This document shows, piece after piece, positions 1 to 42,070 of a stretch of 42,070 nt of DNA (position 1 is its first letter; each line of letters begins with the position of its first letter). Below the pieces are notes generated by a model that made no database searches, was not told the DNA's origin, and was given only the letters and a program-made list of their open reading frames with translations. The DNA comes from Desulfosporosinus sp. FKB. GTDB taxonomy: Bacteria; Bacillota; Desulfitobacteriia; Desulfitobacteriales; Desulfitobacteriaceae. Position numbers and translations under genes: made by a program. Location of the stretch: assembly GCF_002196705.1 (NCBI RefSeq), contig NZ_NADJ01000006.1, positions 1-42,070 of the forward strand, written 5' to 3'.

Positions 1-5
1 GAGAT

Positions 6-119
6 CTGGTGATCATGCCGGAGGGGTTCCACCCGTTCCCATATCGAACACGGAAGTTAAGACCTCCAGGGCCGAGAATACTTGGGGCATTGCCCCTGGG
101 AAAGTAGGTCATCGCCAGG
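6..119 (+). rRNA. rrf: 5S ribosomal RNA (normal copy)
   Basis: This is a full-length 5S rRNA. The 5' strand CTGGTGAT (6-13) pairs with ATCGCCAG (111-118) to close helix I, with one G-U pair. The conserved CCACCCGTTC, ATATCGAACACGGAAGTTAAG-type loop C/helix III block and the CTTGGGGC/GCCCCTGG helix IV-V block are uninterrupted. It sits at the very start of the window, so the 23S gene of the operon is presumably just upstream. It is the reference against which the two interrupted copies downstream can be judged. Confidence 0.95.
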
Positions 120-129
120 TAAAACAAGC

Positions 130-156
130 GATAGACTGCCATATTGGCAGTCTATC
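130..156 (+). terminator. Hairpin after the 5S gene, repeated at 514-540 and 898-924
   Basis: GATAGACTGCC and GGCAGTCTATC form an 11-bp perfect stem with an ATATT loop, followed by a weak T-rich stretch (TGTGTTTC). It follows each 5S or 5S-like segment at the same distance, so it is either the rrn terminator or a processing stem. The third copy (898-924) carries two changes, both of which leave G-U pairs, so the fold is kept. Confidence 0.6.
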
Positions 157-210
157 TGTGTTTCATGAAAGTAAAGGTTAAGTTAAAGTAAATATAATAA
201 GTGTTTAGGG

Positions 211-503
211 AAGAAGTCCGGGGCTCCACCCGTTCGGATCCACATTGCTGGAGAATGTGTCACAAGTCGCAATGTGGCGAAAAGCTCGTACTTCGCCATG
301 AAGTGATTCTCTGGGGTTGGTGGCTCGGCGAAACCCTCCACCGGAGGCTTTCGTGCTTTTCGTATATCGAACACGGAAGTTAAGGATCCACACTGCAGGA
401 GTCTGCGTATCGGGACGCAGTGTGGCGAAAGGCTCATCCGCCTTTCGTTCCAGGGCCAAGGATACTTGGGGCATTGCCCCTGGGAAAGTAGGTCATCGCC
501 AGG
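211..503 (+). pseudogene. 5S-like rRNA with two large inserts, copy 1
   Basis: The 5S blocks CCACCCGTTC (226-235), ATATCGAACACGG onward (364-384) and CCAGGGCC to the 3' end (450-503) occur in the right order. They are separated by an insert of about 128 nt in loop C (236-363) and one of about 65 nt at the loop B/helix II side (385-449). Both inserts begin GGATCCACA and contain a 9-bp stem (CCACATTGC/GCAATGTGG at 240-248/269-277; CCACACTGC/GCAGTGTGG at 388-396/417-425) followed by a CGAAA-type hairpin. The 5' strand of helix I is absent, which argues for a pseudogene. The 3' half is intact, and a CCGAG to CCAAG change keeps its helix paired. Expanded 5S rRNAs are known in some Clostridia, so an expressed RNA is possible. 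Confidence 0.6.
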
Positions 504-594
504 TAAAACAAGCGATAGACTGCCATATTGGCAGTCTATCTGTGTTTCATGAAAGTAAAGGTTAAGTTAAAGTAAATATAATAAGTGTTTAGGG

Positions 595-887
595 AAGAAG
601 TCCGGGGCTCCACCCGTTCGGATCCACATTGCTGGAGAATGTGTCACAAGTCGCAATGTGGCGAAAAGCTCGTACTTCGCCATGAAGTGATTCTCTGGGG
701 TTGGTGGCTCGGCGAAACCCTCCACCGGAGGCTTTCGTGCTTTTCGTATATCGAACACGGAAGTTAAGGATCCACACTGCAGGAGTCTGCGTATCGGGAC
801 GCAGTGTGGCGAAAGGCTCATCCGCCTTTCGTTCCAGGGCCAAGGATACTTGGGGCATTGCCCCTGGGAAAGTAGGTCATCGCCAGG
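595..887 (+). pseudogene. 5S-like rRNA with two large inserts, copy 2
   Basis: This repeats copy 1 exactly, 384 bp further on, with inserts at about 620-747 and 769-833. The insert positions correspond to the loop C tip and the helix II/loop B boundary of 5S rRNA, places where extra hairpins could be carried without touching helices IV and V. As in copy 1, no partner for the 3' helix I strand ATCGCCAG is found upstream. Confidence 0.6.
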
Positions 888-941
888 TAAAACAAGCGAT
901 AGACTGTCATATTGGCAGTCTGTCTGTGTTTCATGAAAGAT

Positions 942-1247
942 ATGATTCCCACGAAACGATTGGTTGCTCGTCTAGGTATTTCCGCCTATGACGTTAAAGC
1001 CCCTCTCAGTGAACAAGAGGTTTGGGCGAGTGAAGTAAAACTGTTTTTTTCACAACGCCTTGGAGCTCCTGCTCAAGCGGTTGTGAAAGCCGGAGATAAC
1101 GTCGTCAAAGGGGATCTTATTGCTGTAATTCCTGAAGGTGCAGGCCTGGGCGCTAATTTGCGCGCCAGTATTTTGGGACAGGTCAGCAGGGTTGATCAGC
1201 TTGTGCTGCCGACACCTCACAGTGCTTTACAAAAATCAATTTTATAG
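942..1247 (+). pseudogene. C-terminal fragment of an RnfC/PduS-type SLBB protein
   Basis: The translation from MIPTKRLVARLG onward, through YDVKAPL, RLGAPAQAVVKAGDNVVKGD and IPEGAGLGANLRASILGQV, reads as the barrel-sandwich-hybrid (RnfC_N-like) domain. In PduS-type electron-transfer proteins this domain lies at the C-terminus. The flavin/NADH-binding and 4Fe-4S portions that should precede it are missing. The homology starts within a few bases of the point where the third 5S repeat unit diverges (about 938), so the repeat array seems to have replaced the 5' part of the gene. ATGs at 933 and 942 remain open, so a stand-alone 100-residue domain protein cannot be excluded. Confidence 0.6.
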
Positions 1248-1346
1248 AAGATGAACTCTTCTGGGCAAATTCTGAATTCTTTGACAAGGAATTTAGAGAT
1301 TTGTGGCGAATTCTTAATTATTAAGGATCGTTGAGGAGTTTGATGG

Positions 1347-2525
1347 ATGAAAAAGAAGTTATTTTTATATAAGTCAGCAGTTGTAACAACAGTCGGTACC
1401 TTTCTACTCGTATCTTCAGTTATTCCAGCACAAGCAGATGATTTGCACCAACAGTTAATACAATCACAGCAGCAAGTTGAGTCATTAAATGGGACCTTGA
1501 GTGCACAAAAAGACAACGTTTCAAAAGCTTCGGCACAAGTCTTAGGCTTAAAACAATCTGTTCAAGTTTTAAATGACAGCATTGCTCAACAACAAAAATT
1601 ATTGAATCAGGAGCAAAGTCATCTTCAGGATTTAGAAAATCAACAAAAGAAACTTGAAGATCAACGTCAGGAACATGTAAAAGCTTTGGGGCAGTTCGTA
1701 AAAAGCAATTATGAAGATGGTGTAACGGCTTACATTTCTGTATTGCTTGATGCTACCAGTTTATCGGATTTCATAGATAGAGCGGAACAGGTTAAAATGA
1801 TCGTAGGAACATATGGTAAAATCCAAAATGAAATAGCCACTCTGAATAAGTCCTTAGATGGCCAAAAAGAATTAATAAATCAAAAGAAAATGTCTATTCA
1901 ATCGACAATCCAAGAAAAAGCACAGTCTCAACAGTCTGTTCAAGTGGCTTTAGCCAAGCAGCAGCAAATTCTTTCACAGTTAAGTTCTGAGGAAAAAGCA
2001 ACGCTCACCCAATCCGTAAATGCAAAGGCAAAAGTTAACAGAATTCAACAATTAATACAACAACAAGAGATAGAAGCTGCCAATGCTGCGAGAGACCCAG
2101 GGGCTATTGGACAGGGTGATACCGGTGGGGTATCTGGGACAGTCACAGTCTCCGGCGGCGCGAAGCAAATAATAAGCTATGCTTCTCAATTTATGGGTAT
2201 TCCTTATGTCTGGGGAGGGACATCTCCGTCTCCTGGATTCGATTGTTCGGGATATGTCCAATATGTATATCGCCATTTTGGCATTTCCTTAAGTCGAACT
2301 TCTGAAGGACAGTTTACAAATGGAGTAGCCGTTTCCAGATCAGATTTGCGACCAGGTGATTTAGTGTTTTTCCATACGTATGCCTCTGATGCATCACACG
2401 TTGGGATATATGTTGGAAATAATACAATGCTTAATTCTTCTAACGGCGGTGTTTCTTACGATGATATGACAAATTCATATTGGTCAGTGCGTTACTTAGG
2501 AGCTCGTCGTGTAATCGCTCAATAA
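1347..2525 (+). CDS. Secreted NlpC/P60 peptidoglycan endopeptidase with coiled-coil N-terminus
   Basis: Predicted to cut peptide stems of peptidoglycan outside the cell. A signal peptide (residues 1-30, ending PAQA) precedes a long Gln/Lys-rich coiled coil (about 31-240, PcsB-like), a Gly/Ser linker and an NlpC/P60 domain (about 275-392). The catalytic Cys300 lies in FDCSGYVQYVY and the His351 in DASHVGIYVG. GAGGAG at 1333-1338 supports the ATG at 1347. It is monocistronic and followed by two hairpin terminators. The architecture resembles cell-separation hydrolases, where the coiled coil restrains or recruits the enzyme; the exact substrate bond cannot be read from sequence. TTGACA at 1281-1286 is a possible -35 box but has no convincing -10 partner. 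Confidence 0.9.
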   Translation: MKKKLFLYKSAVVTTVGTFLLVSSVIPAQADDLHQQLIQSQQQVESLNGTLSAQKDNVSKASAQVLGLKQSVQVLNDSIAQQQKLLNQEQSHLQDLENQQKKLEDQRQEHVKALGQFVKSNYEDGVTAYISVLLDATSLSDFIDRAEQVKMIVGTYGKIQNEIATLNKSLDGQKELINQKKMSIQSTIQEKAQSQQSVQVALAKQQQILSQLSSEEKATLTQSVNAKAKVNRIQQLIQQQEIEAANAARDPGAIGQGDTGGVSGTVTVSGGAKQIISYASQFMGIPYVWGGTSPSPGFDCSGYVQYVYRHFGISLSRTSEGQFTNGVAVSRSDLRPGDLVFFHTYASDASHVGIYVGNNTMLNSSNGGVSYDDMTNSYWSVRYLGARRVIAQ

Positions 2526-2531
2526 AATTTG

Positions 2532-2596
2532 AACACGCCTTAAAATTCCATGAGATTGTAATTTGCTCATTGAATTTAAATGGCGTGTTATTTTTT
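2532..2596 (+). terminator. Terminator after the NlpC/P60 gene
   Basis: AACACGCC (2532-2539) pairs with GGCGTGTT (2582-2589), followed by ATTTTTT. The 42-nt interior can fold further through TTAAAATT/AATTTAAA-type pairing. Confidence 0.7.
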
Positions 2597-2598
2597 CA

Positions 2599-2625
2599 GG
2601 CACTCTGAAATCAAGAGTGCCTTTC
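2599..2625 (+). terminator. Second hairpin terminator after the NlpC/P60 gene
   Basis: GGCACTCT (2599-2606) and AGAGTGCC (2614-2621) form an 8-bp stem with a 7-nt loop, followed by TTTCTT. It directly follows the first terminator. Confidence 0.7.
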
Positions 2626-2797
2626 TTAGATACCATATCTCGCATGACGGGAACCACTGACAACAATAGGAAGCATGTCTTTTCAGCGATTTATGTTATA
2701 ATTAAACGTATACTTAATATTTAGTCAATAATTTATTCGATCATTTTAAGTTGTCAATTGATAGGCTGGTAGGATTAATTATCGAAGGAGGATACGT

Positions 2798-3862
2798 TTG
2801 AGAGTACTCGTTATAAATCCAGGGTCGACATCGACAAAAATTGCGGCCTTTGAAAACGAAACATGTCTCTGGAAAACGGGAATTGATCATCCGTCCCAAG
2901 AAATTGAAGCTTTTGCCCGGGTTGGAGACCAATATGAATATCGGATTACAGCTGTTCTGAAAACCCTTGCCTTAAAAGGTGATGTCCTGGAATCTTTTAA
3001 CGCTATAGCGGGACGAGGCGGCTTGCTTGCTCCCCTGATCGGCGGCACATATTTTGTAGATGATAACCTTGTCCGTGTCTTACAGGATGCACCAGTCGGA
3101 GAACACGCATCGAATCTAGGGGGAATTATTGCCTACCATCTTGGTCGACGGATTAATGTACCCGCTTTTATTGTTGATCCCGTTGCTGTTGATGAAATGG
3201 AGCCTCTGGCCCGTCTTTCCGGGATGCCTGAATTACCTCGAATAAGTCTGTCACATGCTTTGAATATGAAGGCTGTTGCCCGCAAGGTTGCTCGTCAGCT
3301 GGGAAAAACATATCAAGAAGTCAATTATATTGTCGTTCATTTAGGTGGGGGGATTTCCGTAGCTGCTCATTTTAAAGGCAGGATGATTGATGTCAACAAT
3401 GCCAATAATGAAGGCCCCTTTTCTGTGGAAAGATGCGGTACTTTACCTGCTTATCAACTTGTAAAACTCTGTTATTCAGGTAACTATAGTGAACAGGAAA
3501 TGCTGAACAAAATTACCAAAGAAGGCGGCATGTTTGCGTATCTTAAGACGAAAGATGCCCGTTTGGCGGAAAAGCGGATGAGCGAAGGTGACTCTCAGGC
3601 AAAATTGGTATTAGAAGCACTCTGTTATCAAGTTTCTAAGGAAATCGGAGCTATGGCCGCCGTTATGGCCGGCAACGTGGATCGAATCGTATTGACCGGC
3701 GGACTTGCTCATTCACAATTCATCATTGAAGAAATCAGTCGACGAATAGCTTTTATTGCCAAGGTAGAAGTGGTTCCTGGCGAAGAGGAAATGGAAGCCC
3801 TGGCTTTAGGGGCTTTAAGAGTTTTAAGAGGTGAAGAACAGGCGCTGGTTTATCAGGCATAA
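2798..3862 (+). CDS. buk: Butyrate kinase family (acyl phosphate to acid plus ATP)
   Basis: It should catalyse acyl phosphate + ADP to acid + ATP in the cytoplasm. The 354 residues match the family length. The N-terminus VLVINPGSTSTKIA is the acetokinase/ASKHA phosphate-binding motif, and VHLGGGISVAAH and VLTGGLAHS are the further glycine-rich nucleotide loops. Translation starts at a TTG, 6 nt after GAAGGAGG. It is the first gene of an operon that continues with ptb and a 2-oxoacid:ferredoxin oxidoreductase, so the acyl groups probably come from oxidised (branched-chain) 2-oxoacids rather than only from butyrate fermentation. A TATAAT box at 2697-2702 lies 95 nt upstream but its -35 box is poor. 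Confidence 0.93.
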   Translation: MRVLVINPGSTSTKIAAFENETCLWKTGIDHPSQEIEAFARVGDQYEYRITAVLKTLALKGDVLESFNAIAGRGGLLAPLIGGTYFVDDNLVRVLQDAPVGEHASNLGGIIAYHLGRRINVPAFIVDPVAVDEMEPLARLSGMPELPRISLSHALNMKAVARKVARQLGKTYQEVNYIVVHLGGGISVAAHFKGRMIDVNNANNEGPFSVERCGTLPAYQLVKLCYSGNYSEQEMLNKITKEGGMFAYLKTKDARLAEKRMSEGDSQAKLVLEALCYQVSKEIGAMAAVMAGNVDRIVLTGGLAHSQFIIEEISRRIAFIAKVEVVPGEEEMEALALGALRVLRGEEQALVYQA

Positions 3863-3905
3863 ATCTATGGCGTGAAACCTTTGGACTGAAAATGGAGTGA
3901 TAACA

Positions 3906-4823
3906 TTGCGGTATTCCGGGTTTGAGTCCCTGCTTGAAAAAGCGAAAAGTATGGGGCGGACAAAAGTTGCAGTTGCCGCCGCCGCTGATAAAGAAGTTTT
4001 AGAAGCAATTAAGCTTGCCGAAATAGAAGGCCTTATTTCTCCTCTTCTGATCGGGGATACAGAAGTCATTAAACAATATGCCGCAGAAATAGAATTCAGG
4101 TTAGACCAGACAGAGCTAATCCATGAACCAAATCCTATTGATGCGGCCCATAAAGCGGTAGATGCTGTCATTGACGGACAAGCTAGTTTTTTAATGAAAG
4201 GCTTAATTAATAGTTCTGATTTTCTTCGGGCGGTTTTAAGACCGGAAAGGGGGCTAAGAACAGGCCGTCTGCTCAGTCATATGGCTGCCTTTCAAATACC
4301 GGGTTATACCCGCTTGCTTTTTGTAACGGATGGCGGAATGAATATTGCTCCGGACTTAAAACAAAAGATAGAAATTTTAGAAAATAGCCTATTGTATTTA
4401 GAAGGAATTGGAATGGAATTGGTAAAAGTTATTGTTTTAACTGCCAATGAAGTTGTAAATCCTAAAATGCCGGCAACCGTTGATGCTAAGGCATTAGAAG
4501 AAATGAACCTAAACGGAGAGTTTTCCAATGCTGTGGTGGAAGGTCCTCTTGCCCTTGATGGTGCAGTCAGCGCAGTTGCTTTAAAGCATAAAGGAATTTC
4601 CAGTAGGATTAATGGAAATGTTGACTTGTTTTTAGTACCTTCGATTGAAGTTGGAAATGTCTTGGGGAAGTCTCTGGTCTATTTCGCAGGCGCAACGATG
4701 GCCGGAATTATCCTGGGTGCACAAGTTCCCATAGTTTTAACGTCACGAAATGATACTCCAAGAAGTAAACTAATGGCCTTAACGATGGCTGCCTTAAGTC
4801 AAAAAGGACAGAGGTTGCCCTGA
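3906..4823 (+). CDS. ptb: Phosphate butyryltransferase (phosphate acyltransferase)
   Basis: It transfers the acyl group of acyl-CoA to phosphate, making the substrate for the kinase encoded just upstream. The protein is about 305 residues, the usual length. AAAADKEVLEAIKLAE, SFLMKGLINSSDFLRAVL, VTDGGMNIAPDLKQK and FAGATMAGIILGAQVPIVLTSR match the PTA/PTB family. The start is probably the TTG at 3906, 8 nt after GGAG (3894-3897). The longer GTG start at 3897 would overlap that Shine-Dalgarno. The gap to buk is only 43 nt. The order buk-ptb is the reverse of the classical Clostridium acetobutylicum ptb-buk order. Confidence 0.92.
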   Translation: MRYSGFESLLEKAKSMGRTKVAVAAAADKEVLEAIKLAEIEGLISPLLIGDTEVIKQYAAEIEFRLDQTELIHEPNPIDAAHKAVDAVIDGQASFLMKGLINSSDFLRAVLRPERGLRTGRLLSHMAAFQIPGYTRLLFVTDGGMNIAPDLKQKIEILENSLLYLEGIGMELVKVIVLTANEVVNPKMPATVDAKALEEMNLNGEFSNAVVEGPLALDGAVSAVALKHKGISSRINGNVDLFLVPSIEVGNVLGKSLVYFAGATMAGIILGAQVPIVLTSRNDTPRSKLMALTMAALSQKGQRLP

Positions 4824-4863
4824 CTAAGATCAGTCAACTAACTTTAACTGGGAGGGTAAGTGT

Positions 4864-5565
4864 ACGTCAGAAATAAATCTACTTGATCGCAGAATTGTAG
4901 TTTTAATGGGAGGATATGGTGCCGGCAAAACCCAGCTGGCCATAAATTTAGCGTCCCAATGGGCGAAAAAGAATCAACGAGCAGCTTTAGTAGATCTTGA
5001 TTTGATTAATCCTTATTTTCGTTCGCGGGAAGCTGCAATTCCTTTGGAAAACGTTGGGGTTGAAGTGATCCGTCCACAAGGTGATTTAGCTTTGGCTGAA
5101 AATCCCTCTCTAACTCCCCAAATAGAAGGCGCCTTAAGAGATACGAACAAGCGAGTTCTCCTTGATGTTGGTGGGAATGAAACCGGCGCAACAGTAGTTG
5201 GAAGATATCATACCTTTCTGGAGAGAGAGGATGTCGCTGTTCTTCAGGTACTAAACGTGTTTCGTCCCTTTAGCAGTACTCTGGAGGAAATTGAAAACTT
5301 GAGGCGCGACATGGAACTTAAATCGCACTTGAAGGTTCAAGGGTGGATCAATAATTCAAACCTGCAAGAGTGGACGACAGTAGAAGATTGGCGTAAATCT
5401 GAAGAACTTTTGCATGAACTAGAGGCTCAAACTAAGATACCAAAGGTTGCTTGCGGGATGAATCCGCAATGGGCTGAGAAAGTGGGTCTTCCTTGGGAAT
5501 CTGATTGGATTCCCGTTCAGCGGTTCTTAAATCTTGGCTGGAAAACTCCAGGGAAACGTTCATAA
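4864..5565 (+). CDS. P-loop ATPase of the 2-oxoacid oxidoreductase operon
   Basis: A ParA/MinD-like or CobQ-type P-loop protein of unknown function. GGYGAGKTQ is the Walker A motif and LVDLDLINPYFRSRE resembles the switch region of SIMIBI ATPases. The first in-frame ATG (4906) falls inside the first beta strand (RIVVLMGGYGAGKT), so the true start must lie upstream. No ATG, GTG or TTG exists in frame back to the stop at 4825. An ACG at 4864 sits 8 nt after GGGAGG (4850-4855) and would give a normal N-terminus (Met-SEINLLDRRIVVL). It lies between ptb and the ferredoxin gene, so a role in assembling or regulating the iron-sulfur oxidoreductase is an inference from context only. Confidence 0.75.
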   Translation, partial: TSEINLLDRRIVVLMGGYGAGKTQLAINLASQWAKKNQRAALVDLDLINPYFRSREAAIPLENVGVEVIRPQGDLALAENPSLTPQIEGALRDTNKRVLLDVGGNETGATVVGRYHTFLEREDVAVLQVLNVFRPFSSTLEEIENLRRDMELKSHLKVQGWINNSNLQEWTTVEDWRKSEELLHELEAQTKIPKVACGMNPQWAEKVGLPWESDWIPVQRFLNLGWKTPGKRS

Positions 5566-5588
5566 ACCGAGTAAAGGAGGAGAGTTTG

Positions 5589-5810
5589 ATGAAGAATGTT
5601 GTTAAAATTAACGTGGAACGCTGCAAGAGTTGTGGCCTCTGTGTCCATACTTGTCCTAAGAAAATCTTAAAGATCGGTGACAAGCCAAACAGTAAGGGCT
5701 TTTATGCCGTAGAAATGACCGATCAAAGCTTATGTATAGGTTGTGCTTTTTGTGGTTTAATCTGTCCTGACCTGGCTTTAGAAATTTATCGTGAGGAGAA
5801 AGGAGAGTGA
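5589..5810 (+). CDS. 2[4Fe-4S] ferredoxin-like delta subunit of 2-oxoacid:ferredoxin oxidoreductase
   Basis: A 73-residue bacterial-type ferredoxin with two complete motifs, CKSCGLCVHTCPK and CIGCAFCGLICPD. It probably serves as the electron-transferring delta subunit of the oxidoreductase encoded next. The ATG at 5589 follows AAAGGAGGAGAG by a normal distance. The gene starts 23 nt after the P-loop ATPase and ends 7 nt before the alpha subunit, as expected for a co-translated complex. Confidence 0.92.
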   Translation: MKNVVKINVERCKSCGLCVHTCPKKILKIGDKPNSKGFYAVEMTDQSLCIGCAFCGLICPDLALEIYREEKGE

Positions 5811-5817
5811 GTCTGGT

Positions 5818-6879
5818 ATGGCAATGTTAATGAAGGGAAATGAAGCAATCGCCGAAGCTGCGATTCAAGCGGGCTGCCGTTTGTTTTATGGGTACCCGAT
5901 CACTCCTTCAACAGAAATTCCGGAATACATGTCCAAAAAAATGAAAAGTTCAGGAGGAACCTATTTACAAGCTGAGAGTGAAGTGGCAGCCATTAATATG
6001 GTCTATGGTGCTGGAGCGGTCGGCGAACGAGTCATGACAGGAACCTCAAGTCCTGGCTTCAGTTTAATGCAAGAAGGACTTTCCTATCTGTTTGCTGCAG
6101 AAATTCCCTGTGTCATTGTAGATGTTATGAGAAGTGGGCCGGGCTTGGGTGGTTTAGGTCCCACACAAGCAGACTATTTTCAACTAACAAAAGGCGGAGG
6201 TCATGGAGATTACCACGGCATCGTTTTAGCCCCCGCATCAGTTCAGGAAATGGTGGATTTGACGAAAGAAGCCTTTGATATCGCAGACTATTATCGGAAT
6301 TTAGTGATTGTCGCTGTCGATGGGATTTTGGGACAAATGATGGAACCAGTGGAGTTTCCTCCTTATCAAGGCAGAAAGCTAAGTCCGAAAACCTGGGCTG
6401 CCAGCGGAGCTGAAGGACGGCCTAAAAATAATGTAATCAGTTATTATCTTACTCCGGATCTGGGCGAATCGGAAAACCTTCGCTGGGGCCAAAAAATATC
6501 CCTAATGAAAGAATCTGAACAACGTTTTTCCGAGTATCTCATGGATGATGCCGAATTTGCATTTGTGGCCTTTGGGACAAGTGCCCGCATCACTGAAACA
6601 GCTGTGGACATGTTGCGTGAAGAAGGCATAAAAGTTGGTCTTTTCCGGCCTGTTACGTTATGGCCTTTCCCGGAAAAAGGTCTTTCAGCTCGATTACCTC
6701 AGATTAAAGGCTTGATGAGTGTGGAACTCAGTTCTGGTCAAATGGTGGAAGACGTAAAGCTGATCGTAAACGGTCAAGCTCCAGTTGGCTTATGCAAACG
6801 TCAAGGCGGTATGACTCCCGAGCCGGAAGAGGTTGTTGATGCCTTTAAGAAACAATTATTGGGGAGGGGACAGGGATGA
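5818..6879 (+). CDS. 2-oxoacid:ferredoxin oxidoreductase, alpha subunit (VorB/KorA type)
   Basis: It carries the pyrimidine-binding and transketolase C-terminal domains of the thiamine-diphosphate enzyme that oxidatively decarboxylates 2-oxoacids to acyl-CoA and reduces ferredoxin. GYPITPSTEIPEYM (from residue 26), AESEVAAINMVYGAGAVGERVMTGTSSPG and MRSGPGLGGLGPTQADYFQ are family hallmarks. The start at 5818 (MAMLMKGNEA) is preferred over the upstream GTG at 5791, because it follows AAGGAGAG and gives the family length (353). It overlaps the beta gene by 4 nt. With buk and ptb next door, 2-oxoisovalerate and related branched-chain acids are the likeliest substrates; 2-oxoglutarate is the alternative. 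Confidence 0.92.
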   Translation: MAMLMKGNEAIAEAAIQAGCRLFYGYPITPSTEIPEYMSKKMKSSGGTYLQAESEVAAINMVYGAGAVGERVMTGTSSPGFSLMQEGLSYLFAAEIPCVIVDVMRSGPGLGGLGPTQADYFQLTKGGGHGDYHGIVLAPASVQEMVDLTKEAFDIADYYRNLVIVAVDGILGQMMEPVEFPPYQGRKLSPKTWAASGAEGRPKNNVISYYLTPDLGESENLRWGQKISLMKESEQRFSEYLMDDAEFAFVAFGTSARITETAVDMLREEGIKVGLFRPVTLWPFPEKGLSARLPQIKGLMSVELSSGQMVEDVKLIVNGQAPVGLCKRQGGMTPEPEEVVDAFKKQLLGRGQG

Positions 6880-7634
6880 AAACAATTTTTACTAAGACAT
6901 CAGGTCTAACCGAACGACCTTTTCATTATTGTCCAGGATGTACCCATGGGATTATTCATCGCCTGATTGGTGAATTGTTAGAAGAAATGAATCTAATTGA
7001 AAAGGCGATAGGCGTAGCTCCTGTGGGATGTGCCGGTTTTTGTGAAAACTACTTTTCTTGTGATATGATCGGTGCCGCACATGGACGTGCAGTTGCCGTA
7101 GCGACAGGAGCCAAAAGAGCCCGTCCGGATCGTTTTGTCTTTACCTATCAGGGAGACGGTGACGGTGCCTCCATTGGACTTGCTGAAACGGTATCTGCAG
7201 CAGCCCGCGGCGAAAAGATAAGTTCCATTTTTGTCAATAATGCCATCTATGGAATGACAGGAGGGCAAATGGCCCCAACCTCTCTCGTAGGACAAAGAAC
7301 ATCGACCTCTCCGTATGGTCGAGATGCAGTAACGATGGGTTTCCCTTTAGATCTCCCTAAGATTTTGACCCAAGTGGAAGGGGCAGTTTACGTAGCTTCA
7401 GTATCTGTTGAAAGTCCTCAAGCCATTAAAGAAACCAAAAAAGCTCTGAGAAAAGCCTTTCAAATTCAGTTGGATGGTTTGGGTTACTCTTTCGTCAGTA
7501 TACTTTCCACCTGTCCGACGAACTGGGGTGTTGATCCGGTTGAAGCATTGGATTGGTTGACGACAAAAATGAAACCCTATTTTGCCTTGGGTGAGCTGAA
7601 AACTCCGGCTCTGGAAGGAGGGAGCAATTCATGA
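6876..7634 (+). CDS. 2-oxoacid:ferredoxin oxidoreductase, beta subunit (TPP-binding)
   Basis: It binds thiamine diphosphate and Mg. The Cys motif FHYCPGCTHGIIHR near the N-terminus, the TPP motif GDGDGASIGLAE, and the NNAIYGMTGGQMAPTSLVGQ segment match the VorA/KorB/PorB beta family. The 252-residue length fits the short beta subunits of VOR/KOR enzymes. The start ATG overlaps the alpha stop codon (ATGA), which implies translational coupling, and its stop overlaps the gamma start in the same way. Confidence 0.92.
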   Translation: MKTIFTKTSGLTERPFHYCPGCTHGIIHRLIGELLEEMNLIEKAIGVAPVGCAGFCENYFSCDMIGAAHGRAVAVATGAKRARPDRFVFTYQGDGDGASIGLAETVSAAARGEKISSIFVNNAIYGMTGGQMAPTSLVGQRTSTSPYGRDAVTMGFPLDLPKILTQVEGAVYVASVSVESPQAIKETKKALRKAFQIQLDGLGYSFVSILSTCPTNWGVDPVEALDWLTTKMKPYFALGELKTPALEGGSNS

Positions 7635-8182
7635 CTTCTGGAATAACAAAATATTTATTCGCGGGGTTTGGGGGCCAAGGGGTTTTATTTATCGGCAAAG
7701 TTATGGCTCAGGCAGCTATGCTTGCTAAGCGTCAAGTTACCTGGATTCCTGCTTATGGACCGGAAATGCGCGGTGGGACAGCTAACTGTTCGGTAATTAT
7801 CTCCAATAAGCGCATTGGTTCGCCGACTGTGGGTAAACCAGATATAGCTTTAGTTATGAATGAAGCGTCCTACCAAAAATTTATTGCCAGCGTGGTTCCT
7901 GGCGGAACCTTGTATGTAAATTCCTCAATCGTGCCGGATTTGCCAGGCAGAGATGATATTCAAGTTGTTCGCGTTCCGGTTAATGACATTGCCCATGAAA
8001 TAGGAGAGGCGAAAGTAGCCAATATTGTGATGCTGGGAGTTATACAAGCCTTGACCCCAACTCTTGAGGATGAGATTCTAATTAAGGCACTGGTTGAATT
8101 AGCCGGTAAAAAGCCCGAGCTAGCCGATTTGAATTCCAGAGCTTTCAAGGCTGGGATTGAATACGCTCGAAAACATGTTTAA
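7631..8182 (+). CDS. 2-oxoacid:ferredoxin oxidoreductase, gamma subunit
   Basis: A 183-residue gamma domain (POR_gamma family) with the glycine-rich start LFAGFGGQGVLFIGKVMAQAA and the conserved WIPAYGPEMRGGTANCSVIIS. It helps bind CoA in the assembled enzyme. It is the last gene of the operon: a strong hairpin terminator lies 40 nt downstream. It overlaps the beta gene by 4 nt. Confidence 0.92.
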   Translation: MTSGITKYLFAGFGGQGVLFIGKVMAQAAMLAKRQVTWIPAYGPEMRGGTANCSVIISNKRIGSPTVGKPDIALVMNEASYQKFIASVVPGGTLYVNSSIVPDLPGRDDIQVVRVPVNDIAHEIGEAKVANIVMLGVIQALTPTLEDEILIKALVELAGKKPELADLNSRAFKAGIEYARKHV

Positions 8183-8221
8183 AAATTCTCTTTATAAAAT
8201 CAAAAAATAAATAAAGTAAGC

Positions 8222-8260
8222 CCTTCCAATTGCACATTAATAGAATTGGAAGGCTTGCTT
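8222..8260 (+). terminator. Terminator of the buk-to-oxidoreductase operon
   Basis: CCTTCCAATT (8222-8231) and AATTGGAAGG (8244-8253) form a 10-bp stem with a 12-nt loop, followed by CTTGCTTTTTTA. Confidence 0.85.
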
Positions 8261-8361
8261 TTTTATTTGGAGAAATGTAGAAGATTAATAATAGCCGTAA
8301 TTGGTCATTTTATTATCGACAATGAATGGGAAAAACGAACAAGTAGAAAGGAGTCATTTAA

Positions 8362-9231
8362 ATGACCCAGGCTAAATTACCGAAACCGACTTTTCCGGCC
8401 CAGCATCAAGAACTGCAGCCTGGCCTCGAAACGTTAATGAATCCATTACCTTTGGCTGAAGATCCGGCTTATCAAGGTAATGGCAAGTTAGAGGGAAAAG
8501 TAGCTATTATTACGGGCGGGGATAGTGGCATTGGAAGAGCTGTCTCGATAGCTTTTGCCAAGGAAGGCGCCGATATTGTCATTGTCTATTACAATGAACA
8601 TCTGGACGCGAATATAACGAAAGCCCGAATCGAAGAATTAGGAAAACGCTGCTTGCTTATAGCTGGTGACGTTGGCGATGAATCGTTCTGTCAAGGGGTT
8701 GTAAATACTACTCTTCAGACCTTTGCCCAAATAGACATTTTGGTGAATAATGCCGGAGAACAACATCCTCAAAACAGTTTGCTTGATATATCGAGCAGTC
8801 AGCTAGAGCGTACATTTCGCACAAATATATTTGGCTGTTTTTATTTAACTAAGGCAGTATTACCCCATTTCAACCCTGGAAGTACTATTATCAATACGAC
8901 TTCGATTACGGCTTATGAAGGGCATGACCAACTCATTGATTACGCCGCTAGTAAAGGGGCCGTGGTTTCTTTCACCCGTTCGCTTTCGGAGTCTCTGTGC
9001 AAATTGGGAATCCGAGTTAATGGCATCGCTCCCGGGCCAATCTGGACTCCCTTAATTCCATCTACGTTTCAAACGGAACAAGTAGCTGTTTTCGGCAGCA
9101 CGGCACCGATGCAGCGAGCAGGTCAGCCGAAAGAATTAGCTCCAGCCTATGTATTTTTGGCATGTGAGGATTCTTCATACATTTCTGGACAGATTTTACA
9201 TATTAATGGCGGTACAATAATTAATTCTTAA
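8362..9231 (+). CDS. Short-chain dehydrogenase/reductase, stress-protein (YhxD/YdaD/YghA) type
   Basis: A 289-residue NAD(P)-dependent oxidoreductase with the extended SDR N-terminus (PTFPAQHQ... MNPLPLAEDPAYQGNGKLEGK) typical of general-stress SDRs. It has the TGGDSGIG cofactor loop, NNAG structural motif, catalytic Ser in NTTSITAY and YAASK active-site Tyr/Lys, then PGPIWTPL. The ATG follows GAAAGGAG. It is a single gene between terminators. The substrate is unknown; relatives are induced by stress in Bacillus but their reaction is unclear. Confidence 0.9.
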   Translation: MTQAKLPKPTFPAQHQELQPGLETLMNPLPLAEDPAYQGNGKLEGKVAIITGGDSGIGRAVSIAFAKEGADIVIVYYNEHLDANITKARIEELGKRCLLIAGDVGDESFCQGVVNTTLQTFAQIDILVNNAGEQHPQNSLLDISSSQLERTFRTNIFGCFYLTKAVLPHFNPGSTIINTTSITAYEGHDQLIDYAASKGAVVSFTRSLSESLCKLGIRVNGIAPGPIWTPLIPSTFQTEQVAVFGSTAPMQRAGQPKELAPAYVFLACEDSSYISGQILHINGGTIINS

Positions 9232-9273
9232 GTTTAGTTTTATTAATAATCAGGGTGATTTATCAAATTGTAA

Positions 9274-9306
9274 GAGGGGCTGTTTCAAAATGCATAAACG
9301 CCCCTC
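9274..9306 (+). terminator. Hairpin after the SDR gene
   Basis: GAGGGGC (9274-9280) pairs with GCCCCTC (9300-9306). It has no T tract of its own and stands immediately before a second, better terminator. Confidence 0.4.
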
Positions 9307-9317
9307 ATTAAACAAAA

Positions 9318-9362
9318 CCCTGCATAAATTGTGGCTTAAATCCACTTATATGCAGGGCTTTA
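9318..9362 (+). terminator. Terminator after the SDR gene
   Basis: CCCTGCATA (9318-9326) pairs with TATGCAGGG (9349-9357), with an inner GTGG/CCAC stem, followed by CTTTATTTAT. Confidence 0.7.
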
Positions 9363-9394
9363 TTTATAAAAACGGATAGATATTCATATGCAAC

Positions 9395-9518
9395 GGCCCC
9401 TGATTCCAATACCTTGCTTCGGTGGGGTATAGACTATCCTTCAGCGCGATAGCATTTCTTATGGGCTAGTCGCTTTCAGCGAAACTGTACACAGGATACG
9501 TTCTGTGACAGATGCCCC
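9395..9518 (+). repeat. Dispersed palindromic element, copy C (omega-RNA/IS605-end-like)
   Basis: The sequence aligns along its length with the reverse complement of the element at 22997-23160. Shared blocks include ATACCTTG.TTCGGTGGG, ATCCTTCAGCGCGATAGC and TTATG.GCTAG.CGCTTTC. The 3' palindrome ending in GAGTTCAC is missing: this copy stops at GATGCCCC. It lies between the SDR terminators and the CRP-type operator of the next gene. Confidence 0.7.
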
Positions 9519-9525
9519 TTAAAAT

Positions 9526-9568
9526 TGTGACTTGTATCACATACTTTTAAAAACTTATTTGTTATAAT
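9526..9568 (+). promoter_or_regulatory. CRP/FNR-type operator and -10 box upstream of the NapH-like gene
   Basis: TGTGA-N6-TCACA (9526-9541) is a perfect inverted repeat identical to the E. coli CRP consensus half-sites. A TATAAT (9563-9568) follows. With a start point about 7 nt past the -10, the palindrome centre (9533.5) lies near -41.5, the class II activator position. No good -35 box is present, as expected for an activator-dependent promoter. Confidence 0.65.
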
Positions 9569-9607
9569 AATCTTTGATCGAATTATATTTCAGAAATGAG
9601 GGATTCC

Positions 9608-10591
9608 ATGTTTTCTAAACTTAAAAAACAAATGTCATGGAGACATGGTGTTCAATTGTTCTTTGCGCTTATAGTTGCTTATATTGGTATTGACTTTATC
9701 ATGTTTGTAAATCAAATAACAAAGCAGACATCGGCAATTATAAATAGACCGCCCGGAGTTGAAGCCTTTCTGCCTTTAAGTGCTTTGGTTGGTCTGAGGG
9801 CATGGTTAGCAACAGGAAGATTCGATCCTGTCCATCCGGCAGGTTTAGTAATTTTTCTGGTAATCCTCGTAACTTCCCTTTTATTTAAGAGAACATTTTG
9901 TTCCTGGATCTGTCCAATAGGAACCCTTTCTGAGGGGCTTGGAAAGATAGGACGAGCTTTATTCGGCCGAAATTTTAAAACACCTGTTTGGCTTGACCTT
10001 ATCTTGCGCTCTTTGAAATATGTTCTCCTTCTCTTTTTTCTGTTAGCCATTTTCTGGGGAATGAGTGGGACAGATGCTGCTTCCTTTGTTCAATCACCGT
10101 ACAATAGAATGTCAGATGTCATGATGCTCGAATTTATAGAACATTTATCCATTATTGGCTTTTCAGTGTTCGGAGTTTTGGCATTGCTTTCGGTCTTAAT
10201 TGAAAATTTCTGGTGTCGATATCTTTGCCCCTATGGCGCTCTTCTGGGATTGATTAGTTTTCTAAGTCCAGTTAAAATTACTCGAAATCAAAATACTTGT
10301 ATCGAATGTGGAAAATGTACGAAGAGTTGTCCAAGCCGCATAGATGTTGCACATGAAAGTCGTGTCTTTTCTCCCGAATGTACGGGTTGCCTCAATTGTG
10401 TTCAGCAATGTCCTGTTAAAGATACATTAACATTGAAGGCATCTTGGGGAAAGAAAACCCTTTCCATTCCTTTGCTCACAATAGCTATCCTTTGCCTTTG
10501 GTTGTTGAGCATTGTTGTTGCTAAACTGACAGGTCATTGGGGATCTGATATGACTGTAGAAACCTATAAACAATTGTTGTTGATGCTGTAA
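9608..10591 (+). CDS. NapH/MauN-type membrane protein with 4Fe-4S clusters
   Basis: A membrane electron-transfer protein. Several transmembrane segments (about residues 15-35, 70-90, 125-150, 175-200 and 290-310) carry the two family motifs FCSWICPIG and CRYLCPYGALLG. A cytoplasmic ferredoxin domain holds CIECGKCTKSCPS and CTGCLNCVQQCPV. Relatives pass electrons from quinol to periplasmic or iron-sulfur partners; the partner here is not encoded nearby. GAGGGA just upstream favours the ATG at 9608 over the one at 9596. It stands alone, between a CRP-like operator and a terminator, suggesting regulation by redox state or electron acceptor. Confidence 0.88.
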   Translation: MFSKLKKQMSWRHGVQLFFALIVAYIGIDFIMFVNQITKQTSAIINRPPGVEAFLPLSALVGLRAWLATGRFDPVHPAGLVIFLVILVTSLLFKRTFCSWICPIGTLSEGLGKIGRALFGRNFKTPVWLDLILRSLKYVLLLFFLLAIFWGMSGTDAASFVQSPYNRMSDVMMLEFIEHLSIIGFSVFGVLALLSVLIENFWCRYLCPYGALLGLISFLSPVKITRNQNTCIECGKCTKSCPSRIDVAHESRVFSPECTGCLNCVQQCPVKDTLTLKASWGKKTLSIPLLTIAILCLWLLSIVVAKLTGHWGSDMTVETYKQLLLML

Positions 10592-10649
10592 TCAATCTAT
10601 GATTGTCTTATCTATGCAGATTATAATATAATCATAATAAAGGATTAGG

Positions 10650-10694
10650 CAATGCTCGACAGTCGCGCACATTGACTGTTGAGCATTGTTTTTT
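10650..10694 (+). terminator. Terminator of the NapH-like gene
   Basis: CAATGCTCGACAGTC (10650-10664) pairs with GACTGTTGAGCATTG (10674-10688), one mismatch, followed by TTTTTT. Confidence 0.9.
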
Positions 10695-10809
10695 ACATAA
10701 CAGTCATATTTTGGAGAATTCCCGAATAGTATTTTTGTTATAAGACTAGCTAATGACGACGACTTCGACAGAATAAATAGAATGTTATCTAAAGACTGAA
10801 AATTAAAGC

Positions 10810-10838
10810 TTAATTTCTTGTCCAAAAAGAGGTATAAT
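10810..10838 (+). promoter_or_regulatory. Promoter candidate of the MetF-MetV gene
   Basis: TATAAT (10833-10838) lies 17 nt after a weak -35 box TTAATT (10810-10815). The predicted leader is about 50 nt. Confidence 0.5.
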
Positions 10839-10896
10839 AAGATTAAAGTGGCAAGGTATGTACATGAATATCGAGGAAAGGGAGAGGAACTAAGAG

Positions 10897-12471
10897 ATGG
10901 AAAACAAGTTCAAAGAATCACTACTCGACAAAAATACATTGTCAGTAACTTGGGAGCTTGTCCCGGGAAGAGGTGCCAATGAAAAACCCCAGGAGGTTGC
11001 CATTGCCTCAGCGGAACAAGCGGCTAAGGGAGGGAGAGTGCATGCTCTAACCATTACAGATAATCCAGGGGGTAATCCGGCAATCCTTGCTGATTATTTA
11101 GGAATGGATATTCTGAAACTTGGGATAGAGCCTCTTGTACACTTTACTTGCAAGGATAAAAATCGGAACCAAATGGAAAGTCAACTTTATGCTTTAGATA
11201 GAGCCAACATCCGTAATCTCTTAGTAATGACAGGTGACTATCCGGTATCCGGATTTAAAGGGCGGCCGAAACCTGTTTTTGACCTAGATCCTATAAACGC
11301 TCTTCAATTAATTTCGGATATGAATAAGGGCTTGGAAATCCAAGGTATGAAAGGGCCGGTTTATCACAAAGCAAGTGATTTTTTTGCCGGGGCGGCAGTT
11401 TCCCCCTTTAAAGCTGCAGAGGCTGAACAAATGGTTCAATATTATAAAATGAAAAAGAAGATTGCCGGCGGAGCGCAGTTTATTGTCTGTCAGCTTGGTT
11501 ATGATGCACGAAAGTTCCACGAAGTTTTACAGTTTTTAAAAGTTAACAACTTTGATACTCCTGTCGTCGGCAATATCTATATCTTACCCTATGGTGCTGC
11601 TCGAATCATGAATCAAAACCAATTACCGGGATGTGTTGTAACCGATAAATTGTTAGCTGAGCTTGAGGCTGAAAAAGGTGCCCCGGATAAAGGGGTTGGA
11701 GCACGTATGCTGAGAGCGGCCAAAATGTATGCTGTCATGAAGGGAATGGGCTTTGCCGGTGTGCACATAGGAGGACATAACATCAAATATGAACAAGTGG
11801 AGTATATCATTGATCAAGGGGAAGAACTGAGCAAAAATTGGCAGGATTACATTCGTGAATTCGACTATCCGCAAACGAATGGTTTCTATTATTTCGAAAA
11901 AGACGAAAAGACAGGATTAAATAGCGATCGCCCAGCAAATCGTGCTAACCTGCCGCTGGATGCGCCTGTTAATTTCGGTTATACTATGATGCGCGGTATG
12001 CATGCCTTGATGTTTACTCCCAACAAAAAGTTATTCCCTGTCATGCGAAGTTTTTATCGTGCAGCAGAAGGAAAGAAAAAGAGAGAGAAACGTTTACATG
12101 CTCTTGAGCATATTGCCAAAGTCGTTATGCTTGATTGCAAGGATTGCGGAGATTGTGCAATGTTTGATATAGCCTATTTGTGTCCAATGTCCCAGTGTCC
12201 TAAAAATCAGCGAAATGGCGCATGTGGAGGAAGTTTAAACGGCTGGTGTGAAGTATTTCCAAATGAGAAAAAATGCATTTGGGTAAGAGCTTACGCCAGA
12301 CTTAAGAAGTATGGCGAAGAAGCCAATATTGATGTCCCTCCGGTTCCTCCGGCTAATTGGGACCTCTATCAAACGTCTTCTTGGTCTAATTTCTATTTAG
12401 GGAAAGATCACTCTGCACCTATTTTGGGAATAAAGCGCCCGGAAAGTAAGGTTCCTCAGACTAAGAAATGA
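10897..12471 (+). CDS. Methylenetetrahydrofolate reductase-type protein, MetF fused to MetV-like Cys-rich domain
   Basis: The N-terminal portion (about 1-320) has the MTHFR barrel features LSVTWELVPGRG, ALTITDNPGGNPA, LVMTGDYPVSG and QFIVCQLGYDARKF. The C-terminal portion (about 405-490) is the Cys-rich MTHFR_C domain found separately as MetV in acetogens, with LDCKDCGDCAMFD, CPMSQCPKNQ and NGACGG. It would reduce methylene-THF to methyl-THF in the Wood-Ljungdahl pathway, as used by sulfate reducers that oxidise or fix C1 units. At 524 residues it covers what many acetogens encode as two genes. The partner flavin/ferredoxin subunits are not adjacent. GGAAAGGGAGAGG precedes the ATG. Confidence 0.85.
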   Translation: MENKFKESLLDKNTLSVTWELVPGRGANEKPQEVAIASAEQAAKGGRVHALTITDNPGGNPAILADYLGMDILKLGIEPLVHFTCKDKNRNQMESQLYALDRANIRNLLVMTGDYPVSGFKGRPKPVFDLDPINALQLISDMNKGLEIQGMKGPVYHKASDFFAGAAVSPFKAAEAEQMVQYYKMKKKIAGGAQFIVCQLGYDARKFHEVLQFLKVNNFDTPVVGNIYILPYGAARIMNQNQLPGCVVTDKLLAELEAEKGAPDKGVGARMLRAAKMYAVMKGMGFAGVHIGGHNIKYEQVEYIIDQGEELSKNWQDYIREFDYPQTNGFYYFEKDEKTGLNSDRPANRANLPLDAPVNFGYTMMRGMHALMFTPNKKLFPVMRSFYRAAEGKKKREKRLHALEHIAKVVMLDCKDCGDCAMFDIAYLCPMSQCPKNQRNGACGGSLNGWCEVFPNEKKCIWVRAYARLKKYGEEANIDVPPVPPANWDLYQTSSWSNFYLGKDHSAPILGIKRPESKVPQTKK

Positions 12472-12496
12472 TTCTGGCAATGTAAGGAGGGCATTT

Positions 12497-12814
12497 ATGG
12501 CAACAGGAGTTATAAAAAGCGGCATTTGTGGCTTTACAATAACCGTTAAAGCAGCGAGCGAGGGCGATGAACATATAAAATTGGAGATAACGAGTGATTG
12601 TCCAAATTTCCAAAAAATAGCCCCTGAATTAACGGAAGTCGATGCTTATCAAGAAATGTTTAATAAACTCCATACTGGGAAAGTTTACGAAGTGTTTGCC
12701 AAATATAGCCCTCACCCCAGCTGCCCGGGGCTTTCGGGGATTCTTAAGACAATTGAGGTTGCTTCCGGTTTAGCTCTTCAGCAAACGGCAAGCATGGCTA
12801 TTTCCAAAGAATAG
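12497..12814 (+). CDS. DUF6951 family protein
   Basis: A 105-residue small protein of unknown function. It contains ICGFTITVKA, ITSDCPNFQKIA and SPHPSCPGLSGILKTIEVASGLAL. The three conserved-looking cysteines (ICG, SDCPN, SCPG) suggest a metal or redox site. It follows the MetF-MetV gene by 25 nt with its own TAAGGAGGG site and is followed by a terminator, so the two form an operon. A link to C1 metabolism is contextual only. Confidence 0.8.
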   Translation: MATGVIKSGICGFTITVKAASEGDEHIKLEITSDCPNFQKIAPELTEVDAYQEMFNKLHTGKVYEVFAKYSPHPSCPGLSGILKTIEVASGLALQQTASMAISKE

Positions 12815-12822
12815 AAAAAAAC

Positions 12823-12870
12823 GCGCTCCTTACTTGTATCTGATGATCATAGCAGGGAGCGCATTTCTTT
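12823..12870 (+). terminator. Terminator of the MetF-DUF6951 operon
   Basis: GCGCTCC (12823-12829) pairs with GGAGCGC (12856-12862), followed by ATTTCTTTTC. Confidence 0.75.
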
Positions 12871-12907
12871 TCAAAGAGTCTTCAATGAACTAAATATATA
12901 AATGAAT

Positions 12908-12976
12908 AGTGAACTCGTTCAGCTGGTGCTGAACATCGAAGGAATAATAAACGCCACCTATAGAAGTGAGGGTCTT
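12908..12976 (-). repeat. Dispersed palindromic element, short copy F
   Basis: On the minus strand this reads TAAGACCCTCACTTCTATAGGTGG ... CGATGTTCAGC-ACCA-GCTGAACGAGTTCACT, which joins the two ends of the longer element at 15379-15550 without its middle. The GTTCAGC/GCTGAAC stem (12917-12923/12928-12934) is intact. It lies between the convergent DUF6951 and glnN terminators. An internal-deletion derivative is the simplest reading. Confidence 0.65.
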
Positions 12977-13013
12977 AGAAGGGGATAAAGCTGAACTATA
13001 ACTATGTGAAAAC

Positions 13014-13055
13014 AAAAAAAGAGGGATTATGATGCAGCTAAGCAGATAATCCCTC
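13014..13055 (-). terminator. Terminator of glnN
   Basis: GAGGGATTAT (13021-13030) and ATAATCCCTC (13046-13055) form a 10-bp stem. On the minus strand it is followed by a run of seven T residues (13014-13020). Confidence 0.9.
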
Positions 13056-13079
13056 TCCAGAATTTAAATTGTTATTTAA

Positions 13080-15173
13080 TTAGAGTATGAACAACATTTG
13101 AGAATAGGTAGGCATTGGCCAGAGATCTGCATCAATCATGGTTTCAAGAAGATCTCCGTCTTGACGCAGGTTATTCATAGCTTTGAAAACAACATCGCGA
13201 TAGAAAGCGGCTTGTTCATAAGCATCTTCAGTCTTGTCTGCTGCTTCTTGGGTACTTTTCTCTAGGACGTTCAATTTTGCTTGGAAGGATGCGAGCGTAG
13301 AGGAGACATTAGTAAGCAGAGATTCTTGGACTGAAACATCGGCGGCACTGGAGGCTGATTTAATCGCATTAATTGAGTTCGCCAATTGAGTGGAATATTT
13401 TACTCCTGCGGGAATAATTTGATGTTTAGCCATGTCAATCATGGTTAGTGCTTCGATATTGATCTGTTTGATATATTGTTCCATATTAATTTCGAAGCGA
13501 GATTCAATCTCGGTTTTATTCAGAACCTTGTGTTTTTCGTACAAGTCAATCGTTGATTGACGCTTGAGAACGAGTGAGGCATCAACGGTAGAAGTGATAT
13601 TGGGTAATCCGCGGCGTGTTGCTTCAACAACCCACTCATCGGAATAACCATTGCCATCGAAGAGAATCCGTTTGTGGTTAGTTGCTGTTTCGCGGAGAAT
13701 TTGTTTGAGTTCTGCGTTAAAGTCAGCGGCTTTTTCGAGACGATCAGCAAATTGGGAGAGAACTTCAGCTACAATCAAATTAAGAACGACGTTTGGTCCT
13801 GAAATTGATTGTGAAGAGGCCACCATACGGAACTCGAATTTATTTCCGGTGAAGGCGAAAGGTGAAGTGCGGTTGCGGTCGGTTGAATCTTTACGGAAAG
13901 AAGGAAGTGTCTCAACACCACTTAATAGTTTATCGCCATGGAGAGATCTCTTGAGGCCGCCGTTTTGCAGCTGATTAAAGATATCGGTAAGCTGATCCCC
14001 TAAGAAAATTGAGATAATGGCAGGAGGAGCTTCATTCGCACCAAGACGATGGTCATTTCCAGGAGTTGCAGCAGATAATCTTAAGAGTTCAGAATAATCG
14101 TCTACGGCTTTAATGACTGCAGAGACAAAGGTGAGGAATTGGTAATTTTCATGCGGGTTATTACCTGGGTCAAGAAGGTTGCTTCCATCATTGGTAGACA
14201 TTGACCAGTTGTTATGTTTACCTGAGCCATTGACGCCGGCAAAGGGTTTTTCATGGAGCAAGCAGACCAAGTCATGCTTAAGAGCAATTTTTTTCATAGT
14301 ATCCATGATGATTTGATTATGGTCGGTGGCAATGTTTGTGGTTGTAAAGAGTGGGGCAATTTCAAACTGTCCGGGGGCAACTTCGTTATGTTGTGTTTTA
14401 GCAAGAACACCCAACTTCCAAAGTTCTACATTGGCTTCACGCATGAAGGCGGCGACTCGTGTTTTAAGGCTTCCAAAGTAATGATCTTCAAGTTCTTGTC
14501 CTTTTGGAGCCATGGCGCCGAATAAAGTACGACCTGTTAAAATAAGATCAAGTCGTTTATCAAAAAACTTTTTATCGACAAGGAAATACTCTTGCTCCGC
14601 ACCAACTGTACTGGTGACTTGGGTAGAAGTAGTATTGCCGAAAAGCTTTAACATACGAATTGCTTGTTTTGAAAGTGCTTGCATGGAACGTAAAAGAGGT
14701 GTTTTTTTGTCAAGAGCTTCTCCGGTATAAGAGCAAAAGGCTGTAGGAATACATAATGTTAATCCTCCGCCGTCCTCTTTAAGAAAGGCCGGTGAGGTGC
14801 AGTCCCAAGCCGTGTATCCTCTAGCTTCAAAGGTAGCCCGAATTCCGCCGCTGGGAAAGGAGGAAGCATCAGGTTCACCTTGGATGAGTTCCTTACCGGA
14901 AAACTCCATTACAACTCGTCCGTCACTTGTTGGAGAAATAAATGAATCATGCTTCTCAGCAGTTATGCCAGTCAGCGGCTGAAACCAGTGGGTAAAATGG
15001 GTAGCGCCTTTCTCAATAGCCCAATCTTTCATGGCATTAGCAACAACATCAGCGATGCTAGGGTCCAGAGGGAGTCCTTCTTCAATAGTTTTACGTAAGG
15101 ATTTATAAGCGGCCTTCGGTAGACGTGCTTTCATAACTGTGTCATTAAAAACGTTTTCCCCAAAAATATCCAT
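13080..15173 (-). CDS. glnN: Glutamine synthetase type III
   Basis: It makes glutamine from glutamate, ammonia and ATP. At 697 residues it belongs to the large GSIII class rather than the ~450-residue GlnA. GSIII features include the N-terminal [47 protein letters not shown] (metal-binding glutamates), [14 protein letters not shown] and [18 protein letters not shown] precedes the ATG on the minus strand. The gene is divergent from a GlnL-like regulator, a symporter and a GlnK-like kinase, which points to control by nitrogen/glutamine status. A promoter and a structured leader lie directly upstream. Confidence 0.95.
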
Positions 15174-15236
15174 GTCTGTCTTTTCCCCTTCCTAAACTAG
15201 CAAAATTTCCTCAGATAAACAAAAAGACTCCCCCCT

Positions 15237-15276
15237 AAAGATTGTATTTCAATCTTTAAGAAGAGCGTCATTGCTC
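15237..15276 (-). promoter_or_regulatory. glnN leader: hexaloop hairpin plus second stem
   Basis: On the minus strand the leader holds GAGC-AATGAC-GCTC (15263-15276), a 4-bp stem with a hexaloop having A at position 1 and G at position 4. That is the loop rule of ANTAR-protein target hairpins. It is followed by AAAGATTG-AAATA-CAATCTTT (15237-15257). A T run lies about 8-16 nt further on (15217-15225). Only one of the two hexaloops expected for an ANTAR target is found, so this is a candidate. Confidence 0.35.
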
Positions 15277-15292
15277 CATCCAATATAGTCTT

Positions 15293-15321
15293 AATTTATC
15301 ACGTTACATAAGATCTGACAA
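15293..15321 (-). promoter_or_regulatory. glnN promoter candidate
   Basis: On the minus strand TTGTCA (15316-15321), a 17-nt spacer and TAAATT (15293-15298) form a good sigma-A promoter. The start point falls near 15286, so the leader hairpins are transcribed. Confidence 0.6.
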
Positions 15322-15378
15322 GAGTGAAATCAAAATAATACTGTATCCCTAAACAAAGGGCAAGGTTTTATCGAGTTT

Positions 15379-15550
15379 TTAAGACCCCCACTTCTATAAG
15401 TGGGGGTGGGTCCTTCGATAACTTCAGGCGGGGTAGAGTCCTCCTTCACCGCTAAGTATTCCTTTGGGAAAGGCGGCTCGGCAATAATGTCCACTGGACA
15501 TTATTGTATCTGAAGCCCCGATGTTCAGCTTAAGCTGAATGAGTTCACTT
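15379..15550 (+). repeat. Dispersed palindromic element, full copy A (omega-RNA/IS605-end-like)
   Basis: This is the longest intact-looking copy. It contains CCCCCACTT-CTAT-AAGTGGGGG (15385-15406), an 11-bp hairpin CAATAATGTCC-ACT-GGACATTATTG (15482-15506), then GAAGCCCCGATG and the palindrome TTCAGCTTAAGCTGAA (15524-15539), ending GAGTTCACTT. The GAAGCCCC-stem-GAGTTCAC end resembles the right end of IS200/IS605 elements, which encodes the scaffold of TnpB guide (omega) RNA. No tnpA or tnpB is present. It sits between the divergent glnN and glnL-like promoters. Confidence 0.65.
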
Positions 15551-15700
15551 TATGTAATTCAAAGTGTATTTTCACAGATACTGATTTCATGAATCAGTTC
15601 AGCATTTAAATAAGAAGAAAGCAGGGGATTTGTTGATGATTACCATCATTCAGATTCACACGGCGGCAATAGCCGGTGAAGACAAATTTAGGTGAATGTT

Positions 15701-15729
15701 TTGCACCAAGCTGCACACTTCGTTATAAT
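15701..15729 (+). promoter_or_regulatory. Promoter of the glnL-like operon
   Basis: TTGCAC (15701-15706), a 17-nt spacer and a perfect TATAAT (15724-15729) lie about 35 nt before the response-regulator start. Confidence 0.75.
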
Positions 15730-15762
15730 GAGTGAGTATGATGAGCGAGAGGGGCTGGGTAG

Positions 15763-16626
15763 ATGGCCGCAACGTTTGCCGTCGTTGATGATGATCTGGC
15801 GTCCCAACGTATGCTTGCAGATATTTTAAATACTCGAGGGGACGTAATTGCAGAATTTTCTTCAGGGCAAGAGGCTCTGAGATTTTTCGAAAGTGGTCGC
15901 AGAGTAGATGTTTGTTTTATAGATCTCTTGATGCCGGACCTCTCAGGGATTGAAGTCGTAGAAAAAGTTCTCTCTATGTTTCCGGAGACCTTGTTTGTTA
16001 TGATCTCCCAGGTTGAAGCAAAGACCTTAATGGCCAAAGCTTATACAGTAGGGATTGAGTTTTTTATTCATAAACCGATTAATCGTAACGAAATATTAGC
16101 CATTGCTGAACGTGTATTAGAAAAACAGCGTTTAAAATCCACTCTTGATCAGATCGAGAAATCGCTGGCGGAAATACGAGCTCTTAAACCAGTTAAAAGC
16201 TATCAACCGGACGAGCAGATAATAAAGAAGAGGTTTCAAGGCATCTTTGCAGATTTAGGGATTGTTGGTGAAACTGGAAGCCGAGAATTACAAGCCATTG
16301 TTTTACGCTTTAAAGATCATGAAGAAGAGCTGATAAATCTGCCCCTACGATCAATCTATCAAGCAATTGCTGGAAATGAAGAAGAGATACAAAGCATTGA
16401 ACAAAGGATTCGCAGGGTTATAAAACAAGCACTGGGAAATATAGCTTTACGAGGTCTGGAAGATTTCTATGATGAATATTTTGAACGGTATGCCTCGAAA
16501 TATTTTGATTATGCTGAAGTCCGCGACCGTGTGCTGGAATTACGTCAGAAGCGAACAAGTTCGGCAAGAATAAATATCCGCAAATTTTTAATAGCTTTAT
16601 ATATGGACGTGCTTCATGATATCTAA
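15763..16626 (+). CDS. GlnL-type response regulator with YcbB DNA-binding domain
   Basis: The N-terminal receiver domain (1-125) has the acidic pocket VVDDD (9-11), phospho-acceptor Asp54 in CFIDLLMPD, Ser82 in VMISQ and Lys104 in FIHKPINR. A coiled linker (about 120-150) is followed by a C-terminal region (about 155-287) that reads as the YcbB/GlnL DNA-binding domain, with YFDYAEVRDRVLELR and RTSSARINIRKFLIALYMDVLHDI. In Bacillus subtilis GlnK-GlnL senses glutamine and activates glutaminase and transporter genes. Here the regulator, a symporter and a sensor kinase are consecutive and divergent from glnN, so they probably form one glutamine/glutamate-responsive unit. Confidence 0.85.
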   Translation: MAATFAVVDDDLASQRMLADILNTRGDVIAEFSSGQEALRFFESGRRVDVCFIDLLMPDLSGIEVVEKVLSMFPETLFVMISQVEAKTLMAKAYTVGIEFFIHKPINRNEILAIAERVLEKQRLKSTLDQIEKSLAEIRALKPVKSYQPDEQIIKKRFQGIFADLGIVGETGSRELQAIVLRFKDHEEELINLPLRSIYQAIAGNEEEIQSIEQRIRRVIKQALGNIALRGLEDFYDEYFERYASKYFDYAEVRDRVLELRQKRTSSARINIRKFLIALYMDVLHDI

Positions 16627-16731
16627 ACCTTATGCCTCCAGGAATGTTTGTCAGTTCCTGTAGGATTCTGTAGTCCTCATTGTATAGTGTTATCAGAAAC
16701 TTTCGCAAAATTATTATCTGGGGGGGTTCTG

Positions 16732-18054
16732 ATGACGGAACGAAAAAAAGTGGGACTGGCAACAAAAATCATTATTGGTTTGGCTCTTGGTGTTCTCTAT
16801 GGATATTTTTTCCGCAACTATTCAGGATGGCTTAAACCCGTTGGAGACATGTTCATTCGCTCTATTAAAATGATCGTAGTCCCGATTGTCTTTTCCACGA
16901 TTGTTATTGGTATCGCAGGTGTCGGTGACCTGAAGAAGGTGGGAAAGCTAGGAGGCAAAACTCTTATTTATTTCGAGATTATCACAACGATTGCTATTTT
17001 ACTTGGAGTAACCGTAGCCAATGTAACGAAGCCCGGAGTCGGTATTAACTTAAGCAGCATCACAAAGGTTGATATTAGTGCTTACACCAGCACGGCAACT
17101 CATCACACGACAACGGACTTATTTGTAAACCTGATCCCTACGAACATCGTAGATTCCTTAGCTCGTGCGGATTTGCTGCAAGTGATCTTTTTCGCCGTTC
17201 TTTTTGGTGTGGCTCTGGCCGGAGTTGGAGAAATCGGCAAACCTGTCCTTCATTTTTTCCAGGGTGTTGCCGAAACGATGTTTAAATTGACAAATATCAT
17301 TATGGCTGCTGCACCTTACGGAGTCTTTGCCTTAATGGGATTCACTGTTTCTCAGTTTGGTTTAGCAGTGCTTCTTCCTTTAGGAAAATTGGTGGGAATT
17401 CTCTATCTGACCATGGCCTTTTTCGTGGTGGTGGTTTTCGGACTGGTCGCCAAGCTTGCAGGTATAAATTTATTCACAATGCTTAGAAACCTTAGTGCCG
17501 AGATGTTGATCGCTTTCTCAACAGATAGCTCCGAATCTGTTTTTCCAAGAATCCTGAAAAAGATGGAGCAGTTTGGAGTTCCTAAATCCATCGTTACTTT
17601 TGTTGTTCCAACCGGTTATACCTTTAATTTAGATGGCAGTGCCCTTTATCAAGGGCTGGCCGTACCCTTTATTGCGCAAATGTATGGAATTCATTTGACT
17701 TTTCTTCATACTTTAACGATTATTGCCGTATTGATGATTACTTCAAAAGGAATGGCTGGAGTTCCCGGAGTATCCTTCGTCGTTTTAGCATCGACATTGG
17801 CATCTACAGGTCTCCCGGTGGAAGGGTTAGCACTAATTGCCGGAGTTGACAGAATTATGGACATGGGGCGTACCGTAGTGAATGTCATCGGAGTTTCTCT
17901 TGCCTCAGTCGTTATGGCGAGACTTGAAGGAGTCTTTGATCGCTCGAGAGCAACTTATCCGTTACAACCCTTACCAGAAGACATAGAAAGTAATCTTGGA
18001 GATCTTGATCAGCTTAATGAAAAATCATCGATGACAGAATCCTTTGCCAAGTGA
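16732..18054 (+). CDS. Dicarboxylate/amino acid:cation symporter (DAACS family)
   Basis: A 440-residue inner-membrane secondary transporter for glutamate, aspartate or C4-dicarboxylates, driven by Na+ or H+. Family hallmarks include FIRSIKMIVVPIVFSTIVIGI, the Ser-rich AFSTDSSESVFPRILKKM of hairpin 1, GYTFNLDGSALYQG of TM7 and hairpin 2 SKGMAGVPGVSFVVLAST. The ATG at 16732 follows a run of seven G. A longer GTG start at 16648 is not supported by a ribosome binding site. Sitting between a GlnL-like regulator and a GlnK-like kinase, it more likely imports glutamate than succinate. Confidence 0.9.
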   Translation: MTERKKVGLATKIIIGLALGVLYGYFFRNYSGWLKPVGDMFIRSIKMIVVPIVFSTIVIGIAGVGDLKKVGKLGGKTLIYFEIITTIAILLGVTVANVTKPGVGINLSSITKVDISAYTSTATHHTTTDLFVNLIPTNIVDSLARADLLQVIFFAVLFGVALAGVGEIGKPVLHFFQGVAETMFKLTNIIMAAAPYGVFALMGFTVSQFGLAVLLPLGKLVGILYLTMAFFVVVVFGLVAKLAGINLFTMLRNLSAEMLIAFSTDSSESVFPRILKKMEQFGVPKSIVTFVVPTGYTFNLDGSALYQGLAVPFIAQMYGIHLTFLHTLTIIAVLMITSKGMAGVPGVSFVVLASTLASTGLPVEGLALIAGVDRIMDMGRTVVNVIGVSLASVVMARLEGVFDRSRATYPLQPLPEDIESNLGDLDQLNEKSSMTESFAK

Positions 18055-18145
18055 TCGCCAAAATAGTATAAAATTATAAACTGCGCATTAAATTTGTCTT
18101 CAAAGCGTATACTAGAAACTATTTAAATATTGTTGTTCTTTTGGG

Positions 18146-18177
18146 GGATGTAGACTGGGGTTTCCGGCTCTGCATCC
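18146..18177 (+). promoter_or_regulatory. Leader hairpin between symporter and kinase genes
   Basis: GGATGTAGA (18146-18154) pairs with TCTGCATCC (18169-18177) through one G-U, with an inner CTGG/CCGG extension. No T tract follows. It lies 22 nt before the kinase start and could lower or time kinase expression relative to the symporter. Confidence 0.4.
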
Positions 18178-18199
18178 TCTTGCATCTGGAGGGTGTTAA

Positions 18200-19495
18200 A
18201 TGAATCTGGAGAAATGGGTGAACTGGTTAGCTAACTTGCAAAAAAAGATGCCGTTTGATACTCAGCGAGCAGCTCTAATCGCGGGAACGTATATATTGGG
18301 TGAAATAGGTTTTTTTCCTTTTGGATCAACATTTCGTTTAGGATTAGGCAGTGTATTTTATGTTTTATGTCTCTACTCTTTCCCAAGATTGGCAACTCTC
18401 GCCAACGGTTGTTTAACAGGTATTGCAGTTGTATTTATCAGAGTTATTGCCGACCGTCTCATCTATGTTCGCCCATTATCCTGGCAGATTCTTCTCATGG
18501 AAAATGCGCCCGCTCTGATTTACTATCTAGCTTTGACAGGCGGAATTCTTGTTTCAAAAGTGAAGTATTGGAAAACAAATACCATAAAAACAAGTTTGTA
18601 TTTTATGGTATTTGATTTTATTGCTAATCTATTAGAACTGGCTTTTACGGCGCATGTTCACACGACTTGGCATAGTATTTATGTCTTACTCTTGGGGGCA
18701 GGCGTAAAAGGGCTATTTTTCCTAGCCTTTATTGCTACTACTGAGTTGTTTCGCCAAAGAATTTTGCAGGAAAAAGAAAGAGAGAAGTTTCAGGGGCAGC
18801 TTCTTATGGGTGCAACTCTTTATGCCGAAGGATTCTTTTTGAAAAAAATCATGAAAGAAATTGAAGAAGCAACGGAAAAAAGCTTTCAGCTTTACCAAGA
18901 TTACTTACCAGAAACGGTTGGCATTAGCCAGCAGAATGAGCTTTTGAAATTAGCCGAGAAAATACATGAAATAAAAAAGGATACGCAACGCGTTTTTAGC
19001 AGTTTAGAATCGTTGATAGAGCCTAACGATTACACAAGAATAGACCTCGGAGAGGCCCTGGACCTTGTTGCTGAGAGTCAGCAGCGTTATGCTCTTGCTC
19101 ATCATAAAGAGGTACAGTGGCTGCGTTCATCGGGCTCCAATCATTACTTTGTTGAAAATTTCTTTCCTATATTAGTTGTCGTTAACAATATCTTGGCAAA
19201 TGGGATAGATGCAATTGCAAGGTCGGGAGAAATTGCTGTCGTGTGGCATGTACGAAAGGGGACCTTGTATCTGCATCTTGGCAATACGGGAACACCAATT
19301 TCGCCGGACGTTCAAGAATTAATTTATTTGCCGGGATTTACTACGAAATACTCAGATTCGGGAACTGCATCGACAGGAATTGGACTTACCCATGTGCTAC
19401 ATGTCTTGGCCGAAGTAAAGGGTACTGTGAGCATTAGTCAAACTGAAGGCAGACTAATCTGGACTTGGTTTCATGTTCAGCTGCCGTTGGTTTAG
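18200..19495 (+). CDS. GlnK/YcbA-type membrane sensor histidine kinase
   Basis: The N-terminal 190 residues contain about six hydrophobic segments and no recognised extracellular sensor domain. A helical dimerisation region (about 195-290) precedes a GHKL ATPase domain with the N box VVVNNILANGIDAIA and the G2 box GTASTGIGLTHVL. An obvious H-box histidine is not seen in the helical region (compare EKIHEIKKDTQRVF), so the phospho-acceptor should be checked; His256 of KIHEIKKD is a candidate. It is the third gene of the glnL-like operon and the natural partner of that regulator. GGAGGG precedes the ATG. Confidence 0.8.
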   Translation: MNLEKWVNWLANLQKKMPFDTQRAALIAGTYILGEIGFFPFGSTFRLGLGSVFYVLCLYSFPRLATLANGCLTGIAVVFIRVIADRLIYVRPLSWQILLMENAPALIYYLALTGGILVSKVKYWKTNTIKTSLYFMVFDFIANLLELAFTAHVHTTWHSIYVLLLGAGVKGLFFLAFIATTELFRQRILQEKEREKFQGQLLMGATLYAEGFFLKKIMKEIEEATEKSFQLYQDYLPETVGISQQNELLKLAEKIHEIKKDTQRVFSSLESLIEPNDYTRIDLGEALDLVAESQQRYALAHHKEVQWLRSSGSNHYFVENFFPILVVVNNILANGIDAIARSGEIAVVWHVRKGTLYLHLGNTGTPISPDVQELIYLPGFTTKYSDSGTASTGIGLTHVLHVLAEVKGTVSISQTEGRLIWTWFHVQLPLV

Positions 19496-19515
19496 AACGT
19501 TCAAAAAATAATAAT

Positions 19516-19545
19516 TTGTATTCCTGCAATCTATCCGGATATAAT
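19516..19545 (+). promoter_or_regulatory. Promoter candidate of the cvfB-like gene
   Basis: TTGTAT (19516-19521), an 18-nt spacer and TATAAT (19540-19545); a second overlapping TATAAT is at 19546-19551. Transcripts would begin around 19552, just before a large hairpin. Confidence 0.5.
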
Positions 19546-19561
19546 TATAATAAGCTAAAAC

Positions 19562-19604
19562 AGTACACAAGGTTGTTAATAAATAGTTAACAACCTTGTG
19601 TACT
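19562..19604 (+). promoter_or_regulatory. 18-bp perfect inverted repeat in the cvfB-like leader
   Basis: AGTACACAAGGTTGTTAA (19562-19579) and its exact complement (19587-19604) flank a 7-nt loop TAAATAG. It would be at the 5' end of the mRNA, and the AAGGAG site (19610-19615) begins 5 nt after it. It has no T tract, so it is more likely an mRNA stability or translational control element, or an operator, than a terminator. Confidence 0.55.
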
Positions 19605-19624
19605 CATGTAAAGGAGTATATATT

Positions 19625-20497
19625 GTGCTGGAAATCGGTAGGTACTATCAACTCAAAATTTATAATTTTACACCCTTCGGGGCTTATTTGGATGCCGGAA
19701 CAGGAGAAAGGAAGGATAATGTCCTTCTGCCCCTGAAACAGGTTCCCGAGGGGGCCAAAGAGGGTGATGTCCTTGAGGTTTTTATTTATAGGGATTCTGA
19801 AGACAGGATGATTGCAACACGTCAAAAACCTTATGCTCAATTAGGGGATCTAGCTTATCTTAGAGTCAGCGCTAGAACAAAAATTGGGGCCTTTCTTGAT
19901 ATTGGGCTGGAACGAGGTTTATTATTACCCTTTCATGAACAGAAATTTCCCGTCCAAGTCGATAAATACTATCTAGTTAAGGTATACGTGGATAAAAGTC
20001 AGCGCCTATGTGCTACAACGGAAATTTATGAGAATTTATCTGCAGATTCTCCCTATCAAAAGAATGACAAGGTCACAGGGACTGTTTATAGAATCAATCT
20101 TCCAATTGGTATCTTCGTTGCTGTTGACAATAAATATTATGGTTTGATACCAAGCTCTGAGTGTTATACTGACATAAAAGAGGGTGATCAAGTAGAAGCA
20201 CGTGTGATCAGAGTTCGCGACGATGGGAAATTGGATCTTTCTCTTCGAGAACTCTCCCATCTGCAAATTGATAAAGATGGAACGAAAATATTAGAACAAA
20301 TTCGTCAAGGTGATGGTTATTTGCCTTTGCATGATAAAAGCAGTCCCTTAGAAATAGAGAGTCAGCTTCAAATGAGCAAAGCTGCCTTTAAGAGGGCTGT
20401 AGGCAGGCTGCTTAAAGAAAATAAGGTGGTAAAGTTTGAGGACGGTTTAAAGGAGAAACTGCTTGAGCCCCAACCGGTCAAGAAGGGATACCAATGA
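19625..20497 (+). CDS. CvfB-like S1-domain RNA-binding protein
   Basis: A 290-residue protein with consecutive S1-like OB folds and a C-terminal winged-helix region, the CvfB/YitL architecture. The repeats begin at [40 protein letters not shown] and [18 protein letters not shown], and the third ends in [13 protein letters not shown]. In staphylococci CvfB influences virulence gene expression through RNA; here a general RNA-binding role is the safe inference. The GTG at 19625 is chosen because AAGGAG lies 9 nt upstream and the homology begins at [11 protein letters not shown]. Its end overlaps the next gene (ATGA). Confidence 0.85.
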
Positions 20498-20958
20498 AAA
20501 TACTTGTTGATGCTGATGCATGTCCAAAGTCAGTCTTGCAAATATGCCTCAGGCTTGCTAAAGAATATTCTATTCAGGTCTGGACCATTGCTAGTTTTAA
20601 CCACAAGATTGAATCGGATTTTCACATTGTTGTAGGTAATGCTTCTCAAGAAGCAGATATACGCCTGATGAATCTTGCCCATGCTGGTGATGTCGCTGTA
20701 ACTCAAGACTGGGGGTTAGCAGCTATGTTATTAGGCAAAGGGGTACGGTGTCTGAACCCTACAGGCAGAGAATTCAGCAATGACACAATAGAGTTTTTGC
20801 TTGAAGAGCGTGAAGCTAAAGCAAAGTTTCGCAGGGGCGGCGGGAGAACAAAAGGTCCTAAAAAAAGGAAGTCTGAAGACGATCGGTTCTTTGAGGACAG
20901 TTTACAACGACTATTACAGGAGATAAATGGATTAACAAGTGGCCACGATGAGATATAA
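20494..20958 (+). CDS. YaiI/YqxD family (DUF188) protein
   Basis: A 154-residue cytoplasmic protein of the UPF0178/DUF188 family, related to PIN/NYN-like nuclease folds. [50 protein letters not shown] and the [13 protein letters not shown] tail with FEDSLQRLL are typical. The aspartates of VDADACP and VTQDWG could bind metal; no reaction has been assigned with certainty. It is translationally coupled to the CvfB-like gene by a 4-nt overlap. Confidence 0.9.
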
Positions 20959-21048
20959 CACTGATCACAATGGACTAATAATTCAAAGAAATCATGTGAA
21001 GACAAGAGAGATTTCTAAATAAAAGGATGTAAAAACAACTAAAAGGCT

Positions 21049-21077
21049 TTGCACTTTTGGACAAAGTTGATTACACT
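21049..21077 (+). promoter_or_regulatory. htpG promoter candidate
   Basis: TTGCAC (21049-21054), a 17-nt spacer and TACACT (21072-21077). No CIRCE (HrcA) or CtsR operator is seen between 20959 and 21150, so heat control by those repressors is not indicated. Confidence 0.5.
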
Positions 21078-21150
21078 ATTGTAGGAGACTGCAAATCAAT
21101 CTTAGTCTGCCTTATTTAATGAATTTCATTTTTAAATTGGAGGGTTTGTA

Positions 21151-23001
21151 GTGAGCAAGGCAGTAGAAACCAAGGAATTTCAAACCGAAATTCGGCAGTT
21201 ATTAGACATTGTCATTCATTCTCTTTATACTGAGAGAGAAATTTTTTTGCGGGAACTTATCTCAAACTCCGCAGATGCTATGGAGAAACTCAGGTATACT
21301 CAGCTGACGGGGCAAGACGTTTATCAGAAAGACTTGCCGTTAGAAATCAATATTGATACTTCTGAAGAGACACATACACTCACAATTACGGATAACGGTG
21401 TCGGTTTGACCCGCGAAGAACTTGCTGAGAACCTCGGAACCATTGCTCATTCGGGTTCCAAAGAATTTATTAAACATTTAAGCGAAAAAGGGAATCAAAA
21501 TGATTTAAATCTCATTGGTCAATTTGGGGTTGGGTTTTATTCTGCCTTTATGGTTGCAGAGCGGGTAACAATTTATACTCGGACCTTTTTGCCGGAAGGA
21601 GAAAGTCTGATTTGGGAATCAGACGGGGCAGGAAGTTATACTATAAAACCCGGCGATGACTATCAGCGCGGTACGAAGATGGTCCTCCATTTAAAAGAGG
21701 ACGCCTATGAATTTGCTAAAGTTGAAACAATACAGCGAATTATTAAGCAATATTCCAGTTTTGTTCCTTATCCTGTAACCGTTAATGGGCAAAAAGTCAA
21801 TACCGTCGATGCCTTATGGACCAAAAATAAGAATGAAATTACTGATGAACAGTATAATGAATTTTATAAGTTTATCGCTAATGCTCATGATGAGCCTCTT
21901 TATCGCTTACATTTTTCCTCGGATGCTCCTCTAAATATCAATACGCTGCTTTTTGTTCCTCAAGAGAACTTTGAACAAGTTGGATTTGGACGTATGGAAC
22001 CGGGAGTTAATTTATATTGTAAAAAAGTCTTAATTCAAGAGAAATCCACTGCAATTTTACCAGAATGGCTGCGCTTTTTAAGAGGCGTTATTGACAGCGA
22101 AGAGCTTCCTTTAAACATTTCTCGGGAAACTATGCAGGATAGTGCCTTGGTTGGCAAACTTAATAAAGTAGTCACGACCCGATTCATAAAATTCCTCGAA
22201 GGCCAGATTACTTCGGAACCGGAAAAGTATAAAACATTTTGGGAGAAATTCAACTTATTTCTTAAAGAAGGTGCTGCCAATGACTTTACTCATCGCAACG
22301 ACCTTCTTAAGCTCTTACAATTTGAATCGTCGAATACCCAAGCGGGTGAACTCATTACCCTTAGCCAATATGTCTCACGGATGAAAGAAGGTCAAACAGC
22401 AATCTATTATGTTAATGGACCTTCCCGCGAGACCATCGAAACTGGTCCGTATTTAGAAATATTCCGGGACAAAGGCTTAGAAGTTATCTACACTTATGCT
22501 GCTATTGACGATTATATTTTTGGCTCGATCGGGGAATTCGAAGGTAAACGGCTTGTATCCGCTGATGAAGCCAATCTGGATCTTATCGACAAAGAACCGA
22601 AAGATCGAAGCAAAGAAGCCTTACCTGAAGAACAAGTCGCAGCTCTGACAGCTTGGCTTAAAGAGGTATTAGAAGCAAAGGTTACAGACGTAAGGGAATC
22701 GAAACGTCTAATTGACAGTCCGGCCGTCGTGTTAAGCCCTTATGGAACGAACAGTATGCAAAGAATGATGCAGCTTATGAATAAGGACTTCGACAGTGTT
22801 GGTCCCAGTGTTCTGGAAATTAATGCTGCTCATCCAATGATCAAACAGTTAGATACGGCTCGGATTAATGAAGATCCTTTTGCCAAAGTCGCCGCAGAAC
22901 AGATTTTTGAAAATGCTCAGATTGCAGCAGGGCTAATCCTAGATCCTCGGGGTATGGTCAACAGGCTTAATCAAATTATTGAGCGAGCCCTCGCTAAGTG
23001 A
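21151..23001 (+). CDS. htpG: Molecular chaperone HtpG (Hsp90)
   Basis: A 616-residue bacterial Hsp90. The N-terminal ATPase domain shows FLRELISNSADAMEKLRY, TDNGVGLTREEL, IAHSGSKEF and GQFGVGFYSAFMVAERV. The middle domain has FVPQENFEQVGFGRMEPGVNLY and the catalytic-loop Arg in LNISRETMQD. The C-terminal dimerisation domain follows. It starts with GTG behind GGAGGG. Its TGA stop (22999-23001) lies inside the conserved end of a dispersed palindromic element (AGTGAACTCG), so the element may have supplied the stop codon and possibly the last codons. Confidence 0.96.
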   Translation: MSKAVETKEFQTEIRQLLDIVIHSLYTEREIFLRELISNSADAMEKLRYTQLTGQDVYQKDLPLEINIDTSEETHTLTITDNGVGLTREELAENLGTIAHSGSKEFIKHLSEKGNQNDLNLIGQFGVGFYSAFMVAERVTIYTRTFLPEGESLIWESDGAGSYTIKPGDDYQRGTKMVLHLKEDAYEFAKVETIQRIIKQYSSFVPYPVTVNGQKVNTVDALWTKNKNEITDEQYNEFYKFIANAHDEPLYRLHFSSDAPLNINTLLFVPQENFEQVGFGRMEPGVNLYCKKVLIQEKSTAILPEWLRFLRGVIDSEELPLNISRETMQDSALVGKLNKVVTTRFIKFLEGQITSEPEKYKTFWEKFNLFLKEGAANDFTHRNDLLKLLQFESSNTQAGELITLSQYVSRMKEGQTAIYYVNGPSRETIETGPYLEIFRDKGLEVIYTYAAIDDYIFGSIGEFEGKRLVSADEANLDLIDKEPKDRSKEALPEEQVAALTAWLKEVLEAKVTDVRESKRLIDSPAVVLSPYGTNSMQRMMQLMNKDFDSVGPSVLEINAAHPMIKQLDTARINEDPFAKVAAEQIFENAQIAAGLILDPRGMVNRLNQIIERALAK

Positions 23002-23160
23002 ACTCGTTCAGCTAAAGCTGAACATCGGGGCTTCGGTGACGAAACTGTCCTGTGGACACTTTCGCCGAAAGCGCCTAGCTCATAACAAAAGCTATCGCGC
23101 TGAAGGATGAACTCTCTACCCACCGAAACAAGGTATGAGAACTACTTGTAGGAATGGGAG
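22997..23160 (-). repeat. Dispersed palindromic element, full copy B
   Basis: Read on the minus strand, it runs from CTCCCATTCCTACAAG to GAAGCCCCGATGTTCAGC-TTTA-GCTGAACGAGTTCACT. It aligns along its length with copy A (15379-15550) and even better with copy C (9395-9518). A 13-bp imperfect hairpin centres on GTGTCC-ACA-GGACA. Its mismatch near the stem base is a G-U on the minus-strand transcript but A-C on the other strand, which favours a functional minus-strand RNA. It overlaps the htpG stop codon. Confidence 0.7.
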
Positions 23161-23191
23161 AAAGAACGAGCAATTATATTTGTTCTTTCTC
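23158..23191 (+). terminator. Hairpin downstream of htpG
   Basis: GAGAAAGAAC (23158-23167) and GTTCTTTCTC (23182-23191) make a 10-bp stem with a 14-nt loop. There is no T run after it. It may have been the original htpG terminator before the element lodged in between. Confidence 0.4.
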
Positions 23192-23401
23192 TACGAGTAA
23201 TAAAAATATTATATGGAAAGCAACCTTGTAACTACAAATATTATTGGAATTTCCAGCTAATCCTTAGGTTATGCTATGCTTAAACTTATATTGCTATGGA
23301 ATTATCTAATAGTACAATTAGGAATAAGAATTTTACAAGCAGGACAAAAATCCTTAAACTGAAAGTGATAATAAGAACAAACACAATCCGAATAGTTGAA
23401 A

Positions 23402-23458
23402 ATCTCCAAATTTTGATTGGCAAAATTGTTTTTTTACCCCTGGTAATTGCCTGGAGAT
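23402..23458 (+). promoter_or_regulatory. Structured leader upstream of the dsr operon, with terminator-like hairpin
   Basis: CAAATTTTG (23407-23415) pairs with CAAAATTG (23421-23428), with a bulge, and is followed by seven T residues (23429-23435), a terminator shape. An alternative outer stem, ATCTCCA (23402-23408) with TGGAGAT (23452-23458), would enclose the region and compete with it. The rest of 23192-23551 is AT-rich, with no clear promoter. Confidence 0.4.
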
Positions 23459-23483
23459 CAAATATTAGTTAAGGGGAAAGTCG

Positions 23484-23576
23484 GTGTTGGATGGAGAACA
23501 TGACGCCATTCGGCATCGACTCAGTTGTCTTAAAGAAATTATTGACAAGGAGTGGTCATCGTGGACTCAAAGTTAA
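23484..23576 (+). CDS. Possible 30-residue leader peptide before the dsr operon
   Basis: A GTG at 23484 follows AAGGGG (23471-23476) by 7 nt and opens a 30-codon frame (VLDGEHDAIRHRLSCLKEII...). It is amphipathic and overlaps the start of the RsbRD-N gene by 16 nt. The overlap suggests coupling of translation. A competing frame from ATG 23492 has no good ribosome site. There is no homology to recognise, so it is weakly supported. Confidence 0.25.
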   Translation: MLDGEHDAIRHRLSCLKEIIDKEWSSWTQS

Positions 23577-24115
23577 AAGACCTTCTCGAGAAAAAGAGAT
23601 CAGAACTTGTCTCAAAATGGATTGATGCAATAATCAGCACCTATCCCAATGATCCATCAGGCATGTTGAAAAACAAAAAAGACAGATTCGAAAATCCTAT
23701 AGGGCATACGATCACGAATGTAACGCAGAATCTGTTTCAAGCTCTCTTAGACGAAAAAAGTTTTACTGATTGCAAGCAGCTTTTGGATGATATTATAAGA
23801 GTAAGAGCTGTGCAAGATTTCGCCCCTTCAAAAGCAGTAAGCTTTATTTTTATGCTTAAAAATGTGGTTAGAGAAGAACTCGGTAAGGAAATCAGGCAGA
23901 ACCAGATCTACGAAGAAATTTTTAAATTTGAATCTCAACTTGATGATCTGGCTCTTTTTGCCTTTGATATATATTCGGGTTGTCGGGAACAACTCAACCA
24001 GCTCAAAACGGACGAACTTAAACGAATGACATTCACACTACTCAAAAAGGCTAATTTGATGTCCGAGATCCCAGCTCAAGAGTTTGAGCACAAAGAATTA
24101 AAATTTAATTTGTAA
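23561..24115 (+). CDS. RsbRD N-terminal domain protein of the dsr operon
   Basis: A roughly 184-residue all-alpha protein matching the RsbRD N-terminal (globin-like) domain. It includes LLEKKRSELVSKWIDAIISTYPND, RVRAVQDFAPSKAVSFIFMLKNVVREE and LDDLALFAFDIYSGCREQL. In other proteins this domain senses signals ahead of STAS or kinase domains, but here it stands alone. It immediately precedes dsrM (17-nt gap with GGAAGGAGG), an arrangement seen in other sulfate reducers. The GTG at 23561 has AAGGAG 8 nt upstream and is preferred over the GTG at 23552. Its role in sulfite-reduction electron transfer is unproven. Confidence 0.85.
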   Translation: MDSKLKDLLEKKRSELVSKWIDAIISTYPNDPSGMLKNKKDRFENPIGHTITNVTQNLFQALLDEKSFTDCKQLLDDIIRVRAVQDFAPSKAVSFIFMLKNVVREELGKEIRQNQIYEEIFKFESQLDDLALFAFDIYSGCREQLNQLKTDELKRMTFTLLKKANLMSEIPAQEFEHKELKFNL

Positions 24116-24132
24116 AGGAAGGAGGTCGTAGA

Positions 24133-25134
24133 GTGAAAGCCTTTTATTCTTTCCTCGCAGTAATCGTTCTTATCCTTGTTGCCATTATTGGAGGCAGTAT
24201 CGCAAATTTACATTTCTTTTTTGGTATCATAATACCGTATGTGGCCTTTGTGTTGTTTGTGGGTGGGTTTATTTATCGAATTATTAAGTGGGGTCGTTCG
24301 CCGGTTCCCTACCGCATTCCAACAACTTGTGGTCAGCAAAAATCCTTACCTTGGATCAAACAAGCGAAGATTGAAAATCCGACATCGGCCCTTGGCGTTA
24401 TAGTGAGGATGGCTTCAGAAGTACTCTTGTTTCGCTCGCTGTTTCGAAACACTAAGACCGAATTAAGGGAAGGGGAAAATGGGCCGCAATTAGCGTACGG
24501 CTCGGCAAAATGGCTCTGGTTAGGAAGCTTGGCGTTTCACTGGTCGTTTCTGATTATCGTCATAAGACATCTAAGATTCTTCTTAGAACCTATCCCAGTT
24601 GCTTTGCAAATGGTTGACAGCGTTGACAGTATGCTTCAAATTGGATTGCCGCAAATATATATTACAGACTTATTATTCCTTGCAGCAATTACGTTCCTAT
24701 TCTTAAGAAGAGTTTGTGTTCCAAGAATCAAATACATTTCTCTTCCTGCCGATTATTTTCCTCTTTTATTGATTTTCGGTATAGCGGTTTCTGGAATTCT
24801 CATGCGTTATTTCGATAAAGTGGATTTGATTTCGGTTAAGGAATTAGCTTTGGGGATAGCTACATTACATCCTGTGTTACCTTCGGATATCGGCGCTATT
24901 TTCTATGTGCATTTATTCTTAATATGCTGCCTCTTTGTGTATTTCCCAACAAGTAAGCTGATGCACATGGGTGGAATTTTCATGAGTCCGACTCGTAATA
25001 TGATCAGTAATAATCGCATGGTTCGGCATATTAATCCTTGGAATCATGCTGTAGAAGTTCATAGCTATGCTGAGTATGAAGATGAATTTAGAGAGAAAAT
25101 GAAAAAAGCTGGTATACCGGTGGAAAAGGAGTGA
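24133..25134 (+). CDS. dsrM: DsrM, menaquinol-oxidising cytochrome b subunit of DsrMKJOP
   Basis: A membrane subunit of 333 residues with about six transmembrane helices and a NarI-like cytochrome b fold. The N-terminal pair of helices (1-52) is the extra DsrM segment. Histidines for heme b are available in FHWSFLIIVIRHLRFF and YVHLFLICCLFVYFPTSKLMHMGG. It passes electrons between the menaquinone pool and DsrK on the cytoplasmic side. It starts with GTG after GGAAGGAGG and ends 6 nt before dsrK. It is the first core gene of the operon. Confidence 0.93.
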   Translation: MKAFYSFLAVIVLILVAIIGGSIANLHFFFGIIIPYVAFVLFVGGFIYRIIKWGRSPVPYRIPTTCGQQKSLPWIKQAKIENPTSALGVIVRMASEVLLFRSLFRNTKTELREGENGPQLAYGSAKWLWLGSLAFHWSFLIIVIRHLRFFLEPIPVALQMVDSVDSMLQIGLPQIYITDLLFLAAITFLFLRRVCVPRIKYISLPADYFPLLLIFGIAVSGILMRYFDKVDLISVKELALGIATLHPVLPSDIGAIFYVHLFLICCLFVYFPTSKLMHMGGIFMSPTRNMISNNRMVRHINPWNHAVEVHSYAEYEDEFREKMKKAGIPVEKE

Positions 25135-25140
25135 TCACGG

Positions 25141-26760
25141 ATGGCGAAATATAAGCTTCCTAAACCTGGAGAACTATCATCAAGCATCAACTATAATCCT
25201 CCGGCAAAGGATTGGATGGATATTCCGGTTGAGTTTAAACCAGCTACCTATCCTGCGGCTGCAAAAGAGAAAGATTTGTTAACTGTAGGCTTTCCCAATG
25301 CTCATCAGTGGACGCCGGAAGACGAAGATTGGAACCTGCCGGATGGCTGGGAAGATACTGTTATCAAGGGTATTGAAGAGAGACTAAGTAAATATCGTTC
25401 GTTTAAGTTATTTATGGATGTCTGTGTAAGATGCGGTGCTTGTGCCGATAAATGCCATTTCTATATCGGTACAGGCGATCCTAAGAATATGCCGGTTGTC
25501 AGAGCAGAATTATTAAGATCTGTTTACAAAAGGTATTTTACTAAAGCCGGGAAAGTTTTAGGCCGATTGGCTGGGGCACGCGATCTCGATGCTGATGTTT
25601 TAAAAGAATGGTGGTACTATTTCTTTCAATGTACTGAATGCCGACGTTGTTCTGTCTTTTGCCCTTATGGGATTGACACAGCTGAGTTAACAATCATGGG
25701 CAGAGAACTGCTCAATTTGTTAGGCTTGAATATCAACTGGATTGCCGGACCGGTAGCGGCTTGCTACAGCAAGGGAAATCACTTGGGTATCGAGCCACAC
25801 GCCTTAAAAAGTAATATTGAACTCATGATTGATGATATTGAGGATATAACAGGAATCAGAGTCAATCCAACCTTTAATCGGAAGGGCGCTGAGATTTTAT
25901 TTGTTACTCCTTCAGGTGACTACATGGGCGAGCCGGGGATTTATACCTGTATGGGCTATCTAATGCTTTTCCATGAGCTTGGTTTGGATTATACCTGGAG
26001 TACCTATGCTTCAGAGGGGGGGAACTTTGGGTTTTTTACCTCCAATGACATGGCTAAGAGATTGAACTCTAAGATTTATGCCGAAGCTAAACGTCTAGGA
26101 GTAAAATGGATTTTAGGCGGAGAATGCGGCCATATGTGGCGTGTTTTGAACCAATATATGGATACTTGGAATGGTCCTGCCGATTTCCTTGAAGTGCCAG
26201 TTTCCCCAATCACCGGTACGAGATTTGAAAACGCAAAATCTACCAAGATGGTTCACATTACTGAATTTACAGCTGATTTAATTAAACACAATAAACTCAA
26301 ATTAGATCCAACCAGAAATGATCATTTGAGAGTGACTTTCCATGATTCTTGTAATCCAGCTCGTGGTATGGGGTTATTTGAAGAGCCGAGATACGTAATC
26401 AAATCAGTCTGCAATAATTTCTTTGAGATGCCAGAAAATACAATTCGTGAAAAAACCTTTTGCTGCGGCAGTGGTTCGGGGTTAAATGCAACGGAAAATA
26501 TGGAAGAACGTATGAGGGGTGGTTTCCCCCGCGCCAACGCTGTAAAATATGTCCATGATAAACATGGTGTGAACATGTTGGCTAATATTTGTGCTGTAGA
26601 CAGAGCTGCTTTCCCGGCACTTATGGATTACTGGGTTCCAGGCGTAGGTGTTACAGGTACTCACGAGTTAGTAGCCAATGCTTTAGTTATGACGGGTGAA
26701 AAAGAACGGACAACTAATTTGCGCGGTGAGGATTTGCCGGGGAAGGAGGGCAATGAATAA
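25141..26760 (+). CDS. dsrK: DsrK, HdrD-like iron-sulfur catalytic subunit
   Basis: A cytoplasmic 539-residue subunit thought to reduce the DsrC trisulfide. Two ferredoxin motifs, CVRCGACADKC (Cys95, 98, 101, 105) and CTECRRCSVFCP, carry [4Fe-4S] clusters. CCG-type residues for the special catalytic cluster appear in LGGECGHMWR, FHDSCNPARG and TFCCGSGSG. It overlaps or abuts both neighbours: 6 nt after dsrM, and its TAA shares bases with the dsrJ start. Its physiological partner DsrC is encoded at the end of the same region. Confidence 0.95.
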   Translation: MAKYKLPKPGELSSSINYNPPAKDWMDIPVEFKPATYPAAAKEKDLLTVGFPNAHQWTPEDEDWNLPDGWEDTVIKGIEERLSKYRSFKLFMDVCVRCGACADKCHFYIGTGDPKNMPVVRAELLRSVYKRYFTKAGKVLGRLAGARDLDADVLKEWWYYFFQCTECRRCSVFCPYGIDTAELTIMGRELLNLLGLNINWIAGPVAACYSKGNHLGIEPHALKSNIELMIDDIEDITGIRVNPTFNRKGAEILFVTPSGDYMGEPGIYTCMGYLMLFHELGLDYTWSTYASEGGNFGFFTSNDMAKRLNSKIYAEAKRLGVKWILGGECGHMWRVLNQYMDTWNGPADFLEVPVSPITGTRFENAKSTKMVHITEFTADLIKHNKLKLDPTRNDHLRVTFHDSCNPARGMGLFEEPRYVIKSVCNNFFEMPENTIREKTFCCGSGSGLNATENMEERMRGGFPRANAVKYVHDKHGVNMLANICAVDRAAFPALMDYWVPGVGVTGTHELVANALVMTGEKERTTNLRGEDLPGKEGNE

Positions 26761-27245
26761 TGTATAAAGGCGGAAGAATTATTGCTTCGCTGGTAGTTTT
26801 TGTTGCTATTCTTGCATTTCCTTTCTTCTATAATTTAGGTAAAGCAAACGCTGGTCCTGTCATCAACGTCCCAACAGGCAGTCAGTGTGTTGAGCCAGTA
26901 GCTTATATGAGAGCAAACCATATGCAGCTGCTCAATCAATGGAGAGATGAATATGTGCGTCAAGGTAAGACGGTGTATGTAAACAGTCAAGGTAAATCAT
27001 TTAACATTAATATCGACACCTGTCTCCAGTGTCACTATTCTAATTCGTCAACGACTAGCGCAACTGCTGTAAGTCACCCGGCGGTGAGCACGACTGGAGC
27101 AAGTAACCCTGCGGTTAATACTACTGAAGCGAGTAACTCCGTAGTCAATCCGTCTGATCAATTCTGTGTCACATGTCATAATTATGCATCAGTAGAGCCG
27201 ACCTGCTGGAGTTGCCATAATTTACCAGAGGGGGCGAATCAATGA
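26760..27245 (+). CDS. dsrJ: DsrJ, triheme cytochrome c subunit
   Basis: A 161-residue extracytoplasmic triheme cytochrome anchored by an N-terminal helix (about 7-25). Heme c motifs are CLQCH (88-92), CVTCH (136-140) and CWSCH (149-153). Cys43 in TGSQCVEP is in place for the unusual cysteine ligand reported for DsrJ. Between hemes 1 and 2 lies a Ser/Thr/Ala-rich stretch (about 95-132) made of degenerate ten-residue repeats, an insertion not expected in a compact cytochrome. It overlaps dsrO by 4 nt. Many Gram-positive sulfate reducers are reported to keep only dsrMK, so the presence of dsrJOP is informative. Confidence 0.94.
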   Translation: MYKGGRIIASLVVFVAILAFPFFYNLGKANAGPVINVPTGSQCVEPVAYMRANHMQLLNQWRDEYVRQGKTVYVNSQGKSFNINIDTCLQCHYSNSSTTSATAVSHPAVSTTGASNPAVNTTEASNSVVNPSDQFCVTCHNYASVEPTCWSCHNLPEGANQ

Positions 27246-28042
27246 GCATCAATAGACGTCAATTCTTAAAAAGAGCCGGGGCTGTGACCGCCCTCGGTCT
27301 TGGAGGTTCATTTGCAACCATAGGAATCGGTGATCGTTTGGCTTCAGCTGCTTCGGAGTATGAGGAAGCACCTAACGCTGATAAAATCAAACATTGGGCC
27401 ATGGTCGTCGACATGAGTAAGTTTAAAACCGAGGAAGATATTAATAGAGTTATCCAATCATGTGACAAGATTCATAATATACCACAAATGGACAATTCTA
27501 AGGATGAAATCAAATGGATTTGGTACGATGATTATGAGCATACGTTCGCAGATTCTGAGAATGAGTATCTCGATGAAACTATGAAAAAAATGCCATTTAT
27601 TGTGATGTGTAATCATTGTGAAAATCCAGCATGTGTTCGTGCATGTCCGACAGGTGCGACTTTTAAACGAGAAGATGGTATAGTAACGATGGATTTTCAT
27701 CGCTGCATCGGCTGTCGTTTCTGTATGGGCGCATGTCCTTTCGGTGCCAGAAGCTTTAATTTTAGAGATCCCAGACCTTTCATCAAAGATTTCAACCCGA
27801 ATTTTCCAACCAGGACCCAAGGGGTTGTGGAAAAATGTTTGGGTTGTTATGAGAGATTGGAAAATGGGGAACAACCTGCTTGTGCTGAGGCTTCGAATGG
27901 AGGATTAATTTTCGGCGATTTAAGTGATCAAAATTCTGAGGTTTATAAAATTGTCAGTACAAAATTTACGATTCGCCGTAAGACACAATTTGGAACCCAA
28001 CCGAATGTCTATTATCTGGTAGGAGGTGGGGACCGTGCTTGA
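27242..28042 (+). CDS. dsrO: DsrO, Tat-exported iron-sulfur subunit
   Basis: A 266-residue ferredoxin-type subunit. The twin-arginine signal NRRQFLKRAGAVTALGLGG at the N-terminus indicates export in folded form. Cluster motifs CNHCENPACVRACPTGA, CIGCRFCMGACPFGARSF and CLGCYERLENGEQPACAEA can bind several [4Fe-4S] clusters. It should relay electrons between DsrJ and the membrane subunit DsrP. Its start overlaps the dsrJ stop (ATGA) and its end overlaps dsrP. Confidence 0.95.
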   Translation: MSINRRQFLKRAGAVTALGLGGSFATIGIGDRLASAASEYEEAPNADKIKHWAMVVDMSKFKTEEDINRVIQSCDKIHNIPQMDNSKDEIKWIWYDDYEHTFADSENEYLDETMKKMPFIVMCNHCENPACVRACPTGATFKREDGIVTMDFHRCIGCRFCMGACPFGARSFNFRDPRPFIKDFNPNFPTRTQGVVEKCLGCYERLENGEQPACAEASNGGLIFGDLSDQNSEVYKIVSTKFTIRRKTQFGTQPNVYYLVGGGDRA

Positions 28043-29195
28043 AAAAGCTTTATCAGGCAGTAAAAAATATTGGGCCTGGATTATTTTTCTGCTAGCTGTC
28101 ATCGCCGTTGGTTTCTTCTCTTATATGAGACAGTTTAATTACGGTCTCGGACTCACAGGTATGAGCCGTGATGTTTCCTGGGGTTTGTATATAGCCCAGT
28201 TTACCTTTCTCGTTGGTGTAGCAGCTGCTGCTGTTATGCTAGTCACACCTTACTATCTACACGATTTCAAACGTTTTGGCAAAATGGTTATCTTAGCCGA
28301 ATTTCTGGCTATTGGCGCCGTGATCATGTGTATCTTATTCATCTTTGTTGACGTTGGTCAGCCAATGCGTATTCTTAACGTGTTGTTGTACCCACAGTTG
28401 CACTCAGTTATGTTTTATGATATGTGTGTTTTGTGTGGTTACCTGGCAATTAACTTAATCGTAGGCTGGACTACTTTAGGTGCAGAACGCAAAGGAGTTC
28501 ATTATCCGAACTGGGTTAAGCCGATCATTTATCTCTCAATCCCGTGGGCATTTAGCATTCACACAGTAACAGCTTTCTTATATGCTGGTTTGCCTGGCAG
28601 GAGTTTCTGGATGAGTGCAATTATGGCTGCCCGCTTCTTGGCCTCCGCTTTTGCAGCTGGTCCGTCTCTTTTAATCATCTTGGCTTTAATTGTGCGTAAA
28701 GTTAGTAAATTTGATCCTGATCCGGATCGCAATGCAATACCATCTCTTGTTAAAATTATTCGCTACGCAATGATCGCCAACGTGTTTTTCTATCTTTGCG
28801 AAGTATTTACTGCATTTTATAGTAATGTTCCAGAGGAAATGGCTTCATTCAAGTATATATTCGTTGGAATTGACGGACATGCTACACTAGTGCCTTGGAT
28901 GTGGACAGCAGCATTTCTAGCGTTCCTCGGTATTGCTTTGCTGGTCTTCCCAACCAGGAAAAATCCGGTTTTATTACCAATTGCCCTATTATCCATCTAC
29001 TTCGCTAACTGGATCGATAAAGGCGTTGTTCTGATTCTTGCAGGATTTGTTCCTAATTCGTTTGATAGAGTTGTAGATTATATTCCTACTGCTAATGAAA
29101 TATCAATTGTCCTTGCTGTTTATGCGGTAGGAGCATTAATCGTAACAGTTCTGTATAAAGTTGCTATCTCTGTTCGTGAACAACAGCAGGCATAG
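28035..29195 (+). CDS. dsrP: DsrP, NrfD-type membrane quinone-interacting subunit
   Basis: A polytopic membrane protein of about 386 residues with around ten hydrophobic segments, of the NrfD/PsrC family. GMSRDVSWGLYIAQFTFLVGVAAAAVM and LYAGLPGRSFWMSAIMAARFLASAFAAGPSLL are family-like. It probably exchanges electrons between menaquinone and the periplasmic DsrJO pair. The GTG at 28035 has GGAGG 8 nt upstream and overlaps the dsrO stop by 8 nt; the GTG at 28026 would overlap the ribosome site. Confidence 0.93.
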   Translation: MLEKALSGSKKYWAWIIFLLAVIAVGFFSYMRQFNYGLGLTGMSRDVSWGLYIAQFTFLVGVAAAAVMLVTPYYLHDFKRFGKMVILAEFLAIGAVIMCILFIFVDVGQPMRILNVLLYPQLHSVMFYDMCVLCGYLAINLIVGWTTLGAERKGVHYPNWVKPIIYLSIPWAFSIHTVTAFLYAGLPGRSFWMSAIMAARFLASAFAAGPSLLIILALIVRKVSKFDPDPDRNAIPSLVKIIRYAMIANVFFYLCEVFTAFYSNVPEEMASFKYIFVGIDGHATLVPWMWTAAFLAFLGIALLVFPTRKNPVLLPIALLSIYFANWIDKGVVLILAGFVPNSFDRVVDYIPTANEISIVLAVYAVGALIVTVLYKVAISVREQQQA

Positions 29196-29224
29196 GATTT
29201 AGTTATTTGTTTATGTTATTTTTG

Positions 29225-29270
29225 TTGATAATGATTGAGTTAAACATTAAAATAAACTCATCAATATCAA
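29225..29270 (+). promoter_or_regulatory. dsrC promoter candidate embedded in a long inverted repeat
   Basis: TTGATA (29225-29230), a 17-nt spacer and TAAAAT (29248-29253) form a promoter in the 107-nt gap after dsrP. The arms TTGATAATGATTGAGTT (29225-29241) and AACTCATCAATATCAA (29255-29270) are complementary apart from one mismatch and one bulge. They overlap the -35 box and the start region. They could be an operator, or in read-through RNA a processing/stability hairpin ahead of dsrC. Confidence 0.5.
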
Positions 29271-29302
29271 TTTTATAAACTCATAAAAGGAGGATATTTA
29301 AA

Positions 29303-29620
29303 ATGTCACAAATTACTGTGGGGGATTTAGTCGTAGAATTGGATGAAGACGGTTTCTTAGAGGATCATAAACAATGGACCGTTGACGTAGCAAATTTCCT
29401 TGCCAAAACTGAAGAAATCGAAGAATTAGGTGAAGAGCACTGGAAAATGATCAATTATCTCAGAGAATACTATGATCAATTCGGTGTTGCTCCAATGGTT
29501 CGTAAAATGTGCAAAGACACAGGTTTTGACCAAAAGAAAATCTATGAATTATTCCCAGCTGGCCCTGGAAAGGGAGCTTGCAAAATTGCTGGCTTACCGA
29601 AACCGACTGGTTGCGTGTAA
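29303..29620 (+). CDS. dsrC: DsrC, sulfur-carrying partner of dissimilatory sulfite reductase
   Basis: A 105-residue cytoplasmic protein with the functional C-terminal arm CKIAGLPKPTGCV: Cys93 and the penultimate Cys104, 11 residues apart. It takes sulfur from DsrAB as a trisulfide that DsrMKJOP then reduces. HKQWTVDVANFLAKTE and YYDQFGVAPMVRKMCKDTGFDQKKIYELFP are the usual core. AAAAGGAGG precedes the ATG. It has its own promoter candidate and a strong terminator, which would allow the high expression known for DsrC. dsrAB is not in this window. Confidence 0.96.
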   Translation: MSQITVGDLVVELDEDGFLEDHKQWTVDVANFLAKTEEIEELGEEHWKMINYLREYYDQFGVAPMVRKMCKDTGFDQKKIYELFPAGPGKGACKIAGLPKPTGCV

Positions 29621-29673
29621 GAACTGCTTAAGCCAGTTTCTCTGCCCCAGGGTTATAATGAGTTCAGGAGTTT

Positions 29674-29703
29674 GGAGCCGATCGTTAATGATCGGCTCCT
29701 TTC
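29674..29703 (+). terminator. Terminator of dsrC
   Basis: GGAGCCGATC (29674-29683) and GATCGGCTCC (29690-29699) form a perfect 10-bp stem with a 6-nt loop, followed by TTTCC. Confidence 0.85.
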
Positions 29704-29742
29704 CATTTTGCAGCCCAAAAGTATAGGCAGGAATTTGAAAAT

Positions 29743-29771
29743 TTGACGTAGAACACATACAATGGTAAAAG
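29743..29771 (+). promoter_or_regulatory. Promoter candidate of the HD-domain gene
   Basis: TTGACG (29743-29748), a 17-nt spacer and TAAAAG (29766-29771) preceded by TGG (extended -10). About 140 nt of leader without other clear structure follow. Confidence 0.4.
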
Positions 29772-29913
29772 GAATTCTGCTTATTTCGCATTTGAATAAG
29801 TAAGTTAATTAATTTCCTCTAAGACATGGCCTGATTTATAAAAAATGCAAACAAAGAAAGATAGAAGAAATAGATATCAACGTGTTTTTGAAGTCAGTAA
29901 AGGGGAGTTATAT

Positions 29914-30504
29914 ATGAAAGATAAACGGTTAGAAGATCAAATTAAGTTTATTGTGGAGATAGATCGTTTAAAAAGAATTTTTAGACAGAATGTTGTGATA
30001 GGTACGACTGAACAGGAAAATGATGCCGAGCATTCTTGGCATATGGCAGTTATGGCAATACTATTGTCTGAATATGCCTCAGAGGAAATTAATATCTTAA
30101 GAGTTCTAAAAATGATTCTTATCCACGATCTCGTTGAGATACATGCCGGTGATACATTTTGCTATGATGAAAAAGGAAATATTGATAAGTTTGAGCGTGA
30201 ACAAAAGTCTGCTAATCAATTGTTTAATCTCCTGCCTTCTGACCAGGCTGAAGAGATTATGAATTTATGGCATGAATTTGAGGCTATGGAAACACCTGAG
30301 TCAAAATTTGCAGCCAGTTTAGATCGACTTCAACCCTTACTATTGAACTATAATACGAATGGACATACCTGGAAAAAACCTGGTGTAACGAGTGAAAAAG
30401 TGCTGAAACGAAATTCCGTTCTCGAGAATCCGGTTCCACAACTATGGGACTTAGCAAAAGAAATTATCGAAGACTCTATCAATAAAGGCTATTTAAAGAA
30501 ATAA
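29914..30504 (+). CDS. HD-domain hydrolase (YfbR-like 5'-nucleotidase family)
   Basis: A 196-residue metal-dependent phosphohydrolase of the HD_3/YfbR type. The metal ligands are visible in NDAEHSWHMAVMA, MILIHDLVEIHAGD and AASLDRLQPLLLNY. Relatives remove phosphate from deoxynucleoside monophosphates. The ATG at 29914 has AAGGGGAG upstream and is preferred over the ATG at 29845. It precedes an aldolase and adenosylhomocysteinase, so a role in nucleoside turnover fits the context but is not proved. Confidence 0.8.
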   Translation: MKDKRLEDQIKFIVEIDRLKRIFRQNVVIGTTEQENDAEHSWHMAVMAILLSEYASEEINILRVLKMILIHDLVEIHAGDTFCYDEKGNIDKFEREQKSANQLFNLLPSDQAEEIMNLWHEFEAMETPESKFAASLDRLQPLLLNYNTNGHTWKKPGVTSEKVLKRNSVLENPVPQLWDLAKEIIEDSINKGYLKK

Positions 30505-30543
30505 TAGGATGATTTTAATTTTCGTAGCTTAATGGAGGAAAAC

Positions 30544-31218
30544 ATGGACATGATAAACGAACGGGTAATGGAACAAATATCAATATCCCGTCAAAACGTT
30601 GTTGCTAAAGGAAAAGAAATCCTTGCGTCAAAACTTACCATTGGAACATGGGGAAATATTAGTTGCCGCGTACCGGAAACTGATTGGTTTGCGATTACAC
30701 CTACGGGAATGAGCTATGACACATTGGTTCCTGATGATATTGTCGTTCTTGACAATCATGGAGTATGCGTTAAGGGAGCACGCTTACCATCTATTGAATT
30801 ACCGCTTCATTTAGCGGTCTATCGTGGTCGGCAGGATGTACAAGCAATCATCCACACCCATAGCACTTATGCCACTGCCATGGCTGCCGCGCGCAAAGAA
30901 ATTCCGGGCGCTGTTGAAGACTTGGTTCAGATCGTGGGAGGAAATGTTCGGGTTAACGAGTACGCCCTGCCAGGAACCGAGCAATTGGGCCTTAATACCT
31001 TAAAGGCACTTGAAGATCGAAATGCCGTATTGCTGGCTAATCATGGCATGTTGGGTGTGGGAAGTTCCTTAGATGAGGCACTTAAAGTCTGTCAGATTGT
31101 TGAGAAAGCCGCTGAAATAATAATCGTTGCTCAGCTCATGGGCGGAGTTGTAGAATTGTCGCCAACGGACGTCGAGGGAATGCGGAATTTCTATCTTCAC
31201 AGCTATGGGCAGAGATAA
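30544..31218 (+). CDS. Class II aldolase/adducin family protein
   Basis: A zinc-dependent aldolase or epimerase of the L-fuculose-1-phosphate aldolase group, about 224 residues. LTIGTWGNISCR and ITPTGMSYDTL bind phosphate. The zinc histidines are in IIHTHSTYATAMAA and NHGMLGVG, and the acidic residue is in SIELPLHLAVY. GGAGG at 30534-30538 supports an ATG at 30544 or 30550 rather than 30532. Next to ahcY, a plausible substrate is a 5-deoxy- or 5-methylthio-pentulose phosphate from S-adenosylmethionine by-products, but mtnA/mtnP partners are not here. Confidence 0.8.
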   Translation: MDMINERVMEQISISRQNVVAKGKEILASKLTIGTWGNISCRVPETDWFAITPTGMSYDTLVPDDIVVLDNHGVCVKGARLPSIELPLHLAVYRGRQDVQAIIHTHSTYATAMAAARKEIPGAVEDLVQIVGGNVRVNEYALPGTEQLGLNTLKALEDRNAVLLANHGMLGVGSSLDEALKVCQIVEKAAEIIIVAQLMGGVVELSPTDVEGMRNFYLHSYGQR

Positions 31219-31302
31219 TTTACGATTATAGATCAGCTATGGAGAAAAGTTCAGGAATTAGTGTATAATTAAACTCTAGAAAGAGAAAGAAGGTATCAGT
31301 TT

Positions 31303-32559
31303 ATGAAATCAACGATTCGTGATATATCCTTAGCACTTTTAGGACAGAGCAAAATTGATTGGGTCGCACCAAGAATGCAAGTCCTTAATATTGTTCGTCA
31401 GGAGTTTGAAAAAACTCAGCCTTTTGCCGGTAAGAATGTTGTTATTTGTCTTCATTTAGAAGCTAAAACCGCCTATCTTGCTCATGTGGTTCGAGCAGGT
31501 GGCGCTAATGTAACAGTAGTTGCCAGCAATCCACTTTCTACGCAGGATGATGTCGTTGCGGCCCTCGTTCAACAAGGAATCCAAGCTCATGCCTGGTATA
31601 ATGCCACCGATGAGGAATATAAACATCATCTCCAGTTGGCTCTTGATACAGAGCCTGATTTTATCATAGATGATGGCGGGGATCTTGTCTCAACCATTCA
31701 TACTACCCGGCCAGAATTATTAAAAAAAGTCAAAGGCGGGGCAGAAGAAACAACGACTGGCGTTTTACGGCTGCATTCAATGGCGAAGGACGGAGTGCTC
31801 AAGTTTCCAATGATCGCTGTCAATGACGCTCAATGTAAGTATTTATTTGATAATCGCTATGGGACTGGTCAATCGGTTTGGGATGGTATTATGCGGACAA
31901 CAAATTTAGTCGTTGCCGGAAAGACAGCTGTAATCGCAGGATATGGCTGGTGTGGCAAGGGTGTTGCCATGAGGGCTAAAGGTCTGGGCGCAAAAGTTAT
32001 TATCTGCGAAATAAATCCTATCAAAGCTAATGAAGCCTTAATGGATGGTTTTGAGGTCATGCCTATGATCGAGGCAGCAAAGTTTGGGGACTTTTTTATA
32101 ACTGTTACCGGGAATACCAATATCATTAACAAGGAACATTTTGGGCAAATGAAGTCTGGAGCTATTCTTTGCAATGCAGGTCATTTTGATGTGGAGGTTA
32201 ATGTTGCCCAACTTAAAGAGATTGCACTCTCAGAAAGAACTGCTCGCAATAATATTACTGAATACACATTGCCGACAGGTCAAAAGCTTTACCTGTTAGC
32301 AGAAGGGCGTCTGGTAAATCTGGCTGCCGGAGATGGCCATCCCGCAGAAGTTATGGATATGACCTTTGCTCTCCAAGCTTTGTCCCTGGAATACGTGGCG
32401 GTAAATCACAATAAATTGGCACCTGGGGTTTACCAAGTGAATTCTGAGATTGATGAAAAGGTGGCTCAGTTAAAGCTTCAGTCTTTAGGTTTATCCATTG
32501 ACACTTTGACCCAAGAACAACGGACTTATCTCGCTTCTTGGAGTCCTGAAGCCGATTAA
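31303..32559 (+). CDS. ahcY: Adenosylhomocysteinase
   Basis: It hydrolyses S-adenosylhomocysteine to adenosine and homocysteine, clearing the product of methyl transfers. The 418 residues contain the NAD-binding Rossmann motif VIAGYGWCGKGVAMRAKGLG, EETTTGVLRL, NDAQCKYLFDNRYGTGQS and LCNAGHFDVEV, all family signatures. AGAAAGAAGG precedes the ATG. A TATAAT at 31264-31269 may be its promoter, though no good -35 is seen. It is followed by a strong terminator. Confidence 0.95.
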   Translation: MKSTIRDISLALLGQSKIDWVAPRMQVLNIVRQEFEKTQPFAGKNVVICLHLEAKTAYLAHVVRAGGANVTVVASNPLSTQDDVVAALVQQGIQAHAWYNATDEEYKHHLQLALDTEPDFIIDDGGDLVSTIHTTRPELLKKVKGGAEETTTGVLRLHSMAKDGVLKFPMIAVNDAQCKYLFDNRYGTGQSVWDGIMRTTNLVVAGKTAVIAGYGWCGKGVAMRAKGLGAKVIICEINPIKANEALMDGFEVMPMIEAAKFGDFFITVTGNTNIINKEHFGQMKSGAILCNAGHFDVEVNVAQLKEIALSERTARNNITEYTLPTGQKLYLLAEGRLVNLAAGDGHPAEVMDMTFALQALSLEYVAVNHNKLAPGVYQVNSEIDEKVAQLKLQSLGLSIDTLTQEQRTYLASWSPEAD

Positions 32560-32587
32560 CTTGAAACAATTGCCCAGCGACTAAACG

Positions 32588-32617
32588 AAAACACCGTTTA
32601 CGAAACGGTGTTTTTTT
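32588..32617 (+). terminator. Terminator of ahcY
   Basis: AAACACCGTTT pairs with AAACGGTGTTT around a 3-nt loop, followed by a run of T residues (to 32617). Confidence 0.9.
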
Positions 32618-32643
32618 AAAATCATTTAGTAGGAGGCTAAGGT

Positions 32644-34896
32644 GTGGGAAGAAGACTCATTATTGCGGAAAAACCTTCTCAAGCTCGTGAATATGCTAAT
32701 GCCTTAGGTGTTAAAAGCAGAGCAGATGGTTATCTGGAAAATGAGGAGTATATAATTACCTGGTGTTATGGCCATTTATTAGAATTAGAACGACCTGAGA
32801 CCTATATGGATTTAGCTCGTGTTGGTAAACGGTGGAGCTTAAAACGTTTACCTGTACTTCCCAAGGCGGCGGAATTTCGGAGAGTTGTGAAAGCGGGGGC
32901 CGAAAAACAGTACCAGATTGTCTTGCATTTGCTCAGATCCTCAGAGATTGCAGAGGTGATTTGTGGTACAGACGCTGATCGAGAAGGACAGCTGCTTTTC
33001 CAGGAAGTTTGGGAGGCTTCCAAATGCCAAAAACCTTTAAAACGACTTTGGATCTCATCCTTAACTGTGGCCTCAATTCTGGAAGGCATGAATAACCTTC
33101 AACCGGCCCAAGCCGTGGCAGGTTTAGCAGCTGCTGGTCATGGAAGAGCTTATGCTGATTGGGATTTTGGTATGAATTTAACCGAAGGATTTACGTCTCT
33201 TTTTGGAAGTTATGATACGTTAAGAAAAAAGCCAAATGTTATATCTATTGGACGAGTCCAAACCCCGACCCTAGCTCTCATCGTTGAGAGGGAATGGGAA
33301 ATACATTCCTTTATCCCTCAGCCGTTCTTTGAAATACGGGCCGAGTTTGCAGCAAGCAAGGGGAACTATATCGGTAGATGGTACGATATAACCAATGAAA
33401 CCAAACGAATAGCAAAGCGCGAAGAGGCTGAGGAAATTATTAAAAGAATTCAGGGAAAACCCGCTTTTATTGAGAAACTTACGAAAAAGGGCCTTCAAGA
33501 ACCGCCGCCTTTGCTCTTTGATTTAACCTCTCTAACCGTTGCTGCATCTAAAAAATATGGATTTAGTGCCGAGAAGGTGTTAAAGATTGCCCAATCTCTT
33601 TATGAAAAAAAGGGGATTACCTATCCTCGTACTGATTGTCCATACCTTTCCAAAGACCTGATCCCTAAGCTGGCGCATCATTTGGAGGCGGTCAACCAAG
33701 AACCCTACCGAAAATTAGTGACTGAAGCGATTCGTTTCGGAGTACCTAAAGGGAAAAGGGTGATCAATACAATTACCGCGCACCATGCCATAATCCCAAC
33801 AACCGAAAAGACCGCCCAAGATAGACTTACACGAGATGAACAAAATCTTTATGATTTGATCGTACGACGTTTCATCGCCGTATGGTATCCTCCGGCGAAG
33901 TATAGCCAGACAGACGTGGACACAGTAATCGAACGAGAGCATTTTACTGCAAAGGGAAAGGTACTGGAGAACTCTGGTTGGAAGGCTGTTTACAATTACG
34001 ATAAGGAAGAAATCGAGGATGGAACGACAACTGTCTTGCCACCTCTGAAGCAGGGTCAAGAGGTTGAAACGAAGGCTCTTTCAATTGAGGAAAAAACAAC
34101 GAAGCCCCCTAAACGCTATTCTCAGGGAGACCTACTCAAAGCAATGGAAGGAGCAGGAAAACAAGTTGACGATGAGATACTTCGGCAGCAATTAAAAGGA
34201 AAAGGGTTGGGTACCGTTGCCACCCGGCCGGCAATTATCGAAAGCTTAATTGATCGTGGGTACATTTATCAAGAACAGAAGGTGTTGAAACCTACTGTCA
34301 AGGGAACCGAACTTATCCAACTTATTAAGAAACGCCTTGCCAAAGCTCAGCTTTTGATAAGCGCCGAAATGACAGGACAAATGGAATTCAACCTTTCTAA
34401 AGTAGAAAAAGGTAAATTAACCTTGGAAGCTTATATTTCAGAGGTTGAAATAGCTATCCGTCAGATCATTGAGGAGCTGCGTACGTTTGAACAAACTAAT
34501 GGGAAGATGCCTATAGCAGTAGGTTCTAAACCATTGGCACCGAAATCTCCACAGGGAGTTGACCATAGATCACTGGATAAGACCGATAAATCAGGACCTA
34601 AAAAGGCGGACGAAGGATTGACTTTACTCGGCAAATGTCCAAGGTGCGGTCACGAGGTGATCGAAGGTCAGAAAGGGTTCGGCTGTTCAAATTGGAAAAA
34701 TGGATGTCACTTTGTAATTTGGAAGAAACAGCTCTGTGGGAAAACCATAACTCCAAATCAAGTCAAAAGCCTGCTTAAAAAGGGCAGGACTCCACTCATC
34801 AAAGGTTTTAAATCAAATACCGGTAAAAAGTTTTCAGCCTATTTGGTTTGGGACAAACCAGAAGAAGGTAAATTGAAATTTGAGTTTGAACAATAA
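32644..34896 (+). CDS. topB: DNA topoisomerase III (type IA)
   Basis: A 750-residue type IA topoisomerase. The TOPRIM domain begins RRLIIAEKPSQAREYANALG and contains the metal motif VICGTDADREGQ. SIGRVQTPTLALIVERE follows. The catalytic tyrosine is in KKGITYPRTDC, and HHAIIPT closes the active site. A C-terminal zinc-ribbon-like repeat (GKCPRCGHEV ... CSNWKNGCHFVIWKK) and a further copy-like region bind DNA. It starts with GTG after AGGAGG. Such TopB proteins occur on chromosomes and on mobile elements; nothing here indicates transfer. Confidence 0.94.
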   Translation: MGRRLIIAEKPSQAREYANALGVKSRADGYLENEEYIITWCYGHLLELERPETYMDLARVGKRWSLKRLPVLPKAAEFRRVVKAGAEKQYQIVLHLLRSSEIAEVICGTDADREGQLLFQEVWEASKCQKPLKRLWISSLTVASILEGMNNLQPAQAVAGLAAAGHGRAYADWDFGMNLTEGFTSLFGSYDTLRKKPNVISIGRVQTPTLALIVEREWEIHSFIPQPFFEIRAEFAASKGNYIGRWYDITNETKRIAKREEAEEIIKRIQGKPAFIEKLTKKGLQEPPPLLFDLTSLTVAASKKYGFSAEKVLKIAQSLYEKKGITYPRTDCPYLSKDLIPKLAHHLEAVNQEPYRKLVTEAIRFGVPKGKRVINTITAHHAIIPTTEKTAQDRLTRDEQNLYDLIVRRFIAVWYPPAKYSQTDVDTVIEREHFTAKGKVLENSGWKAVYNYDKEEIEDGTTTVLPPLKQGQEVETKALSIEEKTTKPPKRYSQGDLLKAMEGAGKQVDDEILRQQLKGKGLGTVATRPAIIESLIDRGYIYQEQKVLKPTVKGTELIQLIKKRLAKAQLLISAEMTGQMEFNLSKVEKGKLTLEAYISEVEIAIRQIIEELRTFEQTNGKMPIAVGSKPLAPKSPQGVDHRSLDKTDKSGPKKADEGLTLLGKCPRCGHEVIEGQKGFGCSNWKNGCHFVIWKKQLCGKTITPNQVKSLLKKGRTPLIKGFKSNTGKKFSAYLVWDKPEEGKLKFEFEQ

Positions 34897-34973
34897 AGCA
34901 ACTATAATTGTCGTAAAAAATACTGTCTTTTGCTTAAGCTAGGGAAATATTAGCGGATAGGACGGAGAACAAA

Positions 34974-36164
34974 ATGCCAACATCCTTTGCCCAACTCGGA
35001 TTAGAAGAAAGGTTAGTTTTTGCCCTGAATCAACAAGGAATCAATGAGCCAACTGCTATTCAAGAACAAGCAATCCCTTTAGTTTTAGATCGCCATGATG
35101 TTGTAGGGCAATCTGAAACAGGAACAGGTAAAACCTTGGCCTATTTGCTGCCAATTTTTCAGAAAATAGATCGTTTAAAAAGAGAGAATCAAGCCTTAAT
35201 TCTCACTCCGACTCATGAATTAGCGTTGCAAATTAACAGTGAGATAGGGATACTTGCTAAAAATTCCGGCCTGCCAGTTACTTCGGCTGCTATAATTGGG
35301 AACGTGAATATCACTAGGCAAATTGAAAAGTTAAAAGAAAAACCACATATTCTTGTAGGCTCAAGTGGTCGAATTTTGGAGCTCATTAAAAAAAGAAAAA
35401 TATCGGCTCAGAGTATTAAAACAATTGTTCTTGATGAAGCAGATCGTTTATTGGATGATGATAATGTCCACGACGTTACGGCTGTTATTAAAACTGCTTT
35501 GAGGGATACCCAATTTCTTTTATTTTCGGCGACGCTTCCGGAAACAACGATCCAGCGAGCTATGAAGTTTTTGAAAAATCCTCAAGTTTTGCGAGTTACT
35601 AAGACAATAAAGATTAACCCGACAATTTCTCATGACTATATTGTTGCAGAACAAAGAGATAAATTTGAAGTTTTAAGAAAGCTCATCCGTATTATATCTC
35701 CAACAAGAGCCCTAATCTTTGTCAATAAAAGCGAGGAAATTGAAAAAACCGTTGAGAAACTTAAATATCATGGAATAGAAGCAGAAGGAATTTATGGGGG
35801 AGCAAGCAAAACAAATCGTCACAAAGCAATGGATGAATTTAGGTCGGGGAAACTACGCATCTTGGTAGCTTCCGATTTAGCATCTCGGGGTTTAGACATA
35901 CAAGGTATAAGTCATATTTTTAATCTTGATTTACCGGAAGATCATCAAGTTTACCTTCATAGGGTGGGGCGGGCCGGCAGGGCAGGGGAAGGCGGAAAAG
36001 CTATATCTCTTGTTACGAAATCGGAAATTTCCTACCTGAAAAAGTTGGAAAATGTTTATGGAATTAACATTAATCCTAAAGAGATGGCCTTTGGGAAAAT
36101 TGCTGATCCGCAGAAAAGGCAATTTTATGGGAGAGCAAAAACCCGAACCAAAAATCCAAGATAA
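34974..36164 (+). CDS. DEAD-box RNA helicase
   Basis: An ATP-dependent RNA helicase of 396 residues. The motifs in order are Q motif (GINEPTAIQEQAIP), I (SETGTGKT), Ia (LTPTHELALQ), II (LDEADRLLDD), III (SAT), IV (RALIFVNKSEE), V (ASDLASRGLDIQG) and VI (HRVGRAGRAG). It lacks the long RNA-binding C-terminal extension of DbpA/CsdA, ending about 40 residues after motif VI in a short basic tail. Roles in ribosome assembly or mRNA decay are usual, but the target cannot be told. Confidence 0.93.
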   Translation: MPTSFAQLGLEERLVFALNQQGINEPTAIQEQAIPLVLDRHDVVGQSETGTGKTLAYLLPIFQKIDRLKRENQALILTPTHELALQINSEIGILAKNSGLPVTSAAIIGNVNITRQIEKLKEKPHILVGSSGRILELIKKRKISAQSIKTIVLDEADRLLDDDNVHDVTAVIKTALRDTQFLLFSATLPETTIQRAMKFLKNPQVLRVTKTIKINPTISHDYIVAEQRDKFEVLRKLIRIISPTRALIFVNKSEEIEKTVEKLKYHGIEAEGIYGGASKTNRHKAMDEFRSGKLRILVASDLASRGLDIQGISHIFNLDLPEDHQVYLHRVGRAGRAGEGGKAISLVTKSEISYLKKLENVYGININPKEMAFGKIADPQKRQFYGRAKTRTKNPR

Positions 36165-36218
36165 ACTATAGACTATTTTTGTTTGGGTCTGAGATCTACT
36201 TCGGTTTTATAAAGGTCT

Positions 36219-36247
36219 TTGTACATATAAATGACGATTGATATAAT
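36219..36247 (+). promoter_or_regulatory. Promoter of the MoxR-VWA operon
   Basis: TTGTAC (36219-36224), a 17-nt spacer and a perfect TATAAT (36242-36247), with a leader of about 70 nt to the MoxR start. Confidence 0.65.
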
Positions 36248-36325
36248 TTTCTGTGAGCATAGAGAGTACTCAATAGTTATAAATTATATGGGACTATGGC
36301 AAGACTTTTATTTAGGAGGTAAGCA

Positions 36326-37204
36326 ATGCATACATCTCCACGTGAATTAGCCCAGGCTTTAAAACAAGAAGGATATTTGCTTGACGAAGAAACAGCAACA
36401 ACGTTATTCTTAAGCCTTTATTTAAAAAAACCTTGCCTTATTGAAGGACCAGCCGGTGTTGGAAAAACGCATCTAGCTATAGCCTTGGCAAAGGCAGAAC
36501 GCCGAAAATTGATACGGCTGCAATGCTATGAAGGATTGGATATCACAAAAGCACTTTATGATTGGAATTATGCGAAGCAGCTTTTACGTCTTCAGCTTGC
36601 TAAAGCAGACGATTGGGAAGAAATTAAGCTGGATTTGTTTTCTGAGGAATTTTTACTGGCCCGTCCACTTCTGGAATCTATTCGTTCTGAGGAACCTGTC
36701 CTGTTATTAATTGATGAACTGGATAAAAGTGATGAAGAATTCGAAAGTTTTCTTTTAGAGTTGCTTGCTGAGCAGCAAGTTACAATTCCGGAATTAGGGA
36801 CCATAACTTCAAAAGCCAATCCTATTGTAATTTTAACAAGTAACAATAGTCGGGATTTCAGCGACGCTTTAAGAAGGCGATGTATCCATATCTACCTGAC
36901 ATATCCATCTCTTGAACGAGAAATCTCCATCTTAAGCTCACAGGTTCCTGAGCTTTCTGAACAACTCGTTCTAGAGGTCTGCGAATTTGTTGCTAAAGTT
37001 CGCAAGCTCCCCTTGCAAAAGTCACCGAGTGTTTCAGAATCCATCGATTTTGCCTGTGCTTTAAAAGCACTTCAGAAAGACAAAGTTAATTATGGTGACT
37101 TAATGGGGTTACTTAATGTATTGTTGAAATACCCTAAGGACATCGTCAAGTTGGAGGAACGCCTAAAAAAGTGGGATTCTGAGCTTAAGGTTAGGATGGA
37201 CTAA
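36326..37204 (+). CDS. MoxR/CoxD-type AAA+ ATPase
   Basis: A 292-residue AAA+ protein with Walker A GPAGVGKTH, Walker B LLLIDELDK, sensor 1 ILTSNNSRD and the arginine finger region ALRRRCIHIYL. MoxR ATPases remodel or load cofactors into partner complexes and work with VWA proteins. It starts behind TAGGAGG and ends 3 nt before the VWA gene, so the two act as a pair. The CO dehydrogenase genes that go with coxD/coxE elsewhere are not in the window. Confidence 0.92.
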   Translation: MHTSPRELAQALKQEGYLLDEETATTLFLSLYLKKPCLIEGPAGVGKTHLAIALAKAERRKLIRLQCYEGLDITKALYDWNYAKQLLRLQLAKADDWEEIKLDLFSEEFLLARPLLESIRSEEPVLLLIDELDKSDEEFESFLLELLAEQQVTIPELGTITSKANPIVILTSNNSRDFSDALRRRCIHIYLTYPSLEREISILSSQVPELSEQLVLEVCEFVAKVRKLPLQKSPSVSESIDFACALKALQKDKVNYGDLMGLLNVLLKYPKDIVKLEERLKKWDSELKVRMD

Positions 37205-37207
37205 ACG

Positions 37208-38566
37208 ATGAACGGGTGGGATTTTCTTAGGGTTATTAATGGTCTGAGACAAGCTTCGATTATGATATCTTCTGAAGACGTTCGTGATGTTCAAATCTGT
37301 TTTGATCGATTTCCGATGATAGCGGAAAAACAGATAATGAAGGCTCTTTTAATTCGCAGACCTCAAGACCTAATTATGTTTGAAAGTGTTTGGAGAATCA
37401 TATTTGACGCAAATTTGTTGGGTAAGGCTGATGATGCTGAAAGTTCAACCAGGATTATTAACGTTGAGGATAAGAACAGTCCCGGTATAGGCGGACAAGG
37501 AGTCGGTCGAGGGTTCGGCGGAATTAGTCTATCGAATTCAGAGGGGTATAATGGTTCTAAAGATCTTGCTCTAAAAATTAATCCAGCGAAACTTGAAGCA
37601 TTAATGAACAAGAAAGAGGCATTTGAAGAGCTAGTTAAAACTGTTTTAGCGGATATGAACTATTATACTTGGATTAACTCCTATGATTTGGCTTACCAAC
37701 GAGGAACACTGACCGAAGAGGAATGGTACGCTCATTTAAACCTTCGCACATCGATAATTGCTGAAATCAGACATCAGGTATTAGCACTTCAAGTGCATCA
37801 AGAAAACTGCTGGCAGCCTTTAGCTCGGCAACATTTTCTCTTCAAATCACTGAGCAATCTAACAGATGTAGAAAAGAATTTAGTTAAATCGAGTATTCGA
37901 AAATGGACGCGAAAATTAGCCGTACGACTTGGACAACGCTGGAAGTCAAGTACGAGGAGAGGGCTAATCGACATTGCCCGAATTGTACGTCAAAGCGTTC
38001 AGTGTAAAGGACTAATTTTTAAGATAAGTTATCACCAGCGGATCCCTCGTGCTCCTGAGTTAATCGTTCTCTGTGACGTTTCAAATTCAATGGCACCTTT
38101 TGTGGAATTTCTTATCTTTTTAATTTCTTGTTTTAAACAGCGTTATCGAAAAATCCGAGTTTATTTTTTTATTGAAACGGTTTGGGATGTTTCGGATTTC
38201 ATTTGGGATGAAGACTTTGAGAATATCAGGCAAAAGATAACCAGTTGGGGACATAAGATTAGTCTTGGGTTCTCAGATTATGGAGCGGCTTTTAAAGAAC
38301 TCGCCGAAAATTATTTAAGCAACATGTCTGCCAGAGGGACGATTGTTATACTAGGTGATGGTAAGAATAATTATCGTTCACCACAAAAAGAGTATGTCGC
38401 GCAAATTTCTGAACGAGTTAAACAGATCTTCTGGCTGAATCCTTTAAATGTTGAGGAGTGGAATGATCCGGATAATATCATGAAAGATTATCAACCTTTC
38501 TTCAGAAAAGCTTATCGTTGCCGTTCAGCGGATGACTTGCAAAAAATTGCTAAAGATGTTTTTTAA
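37208..38566 (+). CDS. VWA-domain protein, CoxE type, partner of MoxR
   Basis: A 452-residue protein whose C-terminal half is a von Willebrand factor A domain (about 285-450) with the MIDAS motif LCDVSNSM, preceded by a helical region. A glycine-rich segment (about residues 90-120, GIGGQGVGRGFGGISLS) links the N-terminal helices to the rest. The CoxE-like family works with MoxR ATPases to insert metals or mature enzymes. The target enzyme here is unknown. It follows the ATPase gene by 3 nt and is followed after 14 nt by the cardiolipin synthase gene. Confidence 0.88.
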   Translation: MNGWDFLRVINGLRQASIMISSEDVRDVQICFDRFPMIAEKQIMKALLIRRPQDLIMFESVWRIIFDANLLGKADDAESSTRIINVEDKNSPGIGGQGVGRGFGGISLSNSEGYNGSKDLALKINPAKLEALMNKKEAFEELVKTVLADMNYYTWINSYDLAYQRGTLTEEEWYAHLNLRTSIIAEIRHQVLALQVHQENCWQPLARQHFLFKSLSNLTDVEKNLVKSSIRKWTRKLAVRLGQRWKSSTRRGLIDIARIVRQSVQCKGLIFKISYHQRIPRAPELIVLCDVSNSMAPFVEFLIFLISCFKQRYRKIRVYFFIETVWDVSDFIWDEDFENIRQKITSWGHKISLGFSDYGAAFKELAENYLSNMSARGTIVILGDGKNNYRSPQKEYVAQISERVKQIFWLNPLNVEEWNDPDNIMKDYQPFFRKAYRCRSADDLQKIAKDVF

Positions 38567-38580
38567 GGAGGGTTCTGCCT

Positions 38581-40017
38581 ATTTCCATCCTAGTAATAAC
38601 CATAGCCTTAATTACCATAGCCCAATTGATTATTCTCGGGTCCGTTGTATTTTTAGAAAACAGAGATCCGACAAAAACTATTATTTGGTTATTAATTCTT
38701 GGTGCTTTACCTATTTTAGGTGCTCTAATATATCTCATGCTCGGCAGATTGGTACGCAAACATCAACTTTCTCATCATACTCAGCTTTTGCAGGGACCCA
38801 CGGAAGAAATTTTAATGGAACGACAGGTAAAACAAGCTGGGGACGACGATGATCAGACCACAAACATTACAATTAATCGCAAACTTGCAAATATTTTAAT
38901 GAATGATGCTTCAGCCCCCATAACCTTTAATAATCGTTCACAAGTGCTTACCAATGGTATCGACACCTTCAAAGCAATCTTTGAAGCCATCGAAGGCGCC
39001 AAGAATCATATTCATCTGGAATTTTTTATATTTCACAATGATAGCATTGGACGGGATTTCCTGAATTTACTGATACGCAAAGTATCTGAAGGTGTCAAAG
39101 TCCGAGTTCTGGTCGATGGTTTAGTTAATCGTTCTTTGCGAAAACATTTTGGCGAATTACGAGCAGCAGGTGTTGAAGCAGAAGTGTTTTATCCGGTCCG
39201 CTTTCCTTTTTTATCGCGGCGTCTAAATTTGCGCAATCATCGTAAAATTGTTGTTATTGATGGCCGAATTGGTTTTCTGGGCGGGTTAAACGTCGGAGAT
39301 GAATATTTATCACTTAATCAACGAATTGGTTTTTGGCGGGACACTTTTCTAAAACTCGAGGGGGATTCCGTTAATTTTCTGCAAGCAGTATTTTTAAATG
39401 ACTGGAACGGAACCACTCGACAGAAACTATTCGATGTTGAGTACTTTCCTGAGGCCGAACCAATGAATGTTCAAATGACGCAAATCGCCGCAACCGGTCC
39501 CGATTCTGATTGGGGTTCGATGCTGGAAATTTTCTTTGTAGCTTTGACCAGTGCTGAACAAACGATTTTTATTGAAACACCTTATTTTATACCCGATGAA
39601 GGTTCAATAATGGCTTTAAAAACCGCAGCTTTAAGTGGCTTAGATGTGCGGGTTATCCTGCAAGGAGTGCCTGATCATAAAATTACCTATTGGGCCTCTC
39701 TTTCCTACGTTGAAGAGTTATTAGAAGCTGGAGTCCGGATATATCAATATAGAAAAGGAGTTCTTCACGCCAAAATCTTAATTCTGGATGGAGAAATTGG
39801 AGTTGTTGGCTCGACTAATTTTGATATTCGAAGTTTTAGTTTGAATTTTGAAATTAGTGCTTTTATATATGATGAACCTTTGGCTCATCGCTTAGAAAAG
39901 GACTTTTATCAAGATCTTCAGGATAGCAAGGAAATAGTTCTTGAGGACTATAAAAATCGTCCTTTCTCCAATCGTCTGAAAGAATCAAGTGCTCGTTTGT
40001 TTTCTCCGCTCTTATAG
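38581..40017 (+). CDS. cls: Cardiolipin synthase, phospholipase D type (ATT start)
   Basis: It joins two phosphatidylglycerols at the membrane. Two N-terminal transmembrane helices precede two PLD domains with complete HKD motifs, HRKIVVIDGRIGFLGG and HAKILILDGEIGVVGSTNFD. The first ATG/GTG/TTG in frame, a TTG at 38626, would cut off most of the first membrane helix. Reading upstream, the hydrophobic segment SILVITIALITIAQLI continues to an ATT at 38581, 9 nt after AAGGAGG (38565-38571), giving 478 residues, the usual Cls length. ATT initiation is rare but known (infC). CTG at 38575 is the alternative but lies only 3 nt from the Shine-Dalgarno. Confidence 0.85.
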   Translation: MSILVITIALITIAQLIILGSVVFLENRDPTKTIIWLLILGALPILGALIYLMLGRLVRKHQLSHHTQLLQGPTEEILMERQVKQAGDDDDQTTNITINRKLANILMNDASAPITFNNRSQVLTNGIDTFKAIFEAIEGAKNHIHLEFFIFHNDSIGRDFLNLLIRKVSEGVKVRVLVDGLVNRSLRKHFGELRAAGVEAEVFYPVRFPFLSRRLNLRNHRKIVVIDGRIGFLGGLNVGDEYLSLNQRIGFWRDTFLKLEGDSVNFLQAVFLNDWNGTTRQKLFDVEYFPEAEPMNVQMTQIAATGPDSDWGSMLEIFFVALTSAEQTIFIETPYFIPDEGSIMALKTAALSGLDVRVILQGVPDHKITYWASLSYVEELLEAGVRIYQYRKGVLHAKILILDGEIGVVGSTNFDIRSFSLNFEISAFIYDEPLAHRLEKDFYQDLQDSKEIVLEDYKNRPFSNRLKESSARLFSPLL

Positions 40018-40030
40018 AGTTGTCCATCAA

Positions 40031-40066
40031 GGCCCCAATGTTCGGCTTTGGCTGAACAAGCTTAGT
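40031..40066 (+). repeat. Dispersed palindromic element, 3'-end fragment D
   Basis: GGCCCCAATGTTCGGC-TTTG-GCTGAACAAGCTTAGT matches the 3' end of copies A and B (GCCCCGATGTTCAGC...GCTGAACGAGTTCACT). The A-to-G change in the stem gives a G-U pair, so the hairpin survives. The remainder of the element is missing or lies elsewhere. Confidence 0.55.
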
Positions 40067-40211
40067 GTTTAAAGGACTCTAAAGAATAAAGGAGAAACTA
40101 TTTTAGAGAAGGAAATTCCCGATTATTAGAGAATACTGTATAACACGGTAGGTTATGTCTAATCAAAAGGAGGAGCTGACTCACTTCTAACGAGGTGAAT
40201 TTTTGATCAAA

Positions 40212-40262
40212 GCGTAAGACTACCTCTTTTACAAGTGGGAGTGGTTCCCATACGAGTTCGCT
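40212..40262 (+). repeat. Dispersed palindromic element, 5'-end fragment E
   Basis: GCGTAAGACTACCTCTTTTACAAGTGGGAGTGGTTCC resembles the 5' hairpin end of copy A (TTAAGACCCCCACTTC TATAAGTGGGGGTGGGTCC). It lies about 150 nt after fragment D, in the opposite order to that in a complete copy, so D and E are separate remnants or the junction of two neighbouring copies. Confidence 0.45.
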
Positions 40263-40309
40263 AGCTTAACGCTCTGCAGAAAGATTAAAGCTTGGAAATA
40301 GGAAGGAGT

Positions 40310-41221
40310 ATGACGATCTTGTTAACATTAAAACAAAATTCTAAGATTGGCTTTGTTGGCACAGGGGTTATGGGCAAAAGCATGGCAGGACATTTATTAA
40401 CAGCAGGCTATGAAGTGAATATTTACACCAGAACTAAAAGTAAAGCAGAATCTCTCCTATCTGCAGGAGCCGTTTGGCAAGAAACCGTTGAAAAGCTAGC
40501 TCAAAATAGTGATATAATCATTACTATGGTGGGCTATCCTAAAGATGTTGAAGAAATCTATTTAGGAGAACATGGAATTGTTAATCATGCTCAAAGCGGA
40601 AGTTATCTAATAGATATGACAACTTCGTCGCCATCATTAGCTAAAAAACTATATAAAGAAGCGCACGCTAAGGGAATGTTTGCGTTAGATGCTCCGGTTT
40701 CCGGAGGGGATGTGGGTGCTAAGGAAGCACGTCTGGCTATTATGGTCGGTGGTGATGAAGAAGCCTTTAACGTTCTACTTCCTATTTTGAGTTATTTGGG
40801 GAAGAATATTGTCTATCAGGGAAAAGCTGGAGCGGGTCAACATACTAAAATGTGCAATCAAATTGCTATTGCGTCTAATATGATTGGCGTGTGTGAAGCA
40901 ATGGCCTATGCTTCTAAATCCGGCTTAGATCCTGATACGGTTCTTAAAAGCATCGCTTCAGGCGCCGCCGGAAGCTGGTCATTAAGCAACTTAGCGCCTC
41001 GTATGCTAGCAAATGATTTTGCTCCCGGATTTTATGTCAAGCATTTTATTAAGGACATGACAATTGCCTTGAATGCAGCTGATGAAATGGGGTTATTGAC
41101 TCCGGGCCTGAAGCTTGCAAAATCCTTATATGACAAATTGGCTGCAGCTGGTGAAGAAAACAGCGGCACACAAAGTCTCTATAAGTTATATACTTCTTTG
41201 TCATCAGTCGTTAACCAATAA
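40310..41221 (+). CDS. NAD(P)-dependent beta-hydroxyacid dehydrogenase (3-hydroxyisobutyrate dehydrogenase family)
   Basis: An oxidoreductase of about 300 residues with the N-terminal Rossmann motif IGFVGTGVMGKSMAGHLL, the substrate-binding DAPVSGGDVGAKEARLAIMVGG and the catalytic lysine in GAGQHTKMCNQIA. Substrates of the family include 3-hydroxyisobutyrate, tartronate semialdehyde, succinic semialdehyde/glyoxylate and others, and cannot be told apart here. The ATG at 40310 is 1 nt from AAGGAG, which is too close. A TTG at 40319 (10 nt) gives MLTLKQNSKIGFVG and may be the real start. It stands alone, ahead of a terminator. Confidence 0.85.
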   Translation: MTILLTLKQNSKIGFVGTGVMGKSMAGHLLTAGYEVNIYTRTKSKAESLLSAGAVWQETVEKLAQNSDIIITMVGYPKDVEEIYLGEHGIVNHAQSGSYLIDMTTSSPSLAKKLYKEAHAKGMFALDAPVSGGDVGAKEARLAIMVGGDEEAFNVLLPILSYLGKNIVYQGKAGAGQHTKMCNQIAIASNMIGVCEAMAYASKSGLDPDTVLKSIASGAAGSWSLSNLAPRMLANDFAPGFYVKHFIKDMTIALNAADEMGLLTPGLKLAKSLYDKLAAAGEENSGTQSLYKLYTSLSSVVNQ

Positions 41222-41273
41222 TTATTATATGTTGCTAAAGCGGACAAATTAGTTATTAAGAACTATTGATAAG

Positions 41274-41317
41274 GACCATGGAGGAATTCTAATCTTACGT
41301 TCCTTCGTGGTCTTTTA
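41274..41317 (+). terminator. Terminator of the hydroxyacid dehydrogenase gene
   Basis: GACCATGGAGGAA (41274-41286) pairs imperfectly with TTCCTTCGTGGTC (41300-41312), followed by TTTTA. Confidence 0.7.
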
Positions 41318-41569
41318 TCTTTCACAACATTGGTTTGTTAATTCCATAATTCATTATTCATATGGCCATTTTAGATGTGTTAATTTGCGCGCAGATGCAT
41401 GTGAATATTAATCCCCAAATGCAACCCTATTATTATAATACATCCAGGATTCGACCCAGCTCGACAAATAAATTTGGACATTAATTTATTTTGGAAATTT
41501 GCTATTTGAATTCCCAATAGAATTATCTATTTAATTAATTCACTATATAATATATTAATTATAGTAATA

Positions 41570-41598
41570 TTGACTTCTAGTAACCTCAGTGCTAATCT
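41570..41598 (+). promoter_or_regulatory. Upstream promoter candidate for the qmoA/hdrA operon
   Basis: TTGACT (41570-41575), a 17-nt spacer and TAATCT (41593-41598). It would give a leader of about 350 nt. The preceding part of the 730-nt gap (41318-41569) is AT-rich, with no gene seen. Confidence 0.5.
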
Positions 41599-41632
41599 TA
41601 AATATGTAAACAAACAGGTAAAACATTAAAAA

Positions 41633-41661
41633 TTGTATATTAATTTTTGAACTTATATTAT
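41633..41661 (+). promoter_or_regulatory. Second promoter candidate for the qmoA/hdrA operon
   Basis: TTGTAT (41633-41638), a 17-nt spacer and TATTAT (41656-41661), giving a leader of about 290 nt. The leader also contains an imperfect CCCTG/CAGGG hairpin (about 41731-41760) and a perfect 8-bp inverted repeat TTTATATT/AATATAAA (41797-41804/41813-41820). Confidence 0.45.
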
Positions 41662-41846
41662 TCTGCTTAGAAGAGGGGCCTTACTGGTCTACTTATTTTT
41701 TTTAGTTCTATATGTGAAAGTATTCATATTCCCTGTGGTTGATATTAACCATCCAGGGGATTAGATTTAACGCGTAAATAATCTTAATAATCTAAATTTA
41801 TATTATATTTACAATATAAACCGAATTCGCTATAGAAGAAAGCAAA

Positions 41847-41949
41847 TACCTCCATAATCATCTTGGAGGAGTGCTATATGGTTGGTCCGGGAAACCAGAC
41901 TGACTGGCTCGACGTTCGTCGAGATTTTACTGGCATATTAAGGGAGGTA
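41847..41949 (+). promoter_or_regulatory. Foldable leader with alternative pairing of ribosome binding sites
   Basis: TACCTCC (41847-41853) can pair with GGAGG at 41865-41869, the ribosome site of a short ORF, through a 6-bp stem. Alternatively it can pair through seven bases with GGAGGTA at 41943-41949, the ribosome site of the flavoprotein gene. Between them lie the hairpins CCAG-ACTGA-CTGG and CTCGAC-GTTC-GTCGAG. The mutually exclusive folds have the shape of a translational switch. It matches no riboswitch class I recognise. Confidence 0.4.
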
Positions 41950-42015
41950 AAAGGATGGCTTATAAGAGTATTCTGGTGGTTGGAGGGGGAATCAGCGGAC
42001 TTACCGCCGCAGTAG
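41878..42015 (+). CDS. Possible 45-residue leader ORF before qmoA/hdrA
   Basis: An ATG 8 nt after GGAGG (41865-41869) opens a frame of 45 codons (MVGPGNQTDWLDVRRDFTGI...), which runs 61 nt into the next gene in another frame. The first 25 residues look protein-like. The part overlapping the flavoprotein gene is dictated by that gene. Its ribosome site is in the alternative pairing described for this leader, so it could be a regulatory leader peptide. There is no recognised homology. Confidence 0.25.
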   Translation: MVGPGNQTDWLDVRRDFTGILREVKGWLIRVFWWLEGESADLPPQ

Positions 42016-42070
42016 AAGCTTCCGAAGCGGGAAGTGAGGTCTATCTGGTCGAAGAGAAATCCTATCTCGG
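41955..42070 (+). CDS. QmoA/HdrA-like FAD-dependent protein, 5' end only
   Basis: The 38 residues visible, MAYKSILVVGGGISGLTAAV and onward to VYLVEEKSYLG, are the FAD-binding dinucleotide fold at the start of HdrA and QmoA proteins. In a sulfate reducer the best guess is QmoA, which links menaquinol to adenylylsulfate reductase, or an HdrA of a flavin-based electron bifurcation complex. The gene runs off the window, so the two cannot be separated. AGGGAGGTAAAAGG precedes the ATG. Confidence 0.75.
   Translation, partial: MAYKSILVVGGGISGLTAAVEASEAGSEVYLVEEKSYL

Follow-up and report, generated by a model that had tools for sequence, protein, structure and literature searches.

5S rRNA gene remnants behind a Desulfosporosinus rRNA operon carry copies of a dispersed double-hairpin element

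5S-like sequences located behind rRNA operons and their terminators, with a terminal part missing and with large inserts, have been described previously (Stepanov and Fox, 2021; PMC7812874). That survey named such remnants in Desulfosporosinus orientis, D. youngiae, Desulfitobacterium, and others, and judged them to be likely untranscribed and possible or likely pseudogenes. In its main text, the strings "repeat" and "transpos" are absent. In the parts considered here, intergenic relatives are mentioned solely for the thermoanaerobacterial type, and the inserts are not linked to a dispersed repeat, a link that is made in the present analysis.

The DNA analyzed here, referred to as the window, is a stretch of 42,070 nucleotides from Desulfosporosinus sp. 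FKB and corresponds to contig C37 of a 5.12-Mb genome in 40 contigs. It starts at a 5S rRNA gene, the 23S gene of the same operon being located off the contig, and the end of an rRNA operon was recognized as the setting of the remnants from complete operons in relatives. The normal 5S gene was the sole match above the gathering score when the window was searched with Rfam, and it is followed by two tandem units with the following features (the elements alpha and beta and the covariance model R1 are described below).

5–120, + strand: normal 5S rRNA gene (RF00001, 89.5 bits)
121–504, + strand: tandem unit 1, 384 bp (384 of 384 bases identical to 505–888)
505–888, + strand: tandem unit 2, 384 bp (384 of 384 bases identical to 121–504)
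130–156, + strand: terminator-like hairpin 3′ of the normal 5S gene, with copies at 514–540 and 898–924 (pattern scan; fold)
About 216–235, + strand: 5S remnant, 5′ side, without the 5′ strand of helix I; unit 2 copy at 600–619 (by-eye comparison with 5–120)
236–363, + strand: insert 1 in 5S loop C, 128 nt, alpha (236–289 and 355–363) with nested beta; unit 2 copy at 620–747 (R1 match at 239–297; fold)
290–354, + strand: beta module nested in alpha at the apex of stem B, replacing CC; unit 2 copy at 674–738 (empty and filled stem B in the same genome)
364–384, + strand: 5S remnant, middle; unit 2 copy at 748–768
385–448, + strand: insert 2 on the 5S loop B side, un-nested alpha, 64 nt; unit 2 copy at 769–832 (R1 match at 387–449; DNA fold, z −5.0)
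449–504, + strand: 5S remnant, 3′ part; unit 2 copy at 833–888 (by-eye comparison with the normal gene)

The original prediction of two identical 384-bp units behind a normal 5S gene was borne out, and the uninterrupted identity between the units extends further, to 78–522 versus 462–906. Also in agreement with that prediction, the 5S sequence of each unit is interrupted at loop C (128 nt) and on the helix II/loop B side (64 nt), and the 5S remnants of both units lack the 5′ strand of helix I. The units are 5S rRNA gene remnants ending an rRNA operon. They correspond to the published remnant type in that they lie behind a normal 5S gene with a terminator first, lack a terminal part, and contain large inserts. 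The suggestion that they are pseudogenes is the best reading. Likely-pseudogene remnants of the same kind have been published (PMC7812874).

A terminator-like hairpin stands at the head of each 384-bp unit, and the fold of its region (121–175) gave a z of −5.4. A pattern scan of positions 1–1350 detected six terminator-like sites on both strands, compared with a shuffle mean of 1.3, and no promoter-like site on the + strand. It could be argued that the units are expanded functional 5S genes or expressed 5S-like RNAs with a new role. In their 3′ part, only two differences from the normal gene were counted by eye over the stretch of 449–504 compared, and certain expanded 5S rRNAs of other prokaryotes are genuine (PMC7812874). 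However, the missing helix I strand, the hairpin before each unit, and the scan without a promoter-like + strand site argue against function, and inserts differ in number and arrangement between operons and between species. Normal 5S genes also exist in these genomes, and conversion can explain the 3′ identity. A functional role of the units was therefore considered very unlikely on these grounds. Directly after the array, window positions 912–1247 contain a short reading frame that resembles, by eye, the C-terminal part of an RnfC/PduS-like protein with its start missing.

The exactness of the two-unit tandem was weighed against an assembly artefact at the end of a short-read contig. The contig begins at 5S, the units are perfectly identical, and four other contigs of the same genome have single-N joins with doubled overlaps. 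However, the array in the window is free of N, diverged tandem units are present in contig C19, and multiple consecutive alpha copies follow 5S in genomes assembled as one contig. The array is real in kind, and only the copy number in the window is at issue; an artefactual tandem is unlikely, though it deserves some weight. The single-N joins were located near 5S arrays at L063 (C12), L065 (C23), L066 (C31), and L068 (C6), and a doubling of this kind appears to account for the second "5S gene" of C31, which scored 53 bits.

Both inserts carry one double-hairpin element of approximately 63 nt, designated alpha, with the plan ATCC, stem A, stem B (GGCGA...TCG), and CGT. R1 is a covariance model constructed from 12 alpha copies of the same genome. 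It is 63 nt long and comprises a stem A of 9 bp with the conserved loop AGGAG..TGCGT, a stem B of 8 bp (GGCGA..TCG) with the loop TCRTCC, and the CGT end. Insert 2 matched R1 at 387–449 with 87.9 bits (E value, 4.7e-22), this stretch being one of the 12 seeds, and insert 1 matched at 239–297, outside the seeds, with 55.3 bits (E value, 2.7e-13); unit 2 gave the same values. When the nested 65 nt were removed from insert 1 and the apex CC was restored, 50 identities over 65/64 nt were found with insert 2. The alignment score was 34, compared with a maximum of 2 in 1000 shuffles. The earlier proposal that one module had entered the same gene twice was supported.

The 9-bp stem and subsequent GGCGAA(A) hairpin noticed earlier in both inserts were recovered by folding and by the covariance-model matches. 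A shared GGATCC start had also been proposed. ATCC is common to both inserts, whereas in the second GGATCC the initial G belongs to the host, as the final base of AAG. Similarly, the idea of one module per insert held for insert 2, but insert 1 consists of the 63-nt element plus a 65-nt module (290–354) in its second hairpin. The seeds of R1 (n = 12) were 94.6% paired, with both-side changes in 5 of 17 pairs. In an alignment of 75 matches (54 distinct), 96.8% of cells were paired and both-side changes occurred in 6 of 17 pairs, compared with 26–51% paired in slid controls; this alignment was fitted to R1 and leans towards it, and two of its matches are weak and lie on the reverse strand of others. 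Beta alone gave a less convincing DNA fold (z −1.3). Each insert is a copy of a double-hairpin element that is dispersed and conserved in structure; this identity, and the nesting of insert 1, go beyond the original prediction.

In insert 1, the 65-nt beta is located exactly at the CC position of the un-nested stem-B apex. Both forms are present in the same genome (C10 and C19 without beta, C37 and C24 with beta), and beta in stem B of alpha was seen in many arrays. Two D. lacus contigs (L172 and L199) contain a beta-type module inside beta. The inner and outer modules are homologous, because they align with a local score of 37, compared with no more than 15 in 1000 shuffles. At L206, from another genus, stem B of alpha holds a different insert whose ends are of the same kind.

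To describe the distribution of alpha, R1 was searched against 80 relatives with an E value cut-off of 0.001, and 30 of them had matches. Alpha was present in 25 of the 29 genomes of the genus, the source genome included, and absent at this cut-off from G009, G012, G022, and G024. Five of 16 genomes from other genera of the family were positive, one of them weakly (E value, 6.6e-4), compared with none of 35 genomes outside the family. An even draw of the phylum gave matches in 5 of 398 genomes (E value, 1e-5; few candidates scored per genome), all from the same family. The source genome contains seven dispersed copies, and two further partial matches there cover just the surrounding repeat. 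In G008, 69 R1 matches were obtained at the 0.001 cut-off, 54 dispersed and 15 behind 5S, the latter all in 5S sense, and 33 of the 38 stronger dispersed copies lay outside reading frames of at least 90 codons as predicted by a simple ORF caller. G013 had 53 matches, with eight identical cores in differing surroundings, which points to recent spread.

A 339-nt unit used as a query was matched by all 28 relatives of the same genus and by 38 of 60 genomes in total, the source genome included; this query includes 5S pieces, and the weakest of its matches may be plain 5S. The loop C junction pattern was detected in 40 stretches of genome contigs, namely 32 of Desulfosporosinus, two of "Bacillota bin54", and six others (Lachnospiraceae, Propionibacteriaceae, three Afipia, and Halalkalicoccus). 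The six were taken as chance, approximately two chance matches being expected by our own estimate and the three Afipia being close relatives. One exact pattern had no match in viral contigs, nor did one dispersed copy in a blastn search of plasmids and phages, and phage or plasmid carriage was set aside given these results.

Dispersed alpha copies were located inside outer hairpins that vary per copy, such as GGCC..GGCC, GTGCC..GGCGC, and GACC..GGTC. One outer hairpin also exists empty, with the apex GCCATCCATGGC or close variants. The empty hairpin (GACACTYGnCCATCCATGGnCnGCG, one mismatch allowed) was found at 44 sites in six of eight genomes, compared with 0 for the backward control. With alpha sought at the same place of the outer hairpin, 25 sites were filled and six were not, one of the latter being a cut-off alpha, and the empty sites could in part be deletions. 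The target rule draws its support from the insertion sites, because TCC/GGA was not shown to be commoner at hairpin apices in general (6/16, 9/41, and 2/9, compared with 5/19 control loci). The dispersed loci, including L124–L148, are intergenic mosaics of further hairpins (TGCGAAGACAGTGTCTTCG, CGATAGTCTCCAGTGGAGACTATCG, and CTCGAACATCCTTGTTCGAG) around alpha copies.

Conserved loops and covariation would also be consistent with a conserved cis-regulatory RNA of a riboswitch-like kind that had strayed into 5S remnants as well. However, only 5S reached the threshold when the window and seven loci of the same genome were searched with Rfam, and the apices of different hairpins are filled by copies. 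In addition, for 28 of 37 cases in G008 the closest gene downstream lay on the other strand (simple ORF caller). A riboswitch reading was set aside because of gene orientation, and a cis-regulatory RNA is most improbable. One match to a miRNA family (E value, 0.24), far under the Rfam threshold, was taken as chance.

Within the source genome, all nine contigs holding 5S have at least one alpha copy behind it. Of the 37 R1 matches in 15 operon stretches from seven genomes, 30 followed the normal 5S of Desulfosporosinus operons, five lay at the 5S end of G067 or beyond it, two were weak and lay upstream of an operon, and none was within 16S or 23S. All 34 5S genes of 84–96 bits in G003, G007, G008, and G015 (one to three contigs each) were 116 nt long and insert-free. 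Large inserts were observed in 16S, 23S, and spacers at L204, L205, and L206 (G067) and at L217 (G031), and R1 had no match in them. An expanded 5S of D. dichloroeliminans has been placed at 2241573–2241816 (PMC7812874). An R1 match of G067 at 2241582–2241644 falls within this interval, and if G067 is that strain, the insert of this expanded 5S would be alpha.

At least four alpha sites were distinguished in 5S remnants, given here with slashes at the junctions.

Loop C: GTTC/CC/ATAT
Loop B side: TTAAG/ACC/TCC
Further 5S site: CCAC/CC/GTTC
Further 5S site: GTAGG/TC/ATCGCC

Inserts at the same positions in relatives, which the original prediction had looked to, were indeed present, the same sites being filled in named Desulfosporosinus records. 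At the right junction, CGT is followed by host sequence; the left junction reads (R)ATCC with 1–4 differing bases and is thus inexact. By eye, a host pyrimidine-C dinucleotide (CC or TC) is replaced and none is duplicated. Exceptions are the Desulfitobacterium copies of the GTAGG/TC/ATCGCC site, in which the replaced bases are neither CC nor TC, and some remnants that join the left junction of one 5S site to the right junction of another.

Intervening sequences, which are removed from the transcript, occur in bacterial rRNA, and they offer another explanation of the inserts, which form strong hairpins. Possible intervening sequences were also raised in the published survey (PMC7812874). However, excision would still leave the 5S without helix I, the element of G008 lies mostly outside rRNA operons (54 of 69), often against neighbouring genes, and 16S and 23S of the 15 operon stretches had no match to it. 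We regard intervening sequences as highly improbable. The earlier suggestion that the inserts are cut from RNA did not hold up against the incomplete helix I, the preceding terminator-like hairpin, the scan without a promoter-like + site, and the occurrence of the element mostly outside 5S; both RNA excision of the inserts and 5S function of the units are unlikely.

The fourth base of stem B was T in 47 of 48 hairpin-hosted copies (C in the other) and A in 108 of 112 5S-hosted copies, counted as distinct pattern matches with short-context rows dropped and with 38 more unassignable to a host (29 A and 9 T). Entries into 5S were probably few and followed by spread within arrays, because 5S-hosted and dispersed copies form two subfamilies. 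The two context-bound subfamilies, together with chimeric modules seen by eye in arrays, would also fit a non-mobile origin, in which a single appearance of the modules in 5S and in the intergenic repeats was followed solely by copying through homologous recombination, conversion, and template switching inside arrays. However, the same element ends are present at several 5S sites and in several host hairpins, and the eight identical cores of G013 have differing surroundings. Moreover, at the one orthologous place compared (C33:371959 of the source genome), G000 and G014 carry the repeat and G008 is without it, with the flanks conserved. These observations make a non-mobile origin improbable, though not negligible.

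The orientation of the dispersed copies was analyzed in G008. Of 54 copies, 47 were in lagging-strand orientation when the arms were split at 2.5 Mb (p = 2e-8) and 46 when the split was at the midpoint (p = 1e-7). These values are from a single genome, with a dnaA-like ORF at 544 of the contig and the terminus taken to lie around the middle. The bias hints at single-stranded DNA. Neighbour genes in G008 were 44 opposite and 21 same (33 of the 38 stronger copies, the five inside open frames omitted), so gene direction and replication direction are inseparable in this genome. For 37 copies in eight other genomes, 34 neighbour genes were same and 28 opposite (22 and 12, respectively, in G013 alone), which speaks against a general orientation rule.

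Matches to Y1 transposase (PF01797) were found in 24 of the 29 genomes. G003 and G027 contain alpha copies and had no Y1 match, and Y1 presence across genomes does not track alpha copies. Seven Y1 loci of five genomes, a minority of those matched, had no flanking copies, six repeat strings leading to two core matches approximately 6 kb off. In both G007 (L325) and G010 (L326), approximately 6 kb separate an alpha copy from a gene for a long Y1-type protein.

Overall, we consider it probable that 5S pseudogenes were colonized by a mobile, non-autonomous element, which inserts at hairpin apices or into loops and at times does so recursively, and that the pseudogenes were then multiplied by recombination. 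Alpha and beta would both be elements of this non-autonomous kind, entering hairpin apices or single-stranded loops with a host CC or TC replaced and no target duplication. Each alpha copy would introduce a stem-B apex resembling a target, which would allow copies to nest. 5S remnants, free of selection for 5S function, would gather insertions at several sites, and unequal recombination and conversion may then multiply the units, as in the window. The least certain step is a putative enzyme acting on hairpin-folded single-stranded DNA or on an RNA copy. More tentatively, and with the balance tilted against it, these repeats may represent a bacterial mobile DNA family targeting hairpin apices, characterized by ATCC...CGT ends, a replaced loop YC, a self-made target, and stacked copies, with 5S containing alpha, alpha containing beta, and beta containing a further beta. 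To move, such a family would need a putative enzyme for folded single-stranded DNA or RNA.

The 5S pseudogene array is of a known kind, and what looks new is the identity of the inserts as a dispersed, nesting double-hairpin element. No description of the alpha repeat in Desulfosporosinus or Desulfitobacterium was found in the titles and abstract openings of the open literature, a scope that mostly excludes subscription journals. For the 5S inserts whose source was left open by the published survey, the present results supply one, namely copies of a scattered repeat. Should the nesting rule be correct, this would be a small mobile DNA that spreads via hairpin loops and generates the target for its next insertion. 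It could then serve as a test case for the movement of short palindromic repeats that encode no transposase and for the origin of new rRNA expansion segments.

Small, non-coding, mosaic, and multicopy repeats are familiar in bacteria as BOX, BIME, and MITE-type sequences, and alpha resembles them in each of these properties. It differs from MITEs in that its ends (ATCC...CGT) are without terminal inverted repeats and, by eye, a dinucleotide is replaced and none is duplicated. REP sequences of the CGTC and GTAG superfamilies are, like alpha, short palindromic intergenic repeats (PMC3733652). By end motif, the CGTC REPs are the nearest, as dispersed alpha ends in CGTC and has stems in the same range of 8–9 bp (stem B, 8; stem A, 9). 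As characterized in the part of PMC3733652 used here, however, CGTC REPs have a loop of 4–5 nt, a stem starting with AT, and a single hairpin flanked by the tag on one side and by a CCA tail on the other. In alpha, the stem-B loop is 6 nt, the stem starts with CG, and CGT(C) follows the hairpin; alpha thus departs from CGTC-tagged REPs in loop, stem start, and tag place. Unlike REPs, it also has two hairpins and inserts inside other hairpins.

The double-hairpin elements of fungal and sponge mitochondria share with alpha the hairpin pairs, the multicopy state, and the location in rRNA genes and intergenic DNA (PMC2800124). For the Allomyces-type elements, flanking duplication is not reported in the portion of PMC2800124 consulted. 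Stems are conserved and loops vary in the sponge elements (PMC2800124), whereas alpha has conserved loops and covarying stems. Alpha further differs from the mitochondrial elements in residing on a bacterial chromosome, nesting in its own apex, and having rRNA gene remnants as hosts. With shared descent not claimed, alpha may by analogy work like a mitochondrial double-hairpin element, which is the nearest described system in behavior (PMC2800124).
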